From: Curvibacter soli
GTDB lineage: Bacteria > Pseudomonadota > Gammaproteobacteria > Burkholderiales > Burkholderiaceae_C
Assembly: GCF_029211125.1 (NCBI RefSeq)
Contig: NZ_JARGEN010000031.1
Location: forward strand, 62,001 to 126,000
Direction: 5' to 3'
DNA: 64,000 nucleotides
Each line of letters begins with the position of its first letter. The stretch's first letter is position 1. Both the position numbers and the translations under genes were made by a program. Positions 1 to 64,000 of the stretch are shown piece by piece. A model generated the notes under the pieces. The model ran no database searches. It was not told the origin of the DNA and saw nothing but the letters and a program-made list of their open reading frames with translations.

Positions 1-921
1 ACGGCCCTGCGCATTGGCGCGCCGGTGCACGTTGTCCCGCATGGCTCGGACCACGCGGCCGAATTCGTCAAGCTGGGCCGCGCCGTGCCCGGCTGCACGG
101 TACGGATTGCGGATGACACAGGCGCTGAACTGAGCGACCGCACAGTCGGCCACGTTCAGATCCGGGGCGATAACGTGTCCAGGGGCTATTTCGGCGACGA
201 GGCAGCCACCACGGCCTCGCGGTCACCCGGGGGATGGCTCGATACCGGGGATCTGGGGTTGCACATCGATGGACAACTTGTCATCACCGGACGGGCCAAG
301 GACCTGATCATCGTCAACGGGCAAAACTACTACCCCGACGATTTGGAACTGATCGCTCAGCAGGTTCCGGGCATCGAGGCCAACCGCGTAGCCGCGGTCG
401 GGGTGCGCGCCACCGGCGAAGACACTGAATCGGTCGCACTTTTCGTGATCCACCGCGGCGAACTGGCGGATTTCGTACCGAAAGTTCGGGCATTGCGGCG
501 CGCGATCAGCCAGCAAACCGACTTGGAACTAACAGAAGTCGTTCCGGTCATGGCCATCCCGAAGACAACAAGCGGCAAACTTCAGCGGTATGCACTTGCT
601 CATGCTTTCAAAGAAGGCGAGTTCGATACAATACGCACAGAATTGGCTGAATGTCTATCAGCGGACGCCGCAACGCCCCCTGCTGGGGGCGGGCAGAAGT
701 CCACGGCCCTGCGCCTCAAGGAGATCTGCGAGCCTTTGATTCCAGACCAGCAGATCACGGTCCAAACCAACCTGCTGGAAATCAACCTCAAATCGCTCAC
801 CCTGGCGCGTATTCATGAAGCTATCGAGCGCGAATTTCCCCAGCGGATCGAGGTCACCGATCTTTTCGAGTACCCGACGCTGGAGCAATTGGCGAACTTT
901 CTGGACGAAACCCGAGCCTGA
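1..921 (+). CDS. Fatty acyl-AMP ligase fused to a carrier domain (5' end cut by window)
   Basis: The reading frame is open from the first base, so the start and most of the adenylation domain lie outside; 306 residues are visible. They carry late adenylate-forming motifs: GWLDTGDLG, then GRAKDLIIVNGQ followed by YYPDD, then PKTTSGKLQRY, which holds the catalytic lysine. The last 80 residues form an acyl/peptidyl carrier domain; LEINLKSLTLARI has the expected phosphopantetheine serine at about visible residue 265. The enzyme should activate a fatty acid with ATP and load it on its own carrier. It is followed by a second ligase, a free ACP and an alpha-oxoamine synthase on the same strand, suggesting one lipid-like pathway. 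The natural start cannot be judged. Confidence 0.82.
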   Translation, partial: TALRIGAPVHVVPHGSDHAAEFVKLGRAVPGCTVRIADDTGAELSDRTVGHVQIRGDNVSRGYFGDEAATTASRSPGGWLDTGDLGLHIDGQLVITGRAKDLIIVNGQNYYPDDLELIAQQVPGIEANRVAAVGVRATGEDTESVALFVIHRGELADFVPKVRALRRAISQQTDLELTEVVPVMAIPKTTSGKLQRYALAHAFKEGEFDTIRTELAECLSADAATPPAGGGQKSTALRLKEICEPLIPDQQITVQTNLLEINLKSLTLARIHEAIEREFPQRIEVTDLFEYPTLEQLANFLDETRA

Positions 922-1129
922 CTACTGTGCGCAATAATTATGACGGTTTGAAGTGCGCAGGATTTTTCAATCCTGCAGACCTTGAGTTCCTTCCATAGGG
1001 CACGCAGCTAGCGGTTAGCCCGAATCGTACAGTTCCAAGTTTTAGAGTGAAGCAGTGCATGCCCAAAATATTGTGGTCTAGCGTTCTCCTGAGCGTTCAG
1101 GAACACGAAAAGCAGGGGGGTGCACAGTG
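922..1129 (+). promoter_or_regulatory. Intergenic gap with two hairpins before the second acyl-AMP ligase
   Basis: This 200-bp gap is poorer in GC than its neighbours. It holds two clean hairpins: an 8-bp stem with TTTC loop at 957-976 and a 6-bp stem (TCCTGA/TCAGGA, GCGT loop) at 1087-1102. Neither is followed by a T-run on the plus strand, so I do not call a classical terminator. A purine-rich ribosome-binding stretch (AGCAGGGGGG, 1111-1120) precedes the next ATG at 1130. A promoter for the downstream three genes may lie here, but no convincing -35/-10 pair was seen. Confidence 0.4.
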
Positions 1130-2929
1130 ATGGAAGCCACGCTTCTCGGTGCAGTTCCAACGCCGACGATCAGCGGAATTCCGCTGCGCAGTGCCGTCTT
1201 CTCCACCCTCACCGAAGCCCTGGACTACGCCGCCACCGGCGAAAGCGGATTCAACTACTACGACGGGCGCGACAAGCTCTCGGCGGTTTTGCCCTACCGC
1301 GAGTTGCGTCGGCGCGCCCTCGAAATGTCGCGCCGTCTGGCGCCGATCGGTCGCGGCCAGCGGCTAGCCCTGGTCGCGCACACGCATCCCGACTTCGCCG
1401 TGATGTTCTATGCGTGCCAGTACGCCGGGCTTGTGCCCGTGCCACTGCCCGCTGCCGTGCACCTGGGTGGCCGCGACGCCTACGTCCGCCACCTGCGGCA
1501 ACTGATGCGCGACTGTCAGGCGGTGGCCGCCTTCGCCCCGTCCGAATTCATCGGTTTCCTCAACGAAGCGAGCCAGGGCCTGCCACTGACGCTGTCGGGC
1601 ACGTTCGAGGACTTCATGCAGTTGGATGCGCAGGCCGATCTGCCGCCGGCCCCGCTGCCAACCGACCTGGCCTACTTGCAGTACACCTCGGGCAGCACGC
1701 GCTTCCCGCGCGGCACCATGATCACGCAGGCCGCGGTCATGGCCAATCTCAGCGCCATCTTCAACCATGGCTTCACACTCACTGTGAACGACCGCTTCTG
1801 CTCGTGGCTGCCGCATTACCACGACATGGGCCTCGTCGGCATCGTGCTGGGTTGCGTCGCCACGCAGCGCACGGTCGACTACCTGCCAACGCGTGAGTTC
1901 GCGATGCGCCCACGCCTGTGGCTCAAGGTCATCTCGCGCAACCGCTGCACGATCTCCTTCAGCCCGCCCTTCGGCTACACGCTGTGCGCGCGTCGCCTGC
2001 GCCCTGCGGACATCGAATCGCTCGATCTGTCCTCGTGGCGCGTCGCCGGCGTCGGTGCCGAGATGATCCATCCAGGGTCGCTGCAGCAGGTGGCCGAGAT
2101 CCTGGCACCCGCCGGCTTCGACGAGCGTGCCTTCCTGCCCTGCTACGGCATGGCCGAGTGCTCGCTGGCGGTCAGTTTCGCACCCGTGGGAAGCGGCCCG
2201 CACGCCGACATCATCGATATCGACAGGCTGTCGCGCACTGGTGAGGCGCGACCGCCCATCGAGGGTGAAGCCGCCATGAAAGGCAAGGCCTTCATCAATT
2301 GCGGTCGCCCGCTGCCGGGCTTCGAGGTAGAGGTGCGCGGTGATCGGGGCCATGTGCTGCCAGACCGCCGGTGCGGCACGGTGTACCTGCGGAGTGCCAG
2401 CGTGATGTCGGGCTACTTCGGCAACCCCGAGGCCTCACACGAGGTATTGTCGGACGACGGTTGGCTGAACACCGGCGACCTGGGCTACTTTGCGGATGGT
2501 TCCCTGTTCATCACGGGACGCGCCAAGGACTTGATGATCATCAAGGGACGGAACATCTGGCCACAAGATCTTGAGTATCTAGCCGAGCAGCAGCCCGAAG
2601 TGCGCCCGACCGACGCCTCGGCCTTCACGATCACGGACGCGAACGAGAGCGAAACCGCAGTGCTCGTTGTGCAAGTCCGGGAAACCGACCCGGTCAAGCT
2701 CGCATCCCTATCGGTGCGCCTGAAGCAATCGATCCACGCCGAATTCGGCATCCATTGCCTGATCGAACTGGTGCCGCCGCACACCTTGCCGCGCACGTCG
2801 TCGGGCAAGCTGTCGCGCAGCATGGCGCGCAGTGACTTCCTGAAGCGCTGCGGCGAGGAGCAGCAGTTCGGCTTCGGCAAGGACGACGCGTGCATTTCGC
2901 CCCCAACGCCAGTGTCGACCGCGACGTGA
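1130..2929 (+). CDS. Fatty acyl-AMP ligase / AMP-dependent synthetase
   Basis: A complete 599-residue adenylate-forming enzyme. Visible motifs are LQYTSGSTRFPRGTMIT (phosphate-binding loop), DGWLNTGDLGYF, GRAKDLMIIKGRNIWPQDLE and PRTSSGKLSRS near the C-terminus with the catalytic lysine. Length and motif wording fit the fatty acyl-AMP ligase branch, which passes acyl-adenylates to a carrier protein rather than to CoA; that branch call is by resemblance. ATG 1130 is preferred over the overlapping GTG 1127 because of its spacing from AGCAGGGGGG. It probably loads the small ACP encoded 27 bp downstream. It is a second, separate ligase from the carrier-fused one upstream, so the cluster may use two different acyl chains. 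Confidence 0.88.
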   Translation: MEATLLGAVPTPTISGIPLRSAVFSTLTEALDYAATGESGFNYYDGRDKLSAVLPYRELRRRALEMSRRLAPIGRGQRLALVAHTHPDFAVMFYACQYAGLVPVPLPAAVHLGGRDAYVRHLRQLMRDCQAVAAFAPSEFIGFLNEASQGLPLTLSGTFEDFMQLDAQADLPPAPLPTDLAYLQYTSGSTRFPRGTMITQAAVMANLSAIFNHGFTLTVNDRFCSWLPHYHDMGLVGIVLGCVATQRTVDYLPTREFAMRPRLWLKVISRNRCTISFSPPFGYTLCARRLRPADIESLDLSSWRVAGVGAEMIHPGSLQQVAEILAPAGFDERAFLPCYGMAECSLAVSFAPVGSGPHADIIDIDRLSRTGEARPPIEGEAAMKGKAFINCGRPLPGFEVEVRGDRGHVLPDRRCGTVYLRSASVMSGYFGNPEASHEVLSDDGWLNTGDLGYFADGSLFITGRAKDLMIIKGRNIWPQDLEYLAEQQPEVRPTDASAFTITDANESETAVLVVQVRETDPVKLASLSVRLKQSIHAEFGIHCLIELVPPHTLPRTSSGKLSRSMARSDFLKRCGEEQQFGFGKDDACISPPTPVSTAT

Positions 2930-2956
2930 CCCTGACGACCCCTGACTGAGTGCACC

Positions 2957-3217
2957 GTGACTGAATTGAATCTGGTAACTATCGAGCATGCCATCCGGGA
3001 CGCGCTCCATGCGATCCGCCCCGGCAACGCAGACCTGGGCGGCGACGCCGACCTGATGCAGGAAGCCGACCTCGACTCGATCGGCGTGATGGACCTCGTG
3101 ATGGAGATCGAAGACCGTCTCGATCTGTCAATCCCGGTCGAGACGCTAGCCCAAACCCGCACGATCAACGGGCTCCGCGCTGGCATTAGTCAACTGAGCG
3201 GCGGTGGTGCAGCGTGA
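2957..3217 (+). CDS. Acyl carrier protein
   Basis: An 86-residue acidic protein with the carrier motif LDSIGVMDL; Ser41 should take the phosphopantetheine arm. Start is GTG 2957. The stop overlaps the GTG start of the next gene (GTGA at 3214-3217), so the two are probably translationally coupled and their proteins probably partners. A dedicated ACP beside an alpha-oxoamine synthase is the arrangement known for bacterial serine palmitoyltransferase loci such as that of Caulobacter, where the ACP delivers the acyl chain. Here the adjacent acyl-AMP ligase is the likely loading enzyme. Confidence 0.87.
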   Translation: MTELNLVTIEHAIRDALHAIRPGNADLGGDADLMQEADLDSIGVMDLVMEIEDRLDLSIPVETLAQTRTINGLRAGISQLSGGGAA

Positions 3218-4395
3218 GTCTTCTCGACAAATTCGGCACCCAGCGCCAGTTGCAGGAGAGTCTGGCCGAAATGGGTGGGGTGGCACCGATCGCGACGCCG
3301 ATGGATGCGATCCATTCAGCCACCTCCGCCACCATAGGCGGACGTCGCATGATCCTCGCGGGAACCAACAACTACCTCGGCCTGACCTACGACGCGGCCT
3401 GCCGCGCAGCCGCCATCGAGGCCATCGAAACACAGGGCACCGGCTCCACCGGCTCGCGCATGGCCAGCGGCAACTACGCCGGTCACCGGGCGCTCGAACG
3501 TGCGCTGGCCGATGCCGTCGGCTGGCCGTCCTGCATCGTCTTCTCCACCGGCTACCAAACCAACCTCGGCGTGATCTCCGCGCTGGCCGACACCGGTGAC
3601 TACCTGCTGGTCGACGCCGACAGCCACGCCAGCATCCACGACGGCTGCCGGCTGAGCAACGCCACCACCATCCGCTTCCGGCACAACGATCCGGAAAACC
3701 TCGACCGCCGCCTCGCGCGCATGGGTGACGATGCGCACCGCGCCCTGATCGTTGTCGAGGGCGTTTACAGCACGCTCGGCGACCGTGCGCCGCTGAAGGA
3801 AATTACCGAGATCAAGCGCCGCTACGGCGCTTGGCTGCTGGTTGACGAAGCGCACTCTTTCGGCGTCTTCGGCCCGCGCGGCCTCGGACTGTCCGAGGAA
3901 CTGGGCGTGCTAGATGACGTGGACTTCATCGTCGGCACCTTCTCCAAAAGCCTGGGCGGCGTCGGCGGCTTCTGCATCGGTCGGCATGCAGAACTAGAGT
4001 TCCTGCGCATGGTGAGCCGCCCATACATCTTCACGGCGTCATCGTCGCCGCCGTCGATCGCGGCGACGCGCGAAGCGCTGCGCCAGATGCTCGACGGCCA
4101 TGCGTTGCGCGAACGCCTGCGCCGGCACGCCGAGCGCCTCTATGCCGAAGCGGCGCAGTTGGGCTACCGGCTGGGCACCGCGACGCCCGGCCCGGTGGCG
4201 GCCTTGGTCTTCAGCGAGCGCTCTGGCGCGCAGGCACTGTGGCAGTCGTTGCTGGACAACGGCATCTACACCAACCTGATGATTCCGCCCGCCACGCCCG
4301 CCGGACTGAGCCTGGTGCGCATCAGCCTCAGCGCCGCGCACAGCGAAGACGACATCGGGCACATCATCGCGGCGCTCGCTAGTGCTCGATGTTAA
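3214..4395 (+). CDS. Alpha-oxoamine synthase, serine palmitoyltransferase-like
   Basis: A 393-residue PLP enzyme that condenses an amino acid with an acyl thioester, releasing CO2. The PLP lysine is in GTFSKSLGGVGGF (Lys245); other fold marks are GTGSTGSRMASGNYAGH, DADSHASIHDGC, VVEGVYSTLGD and LLVDEAHSFG. From memory of the family, wording such as FSTGYQTNLG, DADSHASI and RPYIFTAS is closer to bacterial serine palmitoyltransferases than to BioF, and no other biotin genes are nearby. The translation-coupled ACP supports an acyl-ACP donor. Product could be a 3-keto long-chain base or another aminoketone; CqsA-like signal synthesis is an alternative. It is the last gene of the cluster. Confidence 0.82.
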   Translation: MSLLDKFGTQRQLQESLAEMGGVAPIATPMDAIHSATSATIGGRRMILAGTNNYLGLTYDAACRAAAIEAIETQGTGSTGSRMASGNYAGHRALERALADAVGWPSCIVFSTGYQTNLGVISALADTGDYLLVDADSHASIHDGCRLSNATTIRFRHNDPENLDRRLARMGDDAHRALIVVEGVYSTLGDRAPLKEITEIKRRYGAWLLVDEAHSFGVFGPRGLGLSEELGVLDDVDFIVGTFSKSLGGVGGFCIGRHAELEFLRMVSRPYIFTASSSPPSIAATREALRQMLDGHALRERLRRHAERLYAEAAQLGYRLGTATPGPVAALVFSERSGAQALWQSLLDNGIYTNLMIPPATPAGLSLVRISLSAAHSEDDIGHIIAALASARC

Positions 4396-4524
4396 ATTTT
4401 CACACGCCCTTCCACGTTTGGAACTGCTCTGCAGTCACTTGAAGTCTTGGGAAACCCGCATGGATATTGGGTTTCTTCAGTTTTCCGGTTGGCTCAACTG
4501 CGGTTTTTAGCGTGAATCGGCAAA

Positions 4525-4543
4525 GGCCCGCCGATGGCGGGCC
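4525..4543 (-). terminator. Hairpin terminator downstream of the nitronate monooxygenase gene
   Basis: A perfect 8-bp GC stem (GGCCCGCC / GGCGGGCC) with a 3-nt loop, followed on the minus strand by TTT. It lies 30 bp beyond the stop of the minus-strand gene. The short T-tail makes it a fair rather than strong intrinsic terminator. It could also stop plus-strand readthrough from the lipid cluster. Confidence 0.55.
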
Positions 4544-4573
4544 AGAATGGAACTGCGCGCGGGGCGAAAACCG

Positions 4574-5536
4574 CTACAAGGCCAGCCACTCGCGCGCCTG
4601 CCGATATTCGCGCCGCAGGCGCTCCACCAGCTCCGCCGCGCCGGTCACCTCGTGCACGGCGCCGATGCCCTGGCCGCTGCCCCAGATGTCCTTCCATGCC
4701 TTGGCCTTGCTGCCTTCCCCGGTGGCGAAGTTCATCGTGCTCGGATCGCTTTCGGGCAGGTGCGCCGGGTCCAGCCCTGCGGCGCGGATCGACTGCGCCA
4801 GGTAGTTGCCGTGCACGCCCGTGAACAGGTTGCTGTAGACGATGTCGTCGGACGTGCCCTCGACGATGGCCTGTTTGTAGGCGTCGCTGGCGCGGGCCTC
4901 GTGCGTGGCGATAAAGGCCGAGCCGATGTAGGCGAAGTCCGCGCCCATCGCCTGCGCGGCCAGGATGGCGCCGCCGGTGGCGATGGCGCCCGAGAGCGCC
5001 AGCGGGCCGTCGAACCACTGGCGTATCTCCTGCACCAGCGCGAACGGGCTCTTGGTGCCCGCATGGCCGCCCGCGCCCGCGGCCACGGCGATCAGGCCGT
5101 CGGCGCCCTTGTCGATGGCCTTGTGCGCGAAGGTGTTGTTGATCACGTCGTGCAGCGTCACGCCGCCCCAGCCGTGCACGGCGTGGTTCACGTCCTCGCG
5201 CGCGCCCAGGCTGGTGATGATGATGGGCACCTTGTACTTGGCGCACAGCCCCATGTCCTGCTCCAGCCGGTCATTGCTCTTGTGCACGATCTGGTTGATG
5301 GCGAACGGCGCGGCAGGCAGTTCAGGGTGCGCCTTGTCCCAGGCGGCCAGGGTCTCGGTGATCTCGGCCAGCCATTCGTCGAGCTGCGACGCGGGGCGCG
5401 CGTTGAGCGCGGGCATGGCGCCGATGACGCCAGCCTGGCATTGGGCAATCACCAGTTGTGGGTTGCTGATGATGAAGAGCGGCGCGGCGATGACCGGCAG
5501 TGATCGGTTGCGCAGTACCGGCGGGAGTTGGGACAT
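4574..5536 (-). CDS. Nitronate monooxygenase (2-nitropropane dioxygenase family)
   Basis: A 320-residue FMN-dependent TIM-barrel enzyme. The N-terminus (PVIAAPLFIISNPQLVIAQ, then AGVIGAMPALNAR) and the centre (GADGLIAVAAGAGGHAG, containing the family's conserved His) are typical, as is the phosphate-binding GAIATGGAILAAQAMGADF. The family oxidises alkyl nitronates to carbonyl compounds and nitrite; in this context it may instead be a general detoxifying flavoenzyme. It lies downstream of an acyl-CoA dehydrogenase in the same direction with about 90 bp between, a gap that holds a copy of the dispersed short repeat. Confidence 0.88.
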   Translation of the reverse strand: MSQLPPVLRNRSLPVIAAPLFIISNPQLVIAQCQAGVIGAMPALNARPASQLDEWLAEITETLAAWDKAHPELPAAPFAINQIVHKSNDRLEQDMGLCAKYKVPIIITSLGAREDVNHAVHGWGGVTLHDVINNTFAHKAIDKGADGLIAVAAGAGGHAGTKSPFALVQEIRQWFDGPLALSGAIATGGAILAAQAMGADFAYIGSAFIATHEARASDAYKQAIVEGTSDDIVYSNLFTGVHGNYLAQSIRAAGLDPAHLPESDPSTMNFATGEGSKAKAWKDIWGSGQGIGAVHEVTGAAELVERLRREYRQAREWLAL

Positions 5537-5591
5537 GGTGTCTCCTGGCGTTTCTCGGAAATAGGTTTATGCCAAAAACGGCTGCGCCGCT

Positions 5592-5628
5592 TGTCAATCA
5601 AGCGACAGCAGCTATTTTTTCAATAGCA
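5592..5628 (+). repeat. Short dispersed repeat, family A (partial copy)
   Basis: The segment contains AAGCG followed by AGCAGCTATTTTTTCAATAGCA, the right half of the repeat seen complete at 57856, 60535 and 61671. It fills much of the gap between the acyl-CoA dehydrogenase and nitronate monooxygenase genes and is clearly richer in A/T than its surroundings. The inner half of the core palindrome is missing, so it is a decayed copy. Confidence 0.6.
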
Positions 5629-5629
5629 A

Positions 5630-7468
5630 TCAGAACGCTTCGAGCGGCAGCGCCGTCACGCTGGCGGCGCCCTCGACGATGCTGTCGCGCAGGCCCGGCG
5701 CCTTGGTGAGGATGTGCTCGGCATAGAAGCGCGCGGTGGCGATCTTGGCACGCATGAAGGCCTGGTCGCGGCCCTCGGCCAGCGCCGCCTGCGCGGCCAG
5801 CAGCGCGCGCCCCATCTGCCAGCCCGCGACGAGGTTGCCCGCGAGCAGGAGATAGGGCACCGAACCCGCGTAGACCGCATTGGGCTCGGCCTTGGCCTGG
5901 CCGGCCATGAAGCCCACCGCGTCCAGGAAGGCCGCGCGGGCGGCCCGCAGGCGCCGCGCAACGGCCTGCGCGTCGGCGCTGCCGCTGGCGGCCAGCTCGG
6001 CCTCGGTGGCCTCGATCTGCGCCGCGACCGCGCGGGCGGTCTGGCCACCGTCACGCACGGTCTTGCGGCCCACGAGGTCGTTGGACTGGATCGCCGTCGT
6101 GCCTTCGTAGATGGTGAGTATCCTGGCGTCGCGGTAGTGCTGCGCGGCGCCCGTCTGCTCGATGAAGCCCATGCCGCCGTGCACCTGCACGCCCAGCGAG
6201 GCGACCTCCTGGCCCACCTCGGTGCTGTAGCCCTTGACCAGCGGCACCAGGAATTCGTAGAACACGGCGTTCTGCCGGCGCGTATCGGCGTCGGGGTGGT
6301 GGTGGGCCGCGTCGTAGGCGGCGGCGGCCACGCTGGCCATGGCGCGGCAGCCCTCGGTGTAGGCGCGCATGGTCATGAGCATGCGGCGCACGTCGGGGTG
6401 GTGGACGATGGTGGTGCTGCCGGCCACGCTGCCGTCCACGGGACGGCTCTGCACGCGCTCCTTGGCATAGGCCGCGGCCTGCTGGTAGGCGCGCTCGGAA
6501 ATCGCGACGCCCTGCACGCCCACGGCGTAGCGCGCGGCGTTCATCATGATGAACATGTATTCGAGGCCGCGGTTCTCCTCGCCCACGAGGTAGCCCACGG
6601 CACCGGGTCCGGTGCCGTTCACATCCTTCGCCGCCGTTGCGTCGCCGAACTGCAGCACCGCCGTGGGGCTGGCCTTGATGCCGAGCTTGTGCTCGATGGA
6701 GACGCAGTGCACGTCGTTGCGCGCGCCCAGGCTGCCGTCGGCGTTGACGAGGAACTTCGGCACCACGAACAGGCTGATGCCCTTCACGCCCTCGGGCGCA
6801 CCGGCCACGCGGGCGAGCACCAGGTGCACGATGTTCGCGGCCATGTCGTGCTCGCCATAGGTGATGAAGATCTTGGTGCCGAAGATCTTGTAGGTGCCGT
6901 CGGGCTGCCCGGATGGACCCGCCTGCGGCTCGGCGCGCGTGCGCACCAGTGCCAGGTCGCTGCCGGCCTGCGGCTCGGTCAGGTTCATGGTGCCGGTCCA
7001 CTGGCCGCTGATGAGCTTCTCCAGATAGGTGGCCTTGAGTTCGTCGCTGCCGGCGGTGAGCAGCGCCTCGATGGCGCCGTCGGTCAGCAGCGGGCACAGC
7101 GCGAAGCTCAGGTTGGCGGCATTGAGTATCTCGCCGCAGGCCGCGCCGATGGTCTTGGGCAAGCCCTGGCCACCGTACTCCACCGGATGCTGCAAGCCCT
7201 GCCAGCCGCCTTCGGCGTACTGCTGGAACGCCTGCCTGAACCCCGGCGTGGTGGTGACCACGCCGTCCTTCCACGACGAGGGATTGCGGTCGCCTTCGAC
7301 GTTGAGCGGCGCGACCACGGCCTCGTTGAACCTGGCGCACTCCTCCAGCACGGCCCGGGCGGTCTCCAGGCCGGCATCCTCGAACCCCGGAATGGCGGCG
7401 ATGCGGTCGATGCGGGCCAGGTGTTCGATGTTGAACAGCATGTCCTTGACGGGGGCGGAAAAACTCAC
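5630..7468 (-). CDS. Acyl-CoA dehydrogenase with extra C-terminal domain
   Basis: A 612-residue flavoenzyme. The usual acyl-CoA dehydrogenase core is present (GTMNLTEPQAGSDLALVRT; then GTKIFITYGEHD; VGQEVASLGVQVHGGMGF; EGTTAIQSNDLVGRK), plus about 150 residues more at the C-terminus, as in the DmdC-like long-chain branch. GTG 7468 is chosen as start because AGGAG precedes it at proper distance and because MSFSAPVKDMLFNIEHLARID matches the family N-terminus; a longer upstream frame exists but has no support. Electrons would go to the EtfAB encoded just upstream. The exact acyl-CoA substrate cannot be told. Confidence 0.9.
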   Translation of the reverse strand: MSFSAPVKDMLFNIEHLARIDRIAAIPGFEDAGLETARAVLEECARFNEAVVAPLNVEGDRNPSSWKDGVVTTTPGFRQAFQQYAEGGWQGLQHPVEYGGQGLPKTIGAACGEILNAANLSFALCPLLTDGAIEALLTAGSDELKATYLEKLISGQWTGTMNLTEPQAGSDLALVRTRAEPQAGPSGQPDGTYKIFGTKIFITYGEHDMAANIVHLVLARVAGAPEGVKGISLFVVPKFLVNADGSLGARNDVHCVSIEHKLGIKASPTAVLQFGDATAAKDVNGTGPGAVGYLVGEENRGLEYMFIMMNAARYAVGVQGVAISERAYQQAAAYAKERVQSRPVDGSVAGSTTIVHHPDVRRMLMTMRAYTEGCRAMASVAAAAYDAAHHHPDADTRRQNAVFYEFLVPLVKGYSTEVGQEVASLGVQVHGGMGFIEQTGAAQHYRDARILTIYEGTTAIQSNDLVGRKTVRDGGQTARAVAAQIEATEAELAASGSADAQAVARRLRAARAAFLDAVGFMAGQAKAEPNAVYAGSVPYLLLAGNLVAGWQMGRALLAAQAALAEGRDQAFMRAKIATARFYAEHILTKAPGLRDSIVEGAASVTALPLEAF

Positions 7469-7517
7469 GGTGGCACTCTCCTGAAAAAATGATGGCGCGC
7501 GCGTAGTCCGGGCGCCG

Positions 7518-8279
7518 CTACTGCCGCAGGCGCCCGGCGGCGTTGACGATGGACATTTCCACGACATGCGCGCCGACGCGCGGGTCGGTACGCAACGACA
7601 CGGGGTAGCCGCCCGCGTCGAAGCCGTCGAGGCCCTCCATCGCGGCGGTGAAAGCCTCGCGGCTGGCGCGCGGGCCCATGCGGCGCGCGGCCTCGGCGAT
7701 GACTTTGGCGTTGATGTAGCCCTCCATCATGGCGTAGCTCACGGGCGTGTCGGGCGCCTGCGAACGCGCGATGGCATCGCGCAGTTCCTTGCTCAGGCGC
7801 GTGGTGATCTTGTAGGGGTTGGGCACGACCTGGGCGATGGACAGGCCCGCCATGTGCGACTCCGACAGGCGCTTCTGCAGGAACTCCAGGTCGCAGTCGG
7901 AGTTGGCGAACAGTTGCGCCGTGCCGCCGTTCATGCGGTACTGCTCGATGAAGCCGCCCGCCGCGGCGCCGTCGGCCAGGATGCTCGTGTTGCGGTTGCC
8001 GAAGTAGCCGGCCAGCGCCAGCGGCTTGCTCTCGGCCAGCATCTGCTTCGTGGCCGCGAGCGTGTCGTCGCTGCGCCCGCCGTCGTCCTTGGTGACCAGG
8101 GTGATCTGGGCCCCGTTGGCGCCGCCCGCCTTGTTGACCTGCTCGAAGTACAGCCGCATGCCCGCCGCATAGGCGCGGCCCGGGCCGGCGTTGGGGCCGC
8201 TCAGCGGCAGGGCCCCGGCGAGCACCAGTTCTCTTCGTCTCCATGGCAGCCACTCTTTCCCGCAACGATCGATGGGCAC
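7518..8279 (-). pseudogene. Periplasmic branched-chain-amino-acid-type binding protein, internally deleted
   Basis: The frame encodes 253 residues resembling a Leu/Ile/Val-type (LivK-like) solute-binding protein: LPLSGPNAGPGRAYAAGMRLYFEQVNKAGG at the start and SYAMMEGYINAKVIAEAARRMG near the end. Full members have about 370-420 residues; here the signal peptide is missing (the conserved part starts at about 8228) and roughly 120 residues are missing in the middle, where the two lobes are normally joined by the ligand-binding segment. The reading frame is still open, so a short protein could be made, but it should be neither exported nor functional. An intact relative lies at 19300-20568. It sits between etfA and the acyl-CoA dehydrogenase gene. 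Confidence 0.7.
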
Positions 8280-8328
8280 GAGAGGGCCGGGTGCGCCGGC
8301 AGCGGCGCCCCGGCCCGCAAGAGGCGTC

Positions 8329-9261
8329 TTACAGCGCCTCGATCAGTTCCGGCACGGCCGTGAACAGGTCGGCCTCCAGGCCGTAGTCCGCCACCGCGAA
8401 GATCGGGGCTTCCGGGTCCTTGTTGATCGCCACGATCACCTTGGAATCCTTCATGCCGGCCAGATGCTGGATGGCACCGCTGATGCCCACGGCCACGTAG
8501 AGTTGAGGGGCGACGATCTTGCCGGTCTGGCCCACCTGCCAGTCGTTGGGGGCGTAGCCCGCATCGACCGCGGCGCGGCTCGCGCCCAGGGCCGCGCCGA
8601 GCTTGTCGGCCAGCGGCGTGAGCACTTCGGTGAACTTCTCGCTGCTGCCGAGCGCGCGGCCACCGGAAACGATGATCTTGGCCGCCGTGAGTTCGGGCCG
8701 GTCGTTCTTGGCGATTGCGCTGCCGACGAAGCTGCTCTTGCCGCTGTCGGCCACGGCGGCCACCGTTTCGACCGCCGCGCTGCCGCCCGTGGCCGCCGCC
8801 GGGTCGAAGCCGGTGGTGCGCACGGTGATGACCTTGGTGGCATCGCCGCTCTGCACGGTGGCGATGGCGTTGCCGGCGTAGATCGGGCGCTCGAAGGTGT
8901 CGGGGGAGACGACCTTGATGATGTCGCTGATTTGCGCCACGTCGAGCCTGGCGGCCACGCGCGGGGCGCTGTTCTTGCCGCCGGCGGTGGCCGGGAACAG
9001 GATGTGGCTGTAGCCGCCCGCGATGGCGAGCACCTGGGCCGCGACGTTCTCTGCCAGTTCATGGGCCAGGGATGCGCCGTCGGCATGGATGACCTTGGCG
9101 ACGCCCGCGATCTGCGCGGCGGCCTGCGCCGCCGCGCCGGCGCCGGAGCCGGCCACCAGCACGTGGACTTCGCCGCCCAGCGCCACGGCGGCGCTGACGG
9201 TGTTGAGGGTGGCCGGCTTGATGCCGGCGTTGTCGTGTTCTGCGATGACAAGTGCGGTCAT
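8329..9261 (-). CDS. etfA: Electron transfer flavoprotein alpha subunit
   Basis: A 310-residue EtfA/FixB protein. The FAD-binding C-terminal domain is recognisable by [50 protein letters not shown] and [18 protein letters not shown]. It transfers electrons from acyl-CoA dehydrogenases to the quinone pool via ETF:quinone oxidoreductase. It follows etfB by 15 bp and precedes the binding-protein remnant and an acyl-CoA dehydrogenase, a natural redox partner. Confidence 0.96.
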
Positions 9262-9276
9262 GGTGCGGTTTCCTCT

Positions 9277-10026
9277 TTAAACGACCTTGGCTTCGTTCTT
9301 CAGCTTGGCGACCAGCGTGGCCACGTCGGGCACCTTGACGCCCGCGCCGCGCTTGGGCGGCTCGCTGACTTTGAGGGTCTTCAGGCGCGGCGCCGCATCC
9401 ACGCCGAGATCCGCCGGGGTCACGATGTCGAGCGTCTTCTTCTTGGCCTTCATGATGTTGGGCAGGGTGACGTAGCGCGGCTCGTTCAGGCGCAGGTCGG
9501 TGGTGATGACTGCGGGCAGGCTGAGCGACAGGGTTTCGAGGCCGCCATCGATCTCGCGCGTGACCTGCACCTTGCCGTCGGCCAGTTCGACCTTGCTGGC
9601 GAAGGTGGCCTGCGGCAGATCGGCCAGGGCGGCGAGCATCTGGCCGGTCTGGTTGGCGTCGTCGTCGATGGCCTGCTTGCCGAGGATGACCAGGCCGGGC
9701 TGCTCCTTGTCGACCAGGGCCTTGAGCAGCTTGGCGACGGCCAGGGGCTGCAGTTCCTCGTCGGTCTGGACCAGGATGGCGCGGTCGGCGCCGATGGCCA
9801 GCGCCGTGCGCAGGGTTTCCTGGCACTGGGCCACGCCGCAGGAGACGGCGATGACTTCGGTCACCGCGCCCTTCTCCCGCAGGCGCACGGCCTCTTCGAC
9901 GGCGATCTCGTCGAACGGGTTCATGCTCATCTTGACATTGGCGATGTCCACTCCGCTGCCGTCCGACTTCACCCGGACTTTCACGTTGTAGTCCACCACG
10001 CGCTTGACGGGGACCAAGACTTTCAT
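9277..10026 (-). CDS. etfB: Electron transfer flavoprotein beta subunit
   Basis: A 249-residue EtfB/FixA protein beginning [20 protein letters not shown], with the signature [17 protein letters not shown] and the AMP-site segment [22 protein letters not shown] 10026 is preferred over upstream in-frame codons because it matches the family N-terminus and is preceded by AAGGAGC. It forms the ETF heterodimer with the next gene, in the usual etfB-etfA order. Confidence 0.96.
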
Positions 10027-10104
10027 TGCTGCTCCTTGTATGTAGTTGATGGTTGGCTTAGGCGTAAACCTCAGCATTTTATGCGGCGGCCCCGCGGCGC
10101 CCCG

Positions 10105-11406
10105 TCACCGGACGGCAGCGCCGTGCGGCTGCGGCGCCGGCCAGGCGCCTTCGATGCGCAGCACGCGCTGCGGGTAGGCAATGTCCACGCCCGCGGCGCG
10201 CAGCCGCTCCAGCATGGCGATGTTGACCGCCGAGCGCACATTGACTTGGCCGTTGGTCGGGTCGGCGATCCAGAAATGGAGCTGGAACTCCAGCCCGTCG
10301 GGCGCGAAGTTCAGCAGGTACGCCTGCGGCGCGGGGTCTGCCAGCACGCGCGGCTGGGCGCACGCGGCGTCGCACAGGATCTGCTGCACCTGCGCCACGT
10401 CGCTGTCGTAGCCCACGACGATGCCGGTCGTGATGTTGAACTTGCGGTCCGCCTCCACGAGGTTCTCCACGCGCTGGGTGATGAGGGTTTCGTTGGGCAC
10501 GATGGATTCGCGCCCGTTGCCCGCGCGGATCACGGTATAGCGGGTCTTGATATCGGTGATGCGGCCCTCGAAGCCGTCCACGCGCACGTTGTCGCCGATG
10601 CGCAGCGCGCGCTCCAGCAGCACCACGAAGCCGCTGACATAGTTGGCCGCGAGCTTCTGCAGCCCCAGCCCCAGGCCCACGCCGAAGGCGCCGCCGAACA
10701 CCGACAGCGCCGTCAGGTCCACGCCCACGGCGGACAGCGCGAACAGCAGCCCCACGAACAGCAGCACGGCGCGCGTGGCGTTGACGGCGATCTTGCGCAG
10801 CGACAGGTCGGACACCGCGTTGTCGAGCACGCGCTTCTCGATGGCCGCGGAAATCCACAGCGCCACCACCAGCACCAGGCCCGAGGACAGCGCGCCTTCG
10901 ATCAAGGTGCGCAGCGTGACGGTGGACTTGCCGAACATGAGCGCGATCGCGTCCAGGTCTTCCATCACGGCGGGCAGGATGCCCAGTATCCACAGCACCG
11001 CCGCGCCCCAGGCCACCCACGACACCACGCGCTCGACCAGCCGCATGGCGCCCGAACGCGGGAACACCACCGTGAGCACGCGCGCGATGAAGCGGATGAC
11101 CGCCAGCGACAGCAGCACCGGCACGGCCGCGCTGAGCAGGAACACCGGCTGGTAGCGCACCACCACGGCGCGCGCCGCGTACACCAGCGCCAGCGCGGCC
11201 AGCGGGAACAGCACGCCGTCGACGGTGTTGCGCCCGAACCAGACCGAGCCGGCCTCGTGCCGGCGGCCCAGCAGCCGGCACGCGCCCCAAGCCAGGCCCA
11301 CGACGGCCAGCAGGATCAGCAGCTCCAGCCAGGTCTGCGATTTGTCGAAGTCGCGCAGCAGGCGCTCGAAGATGTCACCCGCCACCTGCGCGTCGCCCAG
11401 CGCCAT
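10105..11406 (-). CDS. MscS-family mechanosensitive ion channel
   Basis: A 433-residue membrane protein with several hydrophobic helices in the first 250 residues, followed by the family pore and beta-domain signature: ALSVFGGAFGVGLGLGLQKL, ANYVSGFVVLLERALRIGDNVRV, GFEGRITDIKTRYTVIR and IVPNETLITQ. The Gly/Ala-rich pore helix is intact. It should act as a tension-gated safety valve in the inner membrane. The extended N-terminal part is longer than in E. coli MscS (286 residues), as in YbdG-like relatives. Confidence 0.9.
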   Translation of the reverse strand: MALGDAQVAGDIFERLLRDFDKSQTWLELLILLAVVGLAWGACRLLGRRHEAGSVWFGRNTVDGVLFPLAALALVYAARAVVVRYQPVFLLSAAVPVLLSLAVIRFIARVLTVVFPRSGAMRLVERVVSWVAWGAAVLWILGILPAVMEDLDAIALMFGKSTVTLRTLIEGALSSGLVLVVALWISAAIEKRVLDNAVSDLSLRKIAVNATRAVLLFVGLLFALSAVGVDLTALSVFGGAFGVGLGLGLQKLAANYVSGFVVLLERALRIGDNVRVDGFEGRITDIKTRYTVIRAGNGRESIVPNETLITQRVENLVEADRKFNITTGIVVGYDSDVAQVQQILCDAACAQPRVLADPAPQAYLLNFAPDGLEFQLHFWIADPTNGQVNVRSAVNIAMLERLRAAGVDIAYPQRVLRIEGAWPAPQPHGAAVR

Positions 11407-11493
11407 CAGGCCCTCCTGCGCGGCAAGGCGGCGCGAGGTTGAACCGACGGCCCGGCGGGTGTGTCCATTTTCTTCATGCGGCCCCGGTCCGCT

Positions 11494-12447
11494 TCACAGG
11501 TCGGCCAGCACGCGCACGTGGGCTTCCACGCTGCGCGCCAGGGCGTCGAGGTTGTAGCCGCCTTCCAGGCACGAGACGATGCGTCCCTTGGAGAAGCGCC
11601 GCGCGATGTCCTTGATGCGCATGGTGATCCAGGCGAAGTCGTTTTCGTTCAGGGCCAGTTGGCCCAGGTCGTCGTCGCGGTGGGCGTCGAAGCCCGCGCT
11701 GACGAAGATCATCTCGGGCCGGAAGCGCTCCAGGCGCGGTATCCACGCGGTCTCGATCAGCTCGCGCACGTCCATGCCACGGGTATAGGCCGGCACCGGC
11801 AGGTTGAGCATGTTGTCCGCCGGCGATTCGGTGCCGCTGAAGGGGTAGAACGGATGCTGGAAGAAGCTCACCATCAGCGCCCGCTCGTCGCCCGCGAGGA
11901 TGTCCTCGGTGCCGTTGCCGTGGTGCACGTCGAAGTCGACGATGGCCACGCGATGCAGCCGGTGGCGCTCCAGCGCGTAGCGCGCCGCGATGGCCACGTT
12001 GTTCAGGAAGCAAAAGCCCATGGCCTTGTCGCGGCAGGCATGGTGGCCCGGCGGGCGTACCGCGCAGAAGGCGTTTTCCAGCTCGCCCGCCAGCACCGCG
12101 TCGGTGGCCGCCAGCGCCGCGCCCGCCGCGCGCAGGGCTGCGTCCCAGGTGTGGATGTTGATGCTGGTGTCGGTGTCGATGGCGTCGTAGGCGGGGCCGC
12201 CGGCCTGGATATCCTCGCGCAACTGGTCGCACAGGCCGCGCAGGCCGGCCACGTACATGCGGTCGTGCGCCAGTTCCACGTCGGCCAGCGCCGCGGCGGG
12301 GGCTTCGCGGCGCTGCAGCGCGTCGGCCACGCCGGTGACCAGCAGGCGGTCTTCGATGGCATCGAGGCGCTCGGGGCATTCGGGGTGGCCCCGGCCCATT
12401 TCATGCTTCCAGCAGTCACGGTGGGTGTAGTAGCCCGTCGTATTCAC
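11494..12447 (-). CDS. Histone deacetylase-like amidohydrolase
   Basis: A 317-residue member of the acetoin-utilisation/HDAC family. Zinc-site and catalytic motifs are visible: RPPGHHACRDKAMGFCFLNN, VAIVDFDVHHGNGTEDI and GFDAHRDDDLG. The N-terminus GYYTHRDCWKHEMGRGHPEC is typical. GTG 12447 is preferred because AGGGG lies 8 bp upstream and it gives the usual N-terminus; ATG 12486 is an in-frame alternative adding 13 residues and overlapping nothing. Bacterial members deacetylate small amides or polyamines; the substrate here is unknown. The gene is divergent from moxR with about 44 bp between starts. Confidence 0.9.
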   Translation of the reverse strand: MNTTGYYTHRDCWKHEMGRGHPECPERLDAIEDRLLVTGVADALQRREAPAAALADVELAHDRMYVAGLRGLCDQLREDIQAGGPAYDAIDTDTSINIHTWDAALRAAGAALAATDAVLAGELENAFCAVRPPGHHACRDKAMGFCFLNNVAIAARYALERHRLHRVAIVDFDVHHGNGTEDILAGDERALMVSFFQHPFYPFSGTESPADNMLNLPVPAYTRGMDVRELIETAWIPRLERFRPEMIFVSAGFDAHRDDDLGQLALNENDFAWITMRIKDIARRFSKGRIVSCLEGGYNLDALARSVEAHVRVLADL

Positions 12448-12491
12448 AGTCGTTGCCCCTTGCCTCTGTTTTTCGGATAACGTCATGCGCC

Positions 12492-13412
<921 letters not shown>

Positions 13413-13418
13413 CCCACC

Positions 13419-13500
13419 CCCGCAGGTCTCGCGCTACCGCGTGTAGCCCCGGCCCCTCAAGGGGGCGACGCCTGTGGCCGGGCAAAGCCCGCTCCACGGC
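13419..13500 (+). repeat. Dispersed GC-rich repeat, family B copy
   Basis: The moxR-DUF58 gap holds a CGCGTGTAG segment, a CCCCTCAAGGGGGCG palindrome and GGCCGGGCAAAGCC. The same order (CGTGTAG, CCCCCTCAAGGGGGCG, GGCCCGGCAAAG) recurs at 53643-53720 between fdnG and fdnH. The reverse-complemented, related form occurs at 26492-26568 and as a tandem array at 29762-29986. It sits inside an otherwise compact operon, so it must be transcribed with the genes. Confidence 0.72.
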
Positions 13501-13545
13501 GTCCGCCGGCCCCCATGGCGCCCTCCCTCCTGCGCTGGACGTGCA

Positions 13546-14538
13546 ATGGCATCCCTGGCTCTCGGCGACCTGAACCCGTTGACGCTGGCCCGGCGACGCT
13601 TGCAGCAGTGGTGGCAGTCGCGCCTGCCGTTCACCGACACGCTGGCGCTGACGCAGCGCAACGTCTACATCCTGCCCACGGGCGCGGGGTGGATGCTGGC
13701 CCTCACGCTCGCGGTGCTGCTGGTGGCGTCGATCAACTACCAGCTCAACCTGGGCTACCTGCTCACCTTCCTGCTCGCGGGCAGCGCCGCCGTGGGCATG
13801 CACATGTGCCACGCCACGCTGCGCGGGCTGGAGCTGCACCTGGCGCCGCCGCAGCCGCAGTTCCTGGGCACGCCCGTGGGGCTGGATATCCGCCTGGCCA
13901 GCACGCGCGGCGGCACGCGCTACGGCATCGGCGTGGCGGTGCACGGCGCGGGCCACTGGGCCTGGACCGACGTGCCCGCGCAGGGCAGCGCCAGCCTGCG
14001 CATCGCCTTCCAGCCCGCGCGGCGCGGGCTGCAGCACGTGCCCACGCTCACCGTGCAGACGCTCTACCCGCTGGGCACCTTCCGCGTCTGGAGCCTCTGG
14101 CGGCCCGCCGCGCAGGTGCTGGTGTACCCCGCGCCCGAGGTCGGCGCCCCGCCGCTGCCGCCGGGCGAGCCGCGCGCGGGCGGCGGCGGCGCGGCGCCTT
14201 CGCGCGGTGCGGGCGAATTCGACGGCGTGCGGCCCTACCGGCGCGGCGACCCGCTGAAGCTGGTGGTGTGGAAGCAGGTGGCGCGCGCCGCGGCGCGCGG
14301 CAGCGACGATCTGGTAAGCCGCGACGCGCAGCAGGCGCAGCAGCAGGCGCTGTGGCTGGATGCGCAGCGCACGGGCCTGCCCACGCTCGACGGGCGCCTG
14401 TCGCGGCTGTGCGCCTGGGTGCTGCAGGCCGACCGGATGGGGCTGGAATACGGGTTGCGGGTGCCGGGCGCGGAGATCGCGCCGGGGGGCGGGGAAGCGC
14501 ATCGCAGGCGCTGCCTGGAGGCGCTGGCTTTATGCTGA
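13546..14538 (+). CDS. DUF58 domain protein
   Basis: A 330-residue protein with two adjacent membrane helices near residues 45-95 (LALTLAVLLVASINY; LGYLLTFLLAGSAAVGMHM) and, at about residues 210-260, the DUF58 signature around GEFDGVRPYRRGDPLKLV followed by VWKQVARA. ATG 13546 is chosen because it begins the conserved part; a longer upstream frame runs through the repeat. It sits between moxR and tgpA, as usual. The family is thought to work with MoxR in envelope-related assembly; no enzymatic role is established. Confidence 0.88.
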   Translation: MASLALGDLNPLTLARRRLQQWWQSRLPFTDTLALTQRNVYILPTGAGWMLALTLAVLLVASINYQLNLGYLLTFLLAGSAAVGMHMCHATLRGLELHLAPPQPQFLGTPVGLDIRLASTRGGTRYGIGVAVHGAGHWAWTDVPAQGSASLRIAFQPARRGLQHVPTLTVQTLYPLGTFRVWSLWRPAAQVLVYPAPEVGAPPLPPGEPRAGGGGAAPSRGAGEFDGVRPYRRGDPLKLVVWKQVARAAARGSDDLVSRDAQQAQQQALWLDAQRTGLPTLDGRLSRLCAWVLQADRMGLEYGLRVPGAEIAPGGGEAHRRRCLEALALC

Positions 14539-14544
14539 ATTATT

Positions 14545-14614
14545 ATACTCCCTGGGAGTATGTATCTTTCTCGCTTAATTTTACTGCGGTGGCGAGTGCC
14601 ATATGGGGGAGTAT
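14545..14614 (+). repeat. Palindrome plus half-site element, copy 1
   Basis: ATACTCCC-T-GGGAGTAT at 14545-14561 starts 6 bp after the DUF58 stop. A further GGGAGTAT half-site follows at 14607-14614, exactly 53 bp after the start of the palindrome's right arm. The same palindrome, half-site and spacing recur at 42715-42784. The segment is A/T-rich against its surroundings. It could be an operator with sites on one helix face (53 bp is five turns), or the remains of a small mobile element. Confidence 0.65.
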
Positions 14615-14650
14615 TCTGTTTTTACCTGTGTTTTTGGTTTTGATGTGGCT

Positions 14651-14967
14651 GGCCGGGATGTGCGCCCGGCGGCGCAGTAACTTTCTTTCGCTTCGCCGAA
14701 AGAAAGTCACCAAAGAAAGGGCGACCCCACTGCGCTCGGCCCCCAAGGACGGGACGCGCAAAGCGCGTCCTCGTTTGTTGCAGGCCGAGCAACGCGATGG
14801 CCTGTTGGTGGTGTTTGGGGTTTTGCGTCCCCTCTGTGCGTGCCGAGAAGCGCAGGTTGCCCGTAGCGCAGCGGAGGGACGCGCACAGTGGGGTCGCCTT
14901 TCTTTTGCTTACTTTTCTTTGGCCAAGCAAAGAAAAGCGAGTGCGCCGCCGGGCGCACATCCCGGCC
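14651..14967. repeat. 317-bp inverted-repeat element
   Basis: Two arms of about 82 bp, 14651-14732 and 14886-14967, are imperfect inverse complements: each outer end reads GGCCGGGATGTGCGCCCGGC and each inner end CGACCCCACTG. About 150 bp lie between them, including a GGGACGCGC/GCGCGTCC hairpin at about 14750-14770. The arms also contain A-rich/T-rich tracts (CTTTCTTT..., AAAGAAAG...). No transposase frame is present; open frames here are by-products of the repeat. I recall similar elements as common in Acidovorax-like genomes. It separates DUF58 from tgpA, so operon transcription must pass through a very large hairpin. Confidence 0.8.
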
Positions 14968-14995
14968 AGCGCCCTTCGCAAAGGACCGCAACCGC

Positions 14996-17068
14996 ATGAG
15001 CAGCACGACACCCCCCATGGCCCGCGCCACAGCACCGAGAAAGCCCCTTTTCCCCGCCCTCCCCCGCGACAGCCGCGACACCCTGTTCCTCCTCGCGGTG
15101 GTCGCCTGGCTCATTCTCCCCCAGGCCGCCAACCTGCCAACGTGGAGCACGGCGCTCGCCTACGCCCTGCTGGCCTGGCGCGCATGGCTGGCCTGGCACG
15201 CCCGCGCCCTGCCCAGCCGCTGGGTGCTGGCCGGCGTGCTGGTGCTCGCCATCGCGGGCACGCTGCTCACCTACCGCACCGTCCTGGGCCGCGACGCGGG
15301 CGTCACCCTCGTCGTGCTGCTGCTCGCCCTCAAGACGATGGAGCTGCGCGCGCGCCGCGACGCGCTGGTGATCTTCTTCCTGGGCTTCTTCACGATGCTC
15401 ACCAACTTCTTCTATTCGCAGTCGCTGCTCACCGCGCTGGCCATGCTGCTCGGGCTGCTGGGCCTGCTGGCCGCGCTGGTCAACGCCCACATGCCCGCAG
15501 GCCACCCGCCGCTGGCGCAGCCGCTGCGCATGGCCGCCACCATGGCGCTGCTGGGCGCGCCCATCATGGCCGCGCTGTTCATGCTCTTCCCGCGCCTGGC
15601 GCCACTCTGGGGCACACCCAGCGACGCCATGAGCGGGCGCACGGGGCTGTCCAACAGCATGCAGGTGGGCGCCATCGCCCGCATCGCGCTGGACGACGCC
15701 GTGGCCATGCGCATCCGCTTCCTCGACCTGCCCGCCGGCACCGCGCCGCCGCAGCGGGGCCTGTATTTCCGCGGCCCCGTGCTCTCCACCTTCGACGGGC
15801 GCGAGTGGACGCCGCTGTCGTACCGCATCGAGGGGCACGGCATGCCGCGCATCGACACGCCCGCGGAGCTGAAGACATCCGGCGCGCCCCTGCGCTACGA
15901 GGCCACGCTGGAGCCCCACCAGCGCCCCTGGCTGCTGGTGCTGGACGCCGCGCGCGACAAGCCCGATCTGCCCGGCATGGACAGCTTCATGGCCCAGGAC
16001 CTGCAGTGGATGGCCAGCCGCCCCATCACCGACGTGGCGCGCTACCGCGCCGAAAGCTACGCCGACTTCCGCCACGGCCCCGAGGCCATGACGCCGCGCC
16101 TGGCCGCCTACACCGAGCTGCCGCCCGACGGCAACCCGCGCACGCGCGCGCTGGCGCAAGCGCTGCGCGCCGCCCTGCCCGCGGACGCCGGCACGCAGGC
16201 GCTGGTGAACGCGGCGCTGCAGCGGCTGCGCACCGGCGGCTACGTCTACACGCTCGACCCCGGCGTGTACGGCCCCGACACGGCGGACTTCTTCTGGTTC
16301 GACGTGAAAGAGGGCTTCTGCGAGCACATCGCCTCGGCCTTCGCGGTGCTGATGCGCGCGGCGGGCGTGCCGGCGCGCATCGTCACCGGCTACCAGGGCG
16401 GCGAGATGAACTCCGTGGACGGCTACTGGACCGTGCGCCAGAGCGACGCCCACGCCTGGACCGAGGTGTGGATGGAAGGCCGCGGCTGGGTGCGCGTGGA
16501 CCCGACGGCCGCCGTCGCTCCCGCGCGCCTGGGGCTCGCGGGCCGGCTGCGCGCACCCGAAGGAGCACTCGCCTCGGCCTTCGGCACGGTGGTCGCCCCC
16601 ACGCTGGTGCAGAACCTGCGCGCCGCGTGGGAGGCCGTGAACAACCGCTGGAACCAGTGGGTACTGAACTACACGCAAAGCCGCCAGATGGACCTGCTGC
16701 GCCAGTTGGGCTTTTCGTCGCCGAGCTGGGAAGACCTGGCCACCGTGCTTGGCGTGCTCGTCGCCGCCACGGCCAGCGCCGCGGGACTCTGGACGCTCTG
16801 GGGCCGCAGCCGCCGCGACCCGTGGCTGCGCCTGCTCGACGACGCGCGGCACCACCTGCGCCAGGCCGGGCTGCAGGGCGCCACGCCCGGCGCCGCGCCG
16901 CGCGCGCTGGCGGCGCAGGCGCGCGCGCGCTTCGGTGCGGCGGGGGAGCCCGTGGCCGACTGGCTGCTGCGGCTGGAACAGCAGCGCTATGCCCGCACGC
17001 CCGGCGCGGGCCTGGACGCGCTGCGGCGCGAGCTGGCGAGCCTACACTGGCCGGCGCATTCCCCGTGA
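14996..17068 (+). CDS. tgpA: Transglutaminase-like membrane protein (TgpA/DUF3488)
   Basis: A 690-residue protein. The first 190 residues hold about six membrane helices (DUF3488), followed by a periplasmic transglutaminase core with Cys442 in GFCEHIASAF, His in SDAHAWTEVW and Asp in GWVRVDPTAA, the expected catalytic triad. Another membrane helix lies near residue 590 (ATVLGVLVAATASAAGLWTLW), followed by a C-terminal cytoplasmic tail (DUF4129-like). It is an essential envelope protein in Pseudomonas with unknown physiological substrate. ATG 14996 is chosen just after the inverted-repeat element; longer frames begin inside it. Confidence 0.92.
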   Translation: MSSTTPPMARATAPRKPLFPALPRDSRDTLFLLAVVAWLILPQAANLPTWSTALAYALLAWRAWLAWHARALPSRWVLAGVLVLAIAGTLLTYRTVLGRDAGVTLVVLLLALKTMELRARRDALVIFFLGFFTMLTNFFYSQSLLTALAMLLGLLGLLAALVNAHMPAGHPPLAQPLRMAATMALLGAPIMAALFMLFPRLAPLWGTPSDAMSGRTGLSNSMQVGAIARIALDDAVAMRIRFLDLPAGTAPPQRGLYFRGPVLSTFDGREWTPLSYRIEGHGMPRIDTPAELKTSGAPLRYEATLEPHQRPWLLVLDAARDKPDLPGMDSFMAQDLQWMASRPITDVARYRAESYADFRHGPEAMTPRLAAYTELPPDGNPRTRALAQALRAALPADAGTQALVNAALQRLRTGGYVYTLDPGVYGPDTADFFWFDVKEGFCEHIASAFAVLMRAAGVPARIVTGYQGGEMNSVDGYWTVRQSDAHAWTEVWMEGRGWVRVDPTAAVAPARLGLAGRLRAPEGALASAFGTVVAPTLVQNLRAAWEAVNNRWNQWVLNYTQSRQMDLLRQLGFSSPSWEDLATVLGVLVAATASAAGLWTLWGRSRRDPWLRLLDDARHHLRQAGLQGATPGAAPRALAAQARARFGAAGEPVADWLLRLEQQRYARTPGAGLDALRRELASLHWPAHSP

Positions 17069-17073
17069 CCACC

Positions 17074-18180
17074 ATGCGCCCTGCCCGCAACGCCGCCCTC
17101 ATCGCTCCTTTTTTGATAGCTGCATGCGCTTTCTCCGCCTGCGCTGCGGCCCAAAAACACCCCAAAAAAACCCCGAGCCGGCAGGCCGCCGCGCAGCCGC
17201 CCCAGGCCGGCCCCGCCTACGCCAGCCGCCCCGACGCCATGGCCTTCGCCGACGACCTGGCCGAGCGCCGCGGCCTGAGCCGCGAATGGGTGCGCCAGGC
17301 CATCGGCCAGGCCCGGCTGCTGCCCGGCGTGCCCCGGCTCATGCTGCCGCCGCCGCGCGGCACGGCCAAGAACTGGCGCGCCTACCGCGCCCGCTTCATC
17401 GAGCCGGTGCGCATCCGCGCCGGCATGCGCTTCTGGCAGAACAACCGCGATGCGCTGGCGCGCGCCGAGCGCGAATACGGCGTGCCCGCCGAAATCATCG
17501 TCGGCATCCTCGGCGTGGAAACCCTCTACGGCGAGCAGACCGGCACCTACCGCGTGATGGACACGCTCGCCACGCTGGCGTTCGACTTCCCCGCCGCGCA
17601 CCCGCGCGCCGCCGAGCGGCAGGCGTACTTCCGCGGCGAGCTGGAGCAGTTCCTGAGCCACTGCGACCGCACGGGCGTGGAGCCGTTCACCCCGCGCGGC
17701 AGCTACGCGGGCGCCATGGGCATGCCGCAGTTCATGCCGTCGAGCTGGGTGCAATACGCGGTCGACTTCGACGGCGACAGCCGCATCGACCTGTGGAACA
17801 GCCCCGCCGACGCCATCGGCTCCGTGGCCAGCTATTTCAAGGGCTACGGCTGGCAGCCCGGCATGCCCGTGTGGTACCCGGTGCGCTTCGCCGACGACGG
17901 CGCGCGCGTGGACATGCAGACGCTGCTCGCGCCCGACATCCTGCCCACCTTCGGCGTGCAGCGCTTCATGGCGCTGGGCGCGCTGCTCGACGGCGACGCC
18001 GACAGCCACGCCGGCCCGCTGGCGCTGGTGGAGCTGCAAAACGGCGGCGATGCGCCCACCTACGTGGCCGGCACCGAGAACTTCTACGCCATCACGCGCT
18101 ACAACTGGAGCAGCTACTACGCCATGGCCGTGAGCGAGCTGGGGCGCGCGGTGGCGGCGGCGCGGCTGGTGGCGCCGTAG
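17074..18180 (+). CDS. mltB: Lytic murein transglycosylase B, lipoprotein
   Basis: A 368-residue peptidoglycan-cleaving enzyme of the MltB family. The catalytic Glu is Glu149 in GILGVETLYGEQTGTYR; other family segments are GSYAGAMGMPQFMPSSW and DFDGDSRIDLWNSPADAIGS. The N-terminus ends its hydrophobic run in AFSAC, a plausible lipobox, so it is probably anchored in the outer membrane. ATG 17074 lies 5 bp after the tgpA stop; GTG 17065 (overlapping that stop) is an alternative. Oddly, the hydrophobic core of the signal peptide, about residues 12-29, is encoded by a copy of the short dispersed repeat. Confidence 0.93.
   Translation: MRPARNAALIAPFLIAACAFSACAAAQKHPKKTPSRQAAAQPPQAGPAYASRPDAMAFADDLAERRGLSREWVRQAIGQARLLPGVPRLMLPPPRGTAKNWRAYRARFIEPVRIRAGMRFWQNNRDALARAEREYGVPAEIIVGILGVETLYGEQTGTYRVMDTLATLAFDFPAAHPRAAERQAYFRGELEQFLSHCDRTGVEPFTPRGSYAGAMGMPQFMPSSWVQYAVDFDGDSRIDLWNSPADAIGSVASYFKGYGWQPGMPVWYPVRFADDGARVDMQTLLAPDILPTFGVQRFMALGALLDGDADSHAGPLALVELQNGGDAPTYVAGTENFYAITRYNWSSYYAMAVSELGRAVAAARLVAP
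17107..17158 (-). repeat. Short dispersed repeat, family A, inside the mltB signal peptide
   Basis: Read on the minus strand this is GTTTTTGGGCCGCAGCGCAGG ... AAAGCGCATGCAGCTATCAAAAAA (two pieces), matching the consensus GGCC-CAGCGC-spacer-GCGC-GCAGCTATCAAAAAA. On the plus strand it encodes the FLIAACAFSACAAAQK part of the lipoprotein leader without breaking the frame. Its low GC stands out at once in this region. Confidence 0.7.
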
Positions 18181-18185
18181 CCGGG

Positions 18186-19175
18186 TCAGCCTCGCGCGGA
18201 CGCGGCGGCGACGGCGCCGTCGCCGTCGCAGAACACGATCTCGACCGTAGCGTGCGCGATCTCCTCGTGCACCGCGAGCCAGCCGCGCACCTGCTGCGGC
18301 GTGAGCGCGCGGTCATGCGTCACGATGCCGATCGCGCAGGCAAAGGACTGCCGGCCCACGCGCCAGACGTGCAGGTCGCTCACGCGCGCCTGGCCGGCCG
18401 CGCCATGCTGCTCCACCGCCTCGCGGATCTCCTGCACCACGGGGTGGTCCATCTCGCGGTCGAGCAGCACCCGGCCCGTCTCCGCGAGCAGCCCGCGCGA
18501 CCACAAGGCCACCAGCACCGCGCCCACGATGCCCATGGCCGGGTCCAGCCAGACCCAGCCGAAGTGCCAGCCGCCCAGCAGCGCCGTGATCGCCAGCACC
18601 GACGTGGCCGCGTCGGCCAGCACGTGCAGGTAGGCCGAGCGCAGGTTCAGGTCGTCGTGGCGATGGTGGTCGCCGGCATGCGCATGGTGGTGCGCATGCC
18701 CATGGTCATGGCCATGGTCGTGCGCGCGCGCAAGGATGGCGGCGCACGCCACGTTCACCAGCAGGCCGAGCACGGCGACGACGACCGCCTCGCGGTAATG
18801 GATGGGCTGGGGCGCGAACAGCCGCTGCACCGAGCCCGCCACCATCCACGCCGCCACGAACAGCAGCGCCAGCGCGCTGGCGAAGCCGCCGAGGATCTCT
18901 ATCTTCCAGGTGCCGAAGGCGAAGCGCCTGTCGCGCGCATAGCGGCGCGCCGCCGCGTAGGCGAAGGCGCTGACGCCAATGGCCACGGCATGCGAGCTCA
19001 TGTGCCAGCCATCGGCCAGCAGCGCCATGGAGTTGAACCAGCCGCCCGCGCCGATCTCCACCGCCATCATCGCCAGCGTGATCGCCAGCACCCAGCGCGT
19101 GCCGCGCTCGGCGGCGGCGCTACCGGTGTCGAACACATGCTCGTGGGTCCAGGAGGAAAGGTTGTCGGTATGCAT
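18186..19175 (-). CDS. Cation diffusion facilitator family metal exporter
   Basis: A 329-residue CDF/ZitB-like transporter with six membrane helices. Metal-site residues are in ALLADGWHMSSH (helix 2) and YLHVLADAATS (helix 5), each with the HxxxD/DxxxH-type spacing for Zn2+ or Co2+. Between helices 4 and 5 is a histidine-rich loop (HDHGHDHGHAHHHAHAGDHH), typical of zinc exporters. The C-terminal cytoplasmic domain follows. ATG 19175 is chosen because GGAG lies at good distance upstream; ATG 19181 is also possible. It converges on mltB with a 5-bp gap. Confidence 0.92.
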   Translation of the reverse strand: MHTDNLSSWTHEHVFDTGSAAAERGTRWVLAITLAMMAVEIGAGGWFNSMALLADGWHMSSHAVAIGVSAFAYAAARRYARDRRFAFGTWKIEILGGFASALALLFVAAWMVAGSVQRLFAPQPIHYREAVVVAVLGLLVNVACAAILARAHDHGHDHGHAHHHAHAGDHHRHDDLNLRSAYLHVLADAATSVLAITALLGGWHFGWVWLDPAMGIVGAVLVALWSRGLLAETGRVLLDREMDHPVVQEIREAVEQHGAAGQARVSDLHVWRVGRQSFACAIGIVTHDRALTPQQVRGWLAVHEEIAHATVEIVFCDGDGAVAAASARG

Positions 19176-19299
19176 GCCCATGCTCCAAAATATCGTGGCA
19201 GTATCCCACTTTCCCCGCGCCGCCATGGGCTCCCGATCGCCGTCACCCGGGTGCCGTTGCGTTCCGCCAGCGCGACAGAACGGGGGAAGAAGCCGGTCC

Positions 19300-20568
19300 T
19301 CAGGGCCGGCGCATGCGGCAGGTCGTGGGCATTTCGGCCTCGGCGGCGGGGATGTCACGAACCACGCGGAAGCCGTAGCCCGAGCCCTCCACGTCGAAGC
19401 GCACGCCCGGCGCGCCCTTGCGGTCCATCACGCCCACCACCAGCGGCTGCTGCAACTGATGGTCCGCCGCGCGCATCGCGCCCGCGCGGCCCGCGAGCTG
19501 CACGCTGGCGGTCTCCAGACTGCGCGCCACGGCCACGACATCGGTTCCACCCGCGCGCTCGACGGCCTGGGCCAGCGCCTCCACCATGAGCTGCATGCGC
19601 ATGTGCACGTAGTCGTCCTCGGGCCTGGGGAAGCGCTGGCGGAACGCCTCGTAGAACGCCGCGCTGTGCGCGTCGGGCACGTTGGGCATCCAGTCGGCCA
19701 CGGCCACTACCCGGCCCACGCCGGCATCGCCCAGCGCCGCCGGGGCGCCCAGGGCGTTGCCGTAGAAGGTGTAGAACATGCCATTGAAGCCGCTCTCGCG
19801 CGCGGCCTTCACGAGCAGCGTCAGGTCGTTGCCCCAGTTGCCCGTGACCACGGCCTGCGCGCCGCTGGCCATGATCTTCGCGGCATAGGGCGCAAAGTCC
19901 TTCACGCGGCCCAGCGGGTGCAGCTCCTCGCCCACGATCCGCACGTCGGGGCGCAGCGCGGCGAGCTGGCGCCGGGCCTCGCGCAGCACGGCCTGACCGA
20001 AGCTGTAGTCCTGCCCGATCAGGTAGGCACTGACGAGCGCCTTGTCGGCCTGCACCACCTGCATGAGCGCGGCCATGCGCATGTCGGCGTGTGCGTCGAA
20101 GCGGAAGTGCCAGAAGCTGCAGCGTTCGTTGGTCAGCGCCGGATCGACGGCGGCGTAGTTGAGGAACAGCACGCGCCGCGCCGGTTCGCGCTCGTTGTGC
20201 TTGCCGATGGCGTCGATCAGCGCCGCCGCCGTGGCCGACGAGTTGCCCTGCATGACGAAGCGTGCGCCGTCGTCGATGGCCGCGCGCAGCGCGGAAAGCG
20301 CCTCCTCGTTGCTGCCCTTGCTGTCGTAGCGCAGCAGTTGCAGGGGCCGCGCGCCGCCGGGCAGTTGCAGGCCGCCGCGCGCGTTGATGCGCTCGGTGGC
20401 CCAGAGCAGGTTGCGGAACACGGCCTCGCCCGTGTTGGCGAACGGGCCGCTGAGGCTTTCGATCATGGCGATCTTGACGGGCGCGGCCTGCGCCATGGCG
20501 GCCAGCGGGGCGGCGCATAGCGCCAGCGCGGCGGATTTCAAGACCGCGCGGCGGAGATATTTGTGCAT
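19300..20568 (-). CDS. ABC transporter periplasmic substrate-binding protein (LivK-like)
   Basis: A 422-residue type I binding protein. A signal peptide is clear (KYLRRAVLKSAALALCAAPL, then AAMAQA). The mature part begins VKIAMIESLSGPFANTGEA and contains ALRAAIDDGARFVMQGNSSAT and YLIGQDYSFGQAV, usual for branched-chain amino acid or aromatic-acid binding proteins. ATG 20568 is preceded by GGGAGA. No permease or ATPase genes are adjacent, so it may serve a transporter encoded elsewhere. It is divergent from the Hsp20 gene with 91 bp between. Confidence 0.88.
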   Translation of the reverse strand: MHKYLRRAVLKSAALALCAAPLAAMAQAAPVKIAMIESLSGPFANTGEAVFRNLLWATERINARGGLQLPGGARPLQLLRYDSKGSNEEALSALRAAIDDGARFVMQGNSSATAAALIDAIGKHNEREPARRVLFLNYAAVDPALTNERCSFWHFRFDAHADMRMAALMQVVQADKALVSAYLIGQDYSFGQAVLREARRQLAALRPDVRIVGEELHPLGRVKDFAPYAAKIMASGAQAVVTGNWGNDLTLLVKAARESGFNGMFYTFYGNALGAPAALGDAGVGRVVAVADWMPNVPDAHSAAFYEAFRQRFPRPEDDYVHMRMQLMVEALAQAVERAGGTDVVAVARSLETASVQLAGRAGAMRAADHQLQQPLVVGVMDRKGAPGVRFDVEGSGYGFRVVRDIPAAEAEMPTTCRMRRP

Positions 20569-20659
20569 GGGGTCTCCCTTGAAAAGCACGGTGCGGCGCG
20601 CAGATGCAGGACATGCGGCGCTCGTGGTTGAGAGCCGCGCAGTGTAATAGGAGCCTCTC

Positions 20660-21049
20660 ATGATCTTCGCCCCCGTCATCCGCCGCGCCGCCTACGGCGT
20701 CACCCCGCGCGCCTTCGACCTGACCCTGGAGCGCCTGTTCAGCGACACGCTGTTCGCGCCCGCCCAGGCCCGCAGCCGCGGCCATGCCATCACGCAGGAC
20801 GACAGCGCCTACACCGTGCAGATCGATGTGCCGGGCCTCTCGCGCGAGCAGTTGCAGGTCGGCATCGAAGGCGGCGTGGTGCGCGTGGAAAGCGTGGCCG
20901 ACGCCCCGCGCGCGTTCAAGGCCGCCTACGAGTTGCCGCAGGACGTGGACGTGGCCGCCAGCGGCGCCAAGCTGGAAAACGGCGTGCTCACACTCACGCT
21001 GGCCCGCAAGGCCCCCGCGCGCAGCGCGGTGCAGCTCATGATCCAGTGA
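20660..21049 (+). CDS. Hsp20/alpha-crystallin family small heat-shock protein
   Basis: A 129-residue chaperone. The alpha-crystallin domain covers about residues 45-120 (AYTVQIDVPGLSREQLQVGI; FKAAYELPQDVDVAASGAKL; ENGVLTLTLARK). AGGAG precedes ATG 20660. A CTTGAAAA box at 20579-20586 resembles a sigma-32 -35 element, but no matching CCCCAT -10 was found at the right distance, so heat control is only suspected. A strong terminator follows at 21080. Confidence 0.9.
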   Translation: MIFAPVIRRAAYGVTPRAFDLTLERLFSDTLFAPAQARSRGHAITQDDSAYTVQIDVPGLSREQLQVGIEGGVVRVESVADAPRAFKAAYELPQDVDVAASGAKLENGVLTLTLARKAPARSAVQLMIQ

Positions 21050-21078
21050 GTTCCGTGGCGCCTGCGCGCGCATGCCGC

Positions 21079-21105
21079 AGGCCGCTGCATGCAGCGGCCT
21101 TTTTG
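21079..21105. terminator. Strong, probably bidirectional terminator
   Basis: GGCCGCTGCATGCAGCGGCC is a perfect 20-bp palindrome directly followed on the plus strand by CTTTTTG. It lies 30 bp after the Hsp20 stop and just before the end of the convergent DUF2242 gene, so it can serve both. Confidence 0.85.
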
Positions 21106-21112
21106 CGGACGC

Positions 21113-21724
21113 TCACTTGACGGGGGCCGCCGCCGAGGCGGCGGCGGTGGAAGACTGCAGCGCCGGGCGCTGCGCCAGGAAACGCTCCAGCAGGGCGAAG
21201 AAGCCTTCGTAGAAGCGCGCGTCGGACACGGTTTCGCTCGCCACCTTGACCATGGCGTCGTCGCTGGCCGAGAACGGCAGCGACAGCGAGCCCAGGCTGC
21301 CGACGCCGAGCGAAGCGGAGTTGTTGACCTTCTTGACCGCGTAGCGGTCCTGCAGCGCGCTGGCGAAGGCGAGGCTGGTCTTCTGCTCCGCGCCTTCGCG
21401 GGCGCAGACCACGCGGAACTCGAGTTCGAGGTGGTCCTCGCCCGACACCTGGAAGTTCTTGCGCCCGATGACCATGTCCTCCGTGGCGGTGCCGATCATG
21501 TAGCCCTGGCTCAGCAGGGCGCGGCGCGCGGCCTCGCAGGTGGCGCCTGTCGGGGCGTCGAAACGGCGCGTGTGCGTGGTGGTGGAGTCGAAGTCTTCGG
21601 CCGACACCACTTCATGCATGGAGGACGGTCGCCCCGGCAGGCCCGCGCAGCCCGCCAGCAGGCCCGCGGCGATGGCTGCCGCGCACAGTGCAGCGGAAGG
21701 GCGGAAGGTTCGGAAAGTACGCAT
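21113..21724 (-). CDS. DUF2242-like lipoprotein
   Basis: A 203-residue protein with a lipoprotein signal: MRTFRTFRPSAALCAAAIAA then GLLAGCAG, where LAGC is the lipobox. The mature part has no enzyme motif I know; it resembles small Burkholderiales lipoproteins annotated DUF2242, an assignment from memory. ATG 21724 gives the signal peptide; an upstream in-frame ATG would bury it. It lies 80 bp downstream of tsaD in the same direction and may share its transcript. Confidence 0.68.
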   Translation of the reverse strand: MRTFRTFRPSAALCAAAIAAGLLAGCAGLPGRPSSMHEVVSAEDFDSTTTHTRRFDAPTGATCEAARRALLSQGYMIGTATEDMVIGRKNFQVSGEDHLELEFRVVCAREGAEQKTSLAFASALQDRYAVKKVNNSASLGVGSLGSLSLPFSASDDAMVKVASETVSDARFYEGFFALLERFLAQRPALQSSTAAASAAAPVK

Positions 21725-21804
21725 GGGGTTGCGAAGCAGGTCGGGGCGTTGTCGGAAGAAGACCCGCGCCGGTCGCGCGGGTTCCGTGGCGCCGCCCCCG
21801 TCCA

Positions 21805-22851
21805 TCATGCCGGCACCGCCTCCAGTTCAGCCAGCGGCCAGCGCGGCAGTACGCCGAAGCCGTAGTCGCGCACCGCCTGCTGCCGGCCCGACTGCAGCCG
21901 CATGGCGGCGGCCAGGGCGATCATGGCGCCGTTGTCGGTGCACAAATGCATCTCGGGGTAGTGCACGCGCACCCGGCGCGCCGCGCAGGCCGCGTCGAGC
22001 TGTGCGCGCAGCAGCCGGTTGGCGCCCACGCCGCCGGCCACCACCACGCGCTGCAGGCCCGTGCGCTGCAGCGCGGCCAGCGTCTTCTTGACCAGCACCT
22101 CGACGATCGCGGCCTGCGTGCTGGCGGCCAGGTCGGCCCGGCGGGCGTCCAGCCCGTCGCCCAGTTTCTTCGCCTGCGTCAGCACCGCCGTCTTCAGGCC
22201 GGCGAAAGAAAAATCCAGATCGCCACTGTGCAGCAGCGGGCGCGGCAGCTTGAACGCCTGCGCGTCACCCTGCTCGGCCAGCCTGGAGAGCGCCGGCCCG
22301 CCGGGGTAGCCCAGGCCCATGAGCTTGGCGCTCTTGTCGAACGCCTCGCCGGCGGCGTCGTCGATGGTTTCGCCCAGCAGTTCGTAGCGGCCCACGCCGT
22401 CCACGCGCATGAGCTGCGTGTGCCCGCCCGACACCAGCAGCGCCACGAACGGGAACTGCGGCGGGTCGGCGCTCAGGAACGGCGACAGCAGATGGCCTTC
22501 GAGGTGGTGCACGCCCAGCACGGGCACGTCCAGCGCCGCGCCTAGAGCGCAGGCAATGCCCGCGCCCACCAGCAGCGCGCCAGCCAGGCCGGGGCCGCGC
22601 GTGTAGGCCACCACGTCGATGTCGGCCAGCGCGGCGCCGGCATCGGCCAGCACGGTTTCGGTGAGCGGCAGCACGCGGCGAATGTGGTCGCGGCTGGCCA
22701 GCTCGGGCACCACGCCGCCGTAGGCCTGGTGCATGGCGATCTGCGTGTGCAGCGCGTGGGCGCGCAGCGCGGGCGTGGCGCCGTCCGGGCGGGTCTGCAC
22801 CAGCGCCACGCCGGTTTCGTCGCAGGAGGATTCGATGCCGAGCACCAACAT
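21805..22851 (-). CDS. tsaD: tRNA N6-adenosine threonylcarbamoyltransferase
   Basis: A 348-residue ASKHA-fold protein of the universal t6A pathway. Typical segments are [18 protein letters not shown], the metal-binding [48 protein letters not shown] and [19 protein letters not shown] 22851 is set by the family N-terminus; upstream in-frame codons have no support. It attaches threonylcarbamoyl to A37 of ANN-decoding tRNAs, together with TsaB, TsaC and TsaE encoded elsewhere. Confidence 0.97.
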
Positions 22852-23033
22852 GGAGGACGAGTGTACGCGCGCATCTCGGTGGCGCCGGCACGGGGCGCAC
22901 GCCCGCACACCATCAGCGAGCGCGACCGAAACCCGCCCGCATCAATCCCCATATAACCACTGGTAATCAACCCTGCCCGACAATGACCGGCTTGCGGCAT
23001 TCATTCCCCACGACGCAAGCACCCTCATCCTCC

Positions 23034-23939
23034 ATGAGCATCAGCCAGTACATCAAGGAAATCGGCCGCGGCGCGCGCGGCGCCAGGCCGCTCGCGCGCG
23101 AACAGGCCGCCGACCTGTTCGGTCAGGTGCTCGACGGCGCCGTGACCGACCTGGAGGTGGGCGCGTTCTGCCTGGCCATGCGCATCAAGGGCGAGACGGC
23201 CGACGAGATGGCCGGCTTCCTCGACGCCACGCACGCGCGGCTGGCGCGCTTCCCCGCCACCGGCCGGCCCCTCGTCGTATTGCCCAGCTACAACGGCGCG
23301 CGCCGCCTGCCGGTGCTCACGCCGCTGCTGGCGCTGCTGCTGGCGCGCCAGGGCCTGCCGGTGCTGCTGCACGGCGCACAGACCGAGGCGCGCCGCGTTA
23401 CAGCACAAAATGTGCTTGAAGCGCTTGATATACCTGCGCTGGCAGCTCCTGAAAAAATAGCAGACGGCGAAGTGGCCCACATCGCCACCGCATTGCTGCA
23501 CCCCGGCCTGCAACGCCTGCTGGAAGTGCGCCAGGCGGTGGGTCTGCGCAACCCGGGCCATAGCGCGGTGAAGCTCATGAACCCCGGCGACGCCAGGGCC
23601 ATCGTGGTCACCGCCTACACGCACCCGGAATACTTCGACATGATCGGCGGCACCTTCGCGCTGCTGGGCATGAACGCCCTGCTCTCGCGCGGGCTGGAGG
23701 GCGAGGTGGCGGCGGACCCGCGCCGCAGCCCGCGCTACGACGCCTGGCTGCGCGGCGAACACCGCGTGCTCGACGCGCAGCAGCCGGGCACGCTGGCCGA
23801 GGTGCCCGGCCTGCCCACGGACATCGACGCGGCCAGCACCGCCGCCTACACGCGCCGCGTGCTCGAAGGCGGCGCCCCCGTGCCCGCGGCGATCGCGCGG
23901 CAGGTCGGGCACATCACCGAACTGGCAGGACAGCTATGA
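23034..23939 (+). CDS. ybiB: YbiB-type TrpD2 DNA/RNA-binding protein
   Basis: A 301-residue protein with the anthranilate phosphoribosyltransferase fold (TrpD2/YbiB): SISQYIKEIGRGARGARPLA, FCLAMRIKGETADEMAGFLD, TPLLALLLARQGLPVLLHGA and GLRNPGHSAVKLMNP. The catalytic features of TrpD are absent; E. coli YbiB binds nucleic acid and is linked to DNA-damage control. ATG 23034 follows the family start. Residues about 124-143 come from a copy of the short dispersed repeat read in frame. The stop overlaps the cobA start (ATGA, 23936-23939), a conserved gene pair. Confidence 0.9.
   Translation: MSISQYIKEIGRGARGARPLAREQAADLFGQVLDGAVTDLEVGAFCLAMRIKGETADEMAGFLDATHARLARFPATGRPLVVLPSYNGARRLPVLTPLLALLLARQGLPVLLHGAQTEARRVTAQNVLEALDIPALAAPEKIADGEVAHIATALLHPGLQRLLEVRQAVGLRNPGHSAVKLMNPGDARAIVVTAYTHPEYFDMIGGTFALLGMNALLSRGLEGEVAADPRRSPRYDAWLRGEHRVLDAQQPGTLAEVPGLPTDIDAASTAAYTRRVLEGGAPVPAAIARQVGHITELAGQL
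23404..23462 (+). repeat. Short dispersed repeat, family A, in frame inside ybiB
   Basis: CACAAAATGTGCTTGAAGCGC, then a short spacer, then TGCGCTGGCAGCTCCTGAAAA and AAATAGCA: this matches the copies at 57856, 60535 and 61671 in order and spacing. It encodes QNVLEALDIPALAAPEKIA within YbiB. The drop in GC is abrupt at both edges. Confidence 0.75.
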
Positions 23940-24802
23940 ACACGCAAGGAAGCTGCACGCTCGTGGGCGCGGGCCCCGGCGACCCGGAACTGCTCACGCT
24001 CAAGGCCGTGCGCGCCATACAGCGCGCCACCGTGCTGTTCGTGGACGATCTCGTCGGCCCCGACATCGTGGCCCTGGCCGCGCCCGGCGCGCGCATCGTG
24101 CGCGTGGGCAAGCGCGGCGGCTGCAAGAGCACGCCGCAGGCGTTCATCGAAAAGCTCATGGCCACGGCGGTGCGCGAAGGCCACCGCGTGGTGCGGCTGA
24201 AGGGCGGCGACCCGTTCATCTTCGGGCGCGGCGGCGAGGAAGTGGAGCACCTGCGCGCCGAAGGCATCGCCGTCACGGTGGTCAACGGCATCACCTCGGG
24301 CCTGGCCGCGCTGACCACGCTGGGCGCCCCACTCACGCACCGCGACCATGCGCACGGCGTGGTGTTCATCACCGGCCACGCCCAGCCCGGCGACACGGGC
24401 GTGGACTGGGCGCAACTGGCCGCCACCGCGCACGCGGCGCGGCTCACGCTGGTGATCTACATGGGCGTGCGCGGCGTGGACGCCATCCAGCACGGGCTGC
24501 TGCAGGGCCTGCCCGCCGCCACGCCCGTGGCCGTGGTGCAGAACGCCAGCCTGCCCGCGCAGCGGCATGCGGTGGCCACGCTGGGCAGTTTGGGCGCCGC
24601 CATCGCGGCGCACGGCCTGGCCAGCCCCGCGATCATCGTGGTGGGCGACGTGGTGCGCGGCGTGGCGGCGGCGGGCGCGCCTGCACACGGCCTGAATCAC
24701 AGGGCCGCGCAGACGCCCACGAGTCCCGCGGCCACCAGCAGCAGCCCCCAGCGCTCGCGCGCCGCCAGCTTTTCGCCGAACAGCCGGCGCGAGACGGCAT
24801 AG
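23936..24802 (+). CDS. cobA: Uroporphyrinogen-III C-methyltransferase
   Basis: A 288-residue SUMT that methylates uroporphyrinogen III at C2 and C7 with SAM to give precorrin-2, feeding sirohaem or cobalamin synthesis. Motifs are LVGAGPGDPELLTLKAVRAI, VRVGKRGGCKS, VVRLKGGDPFIFGRGGEE and VVNGITSGLAALTTLGAPLTHRD. It is translationally coupled to ybiB. The last 35 residues (from about HGLNHRAAQ) are Ser/Pro/Arg-rich and run antisense over the end of the convergent transporter gene by 106 bp; the family normally ends near VVGDVV, so the tail looks like readthrough into a formerly non-coding strand. Confidence 0.94.
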   Translation: MNTQGSCTLVGAGPGDPELLTLKAVRAIQRATVLFVDDLVGPDIVALAAPGARIVRVGKRGGCKSTPQAFIEKLMATAVREGHRVVRLKGGDPFIFGRGGEEVEHLRAEGIAVTVVNGITSGLAALTTLGAPLTHRDHAHGVVFITGHAQPGDTGVDWAQLAATAHAARLTLVIYMGVRGVDAIQHGLLQGLPAATPVAVVQNASLPAQRHAVATLGSLGAAIAAHGLASPAIIVVGDVVRGVAAAGAPAHGLNHRAAQTPTSPAATSSSPQRSRAASFSPNSRRETA

Positions 24803-25677
24803 CTGAACAGCACCTCCACCATGCCCAGCGTGCGCACGTCCGCCGCCGGGCGCAGCGCCATGGCGGTGAACCAGCCGATCGAGGCCAGCGCGCCCATCGA
24901 GCCCGCCACCAGCGACAGCCGCCAGGCACGCCCGGTGGCCGCCAGCCCCACCGGATCGCGCAGCGCCAGATAGCCGCCCAGCAGCAGGCTTTGCAGCGCC
25001 TGCGCCCACAGCACGCCCCAGGCCCCGGCCAGCCAGGGCGAGACCTCCGGCCCCAGGCGCAGCGCGGCGCCGCGAAAGCCCACGGCGGACAGCGCGAACA
25101 GCGCCCCCGACGCCAGGCCCCAGGCCGCAGCGCGGCCTGCACACCTCTGCGCCGCAGCGCGGCCCGCACACCTCTGCGCCGCAGCGCGGCCTGCAGGCCC
25201 CTGCGGCGCGGCACCACCGCTCGCGGGGCGCGACAGCAGCGCCACGCCGGCCACCGCCACGGCCATCGCCGCCATCTGCCACGGGCCCGGCGGCTCGCCG
25301 AGGAACAGGGCGGAGAACAGCGCCACCTGCAGCACCTCGGTCTTGGACCAGGTGATGGCGACGATGAAGTTGCGCTCCTGCATCGCGCGCAGCAGCGCCG
25401 CCGTGGCCCCGAGCTGCGACACCGCCCCCAGCGCGAGCCAGCCCAGGTAGCCCGGCGCCAGCCCCGGCAGCGCCCCGCCGCCCTGCCCGCCCCATACCGC
25501 CAGCAGCCATGCCGCCGCGCACGGCAGGCCGTAGAGGAAGCGCGCCAGCGTGGCCGACAGCGTGCCCGCCTCGCGCGTCAGGCTGCGCTGCGCGGCGTTG
25601 CGCACGGTCTGGGCAAAGGCGGCCCAGACCACGATGGGAATCCAGACCCAGGCAAGAGCGGCGGTGCAGGCATGCAT
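24697..25677 (-). CDS. DMT/EamA-family transporter
   Basis: A 326-residue membrane protein with about ten hydrophobic helices, arranged as two EamA-like halves (PIVVWAAFAQTVRNAAQRSL; then in the second half MGALASIGWFTAMALRP and RRLFGEKLAARERWGLLLVA). The linker between halves contains a Gly-Arg-Ala-rich 9-residue repeat encoded by a 27-bp tandem repeat. Substrate is unknown. Its 3' end overlaps the cobA 3' end convergently. Confidence 0.82.
   Translation of the reverse strand: MHACTAALAWVWIPIVVWAAFAQTVRNAAQRSLTREAGTLSATLARFLYGLPCAAAWLLAVWGGQGGGALPGLAPGYLGWLALGAVSQLGATAALLRAMQERNFIVAITWSKTEVLQVALFSALFLGEPPGPWQMAAMAVAVAGVALLSRPASGGAAPQGPAGRAAAQRCAGRAAAQRCAGRAAAWGLASGALFALSAVGFRGAALRLGPEVSPWLAGAWGVLWAQALQSLLLGGYLALRDPVGLAATGRAWRLSLVAGSMGALASIGWFTAMALRPAADVRTLGMVEVLFSYAVSRRLFGEKLAARERWGLLLVAAGLVGVCAAL
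25123..25207 (-). repeat. 27-bp tandem repeat in the transporter linker
   Basis: About three copies of a 27-bp unit (plus-strand core CACACCTCTGCGCCGCAGCG) encode AGRAAAQRC repeats in the loop between the two EamA halves. The unit length is a multiple of three, so copy-number change would alter loop length without frameshift. Confidence 0.8.
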
Positions 25678-25792
25678 GGGCCACGGTTATAGCGGCTGGC
25701 GGCACCCGCGTCCGCCCGCGTTTGGGCAGGTGCGCCGTGCACGGGCGCGATGGCATGGTGGCATGGCGCGGCTGCGGCCTACACTGCGCGCC

Positions 25793-27121
25793 ATGCAAGA
25801 TTTCGATGCCGTCATCGTCGGCGCGGGCGCCGCCGGCCTGTTCTGCGCCGCGCAGGCCGGCCAGCGCGGCCTGCGCGTGCTGCTCGTCGACCATGCCGAC
25901 AAAGTGGCCGAGAAGATCCGCATCTCCGGCGGCGGGCGCTGCAACTTCACCAACCGCGACCTGGACCCTGCCGCGCCGCACAAGCACTTCACGGGCCAGA
26001 ACCCGCAGTTCTGCCGCTCGGCGCTGGCGCGCTACACGCCGGCGGATTTCGTCGCACTGGTACAAAAGCACGGCATCGCCTTCCACGAGAAGCACAAGGG
26101 CCAGTTGTTCGCCGACCGCTCGGCGGAGGACATCATCGCCATGCTGCTGGCCGAATGCGCGGCGGGTGGCGTTACGCGCTGGCAGCCATGCGGCCTGAAA
26201 AAAGTAGTGTTTTCGGCCTCCAGCGCAGGCAGGACGGGCGGTGGCAGCTATCAAATCGATACCGACCGCGGCGCCGTGCGGGCGCGCAGCCTGGTGGTGG
26301 CCACGGGCGGGCTGTCGATCCCGAAGATCGGCGCCAGCGACCTCGGCTACCGGCTGGCGCAGCAGTTCGGCATCCCGCTCGTGGAGCGCCGCCCGGGCCT
26401 GGTGCCGCTCACCTTCGACGGCGCCGCCTGGGCGCCCTACGCGCAGCTCGCCGGGCTGGCGCTGCCGGTGGCGATCGGCACTGGAGATCATGAAGCCCCC
26501 CACGCTGCGCCGCTGCGCGGGTCGCCGCCCCCCGAGGGAGCCGCTTTTGCCTTGGGGCGGCCCGGCGGCAAAAGGAAATCCCGCATGGCCTTCGACGAGG
26601 ACTTGCTGTTCACCCACCGCGGCCTGTCGGGCCCGGCGGTGCTGCAGATATCGAGCTACTGGCGCGAAGGCGCGCCGCTGGCCATCGACCTCGCGCCCGG
26701 CGTGGACTTGCCCGCCGCGCTGGCGCAGGCCAAGGCGCGCTCGCGCAGGCTGGTCGCCAACGAGCTTGCCGCGCTGGTGCCGGCCCGCCTGGCCGACGCC
26801 TGGGTGCAGCAGAGCGCGGAGTGGCAGCGCCCCATCAACGAGGCGACGGACAAGGCGCTGGCGCGGCTGGCGCAGCAGCTCGCGCGCTGGCAGCTCACGC
26901 CCACCGGCACCGAGGGCTACCGGAAGGCCGAGGTCACGCTGGGCGGCGTGGACACGCGCGCGCTGTCGCAGCAGTCCATGGAGGCGCGCGCCCAGCCGGG
27001 GCTGTACTTCATCGGCGAGGTGGTGGATGTCACCGGCTGGCTGGGCGGCTACAACTTCCAGTGGGCCTGGGCCAGCGCCCATGCCTGCGCGCAGGCGCTG
27101 GCGAACCCGCGAGGAGACTGA
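25793..27121 (+). CDS. HI0933/YhiN-type FAD-dependent oxidoreductase with two repeat inserts
   Basis: A 442-residue flavoprotein: FAD-binding DAVIVGAGAAGLFCAAQAGQ, the family mark KIRISGGGRCNFTN, VATGGLSIPKIGASDLGY and C-terminal FIGEVVDVTGWLGGYNFQWA. The reaction catalysed by this family is not firmly known. ATG 25793 matches the family start; the frame is open much further upstream without support. Two stretches look foreign to the family: about residues 139-156 (FSASSAGRTGGGSYQI), encoded by short repeat A, and about 234-259 (HEAPHAAPLRGSPPPEGAA...), encoded by GC-rich repeat B. Both keep the frame. The gene is therefore a good test of tolerated repeat insertion. Confidence 0.88.
   Translation: MQDFDAVIVGAGAAGLFCAAQAGQRGLRVLLVDHADKVAEKIRISGGGRCNFTNRDLDPAAPHKHFTGQNPQFCRSALARYTPADFVALVQKHGIAFHEKHKGQLFADRSAEDIIAMLLAECAAGGVTRWQPCGLKKVVFSASSAGRTGGGSYQIDTDRGAVRARSLVVATGGLSIPKIGASDLGYRLAQQFGIPLVERRPGLVPLTFDGAAWAPYAQLAGLALPVAIGTGDHEAPHAAPLRGSPPPEGAAFALGRPGGKRKSRMAFDEDLLFTHRGLSGPAVLQISSYWREGAPLAIDLAPGVDLPAALAQAKARSRRLVANELAALVPARLADAWVQQSAEWQRPINEATDKALARLAQQLARWQLTPTGTEGYRKAEVTLGGVDTRALSQQSMEARAQPGLYFIGEVVDVTGWLGGYNFQWAWASAHACAQALANPRGD
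26209..26259 (+). repeat. Short dispersed repeat, family A, in frame inside the flavoprotein gene
   Basis: GTTTTCGGCCTCCAGCGCAGG then GCAGCTATCAAAT matches the family consensus (GGCC-CCAGCGC ... GGCAGCTATCAAA). It adds roughly 17 residues to a loop between FAD-domain strands. Confidence 0.7.
26492..26568 (-). repeat. Dispersed GC-rich repeat, family B, in frame inside the flavoprotein gene
   Basis: Read on the minus strand: CCGGGCCGCCCCAAGGC, then CTCCCTCGGGGGGCGGCGA, then GCAGCGTGGGGGGCTTC. This is the same order as one unit of the tandem array at 29762-29986 (CCGGGCCGCCCCAAGC, CCCCCTCGGGGGGCAGCGA, GAGCGTGGGGGC). In the gene it supplies about 26 residues rich in Pro, Gly, Ala and His. Confidence 0.75.
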
Positions 27122-27136
27122 GAGAGAGAGAGTGGG
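27119..27136 (+). repeat. GA dinucleotide tract
   Basis: Seven GA units follow immediately after the flavoprotein stop, about 90 bp upstream of the GGDEF-EAL start. Such tracts can slip, but it lies outside any frame, so an effect could only be on spacing of expression signals. Confidence 0.7.
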
Positions 27137-27222
27137 CACGGGCGCCGGTTTGCCTTAGTATCCCGTAACCATTCGCAACACCCGTGCAGCATGGGCGGCG
27201 CGGCGCAGTTCCATCGCGGAGT

Positions 27223-29763
27223 GTGAACAGACTTTTGGCATTCGTGGACACCTTCCCCACTCCCACCCCGGCCCGGGCATCGCAGCCCTGCGCCGACGGC
27301 GGCGGACACCTGCGGGCCCTGGTTGCCGGCCTGCCGTTCGCGGTGATGGAGTTCGTCCACGCCCCGCAGGACGGCACACCGCTGCTGCTGGCCGCCAACC
27401 CCGCCGCCGATGCGCTGCTCGGGCGCGCCTGCGCGGCCAGCGTGGGCCAGCCGCTGGCCGCGTTCTTCGCCCCCCACGCGCTGGCCGCCCTGGCCAAGCT
27501 GATCTACATGGCCAGGCACACCGGGGCGCCGCAGGCGCGCCGCCACGTGTGCCGCGAGGACGGGCAGATCATGCTGGCCTGGGACATGTGGGTGTACACG
27601 ACGGCGCCCGACCGCGTGGCGGCCAATCTCCGCGACGTCACGCGCGAGACGCAGATGCGCGCGCACAGCGAGTTCAGCGCGCTGGCGCTGGCGCAGAGCA
27701 ATGCGCGGCTGCAGGAACAACTGGCGCTCTATTCCACGATGGAGCGGGTGGCGCAGATCGGCCACTGGACGCGGCGGCTGCACGAGCCGCTGGCGCACTG
27801 GTCGCCGGGACTCTTCCGCATCGCGGGCATGGTGCCGCAGGCCACGATGGACCACGCGACGGCCATCCTCGGCCTGCCGGCGGAGGACCGCCCGCGCTTC
27901 AAGGCCGCGTGCGACCGCGCCGACGGCACGCCGTTCGACCACGATTGGAACCACCCCGACGGGCGGCAGCGCCGCATCCGCTGCAGCATCCAGCGCGTGG
28001 GCCCGCCGCACGACATGGAGATCGGCGTGGTGCAGGACATCACCGAGGCCCACCACATCGGCGTCCAGCTACGCGACCAGTTGGCGCTGATCCAGCAGAT
28101 CGCCAGCCGCCTGCCGGGCTACATCTTCCAGTACCGCTCGCGCCCGGGCGAAAAGGGCCGCTTCCTCTACCTGAGCGATGCGGTGCAAGACATGCTGGGG
28201 CTGGCGCCGCAGGACATCGAGCGCGACAAGCGCCACCTGCTGGCCCGCATACATGCGGACGACCTGCCGCGCGTGCTGGCCTCCTCCGAGCTGTCGCGCG
28301 CGCAGCTACTGCCCTGGCAGTGCGAATACCGCGTGAACCTGCCCGACGGCAGCGTGCGCTGGCACCTGTCGAACGCCGCGCCGCGCCTCGAAGCCGACGG
28401 CGCGGTGCTGTCGCACGGCTTCTCGATGGACGTCACCGACCGCAAGCAGGCCGAGGAGGATATCCAGCGCCTGGCCTTCTACGACGCGCTGACGGGCCTG
28501 CCCAACCGCCGCCTGCTCACCGACCGGCTGCAGCATGCCGTGGCGGCCTGCGTGCGCGGCGGCTACCACGGGGCGCTGCTGTTCATCGACCTGGACAACT
28601 TCAAGGACCTCAACGACACCCTGGGCCACGACATGGGCGACCGCCAGCTCACGCAGGTGGCCGAGCGGCTGCTGGCCTGCGTGCGCGACAACGACACGGT
28701 GGCCCGGCTCGGCGGCGACGAGTTCGTGGTGCTGCTGCACGAGCTGGGCGGGGACGCGCACACCGCTGCCCAGCAGGCCGAGCGCGTGGGCCTGAAGCTG
28801 CTGGCCACGCTCAACGAGCCTTTCGTGCTCGTCGGCCAGCCGCACTACAGCACGCCGAGCATCGGCATCACACTGTTCGGCGCCCAGCGCGAGCGCACCG
28901 ACGAGATCTTCAAGCGCGCCGACCTGGCCATGTACCAGGCCAAAGCCGCGGGGCGCAACACGCAGCGCTTCTTCGACCCCGCCATGCAGGCCGCCGCCAG
29001 CGCGCGCGCCGCGCTGGAGGCCGACCTGCGCCAGGGCATGGCGCGCGGCGAGATCGTCGCCTACTACCAGCCCGTGGTGGATGCCGAGGGCCGCATCCGC
29101 GGCGCCGAGGCCCTGGCGCGCTGGCGCCACCCGCAGCGCGGCCTGGTGCTGCCAGGCGAGTTCATCGCCATCGCCGAGCAGTCCAGCCTCATCCTCGAAC
29201 TGAGCCAGCAGGTGCTGGAGGCAGCCTGCGCACAGCTCGTGCGCTGGGCGGCAGACTCTGCCACCCGCACGCTGGGCATCGCAGTCAACGTGAGTGCGCG
29301 CACCTTCCGCCAGCCCGACTTCGCCGACGGCGTGCTAGCCGCCCTGCAGGCCAGCGGCGCGCATCCCGGCCTGCTGCGCCTGGAACTGACCGAGAGCATG
29401 CTGCTCGGCGACGTGGAGGACGCCATCGGCAAGATGCGGCGGCTCAAGGACCATGGCGTGGGCTTCTCGCTCGACGATTTCGGCACCGGCTATTCGTCGC
29501 TCGGCTACCTGCAGCGGCTGCCGCTCGACGAGCTGAAGATCGACCGCTCGTTCGTGCGCGGCCTGCCCTCCAACGCCAACGACGCCGCCATCGTGCGCAC
29601 CATCCTGACCCTGGCGCGCAGCTTGGGGCTGCGTGCCGTGGCCGAGGGCGTGGAAACATCCGCGCAGCGCGACTTCCTGCGCGCGCACGGCTGCGACGCG
29701 TTCCAGGGCTACCTGTTCGGCCGGCCCGTGCCGGCGGAAGAATTGCCCGTGCAGCACCCATGA
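27223..29763 (+). CDS. PAS-GGDEF-EAL cyclic-di-GMP enzyme
   Basis: An 846-residue cytoplasmic signalling protein without membrane helices. Order: PAS-like region about 15-130, a second about 150-280, a third about 290-420 (ending HGFSMDVTDRKQAEEDIQR), GGDEF domain with intact active site GGDEF at 497-501, then EAL domain with EALARW (Glu629). The inhibitory RxxD site (Arg488-Asp491) lies exactly five residues before GGDEF. EAL metal residues are in NVSARTF, LTESMLLGD, DDFGTGYSS and KIDRSFV. Both synthesis and breakdown activities therefore look possible. The start is uncertain: GTG 27223 has GGAG too close, and GTG 27184 or 27244 are alternatives. A repeat array separates it from the kinase gene. 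Confidence 0.88.
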   Translation: MNRLLAFVDTFPTPTPARASQPCADGGGHLRALVAGLPFAVMEFVHAPQDGTPLLLAANPAADALLGRACAASVGQPLAAFFAPHALAALAKLIYMARHTGAPQARRHVCREDGQIMLAWDMWVYTTAPDRVAANLRDVTRETQMRAHSEFSALALAQSNARLQEQLALYSTMERVAQIGHWTRRLHEPLAHWSPGLFRIAGMVPQATMDHATAILGLPAEDRPRFKAACDRADGTPFDHDWNHPDGRQRRIRCSIQRVGPPHDMEIGVVQDITEAHHIGVQLRDQLALIQQIASRLPGYIFQYRSRPGEKGRFLYLSDAVQDMLGLAPQDIERDKRHLLARIHADDLPRVLASSELSRAQLLPWQCEYRVNLPDGSVRWHLSNAAPRLEADGAVLSHGFSMDVTDRKQAEEDIQRLAFYDALTGLPNRRLLTDRLQHAVAACVRGGYHGALLFIDLDNFKDLNDTLGHDMGDRQLTQVAERLLACVRDNDTVARLGGDEFVVLLHELGGDAHTAAQQAERVGLKLLATLNEPFVLVGQPHYSTPSIGITLFGAQRERTDEIFKRADLAMYQAKAAGRNTQRFFDPAMQAAASARAALEADLRQGMARGEIVAYYQPVVDAEGRIRGAEALARWRHPQRGLVLPGEFIAIAEQSSLILELSQQVLEAACAQLVRWAADSATRTLGIAVNVSARTFRQPDFADGVLAALQASGAHPGLLRLELTESMLLGDVEDAIGKMRRLKDHGVGFSLDDFGTGYSSLGYLQRLPLDELKIDRSFVRGLPSNANDAAIVRTILTLARSLGLRAVAEGVETSAQRDFLRAHGCDAFQGYLFGRPVPAEELPVQHP

Positions 29764-29986
29764 GCGCAGCGCCGGGCCGCCCCAAGCAAGCGAACGCCCC
29801 CTCGGGGGGCAGCGAACCACACGCAGTGGGGAGCGTGGGGGCAATCCCGAGCGCAGCGCCGGGCCGCCCCAAGCAAGCGAACGCCCCTCGGGGGGCAGCG
29901 AACCACACGCAGTGGGGAGCGTGGGGGCAATCCCGAGCGCAGCACCGGGCCGCCCCAAGCAAGCGAACACCCCCTCGGGGGGCAGC
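29762..29986 (+). repeat. Tandem array of the family B repeat (87, 86 and about 52 bp)
   Basis: Unit 1 is 29762-29848, unit 2 29849-29934 (one C shorter), unit 3 truncated at about 29986. Each unit starts GAGCGCAGC, contains CCGGGCCGCCCCAAGCAAGC and a CCCCCTCGGGGGG palindrome, and (units 1 and 2) ends GAGCGTGGGGGCAATCCC. The units are nearly identical, so the duplication is recent. The array starts on the last bases of the GGDEF-EAL stop codon and fills the gap to the kinase gene. Each palindrome could form a hairpin in RNA. Confidence 0.9.
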
Positions 29987-30021
29987 GCGCAATGCCGCGC
30001 CGGGACGGCGGGAGTGACCGG

Positions 30022-34845
<4,824 letters not shown>

Positions 34846-34867
34846 CGTTCTGCCTTCAGGAATGCCC

Positions 34868-35998
34868 ATGGACATCGTGCCCGCTCCCATGGACCAGCCG
34901 TCGCTGGTCGACAAGCCCATCGCCACCGTGCTCGTGGTGGACGACACGCCCGACAACCTGGCGCTCATGGGCAGCCTGCTCAAGGCCCACTACCGCGTGA
35001 AAGTGGCCAACAGCGGCGAAAAGGCATTGAAGATCGCCCATGGCGACATGCCGCCGGACCTGGTGCTGCTCGACATCATGATGCCCGACATGGACGGCTA
35101 CGAAGTGTGCCGGCAGCTCAAGGCGCACGCCGCCACGCGCGACATCCCGGTCATCTTCCTGACCGCGCGCAGCAATACCGAGGACGAGCACCGCGGCCTG
35201 GAGATCGGCGCGGTCGACTACATCACCAAGCCGATCAGCCCGCCGATCCTGCGCGCGCGCGTGCAGACGCACCTGTCGCTCAAGGCCACGGCCGACTTCC
35301 TGCGCGACAAGAGCGCCTACCTGGAGCGCGAGGTGGCGCTGCGCACGCTGGAGGTGCGCGCGATCCAGAACGTCACCATCATGGCCATGGCCTCGCTGGC
35401 CGAGACGCGCGACAACGAGACCGGCAACCACATCCGCCGCACGCAGCTCTACGTGCGTACGCTGGCAGAGAAGCTGCGCTACCACCCGCGCTTCGTCGAT
35501 GCGCTCAACAACGACCGCACCATCGACATGCTCTACAAGTCGGCCCCGCTGCACGACATCGGCAAGATCGGCATCCCCGACAGCATCCTGCTCAAGCCCG
35601 GCAAGCTCACGGTCGAGGAGTTCGAGATCATGAAGACCCACACCACGCTGGGCCGCGACGCCATCGAGGAGGCCGAGCGGCGCCTGGGAACGAAGGTGGA
35701 GTTCCTGCAGACGGCCAAGGAGATCGCCTACAGCCACCAGGAGAAATGGGATGGCAGCGGCTACCCCGAGGGGCTCGTGGGGGACGCGATCCCCGTGTCG
35801 GCGCGCCTCATGGCCGTGGCCGACGTGTACGACGCGCTCATCAGCCGGCGCGTGTACAAGCCCGCATTCACGCACGAGCAGGCATGCGCGATCGTGAGCA
35901 AGGGGCGCGGCACGCACTTCGACCCCGACATCGTGGACGCCTTCATGGAACTGACGGAAGACTTCCGCGGCATCGCGCAGCGCTATGCCGACGACTGA
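34868..35998 (+). CDS. Response regulator with HD-GYP domain
   Basis: A 376-residue protein: receiver domain at about 15-130 (TVLVVDDTPDNL; phosphoacceptor Asp in LLDIMMPDMDG; conserved Lys in YITKPIS) and an HD-GYP phosphodiesterase domain at about 165-370 (ETGNHIRRTQLYV, PLHDIGKIGIPD, HQEKWDGSGYPEGL, DVYDALISRR). The HD metal residues and GYP are intact, so it should break down c-di-GMP when phosphorylated. ATG 34868 is preferred over ATG 34862 because of spacing from CAGGA. It is the likely target of the upstream hybrid kinase. Confidence 0.93.
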   Translation: MDIVPAPMDQPSLVDKPIATVLVVDDTPDNLALMGSLLKAHYRVKVANSGEKALKIAHGDMPPDLVLLDIMMPDMDGYEVCRQLKAHAATRDIPVIFLTARSNTEDEHRGLEIGAVDYITKPISPPILRARVQTHLSLKATADFLRDKSAYLEREVALRTLEVRAIQNVTIMAMASLAETRDNETGNHIRRTQLYVRTLAEKLRYHPRFVDALNNDRTIDMLYKSAPLHDIGKIGIPDSILLKPGKLTVEEFEIMKTHTTLGRDAIEEAERRLGTKVEFLQTAKEIAYSHQEKWDGSGYPEGLVGDAIPVSARLMAVADVYDALISRRVYKPAFTHEQACAIVSKGRGTHFDPDIVDAFMELTEDFRGIAQRYADD

Positions 35999-36011
35999 GC
36001 CGGCGGCGTAA

Positions 36012-36929
36012 TCAGTCCGCCGCCTCGCCCGCGCCCGCGCCGCCTTCTCCTTCTACCTGCACGCCCTCTTCCTGTATGCCTTCACGCGCCGCCTGGCGCA
36101 CCGCAGCCTTGTCGCCGGCGCTGGCGAACTTGCTGTACTTGCCGAGCAGGGGCACGAGTTGCCCGTAGATGCGCGGGTTGGCGGCCATGCATTCGCGCTG
36201 GTCGATGAAGTCGGCCTCGCCCGTGAAGTTGCCGATCAGGCCGCCCGCCTCGGTGACCAGCAGCGAGCCGGCTGCCACGTCCCAGGGCGAGAGGCCGGTC
36301 TCGAAGAAGCCGTCGGTGAAGCCCGCGGCCACGTACGCCAGGTCCAGCGCGGCGGCGCCGGGGCGGCGCAGGCCGGCGGTGCGGTGCATCACGTCGGACA
36401 TGATCTGCAGGTAGCACTTGAAGTTGTCGCCGGGGCGGAACGGGAAACCGGTGGACAGCAGGCAGTCCTTGAGCTGGGTGCGCTTGCTCACGCGGATGCG
36501 GCGCTCGTTCATGTAGGCGCCGCGTCCGCGCGTGGCGGTGAACAGGTCGTTGCGCGTGGGGTCGTAGACCACGGCCTGCTCGATCTTGCCGCGCACCGAC
36601 AGCGCGATGCTCACGCAGTAGACCGGGAAGCCGTGGATGAAGTTGGTCGTGCCGTCCAGCGGGTCGATGATCCAGACCAAATCCGCGTTCCGCGCACCGT
36701 GGGTGCCGCCCGACTCCTCGGCCAGGATGCCATGGTCCGGGTAGGCGGTGAGCAGCGTCTCGATGATGGCCTGCTCGGCGGCCTGGTCCACCTCCGTCAC
36801 GAAGTCGTTGACCTGCTTTTGCGAAATGCGCACGGACTCCACATCCAACGCGGCGCGGTTGATGATGGCGCCGGCGGCGCGGGCGGCCTTGATGGCCACG
36901 TTGAGCATGGGGTGCAGGTTGGACGACAT
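36012..36929 (-). CDS. suhB: Inositol monophosphatase family protein
   Basis: A 305-residue Mg2+-dependent phosphatase. Metal-binding motifs: [20 protein letters not shown] and [21 protein letters not shown] 36929 gives the usual start [20 protein letters not shown]. The C-terminal 20 residues ([19 protein letters not shown]) are a low-complexity acidic tail beyond the catalytic fold. SuhB also acts in rRNA transcription antitermination in E. coli. It is divergent from the tRNA methyltransferase-like gene, a neighbour pair common in betaproteobacteria. Confidence 0.93.
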
Positions 36930-37046
36930 GGATTGTGTGAAGAGCGGAACAAAGGGCGCATGCGGCGATGCGCACGGCGGCAATGCTGCAATTTTACCGC
37001 CCCGCCAGCGACAATGGCGGGCTTGCCAGCCCTGCCTTTTGCCCCC

Positions 37047-37838
37047 ATGAAAACCCGCTTCATCCTCATCAACACCAGCCATGCCGGCAACGTCGGCGCC
37101 GCGGCGCGCGCGATGAAGACCATGGGCTTCGGCGACCTGGTGCTGGTCGCGCCGCGCTGGCCCAACGTGCTGCGGCGCGAGGAAACCATCCAGCGCGCCA
37201 GCGGCGCCCTCGACGTGCTGGAGAACGCGCGCATCGTCGCCACGCTGGACGAGGCGCTTGATGGCATGAGCCACCTGTGCGCCACGGCCATGACGCCGCG
37301 CGACTTCGGCCCGCCCACCCGCGCACCGCGCCCGCACTTCGAGGCGCTATTGAAACAGGAGCTGCCAGCGCAGGCAGAACAAGCGCTGGAGGCCGAAAAC
37401 GCTTCAACCCCTGGAAGCCCTCCCGTGCAGACCGGCGTGGCCTTCCTGTTCGGCAGCGAGCGCTTCGGCATGGCCAACGACGACGTGTACCGCTGCCATG
37501 TGGCGCTCTCCATCCCCACCGATCCGGGCTTCGGCTCGCTCAACCTCGGTGCGGCGGTCCAGGTCATCGCCTACGAATGGCGCATGGCGCTGGGCGGCTT
37601 TGCGGTGCCGGCAGGCGCCGCCCAGCCGCAGGTGGCGGACGCCGCCCAGGTGGCGGGACTGCTCGCCCACTGGGAGCGCGCGCTGGTGGAGATCGGCTTC
37701 CTCGACCCCGCCGCGCCCAAGAAGCTCATGCCGCGCCTGAACCAGCTTTTCAACCGCGCGCAAATCAGCCCCGAGGAAATCCATATCCTGCGTGGTGTTG
37801 CCAAGGCCATGGAGCAGGCCGCCAGGGCGAAACGCTAG
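37047..37838 (+). CDS. trmJ: TrmJ/SpoU-family RNA 2'-O-methyltransferase
   Basis: A 263-residue SPOUT methyltransferase: [42 protein letters not shown] (motif 2, SAM knot) and [14 protein letters not shown] (motif 3) define the family. It probably methylates the ribose at position 32 of tRNAs. ATG 37047 matches the family start. Residues about 100-119 ([20 protein letters not shown]) lie between motifs, correspond exactly to a copy of the short dispersed repeat, and have no counterpart that I recall in E. coli TrmJ. Shared divergent promoter region with suhB. Confidence 0.9.
37344..37402 (-). repeat. Short dispersed repeat, family A, in frame inside trmJ
   Basis: On the minus strand: GTTTTCGGCCTCCAGCGCTTG, spacer, TGCGCTGGCAGCTCCTGTTT and CAATAGC. 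It is a full-length copy whose first 15 bases equal those of the copy in the flavoprotein gene (26209), though the genes are unrelated. The frame is kept. Confidence 0.75.
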
Positions 37839-37849
37839 ACTCGGCGGCC

Positions 37850-37874
37850 CACATAAGCACATAAGCACATAGCC
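37850..37874 (+). repeat. Short direct repeat upstream of cysE
   Basis: CACATAAG is repeated head to tail about two and a half times in the 43-bp gap between the trmJ and cysE genes. No clear Shine-Dalgarno other than AAGAG precedes the cysE ATG. Confidence 0.6.
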
Positions 37875-37881
37875 AAGAGCC

Positions 37882-38661
37882 ATGTTCCCCCGCCTGCGCG
37901 CCGACATCCAGTGCATCCTCGACCGCGACCCTGCCGCGCGCAGCGCGTGGGAGGTGCTGACCTGCTACCCGGGCCTGCACGCGGTCCTGCTGCACCGCCT
38001 GGCGCACTGGTGCTGGGGCCATGGTTTCAAATGGCTGGGGCGCTTTGTTTCGCACTGTGCACGCTGGCTCACGGGCATAGAGATCCATCCCGGCGCCAGG
38101 ATTGGCGAGCGCGTCTTTTTCGACCATGCCATGGGCGTGGTGGTGGGCGAGACGGCCGAGATCGGTGACGGCTGCACCATCTACCAGGGCGTCACGCTGG
38201 GCGGCACCTCGCTCTTCAAGGGCACCAAGCGCCACCCCACGCTGGGGCGTGACGTGGTGGTGAGCGCTGGCGCCAAGGTGCTGGGTGGTTTTGAAGTGGG
38301 CGATGGCGCCAAAATCGGCAGCAATGCCGTGGTCATCAAGCCGGTGCCGGCGGGTGCCACGGCGGTGGGTATTCCGGCGCGCATCATCCCGTCCAAAGAG
38401 GGCCAGAGCGCCGACGTGACCGAGCCGCAGCAGGCGCCCAGGTTCACGGCCTACGGCATCACGCAAGAGGACGACCCGCTCTCGCAGGCCATGCGCGGCC
38501 TGATCGACAGCGCATCTTCGCAAGAGCACCAGATCGCGCTGCTGTGGCAGGCCATCGAGAAGCTGTCCGAATGCGTCAAGACGGGCGATTGCGTGCCCGC
38601 TGACGCGGCGCTCAAGGAGCGGTTCGAGGCGGGCAAGTTCAACGACCTGGTGGGCAAGTAG
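37882..38661 (+). CDS. cysE: Serine O-acetyltransferase
   Basis: A 259-residue left-handed beta-helix acyltransferase that makes O-acetylserine for cysteine synthesis. Hexapeptide repeats and active-site segments are clear: [58 protein letters not shown] and [19 protein letters not shown]. The N-terminal helical part is short, as in the plant-like/Bacillus-like shorter CysE forms, and there is an extra C-terminal helical tail of about 75 residues ([20 protein letters not shown]...) typical of beta-proteobacterial members. Confidence 0.94.
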
Positions 38662-38715
38662 GCCGGTTTCTCCAAGCCGCCGGGCGGCATGTCCAAGGCA
38701 GCGCAGACGCAAGAA

Positions 38716-38743
38716 CGCCCCGCAACATTTCTGCTGCGGGGCG
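38716..38743. terminator. Hairpin between convergent cysE and alcohol dehydrogenase genes
   Basis: A 9-bp stem (CGCCCCGCA/TGCGGGGCG) with a 10-nt loop lies 55 bp after cysE and 27 bp before the end of the convergent gene. T-runs on either side are weak (minus strand TTCTTG), so termination is likely but not certain. Confidence 0.6.
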
Positions 38744-38769
38744 CTGGCGCCGTCTATTCTGGCCGCGTT

Positions 38770-39870
38770 TCAGCGGGGCTTGATCGCCACCTTCAGCACG
38801 CCGTCGCGCTGGTGGGCAAACAGGTCATAGGCGGCCACGATGTCGTCGAGTTTGTAGTGGTGCGTGACCATCACGCCCAGGTCCAGGCGGCTGGCGGCAA
38901 TCACGTTCATCAGGCGGCGCATGCGCTCCTTGCCGCCGGGGCACAGCGCGGTGCGGATGGTGTGGTCGCCCAGGCCCGCGGCAAACTGCGCCAGCGGAAT
39001 GGTGAGGTCTTCGGAATACACGCCCAGGCTGGACAGCGTGCCACCGGGCTTGAGCACCTTCATGGCCTGCGCAAACGTGGCCTGGGTGCCCAGCGCCTCG
39101 ATGGAGCTGTCGGCGCCCTTGCCGCCGGTGAGCTTCATCACCTCGTCGATCACGTCCACGTTGTGGAAGTTCAGCGTCACGTCGGCGCCCATTTTCTTGG
39201 CGATGCCCAGGCGGTGGTCGTTGCCATCGACGGCGATGACGGTGGTGGCGCCCAGCAGGCGCGCGCCCGCCGTGGCGCACAGGCCAATGGGGCCCTGCGC
39301 AAACACCACCACGGTGTCGCCGATCTTGATGGCGGCGTTTTCCGCGCCCTTGAAGCCGGTGGACATGATGTCGGGGCACATCAGCACCTGCTCGTCGGTC
39401 AGGCCGTCGGGGATGGGGGCCAGGTTGGCCTGTGCATCGGGCACCAGCACATATTCGGCCTGGGCGCCATCGATCAGGTTGCCAAAGCGCCAGCCGGCGG
39501 TGGCCTTGTAGCCGTGGCAGCCGCACAGGCCGCGCGCCACCAGGTAGCTGCCGTCCTGTGATGGCACGCCATCCTGCGCGGCATACGAGTTGAAGTTGGG
39601 GCAGATGGCGCCGGCAATCACGCGCTGGCCTTCGGTGTAGCCCTGCACGGCACTGCCCAGCTTTTCGATCACGCCCACGGGTTCATGCCCCACCGTCAGG
39701 CCCTTGGCCACGGGGTATTCGCCCTTGAGGATATGCACGTCGGTGCCGCAGATGGTGGTGGTGGTGATGCGCATCAGGGCATCGTTGGGGCCGATGTCGG
39801 GGATCGGCTTGTCGGCCAGCTCGATGCGGCCCTTTTCGACAAAAACAGCGGCTTTCATCATGGCGTTCAT
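38770..39870 (-). CDS. Zinc-dependent secondary alcohol dehydrogenase
   Basis: A 366-residue medium-chain dehydrogenase. Catalytic zinc ligands are likely in TICGTDVHILKG (Cys) and VGHEPVGVIEKLG (His-Glu); the dinucleotide-binding stretch is VVFAQGPIGLCATAGARLLG. The four-cysteine structural zinc loop of ordinary ADHs is absent, and the C-terminal RTALCPGGKERMRRLM...RLDL...VTHHY resembles the isopropanol-dehydrogenase branch (Clostridium beijerinckii/Cupriavidus type). ATG 39870 is chosen because GGAG lies 6 bp upstream; upstream ATGs lack this. Substrate is inferred to be a short secondary alcohol or ketone. Confidence 0.88.
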   Translation of the reverse strand: MNAMMKAAVFVEKGRIELADKPIPDIGPNDALMRITTTTICGTDVHILKGEYPVAKGLTVGHEPVGVIEKLGSAVQGYTEGQRVIAGAICPNFNSYAAQDGVPSQDGSYLVARGLCGCHGYKATAGWRFGNLIDGAQAEYVLVPDAQANLAPIPDGLTDEQVLMCPDIMSTGFKGAENAAIKIGDTVVVFAQGPIGLCATAGARLLGATTVIAVDGNDHRLGIAKKMGADVTLNFHNVDVIDEVMKLTGGKGADSSIEALGTQATFAQAMKVLKPGGTLSSLGVYSEDLTIPLAQFAAGLGDHTIRTALCPGGKERMRRLMNVIAASRLDLGVMVTHHYKLDDIVAAYDLFAHQRDGVLKVAIKPR

Positions 39871-39978
39871 GGCGGTCTCCATTTGTGAAGAGCTCACCAT
39901 ACTCCGGCCGTATGTCCGCGGCGCAGCGACGCCTGAGTGGACTGCTCGGGTATGGGCAAAAGGGCTGGCGACCCTGCC

Positions 39979-40575
39979 TCAGCGGGTGCGCAGGGCCGAT
40001 TTGGGCCGGAAGGCTTTGCAGACCTCGTCGCGCGTTTCCAGGTAAGGCCCGCCAATCAGGTCCACGCAGTAGGGCACTGCGGCAAAGATGCCCGGCACCA
40101 GTTGCGCACCGGCCGCATCCTTGAGGCCTTCCAGCGTTTCGGCAATCGCCTTGGGCTGGCCGGGCAGGTTGATGATGAGGCTCTGGTCGCGCACCACGGC
40201 CACCTGGCGCGACAGGATGGCGGTGGGCACAAAGCGCAACGAGATCTGGCGCATCTGCTCGCCAAAGCCCGGCATCTGCTTGTGCGCCACGGCCAGTGTG
40301 GCCTCGGGCGTCACGTCGCGCAGCGTGGGGCCCGTGCCGCCGGTCGTCAGCACCAGGCTGCAGCCCTCGTCGACCAGGGCGATCAGTGCGGCGCTGATGG
40401 TGTCCTGCTCGTCGGGGATCAGGCGGGGTTCGAAAGTGATGGGGTTGAGCAGGGCGCGGGTGAGCCAGTCCTGCAAGGCGGGCAGGCCCTTGTCTTCATA
40501 TACGCCGGCGCTGGCGCGGTCGCTGATAGAGACGATGCCGATCTTGACCGGGTCGAAGGCGGCGGCCCGCGTCAT
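39979..40575 (-). CDS. mogA: Molybdopterin adenylyltransferase
   Basis: A 198-residue MogA/MoaB-type protein: VKIGIVSISDRASAGVYEDK at the start, LVLTTGGTGPTLRDVTPEAT in the middle, INLPGQPKAIAETL near the end. It adenylates molybdopterin before molybdate insertion; the formate dehydrogenase at 50.6 kb needs such a cofactor. Length and the C-terminal extension fit MogA rather than MoaB. Its ATG overlaps the darP stop by 4 bp (40572-40575), so the two are coupled. Confidence 0.92.
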   Translation of the reverse strand: MTRAAAFDPVKIGIVSISDRASAGVYEDKGLPALQDWLTRALLNPITFEPRLIPDEQDTISAALIALVDEGCSLVLTTGGTGPTLRDVTPEATLAVAHKQMPGFGEQMRQISLRFVPTAILSRQVAVVRDQSLIINLPGQPKAIAETLEGLKDAAGAQLVPGIFAAVPYCVDLIGGPYLETRDEVCKAFRPKSALRTR

Positions 40576-41210
40576 GGCGCCTCGCCCTCGCCCTCGTCCT
40601 CGTCCGGGGCGCCGCCTTCGAACTGCTCGCGCACGAGCTGGAACAGCTCGCGGTAGGCGCGGCCATGGCGCAGGGCTTCGCCGGGCCGCTCGGGCCGGGC
40701 ATCCTTGCGCGCCTGGCGCACCAGGGCGCGTAGCTGCTGGGCGTCGGTGGCGGGGAACTGCTCCATCCAGCGGCCCACGGCATCGTCGTCGCCGATGAGC
40801 CGCTCGCGCCACTGCTCGGCGGTGTGCAGGGCCATCTTCTCGGCCACGCTGCCGCCGTGCTGCTCGTCGAGCGCGGCACGCGCGGCCATCACGGTGCCGG
40901 CGTCGAGCTGGCGCATGAGCTTGCCCACGTACTGCATCTGGCGCCGCTTGCCCTCGAAGTTGGTGATGCGGCGCGCCTCGGCCAGCGCGTCCTGCAGCTT
41001 TTCTGGCAGTGCCAGGCGCTCCATGAGGTCGGCGCGCAGCGCCAGCAGGTCCGTGCCCAGCGCCTGCAGCGCAGCGCTCTCGCGCTTGAGGTCGGTCTTG
41101 CTGGCCTCTTCGGTGCCTTTGAGTTCGGCCTTGTACTGCAGGTCGAGCTCGCTGCCTTCGGCAATGAACTGGCCGCGGACGTAATAGCCTTTTTTGGGTT
41201 TGCGTGACAT
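40572..41210 (-). CDS. darP: Ribosome biogenesis factor DarP/YjgA (DUF615)
   Basis: A 212-residue basic/acidic helical protein. The family core is SKTDLKRESAALQALGTDLL, ALPEKLQDALAEARRI then RRQMQYVGKLMRQLD. It assists late 50S subunit assembly. The C-terminus is a run of Glu/Asp/Gly (APDEDEGEGEAP). ATG 41210 is set by the family start MSRKPKKGYYVRG. It is divergent from pmbA with 66 bp between starts, the standard arrangement in proteobacteria. Confidence 0.94.
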   Translation of the reverse strand: MSRKPKKGYYVRGQFIAEGSELDLQYKAELKGTEEASKTDLKRESAALQALGTDLLALRADLMERLALPEKLQDALAEARRITNFEGKRRQMQYVGKLMRQLDAGTVMAARAALDEQHGGSVAEKMALHTAEQWRERLIGDDDAVGRWMEQFPATDAQQLRALVRQARKDARPERPGEALRHGRAYRELFQLVREQFEGGAPDEDEGEGEAP

Positions 41211-41276
41211 GGGGTGGGGGCATCCCGGCGGAGCGCCGCCGGGGCATGGAGGGCGGCAAGTATCATAGCCGCCGCC

Positions 41277-42662
41277 ATGAACACATCTCGCAGCGCCGCG
41301 GACAGCGGCTTCAGCTATTCCCCCGCCTTCTTCGAAGAGCTCGTCGACACCGCCCTCGCCCATGCGAAGAAGATCGGCGCCACCGATGCCGGCGCCGAGG
41401 CGTCCGAGGGCTGCGGGCTGTCGGTCAGCGTGCGCCGCGGCGCGCTGGAGAACGTCGAGCGCAACCGCGACAAGTCGCTCGGCGTGACGGTGTACGCGCG
41501 ACAGCGCCGCGGCAACGCGAGCACCTCCGATTTTTCGCGCCAGGCCATCGAGCAGACCGTGCAGGCCGCCTACGACATCGCCCGCTACACCGCCGAAGAC
41601 CCGGTGGCCGGCCTGCCCGACGAGGCCGACGTCGTGCGCGCCGGCGAGGTGCATGACCTGGACCTGTTCCACCCCTGGGCCCTGACCAGCGAAGAGGCGG
41701 CGCGCATCGCGCTCGAATGCGAGGCCGCGGCGCTGGCCACCAGCCGCCGCATCACCAACAGCGAAGGCGCGGGCGTGTCGGCGCAGCAGTCGCATTTCTT
41801 CAGCGCGCACACGCACGGCTTTCGCGGCGGCTACGCCAGCTCGCGCCACAGCCTGTCGGTGTCGCCCATCGCGTCGCTGCCGGGCCGCAACGGCGACATG
41901 CAGCGCGACGCGTGGTACAGCTCCATGCGCGACGCGCACGAGCTCGCCAGCCCCGCCGCCGTGGGCCGCTACGCCGCCGAGCGCGCGCTGGCGCGGCTGG
42001 GCGGCCGCAAGATTCGCACCACGCAATGCCCGGTGCTGTTCGAGTCGCCGCTGGCCGCCGGCCTGCTGGGCGCCTACGTGCAGGCCACCAGCGGTGGCGC
42101 GCTCTACCGCAAGAGCAGCTTCCTGCCCGATTCGCTGGGCAAGGCGGTGTTCCCCAGCCACGTAGACGTGACGGAAGACCCGTTCGTGCCGCGCGGCAAG
42201 GGCAGCTCGCCATTCGACGAGGAAGGCGTGCGCACCCGCGCGCGCAAGGTGGTGGACGCGGGCCGGGTGCAGGGCTACTTCCTGTCCACCTACTCGGCGC
42301 GCAAGCTCGGCATGAAGACCACGGGCAACGCGGGCGGCTCGCACAACCTCACGCTGCTGTCGCGCCAGACCCGGCCCGGCGACGACCTCGACGCCATGCT
42401 GCGCAAGCTCGGTACCGGCCTGTTCGTGACCGAGCTGATCGGCCAGGGCGTGAACTACGTGACGGGCGACTATTCGCGCGGCGCCAGCGGTTTCTGGGTG
42501 GAAAAAGGCCGCATCGCCTACCCGGTGCACGAGATCACGATCGCGGGCAACCTGAAGGACATGTTCAAGGGCATCGCCGCCATCGGCGCCGACATCTACA
42601 CCTACGGCGCCAAGAGCGTGGGCTCCATCCTCATCGACCGCATGAAGGTGGCGGGAGCCTGA
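41277..42662 (+). CDS. pmbA: Metalloprotease PmbA/TldE
   Basis: A 461-residue TldD/TldE family protein. Typical segments are AEASEGCGLSVSVRRGALEN, SLGVTVYARQRRGNASTSDF, ISTL-type central strands (ADVVRAGEVHDLDLFHPWA), YFLSTYSARKLGMKTTGNAGG and FVTELIGQGVNYVTGDYSRG. PmbA forms a heterodimer with TldD (encoded elsewhere) and takes part in microcin B17 and CcdA processing in E. coli. ATG 41277 matches the family; a longer upstream frame is unsupported. Confidence 0.94.
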   Translation: MNTSRSAADSGFSYSPAFFEELVDTALAHAKKIGATDAGAEASEGCGLSVSVRRGALENVERNRDKSLGVTVYARQRRGNASTSDFSRQAIEQTVQAAYDIARYTAEDPVAGLPDEADVVRAGEVHDLDLFHPWALTSEEAARIALECEAAALATSRRITNSEGAGVSAQQSHFFSAHTHGFRGGYASSRHSLSVSPIASLPGRNGDMQRDAWYSSMRDAHELASPAAVGRYAAERALARLGGRKIRTTQCPVLFESPLAAGLLGAYVQATSGGALYRKSSFLPDSLGKAVFPSHVDVTEDPFVPRGKGSSPFDEEGVRTRARKVVDAGRVQGYFLSTYSARKLGMKTTGNAGGSHNLTLLSRQTRPGDDLDAMLRKLGTGLFVTELIGQGVNYVTGDYSRGASGFWVEKGRIAYPVHEITIAGNLKDMFKGIAAIGADIYTYGAKSVGSILIDRMKVAGA

Positions 42663-42712
42663 AGGCCGGGCCTTCCAACACGTCCCAGGAGCGCGCCGCA
42701 CCCGAACCAGCC

Positions 42713-42784
42713 CCATACTCCCGGGGAGTATGGCATCAGTATCCGCATATCTTCTGCAGTAGCCGGCATGGGCATTGGGAGTAT
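42713..42784 (+). repeat. Palindrome plus half-site element, copy 2
   Basis: CCATACTCCC-G-GGGAGTATGG (42713-42733) contains the same 17-bp ATACTCCCNGGGAGTAT palindrome as copy 1 at 14545. A GGGAGTAT half-site follows at 42777-42784, again exactly 53 bp from the start of the palindrome's right arm. Between them CTGCAGTAGCCGG loosely resembles CTGCGGTGGCGAG in copy 1, suggesting common origin. It lies about 50 bp after pmbA. Confidence 0.65.
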
Positions 42785-42928
42785 ATATTGCATCCTCTAT
42801 TCCACATGAACGGATTGCCGCTCACGCGCGGCGCCCTCCAGCATCGGCGATTGGCCGCAGCATGTACCAACTTCATGCCTGCGTTGCTGTGTGGGTCTGC
42901 ATGCCCCCACATCCCATGAGCGTGCCGT
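42785..42928. other. Remaining pmbA-HNH gap, nothing recognised
   Basis: After the palindrome element this stretch is fairly A/T-rich at first (TATATATTGCATCC) and then ordinary. Only short open frames without family resemblance are present. Confidence 0.5.
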
Positions 42929-43234
42929 TCAGCGCAGCAGCACAGGGCCGTACTTGAGCTTCTTGCAGTCTTTGCCCGTTGCTTCCTTGATGAAGCGCTT
43001 GTCCTGCGGCGTGATCCAGCGCATGTTCTCCTTTTTGTCCTGTCCGCCGGCACAAAGCTCGACGACGTAGCCCACCTGCCAGCCGGGGCAGGCCCCTTCG
43101 GTCCGGCCCGTGGACGGGCAGGGATGGTTCAGGCGAAAGGCGCGCTGCTCGGCGCGGTCGCGGTGCTTGCTGCGCGCGTCGGCCGGCCCCGGCAGGGCGG
43201 CGAACAAAAGGCAGAGAAGCAGGGTCTTGTTCAT
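42929..43234 (-). CDS. Small secreted HNH-nuclease-like protein with altered active site
   Basis: A 101-residue protein with a signal peptide (MNKTLLLCLLFAALPGPADA). The mature part HPCPSTGRTEGACPGWQV, then VELCAGGQDKKENMRWIT, aligns by eye with small HNH endonucleases whose consensus is CPGxxVDHxxxLxxGGxDxxxNMQW. In place of the catalytic Asp-His pair (VDH) this protein has VGY; the first histidine is therefore missing, though GG, Asn and the four-cysteine frame remain. It is probably a non-catalytic derivative, perhaps binding DNA or serving another periplasmic role. Confidence 0.72.
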   Translation of the reverse strand: MNKTLLLCLLFAALPGPADARSKHRDRAEQRAFRLNHPCPSTGRTEGACPGWQVGYVVELCAGGQDKKENMRWITPQDKRFIKEATGKDCKKLKYGPVLLR

Positions 43235-43349
43235 GCGCAAAGAGCCGCAGCCATCGGGCCGCAGTGCTCTATTATGCTGTCGGCCTCCACCCTCACTCAC
43301 CGAGAGCCATGCTGCGCCGCTCGTGGACTTTCCCCCTTGCCTCTCCTCA

Positions 43350-44336
43350 ATGCCTGTGCCTCCCCTGACTTCTGGAGCGACCGCCGCGCGTGTGCCCCTG
43401 GTCGCCGTGACCGGGGCGACGGGCTTCATCGGACGGCATCTCATTGCCGCGCTGACGCAGGCGGGCTGGCGGGTGCGGCTGCTGTTGCGGCGCGAGCCGT
43501 CGGGCTCCGGATGGCGCCAGTCGAAGCCCGAGGTCGTGGCCGGCGCGCTCGACAACAGCGCCGCACTGGCACGCTTGGTGGAGGGCGTGGATGCGGTGAT
43601 CCATCTGGCCGGACTCATCAAGGCGGCGCGACGGGCGGACTTCTTCGCGGTCAACGAGCAAGGCGTTGCGCGGATCGCGCAGGCAACCAGGCGACTGTCC
43701 CCTGACGCGCATTTCCTGCAGGTGTCCAGCCTGGTGGCGCGCGAACCCTTGCTCTCGGACTACGCCGCCAGCAAGCGCGCCGGCGAGGCGGCCGCGCTCG
43801 ACGCCATGGGCACACGCACCACCGTGCTGCGCCCGCCCGCGGTCTACGGCCCTGGCGACCGCGAGACGCTGCGCTTCTTCCAGGTGGCCCGCTGGCCGTG
43901 CGTGCCTTTGCTCGGCGGGCCAGACGCGCGCGCGGCGTTGATCCACGTGCGCGATGTAGTGCGGCTGATCGTCACGCTCGTTGCGGCGACACCGCGGGGC
44001 CAGGTGATGGCGGCGGCCGACGGCCAGCCGCAGGGCTACCGCTGGAGCGAACTGCTCGGCGCTGCAGCGCGTGCCGTCGGCAATCCCTCGCCGCGCTTCA
44101 TCGAGGCGCCGCAGAGCCTGCTGCGTGGCGTTGCGCTGCTGGGCGATCTGGCGCGCCTCGGTGGCTCGGCCAGCATGCTCAATTCGCAGAAGCTGCGTGA
44201 GCTGCGCCATGCCGACTGGGGTGTCGCGTCTGACGAACTCGCGCAGCCGGACGGTTGGTCGCCGCAGTTCGACATCGACACCGGCTTTGTCGATGCGGTT
44301 GCCTGGTACCGCTCGGCCGGCTGGCTACCAGGCTGA
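43350..44336 (+). CDS. NAD-dependent epimerase/dehydratase (extended SDR)
   Basis: A 328-residue extended short-chain dehydrogenase. NAD(P) site VTGATGFIGRHLIAALTQAG, VDAVIHLAG, and the YxxxK pair in DYAASKRAGEAAALDAMG; LRPPAVYGPGDRETLRFF is typical of nucleotide-sugar epimerase relatives. Substrate unknown. ATG 43350 precedes the conserved part; there is no strong ribosome-binding site. The following ELM1-like gene begins 17 bp after its stop. The neighbourhood of glycosyltransferase-like genes suggests a surface glycan role. Confidence 0.85.
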   Translation: MPVPPLTSGATAARVPLVAVTGATGFIGRHLIAALTQAGWRVRLLLRREPSGSGWRQSKPEVVAGALDNSAALARLVEGVDAVIHLAGLIKAARRADFFAVNEQGVARIAQATRRLSPDAHFLQVSSLVAREPLLSDYAASKRAGEAAALDAMGTRTTVLRPPAVYGPGDRETLRFFQVARWPCVPLLGGPDARAALIHVRDVVRLIVTLVAATPRGQVMAAADGQPQGYRWSELLGAAARAVGNPSPRFIEAPQSLLRGVALLGDLARLGGSASMLNSQKLRELRHADWGVASDELAQPDGWSPQFDIDTGFVDAVAWYRSAGWLPG

Positions 44337-44352
44337 TGCGCCGGCGAGTGAC

Positions 44353-45438
44353 ATGGCCCGGGTGACGCCTTGCGGTGCCGACGCGGCACCGGTCTGGGTA
44401 TTGCTGGGGGCGCGCCACGGCGACAACCAGCAGTTGCTGGCCATCGCCGATGCCTTGGGCGTGCCGTACCGTACCGTACCCTTGCGTTTTCGTGTCGCTG
44501 CCGGCTTGCCGCCGATCCTGCTGGGCGCTTCGCGCCTGAGCTGGCGCAGCAAGGACACGGCAGCGCTGCAGCCGCCCTGGCCGCGCGTGGTGTTGGCGGC
44601 GGGACGCAGGAGCGTGCCGGCAGCGCGATGGATTCGGCGCCAATCCGGCGAGCGTACGCGACTGGTCCACGTCAATCGACCGTGGGCGCCGCTGTCGTGG
44701 TTCGACCTGATCGTCACCACGCCGCAGTACGCCCTGCCGGAGCAGGCCAACGTGTTGATGCACCGCCTGCCGTTCATGCAGCCGCAGCAGCCCATCGACG
44801 TACCGCTTCCGCTGGCGTTGCAGCCGTATGCGGCGCGCATGCCGCGGCCCTGGACCCTCGTGATGGTCGGCGGCAACAGTCGCCCCTTCGTATTCGACAA
44901 AGAGGCTGCGGTCGGGCTTGCGCACCTCGTGAATGCGCAGGTGCGAACACATGGCGGCAGCGCCTGGGTGCTTGGCAGTCCGCGGACGCCGGCTACCGCG
45001 ATGGAAGTACTGGCCGGGTCGCTCGACGTGCCATCGCATGTCGTCCGCTGGGGTGAGGGCGAGAACCCCTACGCGGCCCTGCGCCAGCGCGCGCAGCGGA
45101 TCATCGTCACGACGGACAGCGCGTCGATGCTGACCGAAGCGTTGCTCACCGGTCGTCCGGTCGTGCCCTTCGCGTTGCCACGGCAGCCGGATTGGCGCTG
45201 GAGCTTGGCGACGGCCTGGCGCGTCGCTGCGACACGGCGACCGACGTCGATGGTCGCGCGCAGCTTCGATATCCTGCAGGGCCTCGGACTGCTGTCGTCT
45301 CTGCGCGATCTGGCGCTGCTGCACCGTGCGTTGGAGGCGGCTGGCGCGTTCGACGGCAGCGGGCGTGTACTCGACATGGCACGGCAGGAGCGCGAAATCA
45401 CGCTGGCGCGCATCCATGCGCTGATCGCGCGCTACTGA
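44353..45438 (+). CDS. ELM1/mitochondrial-fission-like GT-B fold protein
   Basis: A 361-residue protein of the family named after plant ELM1 but common in proteobacteria. Recognisable parts are VWVLLGARHGDNQQLLAIAD, LVGG-type VMVGGNSRPFVFDKEA and VTTDSASMLTEALLTGRPVV; the last resembles the nucleotide-sugar-binding end of GT-B glycosyltransferases. Function in bacteria is unproven; it usually neighbours lipopolysaccharide genes. ATG 44353 is chosen to begin the conserved part; ATG 44336 is out of this frame's need. Confidence 0.75.
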   Translation: MARVTPCGADAAPVWVLLGARHGDNQQLLAIADALGVPYRTVPLRFRVAAGLPPILLGASRLSWRSKDTAALQPPWPRVVLAAGRRSVPAARWIRRQSGERTRLVHVNRPWAPLSWFDLIVTTPQYALPEQANVLMHRLPFMQPQQPIDVPLPLALQPYAARMPRPWTLVMVGGNSRPFVFDKEAAVGLAHLVNAQVRTHGGSAWVLGSPRTPATAMEVLAGSLDVPSHVVRWGEGENPYAALRQRAQRIIVTTDSASMLTEALLTGRPVVPFALPRQPDWRWSLATAWRVAATRRPTSMVARSFDILQGLGLLSSLRDLALLHRALEAAGAFDGSGRVLDMARQEREITLARIHALIARY

Positions 45439-45457
45439 GCCGTCGGAGGGCGTGCCC

Positions 45458-46342
45458 TCAGGCCGCGATGTGCGCGGCGCGGGCCACGCAGTCCATCGCG
45501 TCGGCACGCACGTGGCCGTGCGCGATCTCGGCGTCGAGCAGGGCACGGTCGATCGAGCCGTTGTCCAGGCATTCGCCCAGCAGTCGGAAGAACAGTCGCT
45601 CCTGGGCCGGGTCTGGATGCCTGCGGTAGCGACCCGCGCCGCGCCCCGTCAGCTTGCGCAGCCAGATGCCAGCGCGCGACTTGAGCGTGGTGCCGCGCGG
45701 CGTGAAGTCCGAGGACAGACCGGTTTTCCACGGTTGCGTGCGGCGGTGCGTGTTGTGCAGCAGCTTGGTGTCGGGTGCAAGACGGTCGAAGTCATTCCAC
45801 TCGGACTCGAGCGCCGCGACGCTGCCCGGCGGTTCGAGCAGCAGCCACATCCAGTCGCGGTAGTCGCGTTCGCCGCGGAAAACGCGCTCGAAGTCCACTT
45901 CCCACTGCCAGTGCCGCAGACGCGCGCAGTCCATCAGCATCACGCTCGACGCGTAGTGCAGCGGGCGGCGGAAGTTGCCATCCATTTGCCGTGCCATCAA
46001 GGCGGCGCCACCCATGTCGCGCTCGAGCAGTATGTTGATGTCTGCGAGCGCGAAGATGTCCGGGTCGATCAGCACCGCGCGGCCGGTGTAACCCATCTGT
46101 TGCGGCACGGCGAAGCGCAGCGGCGTGAATGACTGCAGGTCGTCGTTGCGCCAGACTACCTGCTGGCCCTCGCGCAGATAGCGGCGCCCCTCGAAGCGCT
46201 CGAAGACCGGGAAGTCCGTCGTCTGGAGGATGTGCACGTCGAAGCGTTCGGGCGCGGCGCTGTGGCGACGCAATGCGTGCTGCGCCACCAGGGCGCCGAC
46301 GATCTGCTTGGGGTTGGTGTGGATGAAGACGGCGTTGCGCAT
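45458..46342 (-). CDS. GT-A-fold glycosyltransferase-like protein
   Basis: A 294-residue soluble protein. The N-terminus (VFIHTNPKQIVGALVAQHAL) and the segment GRAVLIDPDIFALADI resemble GT8-type glycosyltransferases; DPD is the putative metal-binding DxD motif, and LLHNTHRRTQPWKTGL fits the C-terminal GT8 LLH..TQPW pattern. No signal peptide or membrane helix. Sugar donor and acceptor unknown. It converges on the ELM1-like gene with a 19-bp gap, so it belongs to another transcript in the same glycan neighbourhood. Confidence 0.62.
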   Translation of the reverse strand: MRNAVFIHTNPKQIVGALVAQHALRRHSAAPERFDVHILQTTDFPVFERFEGRRYLREGQQVVWRNDDLQSFTPLRFAVPQQMGYTGRAVLIDPDIFALADINILLERDMGGAALMARQMDGNFRRPLHYASSVMLMDCARLRHWQWEVDFERVFRGERDYRDWMWLLLEPPGSVAALESEWNDFDRLAPDTKLLHNTHRRTQPWKTGLSSDFTPRGTTLKSRAGIWLRKLTGRGAGRYRRHPDPAQERLFFRLLGECLDNGSIDRALLDAEIAHGHVRADAMDCVARAAHIAA

Positions 46343-46621
46343 GCCGCATTTTCACCTCTCCGCCGGCTCGGGCATCCCGCTGCGGGCTCGGACCAATGCT
46401 TTTTTTCGGCCATCTCGGTGCTGCCGTGCACCTTGTAGCGCTGATCGCTTCTCCGCAAACGCCGGGAACCGCCAGGGCCTTGGGATGAGCTCTCCAGTGT
46501 CGGCAGTCGCGGTACACTGCCACCATATGAAATTTATGCGCATGCCCTGTGGCGAACTCTTCAAGCAGGTGATGCGAGATGCAGACGAAGTCCGCAGCGG
46601 TGTTGCGCCGGAGGGTTCGGT
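46343..46621 (+). promoter_or_regulatory. Divergent gap between glycosyltransferase-like genes, with a possible leader ORF
   Basis: 279 bp separate two divergent starts. GC falls noticeably from about 46490 onward. A 35-codon frame at 46527-46634 (MKFMRMPCGELFKQVMRDAD...) has its stop overlapping the start of the next gene and could be a coupled leader; nothing else supports it. GTACACT/CATATG-like boxes near 46510-46530 hint at a promoter but none is convincing. Confidence 0.35.
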
Positions 46622-47455
46622 GTGCATGTGCTGATCACCGGCAAGGGCTCTAGTGGTAGCTGGCAAATCCGTGGAGTTCAACTAGGGCAGACGCTGGGGG
46701 CTTCAATAGTCCCGAATGCCAAGGACGTGGCGCCCTACGACTTGGCAGTCCTCGTGAAGCGGCAGACCACCGATCTGCTGCGAAGCCTGCATCGTTGCGA
46801 GGTGCCGGTGATCTGGGATGTGGTCGACGCCTGGCCACAGCCAGTCGGAAATGCGTGGCAGAAAAAGCAGTGCTTAGAGTGGCTGGCCAATGAAGTGAGG
46901 ACGATTCGGCCTGCCGGGATTGTCGCAGCGACGCGCGTGATGGCTCAGGACTGCGAGGGCTTTGGCGTGCCCGTGCTAACGCTACCGCATCACGCCCGTC
47001 CGGGCCTGCGGCCGAATCCAATCCGGCCGCTGAAAGTGCTGGGTTACGAAGGAGGAGAGAAGTATCTGGGACGCTGGCTGCCGATTGTCAAGCGGCAATG
47101 CGCGGCTCGCGGATTGCAGTTCGTCATCAATCCGGCGGAGGTGGCCGACGTGGACATTCTGGTTGCGTTGCGGGACTGCCCTGGCTACGCCCCAAGGAAC
47201 TGGAAGAGCAACGTCAAGCTGGCTAACGCGCAAGGCAGCGGGACGCCGGTGATTTGTAACCGCGAGGCGGGGTATCTGGAGACGGCATGCGGCGTCGAAC
47301 AGTGGGCCGACGACGAGGCCGAACTCGCTGCGGCGCTGGATGCACTGGAGTCTGTCGAAGTGCGGCGCCGAACGGGGCAAGTCTTACGCGCCTCGACCCT
47401 GAATATCGATAGCGTCGCGGCTATTTACCTGGAGTGGCTACGGTCGAAATTCTGA
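46622..47455 (+). CDS. Glycosyltransferase-like protein of lower GC
   Basis: A 277-residue protein starting at GTG 46622 with GGAGGG six bases upstream. MHVLITGKGSSGSWQIRGVQ suggests an N-terminal Rossmann half, and NAQGSGTPVICNREAGYLE followed by VEQWADDEAELAAAL resembles the donor-binding half of GT4-type glycosyltransferases. The middle is unlike families I know. Codon use includes many A/T-ending codons (for example TTACGC, ATTTAC, TTAGAG), unlike its neighbours, which suggests recent transfer. Probably surface-glycan related. Confidence 0.6.
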   Translation: MHVLITGKGSSGSWQIRGVQLGQTLGASIVPNAKDVAPYDLAVLVKRQTTDLLRSLHRCEVPVIWDVVDAWPQPVGNAWQKKQCLEWLANEVRTIRPAGIVAATRVMAQDCEGFGVPVLTLPHHARPGLRPNPIRPLKVLGYEGGEKYLGRWLPIVKRQCAARGLQFVINPAEVADVDILVALRDCPGYAPRNWKSNVKLANAQGSGTPVICNREAGYLETACGVEQWADDEAELAAALDALESVEVRRRTGQVLRASTLNIDSVAAIYLEWLRSKF

Positions 47456-47692
47456 TTTTCTGATCCCCGGCGGCGACCCAAACTGCTCCACCTGCCCGGG
47501 GTGAGTTGGCCCATTGAGAACGGCGAGTCAGGCGCCTCAGCCCTGACGATCCGAAGGCGGGCGTTCTCTGCCCGCAAGCGGGTTAGACGTGAATCGAAAC
47601 CTTGCGCATGCCACGGCCCATCACAGGATGCGGCGCCTCTGGCGGCGAAATGCAATCCGGCTTGCAGGCCACCGCCTTGACCGGCGGCGCGG
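47456..47692. other. Gap before dcd, nothing recognised
   Basis: 237 bp with no gene. It contains a small CCCGC-AAGC-GGG hairpin near 47570-47585 that could stop readthrough from the glycosyltransferase-like gene, but there is no T-run. The segment around 47500-47560 reads like old coding sequence, yet no family was recognised. Confidence 0.4.
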
Positions 47693-48259
47693 TCAGGCCC
47701 GCGGCAGCGTCACGCCGTGCTGGCCCTGGTATTTGCCGCCGCGGTCCTTGTAGCTGGTCTCGCACACCTCATCGCTCTCGAAGAACAGCACCTGCGCGCA
47801 GCCCTCGCCCGCGTAGATCTTGGCCGGCAGCGGCGTGGTATTGCTGAACTCCAGCGTCACGTAGCCCTCCCACTCGGGCTCGAACGGCGTGACGTTGACG
47901 ATGATGCCGCAGCGCGCGTAGGTGCTCTTGCCCAGGCAGATGGTGAGCACGTTGCGCGGGATGCGGAAGTACTCCACCGTGCGCGCCAGCGCGAAGCTGT
48001 TGGGCGGGATGATGCAGGAGTCGCCGTGGAAGTCGACGAAGCTTTTCTCGTCGAAGTTCTTCGGGTCCACCACCGTGCTGTGGATGTTGGTGAAGACCTT
48101 GAACTCGGGCGCGCAGCGGATGTCGTAGCCGTAGCTGCTGGTGCCGTAGCTGATGATCTTGCGGCCCTCGGCCTCGCGCACCTGACCCGGCTCGAACGGC
48201 TCGATCATGCCGCGCTGCTCGGCCATGCGGCGGATCCACTTGTCGCTCTTGATGCTCAT
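47693..48259 (-). CDS. dcd: dCTP deaminase
   Basis: A 188-residue trimeric enzyme converting dCTP to dUTP. Family segments are [80 protein letters not shown] and the catalytic Glu in [11 protein letters not shown]. Full length, with the usual C-terminal [19 protein letters not shown] lid. GGAGC lies upstream of ATG 48259. Confidence 0.97.
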
Positions 48260-48405
48260 CGGCTGCTCCTGCGCTGGGCGCGTATTCTAGTCAGTCACCA
48301 CGGCATACGGCGCCGCGCATGGGTGGGATTAGAACTGCGCGATGGCGCGGCGGGCGGCACGGTTCATGCTTCAGACCTCGCGCCGCCGCAAAAAAATCGC
48401 CCGCC

Positions 48406-48738
48406 ATGCACCGCCACCTGTCCATCGCCGCCATTGCCGCCCCGCTGTTGTGCGGGACCGGCGGCATGGCGCGCGCCCAGGCCACCGCACCCGCCACGGG
48501 CTACACGGTGCAGGCGCAAGACCCGTGCCGGGCCGAGTATTCGAAGTTCGAGCAGGCCATCGGCTTCGCCCGCCAGACCCAGGGCACCGAGGCCGCCGCC
48601 GCGCTGAAGGAAAAGCTGCTGCCCGCCAAGACCGCCGACGAGATCCTGTTCAAGGACGGCTACTGCGGCCTCGTGAAGTACCTGCGCCAGAAGAAGCTGC
48701 TCGGGCCCGCGGATGCCGCCGCACCCACGCCGCGCTGA
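48406..48738 (+). CDS. Small secreted hypothetical protein
   Basis: 110 residues with a signal peptide (HLSIAAIAAPLLCGTGGMAR, cleavage near AQA). The mature part has two cysteines (DPCRAEYSKFEQ; DGYCGLVKYLRQKK) that may form a disulphide, and is mostly helical. I do not recognise a family. It is transcribed towards the convergent guanine deaminase gene, with the short repeat between. Confidence 0.6.
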   Translation: MHRHLSIAAIAAPLLCGTGGMARAQATAPATGYTVQAQDPCRAEYSKFEQAIGFARQTQGTEAAAALKEKLLPAKTADEILFKDGYCGLVKYLRQKKLLGPADAAAPTPR

Positions 48739-48752
48739 GCCCCGGAAACTCC

Positions 48753-48806
48753 TGATTTGATAGCTGCTCCCGCAGGTAAATCAAGCGCCAGAGGCCAATT
48801 TTGCTT
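48753..48806 (-). repeat. Short dispersed repeat, family A, at the end of guaD
   Basis: On the minus strand: AAAATTGGCCTCTGGCGCTTG, then CCTGCGGGAGCAGCTATCAA. The first half encodes the last residues of the deaminase (AKLASGA) and its TGA stop at 48781-48783; the second half is downstream. The repeat therefore supplies the C-terminus and stop of the gene. Confidence 0.72.
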
Positions 48807-50082
48807 GTGAAATGACGGTGCGCTCGACCAGCCGGTCGTCGCCCAGCACGATGAGCGCGAACAGCAGCTCGTCGAGGCTTGCGGCCTGCGCGGTCTTGCG
48901 CGCGATGAGCGGCGTGGCCTGGGGATTGAGCACGATGAAGTCGGCCTCGCAGCCCGGCTGCAGGTTGCCCACCACCCCTTGCAGCCCCAGCGCACGCGCC
49001 GCACCTGCCGTGTGCTGCCACCACAGGTGCTGCGGCGGCAGCGACAGGCCCGTCTTGGTCTGGCCCTCGCGCCCCACGTAGTAAGCCGCCCGCATGGTGT
49101 GGAACGGACTGAAGCTGGTGCCCCCGCCCACGTCGCTGGCCAGGCCGTAGCCGAAGCCCGCGCGGTCGGCACCCGCGTAGTCGAAGAAGCCGCTGCCGAG
49201 GAACAGGTTGCTCGTGGGGCTGACGGCGGCCACGGTGCCGGTGGCGCGCATCAGGGCGCGATCCTCGTCGTCGAAGTGGATGCAATGGGCATAGACGGCG
49301 CGCGGGCGCATCAGGCCGAAGCCCTCGTACACGGCGAGGTAACTGCGGGCCTCGGGAAACAGCTCGTGCGCCCATGCGATTTCGCCCAGGTTCTCGGCCA
49401 CGTGCGACTGGATCCACACATCGGGGTAGCGGGCCGCCAGTTCGCCCGCGCCGCGCAGTTGGGCCGGCGTGCTGGTGGGCGCGAAGCGCGGCGTGATGGC
49501 GTAGCCCAGGCGGTCCACGCCGTGCCACTTGCGGATCAGCGCCTCGGTGTCGCTCAGGCTCTGCTCGGTCTGGTCGCGCACGCCGTCGGGCGAATGGCGG
49601 TCCTGCAGCACCTTGCCGGTGACGAGGCGCAGTTGCCGCGCGCGCGCCTCGGTGAACAGCGCGTCCACCGACTGCGGGTGCGAGGTGGCGAACGTAAGCG
49701 CCGTGGTGACGCCGTTGCGCAGCAGCTCTGCTATGAAAAAAGAAGCTACTTCCGCAGCATATTCGGGCACGGAGAAGCGTTTTTCATGGGGAAATGTGTA
49801 GTTCTCGAGCCAGGGCAGCAGCCCTTCGGCGGGCGCGCCGATCACGTCGGTCTGCGGGTAGTGGATGTGCATGTCCACGAAGCCCGGCGCGATGATGCGC
49901 CCGGGCAGGTGCTCCACCGGCACGCCGGGGTAGCGCGGCGCGAGGTCGCGCTGCGGCCCCAGCGCCTGCACGCGCTGGCGGCCCTGCGCGTCGGGGCCGA
50001 CGACCAGCAGACCGTCCTCCTCGTAGCGGACGGCGGGGACGTCGGGTGCGAAGCGGAGGATGGCGGCGCGGTAGGCATGCAT
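48781..50082 (-). CDS. guaD: Guanine deaminase
   Basis: A 433-residue amidohydrolase that converts guanine to xanthine. Zinc-binding HxH is in APGFVDMHIHYPQTDVIG; other family segments are LLPWLENYTFPHEKRF, RNGVTTALTFATSHP, QSHVAENLGEI, YAHCIHFDDEDRALM and SDVGGGTSFSPF. Full length. Two short low-GC stretches lie within it: about 49729-49765 (encoding VASFFIAELL), a possible decayed family A repeat, and the extreme C-terminus, a clear family A copy. No purine permease or xanthine dehydrogenase is adjacent. Confidence 0.93.
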   Translation of the reverse strand: MHAYRAAILRFAPDVPAVRYEEDGLLVVGPDAQGRQRVQALGPQRDLAPRYPGVPVEHLPGRIIAPGFVDMHIHYPQTDVIGAPAEGLLPWLENYTFPHEKRFSVPEYAAEVASFFIAELLRNGVTTALTFATSHPQSVDALFTEARARQLRLVTGKVLQDRHSPDGVRDQTEQSLSDTEALIRKWHGVDRLGYAITPRFAPTSTPAQLRGAGELAARYPDVWIQSHVAENLGEIAWAHELFPEARSYLAVYEGFGLMRPRAVYAHCIHFDDEDRALMRATGTVAAVSPTSNLFLGSGFFDYAGADRAGFGYGLASDVGGGTSFSPFHTMRAAYYVGREGQTKTGLSLPPQHLWWQHTAGAARALGLQGVVGNLQPGCEADFIVLNPQATPLIARKTAQAASLDELLFALIVLGDDRLVERTVISQAKLASGA

Positions 50083-50141
50083 GGTGCAACGGAGCTTAAA
50101 CGCGGCCCGGGCGGCTCCGCATATGCGGGGGCGGATAAGGG

Positions 50142-50225
50142 CTATTTCGCGCGGCCCTGCACGCCCTCGGCCAGCCAGTCCAGGGCGAGGATCTGCGCGT
50201 CCGCCAGCGCATGCCCGCAGGCGAT
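50142..50225 (-). pseudogene. Short C-terminal remnant of an unidentified protein
   Basis: In the guaD-fdnG gap the minus strand reads AIACGHALADAQILALDW, then LAEGVQGRAK and TAG. It looks like a genuine coding end (helical, normal codon use) but lacks any start or upstream part: the frame breaks near 50230. Family not recognised. Confidence 0.4.
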
Positions 50226-50350
50226 GGCCAACCTATGTCAACGATGCCAGTGCAGTGTTCGATGCTTGTCGGCACAAATAAAAGCGATGCGTTTGGGCGC
50301 CGGGCAAGGCGCAAACCACAGCGATAGCCGTCGCAGCGCGTCGCGCCGGG

Positions 50351-50491
50351 CTGCCCGCACTTCGCGGTCTGCACGCGGTGTTCCCCTCGCGCCGCGGCCT
50401 GCTGCCGGACGTGCGCGCGTTGCTCGACGCGCTGGCCGAGGGACTGGCACCGTTCGATGCCGGCGGGGAAGCTGCGGAAATCTCCTCATGA
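50351..50491 (+). pseudogene. C-terminal remnant of a LysR-type regulator
   Basis: The frame reads LPALRGLHAVFPSRRGLLPD then VRALLDALAEGL and stops at 50491. LHAVFPSRRxLxPxVRALLDxL is the usual end of LysR-type regulators. The helix-turn-helix and most of the effector domain are missing; sequence upstream of 50330 no longer fits. With the remnant at 50142 it shows that a deletion or replacement removed genes between guaD and the formate dehydrogenase operon. Confidence 0.7.
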
Positions 50492-50572
50492 CGCGGCGCG
50501 CGTGCATGCCTAGAATGGGCCCCAGAGGCGTCCCGAGAGAACGCCCGACCACTTTTCCCAAAAGGTACCCCC

Positions 50573-53500
50573 ATGGTGCAACTCTCCAGACGCCAGTTCA
50601 TGAAAGTGACTGGCACCACGCTGGCAGGCTCCAGCCTGGCGCTGATGGGCTTCTCGCCCGCCACCGCGCTGGCTGAAGTCCGCCAGTACAAGCTCGCGCA
50701 GACCACCGTCACGCGGCAGACCTGCACGTACTGCTCGGTCGGCTGCGGCATCCTCATGTATGCGCTAGGCGACGGCGCCATGAACGCCAAGCCGTCGGTG
50801 ATCCACGTCGAGGGCGACCCCGACCACCCGGTCAACCGCGGCACGCTCTGCCCCAAGGGGGCGAGCCTGCTGGACATCATCAACAGCCCGAACCGTCTGC
50901 TCCACCCCGAGTACCGCGCGCCAGGCTCCAGCGAGTGGAAGCGCATGTCATGGGACGATGCGCTGAACCGCATCGCAAAACTGATGAAGGCCGACCGCGA
51001 CGCCAACTTCGTCGAGAAGACGGCCGACGGCCTGACGGTCAACCGCTGGCTCACCACCGGCATGCTGGCGGCCTCGGCCTCCAGCAACGAGGCCGGCTAC
51101 ATCACGCACAAGATCGCCCGCTCCTGGGGCCTGCTCGCATTCGACAACCAAGCCCGTGTCTGACACGGCCCGACGGTGGCAGGTCTTGCCCCGACGTTTG
51201 GCCGTGGAGCGATGACGAACCATTGGGTCGACATCAAGAATGCGGATGTCATTCTGGTCATGGGCGGCAATGCCGCCGAGGCGCACCCCTGCGGCTTCAA
51301 GTGGGTGACCGAAGCGAAGGCGCACAACAAGGCGTACTTCATGGTGGTCGATCCGCGCTTCAACCGCTCGGCATCGGTGGCGGATTTCTACGCCCCCCTC
51401 CGGTCGGGGTCGGACGTCGCTTTCCTGGGCGGGGTCATCAACTACCTGCTGTCCAACGACAAGGTGCACCACGAGTACGTGAAGAACTACACCGACTTCT
51501 CGTTCATCGTGCGCAGCGATTTCGACTTCGTCGACGGCATCTTCTCGGGCTACAACGCCGAGAAGCGCACCTACGACAAGGCGAGCTGGGACTACGAACT
51601 GGGCGCCGACGGTTTCGTGAAGACCGACCCGACGCTGCAGGACCCGCGCTGCGTGTACCAGTTGATGAAGGCGCACTATGCCCGCTACACGCCTGAGAAG
51701 GTCGAGAGCATCTGCGGCACGCCCAAGGACAAGTTCCTGCACATCTGCGAGAAGATCGCCAGCACGGCCGTGCCTGGCCGTGCCATGACCATCATGTACG
51801 CGCTGGGCTGGACGCAGCACTCCATCGGCGCGCAGATCCTGCGCACCGGCGCCATGGTGCAGTTGCTGCTGGGCAACATCGGCGTGGCCGGCGGCGGCAT
51901 GAACGCGCTGCGCGGCCACTCCAACATCCAGGGCCTCACCGATCTGGGGTTGCTGTCGGCCAGCCTGCCGGGCTACATGACGCTGCCCTCGCAGGCCGAG
52001 CAAGACTACGGAAAGTACATCGAAGCCCGCACGCAGAAACCGCTGCGCCCGGGCCAGATGAGCTACTGGCAGAACTACCCGAAGTTCCACGTCAGCCTCA
52101 TGAAGGCATGGTATGGACCGGCGGCGACCGCCGACAACAACTGGGCCTACGACTACCTGCCCAAGCTCGACAAGCAGTACGACATGCTGCAGATTTTCGA
52201 GCTGATGAACCAGGGCAAGGTCAACGGCTACATCGCGCAGGGCTTCAACCCGCTGGCAGCGCTCGCCGACAAGGACCGCGTGCGCGCGGGGCTGTCCAAG
52301 CTCAAGTTCCTGGTCATCATGGACCCGCTGGCCACCGAGACGTCCGAGTTCTGGAAGAACTACGGCGAGCACAACGACGTGGACCCGGGCCAGATCCAGA
52401 CCGAGGTGTTCCGCCTGCCCACCACCTGCTTCGCCGAGGAGGAGGGCTCGGTGGTGAGTTCGTCGCGCGTACTGCAATGGCACTGGAAAGCCGCCGAACC
52501 GCCGGGCGAGGCCGAGACGGACATCCGCATCATGTCCGAGCTGTTCCTGCGCATCAAGGCGCTCTACGCCAAGGAAGGCGGCAGGTATCCCGACCCCATC
52601 ATCAACCTCTGGTGGCCCTACAACAACCCGCACGGGCCCACGCCGACGGAGGTGGCCAAGGAGTACAACGGCCGCGCCCTGGTCGACCTAGCCGATCCGA
52701 AGGACGCCACCAAGATCACCCGCAAGGCGGGCGAGCAACTCGCGGGCTTCGGCGAGCTGCGCGATGACGGCAGCACGGTCTGCGGCTGCTGGATCTTCTC
52801 CGGCGCCTGGACCCAGGCCGGCAACCAGATGGCGCGGCGCGACAACGCCGACCCCACGGGCATCGGCAACACGCTGAACTGGGCCTGGGCCTGGCCGGCC
52901 AACCGCCGGGTGCTCTACAACCGCGCCTCGTGCGACGTGAGCGGCAAGCCGTTCAACCCGCAACGCAAGCTGGTCGCCTGGAACGGCAGCGCCTGGGGCG
53001 GCGCCGACGTGGCCGACTTCGGCGCCGCCCTGGCGCCCGAGAGCGGTGCCGGCCCGTTCATCATGAACCCCGAGGGCGTGGCCCGCTTCTTCGCTCGCAA
53101 GAACATGGCCGAGGGGCCGTTCCCCGAGCACTACGAACCGTTCGACACCCCGCTGGGCTACAACCCCATGCACCCGAAGAACGCCAAGGCCACCAGCAGC
53201 CCGGCCGCGCGCGTGTTCCCGGGCATCTGGGAGACCTTCGGCAAGGCCGCCGAATTCCCGCACGTGGGCACGACCTATCGCCTGACCGAGCACTTCCACT
53301 ACTGGACCAAGCACGCGCTGCTCAACGCCATCATCCAGCCCGAGCAGTTCGTCGAGATCGGCGAGGCGCTGGCCAAGGAGGTCGGCGTCGCCTCGGGCGA
53401 GTGGGTGAAGGTCAGCTCCAAGCGCGGCTACATCAAGGCCGTGGCGCTGGTCACCAAGCGCATCAAGCCGATGCGGATCGAGGGCAAGACCGTGCATCAC

Positions 53501-53641
53501 GTGGGCGTGCCGATCCACTGGGGCTTCAAGGGCGTGACCAAGCCCGGCTTCCTGGCCAACACGCTGACGCCGTTCGTCGGCGACGGCAACACCAACACGC
53601 CTGAATTCAAGACCTTCCTGGTCAAGGTGGAAAAAGTATGA
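50573..53641 (+). CDS. fdnG: Formate dehydrogenase-N/O alpha subunit, selenocysteine-containing
   Basis: 1022 residues if the in-frame TGA at 51161 is read as selenocysteine (Sec197); the frame is otherwise unbroken from ATG 50573 to 53641. A Tat signal (SRRQFMKVTG) marks periplasmic export. TYCSVGCGILMYA binds a [4Fe-4S] cluster. The Sec context is NQARV-Sec-HGPTVAGLAPTFGRGA, as in E. coli FdnG/FdoG (Sec196), where Sec ligates molybdenum of the bis-MGD cofactor. It oxidises formate to CO2 and passes electrons to FdnH. Downstream fdnHI, fdhE, selA and selB complete the system. AAAGG precedes the ATG. Confidence 0.96.
51161..51204 (+). promoter_or_regulatory. SECIS element with the UGA selenocysteine codon
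   Basis: Directly after TGA (51161-51163) the RNA can fold: CGGCC 51166-51170 pairs GGCCG 51200-51204; ACG 51173-51175 pairs CGU 51195-51197; GGCA 51178-51181 pairs UGCC 51187-51190, leaving the apical loop GGUCU 51182-51186. The GGUCU-type loop and its distance from UGA match the E. coli fdhF/fdnG minihelix recognised by SelB. The same bases are also coding. Confidence 0.92.
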
Positions 53642-53642
53642 C

Positions 53643-53720
53643 CACCCCCGCTTCTTGCTCACTTCGTGTAGCCGCCTCCCCCCTCAAGGGGGCGATACCA
53701 GCGGCCCGGCAAAGTCGGTG
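53643..53720 (+). repeat. Dispersed GC-rich repeat, family B, between fdnG and fdnH
   Basis: CTTCGTGTAG, CCCCCCTCAAGGGGGCG and GGCCCGGCAAAG occur in the same order as in the moxR-DUF58 gap at 13419. It fills the 153-bp gap inside the fdn operon, where subunit genes are normally tightly spaced. Its hairpin could lower readthrough or protect upstream mRNA. Confidence 0.75.
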
Positions 53721-53794
53721 CCGCGGTACCCCTGGCCTTGGCCGCGCCGGTTTCATGCGCTGCGGGTCACGCAGCAGCGTGGTGGAGGACTGAG

Positions 53795-54718
53795 ATGCCA
53801 CTGCAATCCCTCGACATCCAGCGGCGCTCCGCCACCACCCTGCCCTCGCCCAGCGTGCGTGAGGCGCATGAGGGCGAGGTGGCCAAACTCATCGACGTCT
53901 CCAAGTGCATCGGATGCAAGGCCTGCCAGACCGCCTGCATGGAATGGAACGACCTGCGCGACGAGGTCGGCACCACCAGCGGCGTGTACGACAACCCCAC
54001 CGACCTCACCGAGCATTCGTGGACGGTGATGCGCTTCACCGAGTACGAGAACGAGGAGTCCGGCAACCTCGAATGGCTGATCCGCAAGGACGGCTGCATG
54101 CACTGCCAAGACCCGGGCTGCCTGAAGGCATGCCCCTCGCCCGGCGCCATCGTGCAGTACGCCAACGGCATCGTCGACTTCCAGGAAGAGCACTGCATCG
54201 GCTGCGGCTACTGTGTCACCGGCTGCCCCTTCAACGTGCCGCGCATCTCCAAGAAGGACCACAAGGCCTACAAGTGCACGCTGTGCTCGGACCGCGTGGC
54301 CGTGGGCCAGGAGCCGGCCTGCGTGAAGACCTGCCCGACCGGCGCCATCATGTTCGGCACCAAGCAGGCCATGAAGGACCAGGCCGAGGAACGCATCGAG
54401 GACCTGAAGGAGCGCGGCTTCGCCAAGGCCGGCCTGTACGACCCGGCCGGCGTGGGCGGCACGCACGTGATGTACGTGCTGCACCATGCCGACACGCCCT
54501 CGCTCTACCACGGCCTGCCCGACGCGCCGAAGATCAGCCCCATGGTCAGCCTCTGGAAGGGCGTGGCCAAGCCGCTGGCCATGGCCGCGCTCGGCGTGGC
54601 CGCCATCGGCAGCCTGTTCCACTACATCACCAAGGGCCCCAACGACGTGTCGAAGGAGCTCGAGGACGAAATGGAAGAAAAGGACCGCAAGGCCCTGGAG
54701 AAGGAGAAGACGCCATGA
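53795..54718 (+). CDS. fdnH: Formate dehydrogenase-N/O beta subunit (iron-sulfur)
   Basis: A 307-residue protein with four [4Fe-4S] cluster motifs: [43 protein letters not shown] and [21 protein letters not shown] single C-terminal membrane helix ([20 protein letters not shown]) anchors it. It carries electrons from FdnG to the cytochrome b subunit. ATG 53795 has GGAGG upstream. Its stop overlaps the fdnI start (ATGA, 54715-54718). Confidence 0.95.
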
Positions 54719-55341
54719 GACGCAATCCACGCGACCTGCAGCGCTATACCGCCTCCGAGCGCGCCAACCACTGGGTGGTGGGCATCTGCTTCATCCTGCT
54801 CGCGCTCTCGGGCCTGGCGTTCTTTCACCCGGCGTTCTTTCCGCTCACGCAACTGTTCGGCGGCGGGCCGTGGACGCGCATCCTGCACCCCTACGTCGGA
54901 CTGGTGATGGAGGCTTTCTTCGTCATCATGGCGCTGCGCTTCTGGCGCTTGAACGTGATTGAGCGGCGCGACGTGGAGTGGCTCAGGAACGTGCGCAAGA
55001 TGGTGGACGGCGACGACCACGCCATGCCCGAGCAGGGCAAGTACAACGGCGGCCAGAAGGTGCTGTTCTGGGGCCTGGTGATCGGAATGCTGCTGTTGCT
55101 CGCCACCGGCCTGCTGATGTGGCGCGCCTGGTGGACGCCGCCCGTGGACGTGGTACGCGCGGCATCGGTCGTGCATGCCGTCGCGGCGGTCTGGATGATC
55201 GGCCTCATCATCATGCATGTCTATGCCGCCATCTGGACACGCGGCACCATCCGCGCCATGCTCTACGGCACCGTCACGCGCGCCTGGGCCAAGCAGCACC
55301 ATCGCGGCTGGTACCGCAAAATGACAGGCGACAACAGCTAA
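54715..55341 (+). CDS. fdnI: Formate dehydrogenase cytochrome b556 (gamma) subunit
   Basis: A 208-residue membrane protein with four helices: [52 protein letters not shown] and [20 protein letters not shown]. Histidines in ERANHW, LHPYVG and IMHVYAAIW are candidates for haem b binding. It passes electrons to quinone. Translationally coupled to fdnH and followed by a strong terminator. Confidence 0.94.
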
Positions 55342-55365
55342 GGCACACCAAGCGCAACCCCCCGC

Positions 55366-55402
55366 GCCGCCGGCTGCTTGGCTGCACCGGCGGCATTTTT
55401 TT
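55366..55402 (+). terminator. Intrinsic terminator after fdnI
   Basis: GCCGCCGG (55366-55373) pairs with CCGGCGGC (55387-55394) around a 13-nt loop, followed by A and seven T (55396-55402). This is the clearest terminator of the window. fdhE starts only 12 bp later, so its expression depends on readthrough or a promoter not seen. Confidence 0.88.
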
Positions 55403-55414
55403 GGAATTCACACC

Positions 55415-56359
55415 TTGCAGCGCATTCTTCAACCGGGCGAGATCGAAGCCCTGGACCACACCAGCTTCCCGCGCGTGCGCCTGCCGCAGCCCGGCAGCCT
55501 GTTCGCCGACCGCGCGGCGCGCCTGCGCCAGTTGGCCCAAGGCAATGCCATCGCCGACTACCTGCGCTTCGCCGCGCAACTGGTGCAGGCGCAGCAGCGG
55601 GCCGCCGCCACCGTGCACACCGTCGCGCTGCCCGCCGACCAGTTGGCGCGCGCGCAGGCGCATTCGATGCCGCTGATGCCCGCGGCCAACTCCATCGACC
55701 CCGCATGGCAGGCCGTGCTGGAGGGGCTGCTGGATACGCTGGAGCAGTCCGGCAGCCTGCCCGCCACGCTGGCGCCCGTCATCGCGCGCCTGCGCGCGCG
55801 CACGCCCGCCGCGCTCGACGCCCTGGCCGTGCAGGTGCTCGGCGATACCACCACCACCGCCGACCTGGCGCTGCAGCCCTTCATCATGGCCGCGCTGCAG
55901 GTGACGTTCGCCGACCGCGCCAGCCGCCTCGGCGCGGCGGACGTCCCCTTCGTCGACCCCGCCACCATCTGCCCGGTCTGCGCCTCGCAGCCCGTGGCCA
56001 GCGTGCTGCGCATCGGCGGCCAGGCCGCCGGCCACCGCTACCTGCACTGCGGCACCTGCTGCACCGAATGGCACATGGTGCGCGTCAAGTGCAGCCACTG
56101 CGAATCGACCCAGGGCATCCACTACCAGGGCGTGGAAGGCGGCAGCGAAACCGTGCTGGCCGAAACCTGCGACGAATGCCACACCTACCGCAAGCTGGTG
56201 AACCAGGAGAAAGACCCGTTGGCCGAACCCCTGGCCGACGACCTGGCCAGCCTGACGCTGGACCTGCTGATGGGCGACACCGCCTTCGCCCGCGCCAGCG
56301 CCAACCCGCTGCTGGCCCTGGGGCGCGAACTGGCGGACGATGCCACGCACGACGCATGA
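55415..56359 (+). CDS. fdhE: Formate dehydrogenase accessory protein FdhE
   Basis: A 314-residue cytoplasmic protein needed to activate Tat-exported formate dehydrogenases. Four CxxC pairs form its metal-binding core: [27 protein letters not shown] and TCDECHTYR. The N-terminal [20 protein letters not shown] then RQLAQGN and DYLRFAA fits the family. The only suitable start is TTG 55415 (GGA about 9 bp upstream), just after the fdnI terminator; a weak start would fit a maturation factor needed in small amounts. Confidence 0.92.
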
Positions 56360-56417
56360 GCGCCGCGCCGGGCCGCCAGCAAGCTCGCGCCGCAGTGCGC
56401 AGCACAGAGGTTATCCA

Positions 56418-57848
56418 GTGACCGCCGCGCCGCCCGCAGCAGCACGCCTGCCTTCCGTCGATCGCGTACTGGCCGCGCCCGAACTGCGCGCGCTGGCCGA
56501 CCAGTACGGTCTGTCGCAAGCCACCGCCGCCCTGCGCGCCGTGCTCGATGGGCTGCGCCCCGCCGCCGTAGCCACCACACTCGATGCCGCACAGACCACC
56601 CCTGAAGCGCTGGCGGCAGCGGTACGGCAACGGCTGCAAGACAAGTTCGCTCCGCGCCTGCGCGCCGTGTTCAACCTCACCGGCACCGTGCTGCACACCA
56701 ACCTGGGCCGCGCCCTGCTGCCCGACGAAGCGGTGCAGAGCGTGCTGCGCGCGCTCACCGTGCCCGCCAACCTTGAATTCGACCTCGCCACCGGCGGGCG
56801 CGGCGACCGCGACGACCTCATCGACGACCTGCTGCGCGAACTCACCGGCGCCGAGGCCGCCACGGTGGTCAACAACAACGCCGCCGCCGTGCTGCTGATG
56901 CTCAGTGCGCTGGCGCCGCGCAAGGAAGTGGTGGTTTCGCGCGGCGAGCTCGTGGAGATCGGCGGCGCCTTCCGCATCCCCGACATCATGGCCCGCGCCG
57001 GCGCGAAGCTCATCGAAGTAGGCACCACCAACCGCACCCACGCCAAGGACTACGAAGAGGCCATCACCGCACGCACCGCGCTGCTCATGAAGGTGCATTG
57101 CAGCAACTACGCCGTCACCGGCTTCACCAAGAGCGTGACCGAGGCCGAGGTGGCACGCATCGCCCACGCCCACCATCTGCCATTGGCAGTGGACTTGGGG
57201 TCAGGCACGCTGGTGAACCTGGCGCGCTGGGGCCTGCCGCACGAAGCCACGGTGCGCGAGACCATCGAAGCCGGCGCCGACCTGGTCACCTTCAGCGGCG
57301 ACAAGCTCCTCGGCGGCCCGCAGGCCGGGCTGATCGTGGGGCGCCGCGACCTGATCGCCCGGATCAAGAAGAACCCGCTCAAGCGCGCGCTGCGCGTGGG
57401 CAAGCTCACGCTGGCGGCGCTGGAGCCGGTGCTGCGCCTCTACCTCGCGCCCGAGTTCCTGGCCGAGCGGCTGACCACGCTGCGCCTGTTCACGCGGGCG
57501 CAGGCGCAGATCCGCGCGCAGGCCGAGGCGCTCGCCGCGCCCGTGCAGGCTGCGCTCGGCGCGGCGTACACGGTCCAGGCCGTACCGATGGCAAGCCAGA
57601 TCGGCAGCGGCGCCCTGCCCGTCGATACGCTGCCGAGCCACGGCCTGCGCGCCCACCCCGCGGAGGCCAGGCGCGGCGGACGCCAGCTCACGCGCCTCGA
57701 AGCCGCCCTGCGTGCGCTGCCGCGCCCCGTCATCGGGCGCGTGGCCGACGGCGCGCTGTGGCTGGACCTGCGCTGCCTGGAAGCGCAGGACGAGGCCGAG
57801 TTCACGGCCCAGTTGCAGCTACTCGCCGAAGTGCTGGCGCACGGCTGA
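56418..57848 (+). CDS. selA: L-seryl-tRNA(Sec) selenium transferase
   Basis: A 476-residue PLP enzyme that converts Ser-tRNA(Sec) to Sec-tRNA(Sec). Family segments: [70 protein letters not shown] and the PLP lysine Lys296 in [18 protein letters not shown] (Lys295 in E. coli). GTG 56418 is chosen: AGAGG lies 7 bp upstream and the length fits the family. It needs selenophosphate from SelD, not encoded here. Confidence 0.96.
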
Positions 57849-57855
57849 TGCCATG

Positions 57856-57914
57856 GGTAAAAATAGCCGCCAGCGCCTGTAAAACAAGCGCTACCAGCTA
57901 CCATTTAGATAGCA
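57856..57914 (+). repeat. Short dispersed repeat, family A, between selA and the RM gene
   Basis: AAAATAGCCGCCAGCGCCTG, AAAACAAGCGCTACCAGCTA, then CCATTTAGATAGCA. The inner GCGC-spacer-GCGCT inverted pair and the AGCTA...ATAGCA end define the family. It fills the 79-bp gap between selA and the next start. Confidence 0.78.
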
Positions 57915-57927
57915 TCCACAACACCCC

Positions 57928-60900
57928 ATGACCCCTGCTGAATTCATCGCCAAATGGGGCCCAGGCGGCCCCGCCGCGCACCTGAACGAAGAACAGGGCG
58001 CGCAAAGCCATTTCCTCGACCTGTGCGAACTGCTCGACGTGCCCAAGCCCGGTGCGCTGCCGGGCGAGGAATACCTGTTCGAGCGCCAATCGCTCGTGCT
58101 CGGCGAGGCGCGCGGCTATGCCGACGTGTTCTACCGCGACCACTTCGCCTGGGAGAACAAGGCCCCGGGCAAGAACCTCGACGCCGCGCTGCGCCAGCTC
58201 CAGCAATACAGCCTGGCGCTGGCCAACCCACCGCTGCTGGTGGTGTGCGACCGCCTTGCCATCCGCATCCACACCCAGTTCAACGGCCACCCGAGCGAAA
58301 CGCACACCGTGCGCATCGAGCAGCTCGACCTGCCCGACCAGCGCGCCCTGCTGCGCCGCCTGTGGCTGGAACCCGAGAGCTTTCGCCCGCGCCAGACCAC
58401 CCGCGACATCACCGAAGCCGCCGCCAAAAGCTTCGCCACCCTGGCCGACCAACTGCGCCGGCGCGGCCACGGCGCGGAGAAAGTGGCCCACTTCCTCACC
58501 CAGTGCCTGTTCTGCTTCTTCGCCGAAGACGTGGACCTGCTGCCCGGGCGCATGTTCGAGCGCCTGGTGGGCAACCGCCACCTCACCAGCGACCGCCTCA
58601 CCCAGGGCCTAGCCAACCTGTTCGCCACCATGGGCGAAGGCGGCCTGTACGGCGCCGACGACATCCCCTGGTTCAACGGCGGGCTGTTCGCGCATGTGGA
58701 CGTGCCGAAGCTCGAAATCATCGACATCACCGAACTGCGCAACGCCGCCGCGCTGAACTGGAGCGCCATCGACGTCTCCATCTTCGGCACCCTGTTCGAG
58801 CGCGGCCTCGACCCCGCCAAGCGCAGCCAGCTCGGCGCCCACTACACCGACCCGGCAACCATCGCCCGCATCATCGAACCCGTCATCACCCGCCCGCTGC
58901 TACAAGTTTGGGAGCAGACAATGCAGGAAATACGAGCGCTGGCGGCCAAAATCAAGAAGAACGGCGACGCCGCCTACCGCAAGACCCACACCCGCTTCGT
59001 GCAATGGCTCGAAGCGCTGCGCGCCTACCGCGTGCTCGACCCCGCCTGCGGCAGCGGCAACTTCCTGTTCCTGGGCCTCAAAGCGCTCAAGGACATCGAA
59101 CTGCTCAGCATCACCCAGGCCGCCACCCTGGGCCTGGACCGCGAGCAAGACCTGGTGACCGGCCCACACAACCTGCTGGGCATCGAGCTCAACGAATACG
59201 CCGCCGAACTGGCCCGCGTGAGCGTGTGGATCGGCGAAATCCAGTGGCGCATCGCCCATGGCTACCCGCCCAAGCTCAACCCCGTGCTGGAGCCGCTCGA
59301 CCAGATCGAATGCCGCGACGCGCTGCTGGCCTGGCAGGGTGAGGGCGAGGCGCGCCACGCGGTGGAAGCGACATGGCCCACGGCCACGGTGGCAGTGGGC
59401 AACCCGCCGTTCATTGGCGACAAATGGATGCGCGGCGAACTCGGCGACGCCTACGTCGACGCGCTGCGCGCCACCTACGCCGGGCGCGTGCCCGGCGGCG
59501 CGGACTTCGTCACCTTCTGGTTCGAACAGGCGCGCCAAGCCATTGCGCAACAAACGCTACACGCCGCCGGGCTGGTGGCCACCAACTCCATCCGCCAGCG
59601 CGGCAACCGCCCGGTGCTGGAGCAGATCGCCCGCGCCACCCGCATCTTCGAAGCCTGGGCCGACGAACCCTGGGTCAACGAAGGTGCCGCCGTGCGCGTG
59701 TCGCTGGTCTGCTTTGGCCGCAGCACCCAGCCCGCGCGGCTGGACGGAAACGAAGTGGCGCAAATCTTCACCGACCTCAAGGCCCAGCCGCTGGGCGCGG
59801 GCGCGGCGGTAGACCTCACCCTGGCCCGGCCGCTGGCCGAGAACGCCGACGCCTCCTACTTCGGCCTGTGCCTGGCCGGTCCGTTCAAGGTCGACGCCGC
59901 GCAGGCCGCGCAGTGGCTGCGCCTGCCCAATCCCAACGGCCGCCCCAACAGCGACGTGCTCAAGCCCATCTACAACGGCCGCGACATCACCGACCGCTGG
60001 TCCGGCCACTGGGTGGTGGACTTCGGCGCCCGCATGCAAGAAGCCGAAGCCACGCTGTACGAAGCGCCGTTCGAATACGTGCGCCAGCACGTGCGGGCCA
60101 AGCGCATGCAAAACCGGCGCGCCGCGCGGGCCCAGAACTGGTGGCGCCACGGCGAGGCGCGGCCTGGGCTGCGCACGCAATGGGCCGGGCTGGGCCACTA
60201 CATCGCCACCGTGGAAACCGCCAAGCACCGCCTGTTCGTGCGCATGCCGATCGCGCTGGCGCCCGAGCACAGGCTGATCGTGATTCCGCGCGAAGACCAC
60301 GCCACGCTGGGCATGCTGTCGAGCCGCATGCACGTCGTCTGGGCACTGGCACGCGGCGGCACGCTTGAAGACCGCCCCGTATACAACACCTCCCAGATTT
60401 TCGAAACCTTCCCCTTCCCCGCCCACCTCACCCCCGCCGACACCGCGCACCAGCGCACCGAGGCGCTGCCCAGCGGTGCGCTGATTCCGGCAGGCCTGGC
60501 CGAAGCCAGCGCCCAGCCTGCCCCGGATTCAAAGACAAAACAGCCCGCAGCGCTTACAAACAGGGCGAATGCAGCTATTAATACAATAGCACCATCCATA
60601 GCGACCCGGCAGCACGCCAGCGCCATCGCCGAAGCCGCCCACCGGCTCGACCAGTTGCGCCAACACTGGCTCAACCCGCCCGAATGGACACGCCGCGTGC
60701 CCGAGGTGGTGCCGCTGGGCCTGGCCGCATCGCCCTACCCCGACCGCATCGAGCCGCGCCCCGGCCTCTCCGAAGCCGATGCCAAGGCGCTGCAAAAACG
60801 CACCCTGACCAACCTCTACAACCTGCGCCCAGGCTGGCTGGCGCAGGCCCACGAAACGCTCGACGCCGCGGTGGCCGCCGCCTATGGCTGGGCCGATTAC

Positions 60901-60972
60901 ACGCCCGAGCTGCCCGACGCGGAAATTTTGCGCCGCCTGCTGGCGCTGAACCTGGAGCGCGCGGGCGGCTGA
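57928..60972 (+). CDS. Single-chain restriction-modification enzyme, MmeI-like (Type IIL)
   Basis: A 1014-residue protein combining functions. N-terminal nuclease signature: YADVFYRDHFAWENKAPGKN, giving D-x-n-E-x-K. Central gamma-type adenine methyltransferase: VLDPACGSGNFLFLGLKAL (SAM motif I) and VGNPPFIGDKWM (NPPF/Y-type catalytic motif IV). The part after about 640 should hold the target-recognition domain (NGRDITDRWSGHWVVDFG; RVYNTS-like PVYNTSQIFETFPFP). A family A repeat encodes about residues 870-888. No separate endonuclease or specificity gene is adjacent, as expected for Type IIL. It is inserted between selA and selB. Confidence 0.85.
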   Translation: MTPAEFIAKWGPGGPAAHLNEEQGAQSHFLDLCELLDVPKPGALPGEEYLFERQSLVLGEARGYADVFYRDHFAWENKAPGKNLDAALRQLQQYSLALANPPLLVVCDRLAIRIHTQFNGHPSETHTVRIEQLDLPDQRALLRRLWLEPESFRPRQTTRDITEAAAKSFATLADQLRRRGHGAEKVAHFLTQCLFCFFAEDVDLLPGRMFERLVGNRHLTSDRLTQGLANLFATMGEGGLYGADDIPWFNGGLFAHVDVPKLEIIDITELRNAAALNWSAIDVSIFGTLFERGLDPAKRSQLGAHYTDPATIARIIEPVITRPLLQVWEQTMQEIRALAAKIKKNGDAAYRKTHTRFVQWLEALRAYRVLDPACGSGNFLFLGLKALKDIELLSITQAATLGLDREQDLVTGPHNLLGIELNEYAAELARVSVWIGEIQWRIAHGYPPKLNPVLEPLDQIECRDALLAWQGEGEARHAVEATWPTATVAVGNPPFIGDKWMRGELGDAYVDALRATYAGRVPGGADFVTFWFEQARQAIAQQTLHAAGLVATNSIRQRGNRPVLEQIARATRIFEAWADEPWVNEGAAVRVSLVCFGRSTQPARLDGNEVAQIFTDLKAQPLGAGAAVDLTLARPLAENADASYFGLCLAGPFKVDAAQAAQWLRLPNPNGRPNSDVLKPIYNGRDITDRWSGHWVVDFGARMQEAEATLYEAPFEYVRQHVRAKRMQNRRAARAQNWWRHGEARPGLRTQWAGLGHYIATVETAKHRLFVRMPIALAPEHRLIVIPREDHATLGMLSSRMHVVWALARGGTLEDRPVYNTSQIFETFPFPAHLTPADTAHQRTEALPSGALIPAGLAEASAQPAPDSKTKQPAALTNRANAAINTIAPSIATRQHASAIAEAAHRLDQLRQHWLNPPEWTRRVPEVVPLGLAASPYPDRIEPRPGLSEADAKALQKRTLTNLYNLRPGWLAQAHETLDAAVAAAYGWADYTPELPDAEILRRLLALNLERAGG
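60535..60591 (+). repeat. Short dispersed repeat, family A, in frame inside the RM gene
   Basis: ACAAAACAGCCCGCAGCGCTT, ACAAACAGGGCGAATGCAGC, TATTAATACAATAGCA. It encodes SKTKQPAALTNRANAAINTI in a loop close to the C-terminus. Confidence 0.76.
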
Positions 60973-61012
60973 AAACCGCCTGAATGCAAAAAACAGAATC
61001 CTTTCCACCACA

Positions 61013-61438
61013 ATGAGCAGCGTCAAACAAACGGCGTCCAACAACACATGGGTGTTCGGCGCCCGCAAGTATCCCGACGACTGGGAGAACACGTTTTTAT
61101 GGCATGCAAAGGTCTTCGTACATTTCGGCTACCCGCGCCATGGCTGGACTCTGCTTGCCCTCCTTGATTCGGTCGTCATCCGAACGTCGCAAGACCACGA
61201 GGCAAAGGAGTGCTATTTTCTTGGCAGGGCAAGCCGCGGCCAACTCGTGGGCGAGTTCTGCAAGCATGGCCGCGCGAAGACTGCCAGCCGCACGGCGGGG
61301 ACGACCGCCATGGCGATGCGTGGGACGAAGAGGAAGATGGCCCGCGCCCAGCCCTGCGCAGGCAGCCCGATCTTCAACCTGGAAACAGCAGTTGACCGCT
61401 TTGCATCCCTTGCCAGGCCGCAGGAAATCGAGCGTTGA
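61013..61438 (+). CDS. Hypothetical protein, possibly a decayed gene
   Basis: A 141-codon frame starting MSSVKQTASNNTWVFGARKY; no family recognised. The first 80 residues (WENTFLWHAKVFVHFGYPRH, LLALLDSVVIRTSQDHEAKE) look protein-like; the rest (RTAGTTAMAMRGTKRKMARA) looks like out-of-frame GC-rich sequence, so a frameshift near 61270 is suspected. Base composition is lower in GC at the start. It lies in the selA-selB gap region together with the restriction-modification gene and may have arrived with it. Confidence 0.35.
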   Translation: MSSVKQTASNNTWVFGARKYPDDWENTFLWHAKVFVHFGYPRHGWTLLALLDSVVIRTSQDHEAKECYFLGRASRGQLVGEFCKHGRAKTASRTAGTTAMAMRGTKRKMARAQPCAGSPIFNLETAVDRFASLARPQEIER

Positions 61439-61501
61439 CGGCTTTGATCGCGTTCACCTCGTGGGTGAGAGCGCTATGCACCTGCCAGCACCGCGCCCGG
61501 C

Positions 61502-61669
61502 GTGAGACAGGCGGTGCTGGCGCTGATGCAGCCCGGCGACCAGCTCTGGCGCTGCCTGCGGATGTCCGGGCGGCAGGGTCTGTTTGGCCTGGGCGCAAGC
61601 CATCCCATCGTCGAATGGTGGCTGGTGGATGCCGATGGCGAGCTGGCGCAGGCATTCTGGGAACAATGA
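61502..61669 (+). pseudogene. Gene remnant upstream of selB
   Basis: The frame reads RQAVLALMQPGDQLWRCLRM, then GLGASHPIVEWWLVDADGEL and AQAFWEQ-stop. It looks like the C-terminal end of a real protein (normal codon use, Trp-rich), but the only start is a GTG without ribosome-binding site and no upstream part remains in frame. Family unknown. Confidence 0.4.
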
Positions 61670-61670
61670 G

Positions 61671-61730
61671 CAAAACAGGCCGTCAGCGCTTACCATACCT
61701 GCGCTTTCAGCTATCAAAAAAATAGCAAAC
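61671..61730 (+). repeat. Short dispersed repeat, family A, just upstream of selB
   Basis: CAAAACAGGCCGTCAGCGCTT, ACCATACCTGCGCTTTCAGC, TATCAAAAAAATAGCAAAC: the most complete copy. It ends 5 bp before the selB ATG, so it forms the whole proximal 5' leader; no Shine-Dalgarno is visible in the usual place. Confidence 0.8.
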
Positions 61731-61735
61731 AGACC

Positions 61736-63724
61736 ATGATCATCGGCACCGCCGGCCACATCGACCACGGCAAGACCACGCTGGTGCGCGCGCTCACCGG
61801 CGTCGATACCGACCGGCTCAAGGAAGAGAAGGCGCGCGGCATCTCCATCGAACTCGGCTATGCCTACACGCCGCTGCCCGATGGCGAGGTGCTCGGCATC
61901 ATCGACGTGCCGGGCCACGAGAAGTTCGTCCACACCATGGCCGCGGGGGCGGTGGGCATCGACCACGCGCTGCTGGTGGTGGCCGCCGACGACGGCGTGA
62001 TGCCGCAGACGCGCGAGCACCTGGCCATCGTCGGGCTGCTGGGCGTCACGCAGGGCACGGTGGCGCTGACCAAGGCGGACCGCGCCGCGCCCGCACGCGT
62101 GGCCCAGGTGCGCGCCGAAATCCATGCGCTGCTGGCCGGCACGCCGCTGGCGGGCGCGCCCATCTTCGACACCGCCGCCACCCAGCCCGGCGACCCCGGC
62201 GTGACCGCGCTGCGCGAGCACCTGCTGGCCCGCGCCCAGGCTCTGCGGGCGCGCCGGGCCGACGGCCTGTTGCGCCTCGCAGTGGACCGCGTGTTCACTC
62301 TGCCCGGCCAGGGCACGGTGGTCACGGGCACGGTGTTCGGCGGCACGGTGCGGGTGGGCGACACCGTGCAGCACTCGGGCACCGGCCAGCCGGTGCGCGT
62401 GCGCAGCATCCACGCCCAGAACCGCGACAGCGCCACGGGCCGCGCGGGCCAGCGCTGCGCGCTCAACCTCGCGGGCATCGAGCGCGGCGCCATCGCCCGC
62501 GGCGACTGGATCGCCGACACGCGCGCGCTGCAGGCCACGCGGCGCATCGATGTGCGGCTGAAGCTGCTACCGGGTGCTTCCGGTCCGGCCCCCGTGCTCG
62601 CGCAACCATTGACGCAATGGGCCACGGTGCATGTGCACCTGGGCACGGCGCACCACATGGCGCACGTGGCGCTGCTCGCGGGCGACGCGCTCGCGCCCGG
62701 CAGCGAGGCGCGCGTGCAGCTCGTGTTCGACGCCGGCGTGTTCGCCACCGCCGGCGACCGGCTCATCGTGCGCAACGCGCAGGCCAACCGCACCATCGGC
62801 GGCGGCATGGTCCTTGACCCCTGCGCGCCCGAGCGCAAGCGCCGCAGCGCCGAGCGCATGGCCTGGCTGGACGCGCTGGAGGCCGCGCTGGCCGGCGGCG
62901 GCCTCGGCCCGCTGGTGGAGCGCGCGCCCTACGGCATGGCCCGTGCGCGGCTCGCGCTGCTGCTCGGCCTGCCGCCCGAGGCGCTCGACCTGCCCGCGGA
63001 CCTGGTCGCCCTGCCCCACCCCGGCGGCGACATGCTGCTGCTCGCGCCCGCGCGCCGCGCGCAACTGCAGGCGCAGGTGCTGGCCGCGCTCGCGCGCCTG
63101 CACGAGCGCTCGCCCGACGAGCCCGGCGTCAACGCCGCGCGGCTGCGCCGCATGGCCCTGCCCGGGCTCGCGGCGGCGGACCACGACGCGCTCTGGGACG
63201 GCTTGCTCGCCGCGCTGCTGGAGAGCGGCGCCATCGCGCGCAGCGGCGCGTGGCTGCACCTGCCGGAGCACCGCGTGGTACTGAGCGCCGCAGAGCAGGC
63301 GCTGGCCGAGCGGCTGCTGCCGGCACTGCACGGCACATCGAGCGCGGAGGGGTTCGACCCGCCCTGGGTGCGCGACCTCGCGCGCGACCACCAGGCCGGC
63401 GAGGACGCGGTGCGCCAGCTCCTGCACAAGCTCGCGCGCCAGGGCGCGCTGTTCCAGGTCGTCAAGGATCTGTTCTACGCCGACGCGCGCATCGCCGAGC
63501 TGGCCGCCATCGCCGCGCGGCTGGCCACCGAGGCGCCGCGCGGCCAGACCGCCAACGCGCCATCCGGCGCGGTGGAGGCGGCCCGGTTCCGCGACGCGAC
63601 GGGCCTGGGCCGCAAACGCGCGATCCAGGTGCTCGAATTCTTCGACCGCGTGGGCTATACGCGCCGCGTGCGCGACGCGCACGTGCTGCGGCCCGGCGCG
63701 GCCTGGGGTGCCGGCGGCGCATAG
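61736..63724 (+). CDS. selB: Selenocysteine-specific translation elongation factor
   Basis: A 662-residue EF-Tu-like factor. GTPase motifs: [17 protein letters not shown] (G1), [11 protein letters not shown] (G2 region), [12 protein letters not shown] (G3) and LTKADR (G4). Domains II-III follow ([34 protein letters not shown]), then four winged-helix units from about residue 390 to the end that bind the SECIS hairpin; the last holds [24 protein letters not shown]. It delivers Sec-tRNA to the fdnG UGA. Its 5' leader is a short dispersed repeat without a clear ribosome-binding site. Confidence 0.96.
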
Positions 63725-63844
63725 CGCCTGTGCAGGTGGCAGTACGCCGCGCGCAGCGGCGGCGTGCGCATGGCGCTGGCCGACATCGTCTCGGACGAAT
63801 TCGCGCATGCCTTCCAGGGGCAGGACAGGACTGCCCGCAGCCCA
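63725..63844. other. Gap after selB
   Basis: 120 bp with an interrupted palindrome, GGCAGGACAGGACTGCC (63822-63838), which could be a weak terminator for either convergent gene. A 36-codon plus-strand frame from 63770 crosses it but has no family resemblance. No selC tRNA was found here. Confidence 0.4.
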
Positions 63845-64000
63845 TTAGCGCATTTCGAACAGCTCCTGGTGCCAGCGTGATGCCGGCAGACCCTGCGCAA
63901 TGAAGTCGCGCCGCAGCGCCTCGCCAAAGCCGGTGGGGCCGCAGAACCAGAAGCTGGCCTCGCGCCACTGCGGCACGGCGGCGCGGATGCGCTCGCCCGA
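63845..64000 (-). CDS. C-terminus of a ferredoxin-reductase-type oxidoreductase (cut by window)
   Basis: The minus strand encodes SGERIRAAVPQWREASFWFC, then GPTGFGEALRRDFIAQGL and PASRWHQELFEMR-stop. FWFCGPTGFGEALRRDF is the NAD(P)H-binding end of the ferredoxin-NADP reductase superfamily, and the final HQELFEMR is typical of ferric-reductase-like membrane oxidoreductases. Only 51 residues are inside the window, so the exact family member is open. Confidence 0.72.
   Translation of the reverse strand, partial: SGERIRAAVPQWREASFWFCGPTGFGEALRRDFIAQGLPASRWHQELFEMR

Follow-up and report, generated by a model that had tools for sequence, protein, structure and literature searches.

A serine palmitoyltransferase island of Curvibacter soli with a P450-ligase-carrier cassette that may add an oxidised chain to a phosphosphingolipid

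Introduction

Few bacterial groups are known to make sphingolipids, and the role of these lipids in the outer membrane and the chemistry of their head groups are open questions. Among the described systems, the closest is the AasR-AcpR-SPT system of Rhodobacteria (CC_1165/1163/1162 in C. crescentus, ECD_02851/02853/02854 in E. coli BL21), in whose operons acpR lies directly upstream of spt (PMC9386255). A second point of reference is the CPG/CPG2 region CC_1168-CC_1152 of C. crescentus (PMC11324152).

The genes described here lie at the left edge of the window, i.e., the whole stretch of 64,000 nucleotides of Curvibacter soli DNA that was analysed. They resemble the rhodobacterial system in that a fatty acyl-AMP ligase (FAAL), a specialised acyl carrier protein (ACP) and a serine palmitoyltransferase (SPT) are encoded in a row, in that the SPT gene touches or overlaps the ACP gene, and in that the SPTs group together. 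They differ from it in that a P450 gene and a second ligase gene, FAAL1-ACP1, precede aasR. Moreover, cerR, which 65 of the 80 named SPT loci surveyed (the best 80 of at least 583 SPT-encoding stretches) have between aasR and acpR, is missing from that position here and in 13 other members of the same clade (L044-L055 and plasmid pDCB2).

Results

An AasR-AcpR-SPT operon preceded by a fused ligase-carrier gene

The left edge of the window holds the following genes:

1..921, + strand: FAAL1-ACP1, fatty acyl-AMP ligase with a fused acyl/peptidyl carrier domain, C-terminal part only (PF00501, PF00550)
1127..2929 (start codon provisional), + strand: FAAL2, AasR-type acyl-ACP synthetase, free-standing (NF006624)
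2957..3217, + strand: ACP2, AcpR-type specialised acyl carrier protein (PF00550)
3214..4395, + strand: SPT, serine palmitoyltransferase (NF047599, tree, solved-chain match)

An earlier note on this DNA had read it as a compact set of two acyl-AMP ligases, a fused carrier, a free ACP and an alpha-oxoamine synthase, and profile searches recovered all of these parts. The window lacks the first 1053 bases of the FAAL1-ACP1 gene, which starts at G000:C25:60948 (L004 6948). The whole protein matches PF00501 with 189 bits as well as PF00550, and its 378 bits against NF006624 are under the cut-off of 600, which FAAL2 exceeds with 754 bits. The nearest solved chain to FAAL2 is 3pbk_A (533 bits), and the pDCB2 copy of this enzyme matches the ligase of the E. 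coli BL21 spt locus with 534 bits. The carrier serine of ACP1 is conserved in all ten aligned loci, and the serine motif of ACP2 aligns with those of E. coli BL21 AcpR and of the AcpR proteins encoded in other SPT loci. The coupling of synthase and ACP proposed in the same note is borne out by a 4-base gene overlap, the GTG start codon of SPT at 3214 overlapping the TGA stop codon of ACP2 at 3215-3217. AcpR is encoded immediately 5' of SPT, the position that it takes in the published operons, with AasR nearby.

As had been suspected, the cluster continues beyond the left edge of the window, where a P450 gene, a divergent PPTase gene and two nucleotidyltransferase genes were found. In the comparison with plasmid pDCB2, dN/dS was 0.09-0.17 across P450 (0.10), FAAL1-ACP1 (0.17), FAAL2, ACP2 and SPT; the PPTase value was 0.24. 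Since the gene order recurs in eight named SPT loci, and given these dN/dS values, the arrangement is not a product of chance.

Identity of the synthase

The earlier note had likened the synthase to bacterial SPTs and had suggested a phylogeny against BioF and Kbl, naming a grouping with either enzyme, together with adjacent biotin or threonine genes, as the outcome that would speak against it. The protein scored 574.1 bits against the serine palmitoyltransferase model NF047599 (curated cut-off 500), but fell under the cut-offs for BioF (TIGR00858, 333.8 bits, cut-off 426.45) and for glycine C-acetyltransferase/Kbl (NF005394, 279.8 bits, cut-off 460; TIGR01822, 235.9 bits, cut-off 493). Its best solved chain, 2x8u_A (391 bits), is itself an SPT. 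In a tree of 73 rows, built with a quick method without bootstrap and carrying a long-branch warning for the non-SPT synthases, 42 SPTs including this protein and the E. coli BL21 enzyme were split from 31 other synthases, among them E. coli BioF and Kbl, with an SH-aLRT value of 100; the nearest named SPTs are those of Comamonadaceae. By profile and tree position, 3214-4395 encodes a serine palmitoyltransferase. A CqsA-type reading was dropped on the tree position and on a score of 213.1 bits against NF005526 (cut-off 428).

That the synthase instead serves biotin or threonine metabolism as a BioF or Kbl enzyme is extremely improbable. The genome does possess BioB and yet has no other BioF-like protein at a useful score, which would fit such a role, but the profile scores and the tree contradict it, as does the overlap with AcpR. 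No biotin genes were found in the window or the adjoining 40 kb on its left side: in this range, queries with E. coli BioA, BioB, BioC, BioD, BioF and Kbl matched only SPT itself, and a Tdh query hit a zinc alcohol dehydrogenase (38.8-39.8 kb) with 29% identity. In phage records, SPT matched 19 entries, all at less than 60% identity; the five matches listed were BioF, Kbl or unannotated.

The remaining sphingolipid genes

The window contains a second portion of this island (42938-47461), and further genes are found on contig C89:

42938..43234, - strand: hyp5, small protein kept in the pDCB2 island (79% identity to the pDCB2 protein; no Pfam match)
43350..44336, + strand: CerR-like NAD-dependent epimerase/dehydrogenase, candidate ceramide/ketosphinganine reductase (PF01370)
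44362..45438, + strand: putative glycosyltransferase of the ELM1/GtrOC1 type (PF06258; 85% identity to the pDCB2 gene)
45458..46342, - strand: hyp4, island protein without assigned family (92% identity to the pDCB2 protein; no Pfam match)
46622..47461, + strand: hyp3, island protein without assigned family (83% identity to the pDCB2 protein; no Pfam match)
C89:13272-14381: YghO-type CerS homologue (43% to YghO)
C89:440-1381: LpxL/PatA-like acyltransferase of the island

By homology, the genome also encodes the remaining ceramide pathway enzymes, with both a CerR and a CerS homologue. The earlier note had proposed to look for a CerR-like epimerase and a ceramide synthase to the left of the window; both exist in the genome, but CerR is encoded within the window, to the right of SPT, and the CerS gene is on contig C89. 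The CerR of SPT locus L008 has its sole match in this genome at 43350-44336 (38%), and a search of 12 other SPT genomes matched CerR-like proteins in 11, ten of them at 61-87% and one at 32%. YghO homologues occur in 13 of 14 SPT genomes. PF04339 (FemAB-like) was considered as the ceramide synthase family and dropped: YghO of E. coli BL21 gave no Pfam match, YghO homologues were found directly, and the SPT genome G050 has such a homologue with only a sub-threshold match to PF04339.

Whereas the island of this genome is divided among three places, on pDCB2, a plasmid of a soil Diaphorobacter that is typed as conjugative, all these genes are contiguous in one island of about 27 kb, which also encodes LptF/LptG-type permeases, a kinase, nucleotidyltransferases and the LpxL-like acyltransferase. 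The bearer of pDCB2 is Diaphorobacter sp. JS3051, and most of the island is also present in the sequence stretch examined from Variovorax sp. N23. The island has in common with the C. crescentus CPG/CPG2 region (PMC11324152) a corresponding order of genes for a DAG-kinase-family kinase, a phosphoesterase, a second LptF/LptG pair, CerS and a pair of nucleotidyltransferases. When compared by description, the stretch of pDCB2 from MPE to NTPt2 (MPE-HIT-LptFG-LptFG-CDPOH2-CerS-NTPt1-NTPt2) parallels CC_1158 to CC_1152, with three differences: an additional CDPOH2, the opposite orientation of NTPt2, and no member of the CC_1157 family found. The kinase, the CDP-alcohol transferases, the two nucleotidyltransferases and LptFG were recognised by protein family and gene order, and among the genes assigned in this way no counterpart of CC_1161 (CDP-DAG-synthase-like) was identified. 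Additions relative to Caulobacter are a second CDP-alcohol transferase, the LpxL-like acyltransferase, a fatty acid desaturase, a PPTase, the ELM1-type glycosyltransferase and the P450 cassette.

A P450-FAAL1-ACP1 cassette in one clade of SPT loci

The new part of the locus is the FAAL1-ACP1 ligase with the P450 encoded just left of the window and the divergent PPTase, a cassette separate from AasR-AcpR-SPT. The earlier note had taken two ligases and two carriers as a sign of two acyl chains or of an extra modification; this is compatible with our results and can be sharpened, as the fused ligase-ACP belongs to the P450 cassette. A literature search, judged by titles and the openings of abstracts, returned no description of a locus with SPT, P450 and FAAL; one paper returned, PMC10616846, is about a threonine-linked dioic acid.

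Among the best 80 of at least 583 SPT-encoding stretches, P450 and FAAL1-ACP1 were present in eight named loci, all of one SPT clade, and the divergent PPTase in seven of these, the eighth locus beginning inside the P450. Loci L048 and L049 of the same clade end at or inside FAAL2, so that the presence of the cassette cannot be judged there, and neither P450 nor FAAL1 was found in the other 70 loci, several of which are short contigs. In eight of the ten loci L044-L053 (the other two being cut off there), and likewise on pDCB2 and in this genome, the cassette stands directly upstream of aasR-acpR-spt. The order P450-FAAL1/ACP1-AasR-AcpR-SPT is co-directional in all ten cassette-bearing islands seen. 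L054 and L055 belong to the same SPT clade and carry no cassette next to SPT. As the tree leaves their position open, a gain of the cassette is indistinguishable from a loss at this point.

The P450 signature motifs are present in all ten island copies. Sequence matches of the P450 were mixed (CYP97-, CYP4-, CYP3A-, CYP46- and BM3-type chains), scores against terpene-type NCBIfam models were below cut-off, and an AlphaFold model from seven sequences had a mean pLDDT of 51. Among the island genes with a Pfam match there was no ferredoxin and no P450 reductase. SPT scored above cut-off in 16 of 399 genomes of the order, and a P450 homologue was found at E <= 1e-90 in four of the 399, own genome included in both counts; the other three P450s matched at 44-47% identity, and their genomes are not among the 16 with SPT. 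At E <= 1e-80, the P450 was matched in 20 of 369 genomes of the class, again counting this one, and two of the 20 P450s contain one in-frame stop. The SPT genome G050 has no such P450.

Most cassette copies without SPT in view lie at or near late acyltransferase genes

The cassette also exists independently, in 22 loci in which SPT is absent from the 3.5-16 kb in view. The P450 is directly upstream of FAAL1 in 21 of them, the remaining one being a 3.5-kb contig, and 21 of the 22 P450s match the I-helix pattern, that of L223 being the exception. In 21 loci a late acyltransferase adjoins the cassette or stands one gene off. Sixteen of these enzymes are DUF374/LpxJ-like, seven loci matching by construction (the HMM was built from eight of their proteins) and nine independently, and five are LpxL-like, L194, L195 and L196 matching by construction (their proteins and that of pDCB2 made up the HMM) and L227 and L233 independently. 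A control set of 87 loci (1.55 Mb), 84 of which are SPT loci rather than random genome, contained no DUF374 and four LpxL-like proteins. No CerS-like protein was matched in the 22 SPT-less loci.

The island LpxL-like enzyme matches PF03279 in its pDCB2 copy, and in both copies the HX4(D/E) position reads HMGNAA, which may fit a PatA-like site, although a changed activity is also possible. A similar enzyme is encoded in SPT locus L054, which lacks the cassette, with weaker matches in L061, L092 and L097. Because the island enzyme lies on a contig other than that of the cassette in this genome and its kind also occurs in the cassette-less L054, it need not be the partner of the cassette.

Discussion

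On balance we favour the view that the island directs synthesis of a phosphosphingolipid of the proteobacterial (Caulobacter/E. coli BL21) kind and carries an added acyl-oxidation cassette, probably for O-acylation with an oxidised chain. By homology to tested enzymes, AasR (1127-2929) would load a fatty acid onto AcpR (2957-3217), and SPT (3214-4395) would condense the AcpR-bound acyl group with serine to 3-oxo-sphinganine. The YghO-type CerS of contig C89 is predicted to attach the N-acyl chain and CerR (43350-44336) to reduce the ketone, likewise by homology. The kinase, the nucleotidyltransferases and the CDP-alcohol transferases (C89 and left of the window) may add the head group, and the ABC transporter and LptF/LptG-type permeases of the same two places may carry the lipid to the outer membrane. 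For the cassette, we infer every reaction, the substrate, the site of oxidation and the acceptor: the PPTase would arm ACP1, FAAL1 would load a second fatty acid onto its own fused ACP1, the P450 would oxidise, probably hydroxylate, the bound chain, and an acyltransferase would use it as donor. The likeliest acceptor reaction is an O-acylation by the LpxL/PatA-like enzyme (C89:440-1381), which would give a sphingolipid with an extra oxidised chain.

The oxidised acyl-ACP1 could instead be the donor of the N-acyl chain via CerS, giving a two-chain lipid in which the cassette fixes which hydroxylated fatty acid is amide-linked. We consider this rather unlikely. Two ligase-carrier pairs would correspond to the two chains of ceramide, CerS adjoins NTPt1 near the PPTase and the P450 in L044, L046, L047, L050, L052 and pDCB2, and a hydroxylated N-acyl chain is reported to be important for polymyxin-type sensitivity in Caulobacter (PMC11324152). 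However, the family that neighbours 21 of the 22 SPT-less cassettes is that of the late O-acyltransferases and not CerS, and since YghO homologues also occur in G050 and in the genomes of L054 and L055, CerS seems to work without the cassette. Transfer of the oxidised chain to SPT, which would yield a hydroxylated or otherwise oxidised long-chain base, is improbable: it agrees with the co-directional order of the ten islands, but SPT has its own overlapping AcpR, SPTs with the cassette and those without it (L054, L055) share one clade, and the tested SPTs prefer acyl-AcpR (PMC9386255). We give an equally small chance to a cassette that acts on lipid A or some other envelope lipid and has no more than a mobile island in common with the sphingolipid genes. 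Such a role would suit the SPT-less loci with their LpxJ- or LpxL-type genes and the closely related island on a plasmid of conjugative type, but it sits poorly with the place of the cassette directly upstream of aasR-acpR-spt and with the fact that the only recognised late acyltransferase of the island stands with the sphingolipid genes.

For the favoured reading, O-acylation with an oxidised chain, the AcpXL/LpxXL pair of rhizobia is a possible parallel from late acylation of lipid A. As in late acylation of lipid A by the LpxJ and LpxL families, the ACP-bound chain would be found at most one gene from a late acyltransferase in the 21 SPT-less loci; DUF374 proteins are LpxJ secondary acyltransferases (PMC6148475). 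Unlike in that process, loading would be by a fused FAAL and followed by P450 oxidation, and the acceptor in the island would be a sphingolipid. More broadly, P450-FAAL-ACP-(PPTase)-late acyltransferase may be an undescribed, widespread cassette that puts an oxidised secondary chain on outer-membrane lipids: in many Gammaproteobacteria on lipid A and, following a single capture event, on a phosphosphingolipid in a Burkholderiales/Panacagrimonas lineage, a proposal that we regard as possible but somewhat doubtful. If it is true, it would mean a three-chain, lipid-A-like sphingolipid and a complete pathway travelling on a conjugative IncP plasmid. The presence of the full set, from synthesis to export, on pDCB2 suggests that the ability to make the sphingolipid could be gained in a single transfer. 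The P450-FAAL-ACP cassette is a testable lead to tailoring chemistry. Given its association with enzymes of the LpxJ and LpxL types, the predicted product is a sphingolipid or lipid A that bears an additional, oxidised chain.

The island also encodes a PF00487 desaturase. This enzyme could equally be the chain hydroxylase, the function proposed for CC_0202 in Caulobacter (PMC11324152).

Identity of the Synthase at the Left End of the Window

The four open reading frames that an earlier note had placed at the left end of the window were all present in the order claimed. The cluster does continue leftwards beyond the window, as supposed there, since the ligase-carrier fusion FAAL1-ACP1 starts at position 6948 of the fetched locus L004, 1053 bases left of the window.

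1-921, C-terminal part of FAAL1-ACP1 (whole protein 657 residues)
1127-2929, FAAL2 (AasR)
2957-3217, ACP2 (AcpR)
3214-4395, synthase (SPT)

The ACP2 and SPT frames share four bases (GTGA). The source genome (G000) is a 3.36-Mb assembly in 99 contigs, 99.8% complete, and the window corresponds to C25:62001-126000. The resemblance of the synthase to serine palmitoyltransferases (SPTs) was borne out by a score of 574 bits against the NCBIfam model (cut-off 500) and by its top solved-structure matches, which were bacterial SPTs (2x8u_A, 391 bits). A quick maximum-likelihood tree of 73 rows, with long branches flagged among the non-SPT synthases, set 42 SPTs apart from the other 31 synthases (SH-aLRT 100), and the window enzyme did not group with BioF or Kbl. 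It lies on a short branch, with 92% identity to the copy on the Diaphorobacter sp. JS3051 plasmid pDCB2, and the E. coli BL21 SPT, a tested enzyme according to PMC9386255, falls among the same 42 proteins. Judged by sequence, the window synthase is an SPT. BioF-, Kbl- and CqsA-type identities were rejected, with scores below the respective cut-offs.

No BioF-like protein was found in G000, where the SPT is the only alpha-oxoamine synthase at a useful score, and E. coli BioA, BioC, BioD and BioF queries retrieved nothing besides the SPT in the fetched stretches. G000 may make biotin from a scavenged precursor. BioB is encoded at C28:5948-6859 (L124). When the SPT model was run on 35 further genomes from the family of G000, 12 gave nothing better than E 1e-6.

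A Ceramide Pathway in a Dispersed Island

The core ceramide pathway is present in G000, but scattered. The CerR-like epimerase that the earlier note expected to the left lies inside the window (43350-44336) and is the sole G000 match to CerR of another SPT locus; used as query, it found matches in 12 of 13 SPT genomes, its own included, with only 32% identity in G071 and no match in G068. The ceramide synthase sought alongside it was located at C89:13272-14381, as a homologue with 43% identity to YghO of E. coli BL21, whose gene appears in PMC9386255 as the N-acyltransferase gene aca; homologues occurred in 13 of the 14 genomes searched, G069 being the sole exception. A PF04339 FemAB-like protein (464 bits) is encoded at C28:25658-26794 (L125 7658-8794), and such proteins were above cut-off in 13 of the 14 SPT genomes searched.

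With the P450 as query we reached pDCB2, typed by MOB-suite as IncP and conjugative (relaxase MOBP, MPF_T), which carries the island unbroken.

Gene order of the pDCB2 island
Start: LpxL-like acyltransferase, ABC transporter, DAG-kinase-family protein, fatty acid desaturase
Next: DUF3108, protein without family, CDP-alcohol transferase, metallophosphoesterase, HIT protein
Next: two LptF/LptG permeases, second CDP-alcohol transferase, CerS, two nucleotidyltransferases
Next: PPTase, P450, FAAL1-ACP1, FAAL2, ACP2, SPT
End: two proteins without assigned function, ELM1-type glycosyltransferase, CerR, small protein; then a Tn3-family transposase

All these genes except the transposase have counterparts in G000 (76-97% identity), in pieces on C25 left of and at the window start, at window 42938-47461 and at C89:440-14390. 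The median third-position GC was 0.83 for 12 island genes of the window region vs 0.92 for 30 other window genes that we picked from coding-like frames (Mann-Whitney p 1e-6), as expected for acquired DNA. A second SPT cluster, in canonical order and with an SPT 54% identical, lies on plasmid pPNP1 of Pseudomonas sp. JS425 (L175 12057-16194); plasmid-borne SPT genes are therefore not unique to the island. The pPNP1 cluster comprises FAAL, epimerase, ACP, SPT, ABC transporter and LptF/LptG genes, with IS5 and Tn3 elements close by.

As set out in PMC11324152, the 17-gene Caulobacter cluster CC_1168-CC_1152 holds five ceramide genes, six phosphosphingolipid head-group genes, four transport genes including second versions of LptF and LptG, and two genes thought unrelated. 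Compared by family and order rather than sequence, and leaving the family of CC_1157 aside, the island run of phosphoesterase, HIT, LptF/G, LptF/G, CerS and two nucleotidyltransferases parallels the CC_1158 to CC_1152 order described there, except that a CDP-alcohol transferase sits between LptF/G and CerS in the island. The same source places such genes in the betaproteobacterium Nitrosomonas eutropha, so betaproteobacterial sphingolipid genes are not new as such. In E. coli BL21 (L126 4921-7067), genes annotated lptG and lptF directly adjoin spt, matching the island's LptF/LptG link.

The P450 Cassette at SPT Loci

Among the best 80 of 583 SPT-encoding stretches scanned in named genomes, 65 had the canonical order, with CerR between FAAL and ACP, and eight (L044-L047, L050-L053) the order P450, FAAL1/ACP1, FAAL2, ACP2, SPT. 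A divergent PPTase lies left of the P450 in seven of these eight; the other, L045, starts inside the P450. Counting pDCB2 and G000, ten SPT loci bear the cassette. All ten belong to a single SPT clade (support 100), which also includes L048 and L049, whose contig stretches are cut off at the cassette side, and L054 and L055, which have neither the cassette nor CerR at the canonical place. The named hosts are Variovorax, Rhizobacter, other Burkholderiales, Panacagrimonas (Nevskiaceae) and one unplaced Pseudomonadota bacterium. The P450 signature motifs (I-helix, ExxR and FxxGxRxCxG, taken as generally known patterns) and the ACP1 serine were kept in all ten island copies. The sphingolipid core is of an already known kind, and the island with the P450 cassette is a variation on it; no description of it was found in a literature search that covered few subscription journals.

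The Cassette at Loci without SPT

P450 homologues (41-51% identity) were found in three further genomes among 399 of the order and in 19 among 369 of the class, two of the class P450s having one in-frame stop each. A FAAL-ACP of the FAAL1 type directly follows the P450 in 21 of the 22 loci, the last being a 3.5-kb contig with the P450 at its very end. A PPTase was recognisable in 12, and no SPT was found in the fetched stretches. A late-acyltransferase-family gene adjoins the cassette or lies one gene off in 21 of the 22, DUF374 in 16 and LpxL-like in five; seven DUF374 loci, and L194-L196 with pDCB2 for LpxL, supplied the proteins for HMM building and match by construction, while nine other DUF374 loci plus L227 and L233 stood outside it. 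Pfam backs DUF374 for eight proteins of seven loci, and the LpxL-like proteins of L194-L196 were confirmed too. The 87 control loci, 84 of which are SPT loci, cover 1.55 Mb; they gave no DUF374 match and four LpxL-like ones, all in SPT loci. PMC6148475 equates DUF374 with LpxJ, a family of enzymes that attach secondary chains to lipid A. In both the P450 and the FAAL1 tree a branch with support 100 separates the SPT-island copies from the rest, which would fit, and does not prove, a single capture of the cassette by the SPT island. Beside their cassette copies, L230 (10552-15637) and L231 (10507-15592) encode a 1192-residue protein and a PP2C-type phosphatase, the Pfam match for the latter coming from L230.

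Proposed Role of the Cassette

Ceramide would be made by AasR, AcpR, SPT, CerS and CerR as in Caulobacter, for which PMC11087976 places SPT and CerS in the cytoplasm and CerR in the periplasm. ACP1 would receive a second chain, loaded by FAAL1 and oxidised by the P450 while carrier-bound, and an acyltransferase would then use it. The solved-structure matches of the P450 are mixed (CYP97-, CYP4-, CYP3A-, CYP46- and BM3-type chains), and chain oxidation is therefore suggested mainly by the adjoining fused ligase-carrier.

Our first choice is that the oxidised extra chain is O-linked, since at other loci the cassette typically has a late O-acyltransferase as neighbour and the island itself encodes an enzyme of this type, LpxL/PatA-like. 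Against this, that enzyme also occurs without the cassette, its gene lies on another contig than the cassette in G000, and it has HMGNAA where HX4(D/E) is expected; the main rival is a chain N-linked through CerS. Tentatively, and with the odds leaning against it, the cassette could be an undescribed tailoring unit for oxidised chains, common to sphingolipid and lipid A systems.

A Further Element in the Window

A SECIS_3 selenocysteine insertion element (51158-51216, forward strand; 85 bits, gathering threshold 63) lies next to the open frame 51176-53641 or inside it, which suggests a putative selenoprotein with in-frame UGA readthrough nearby.
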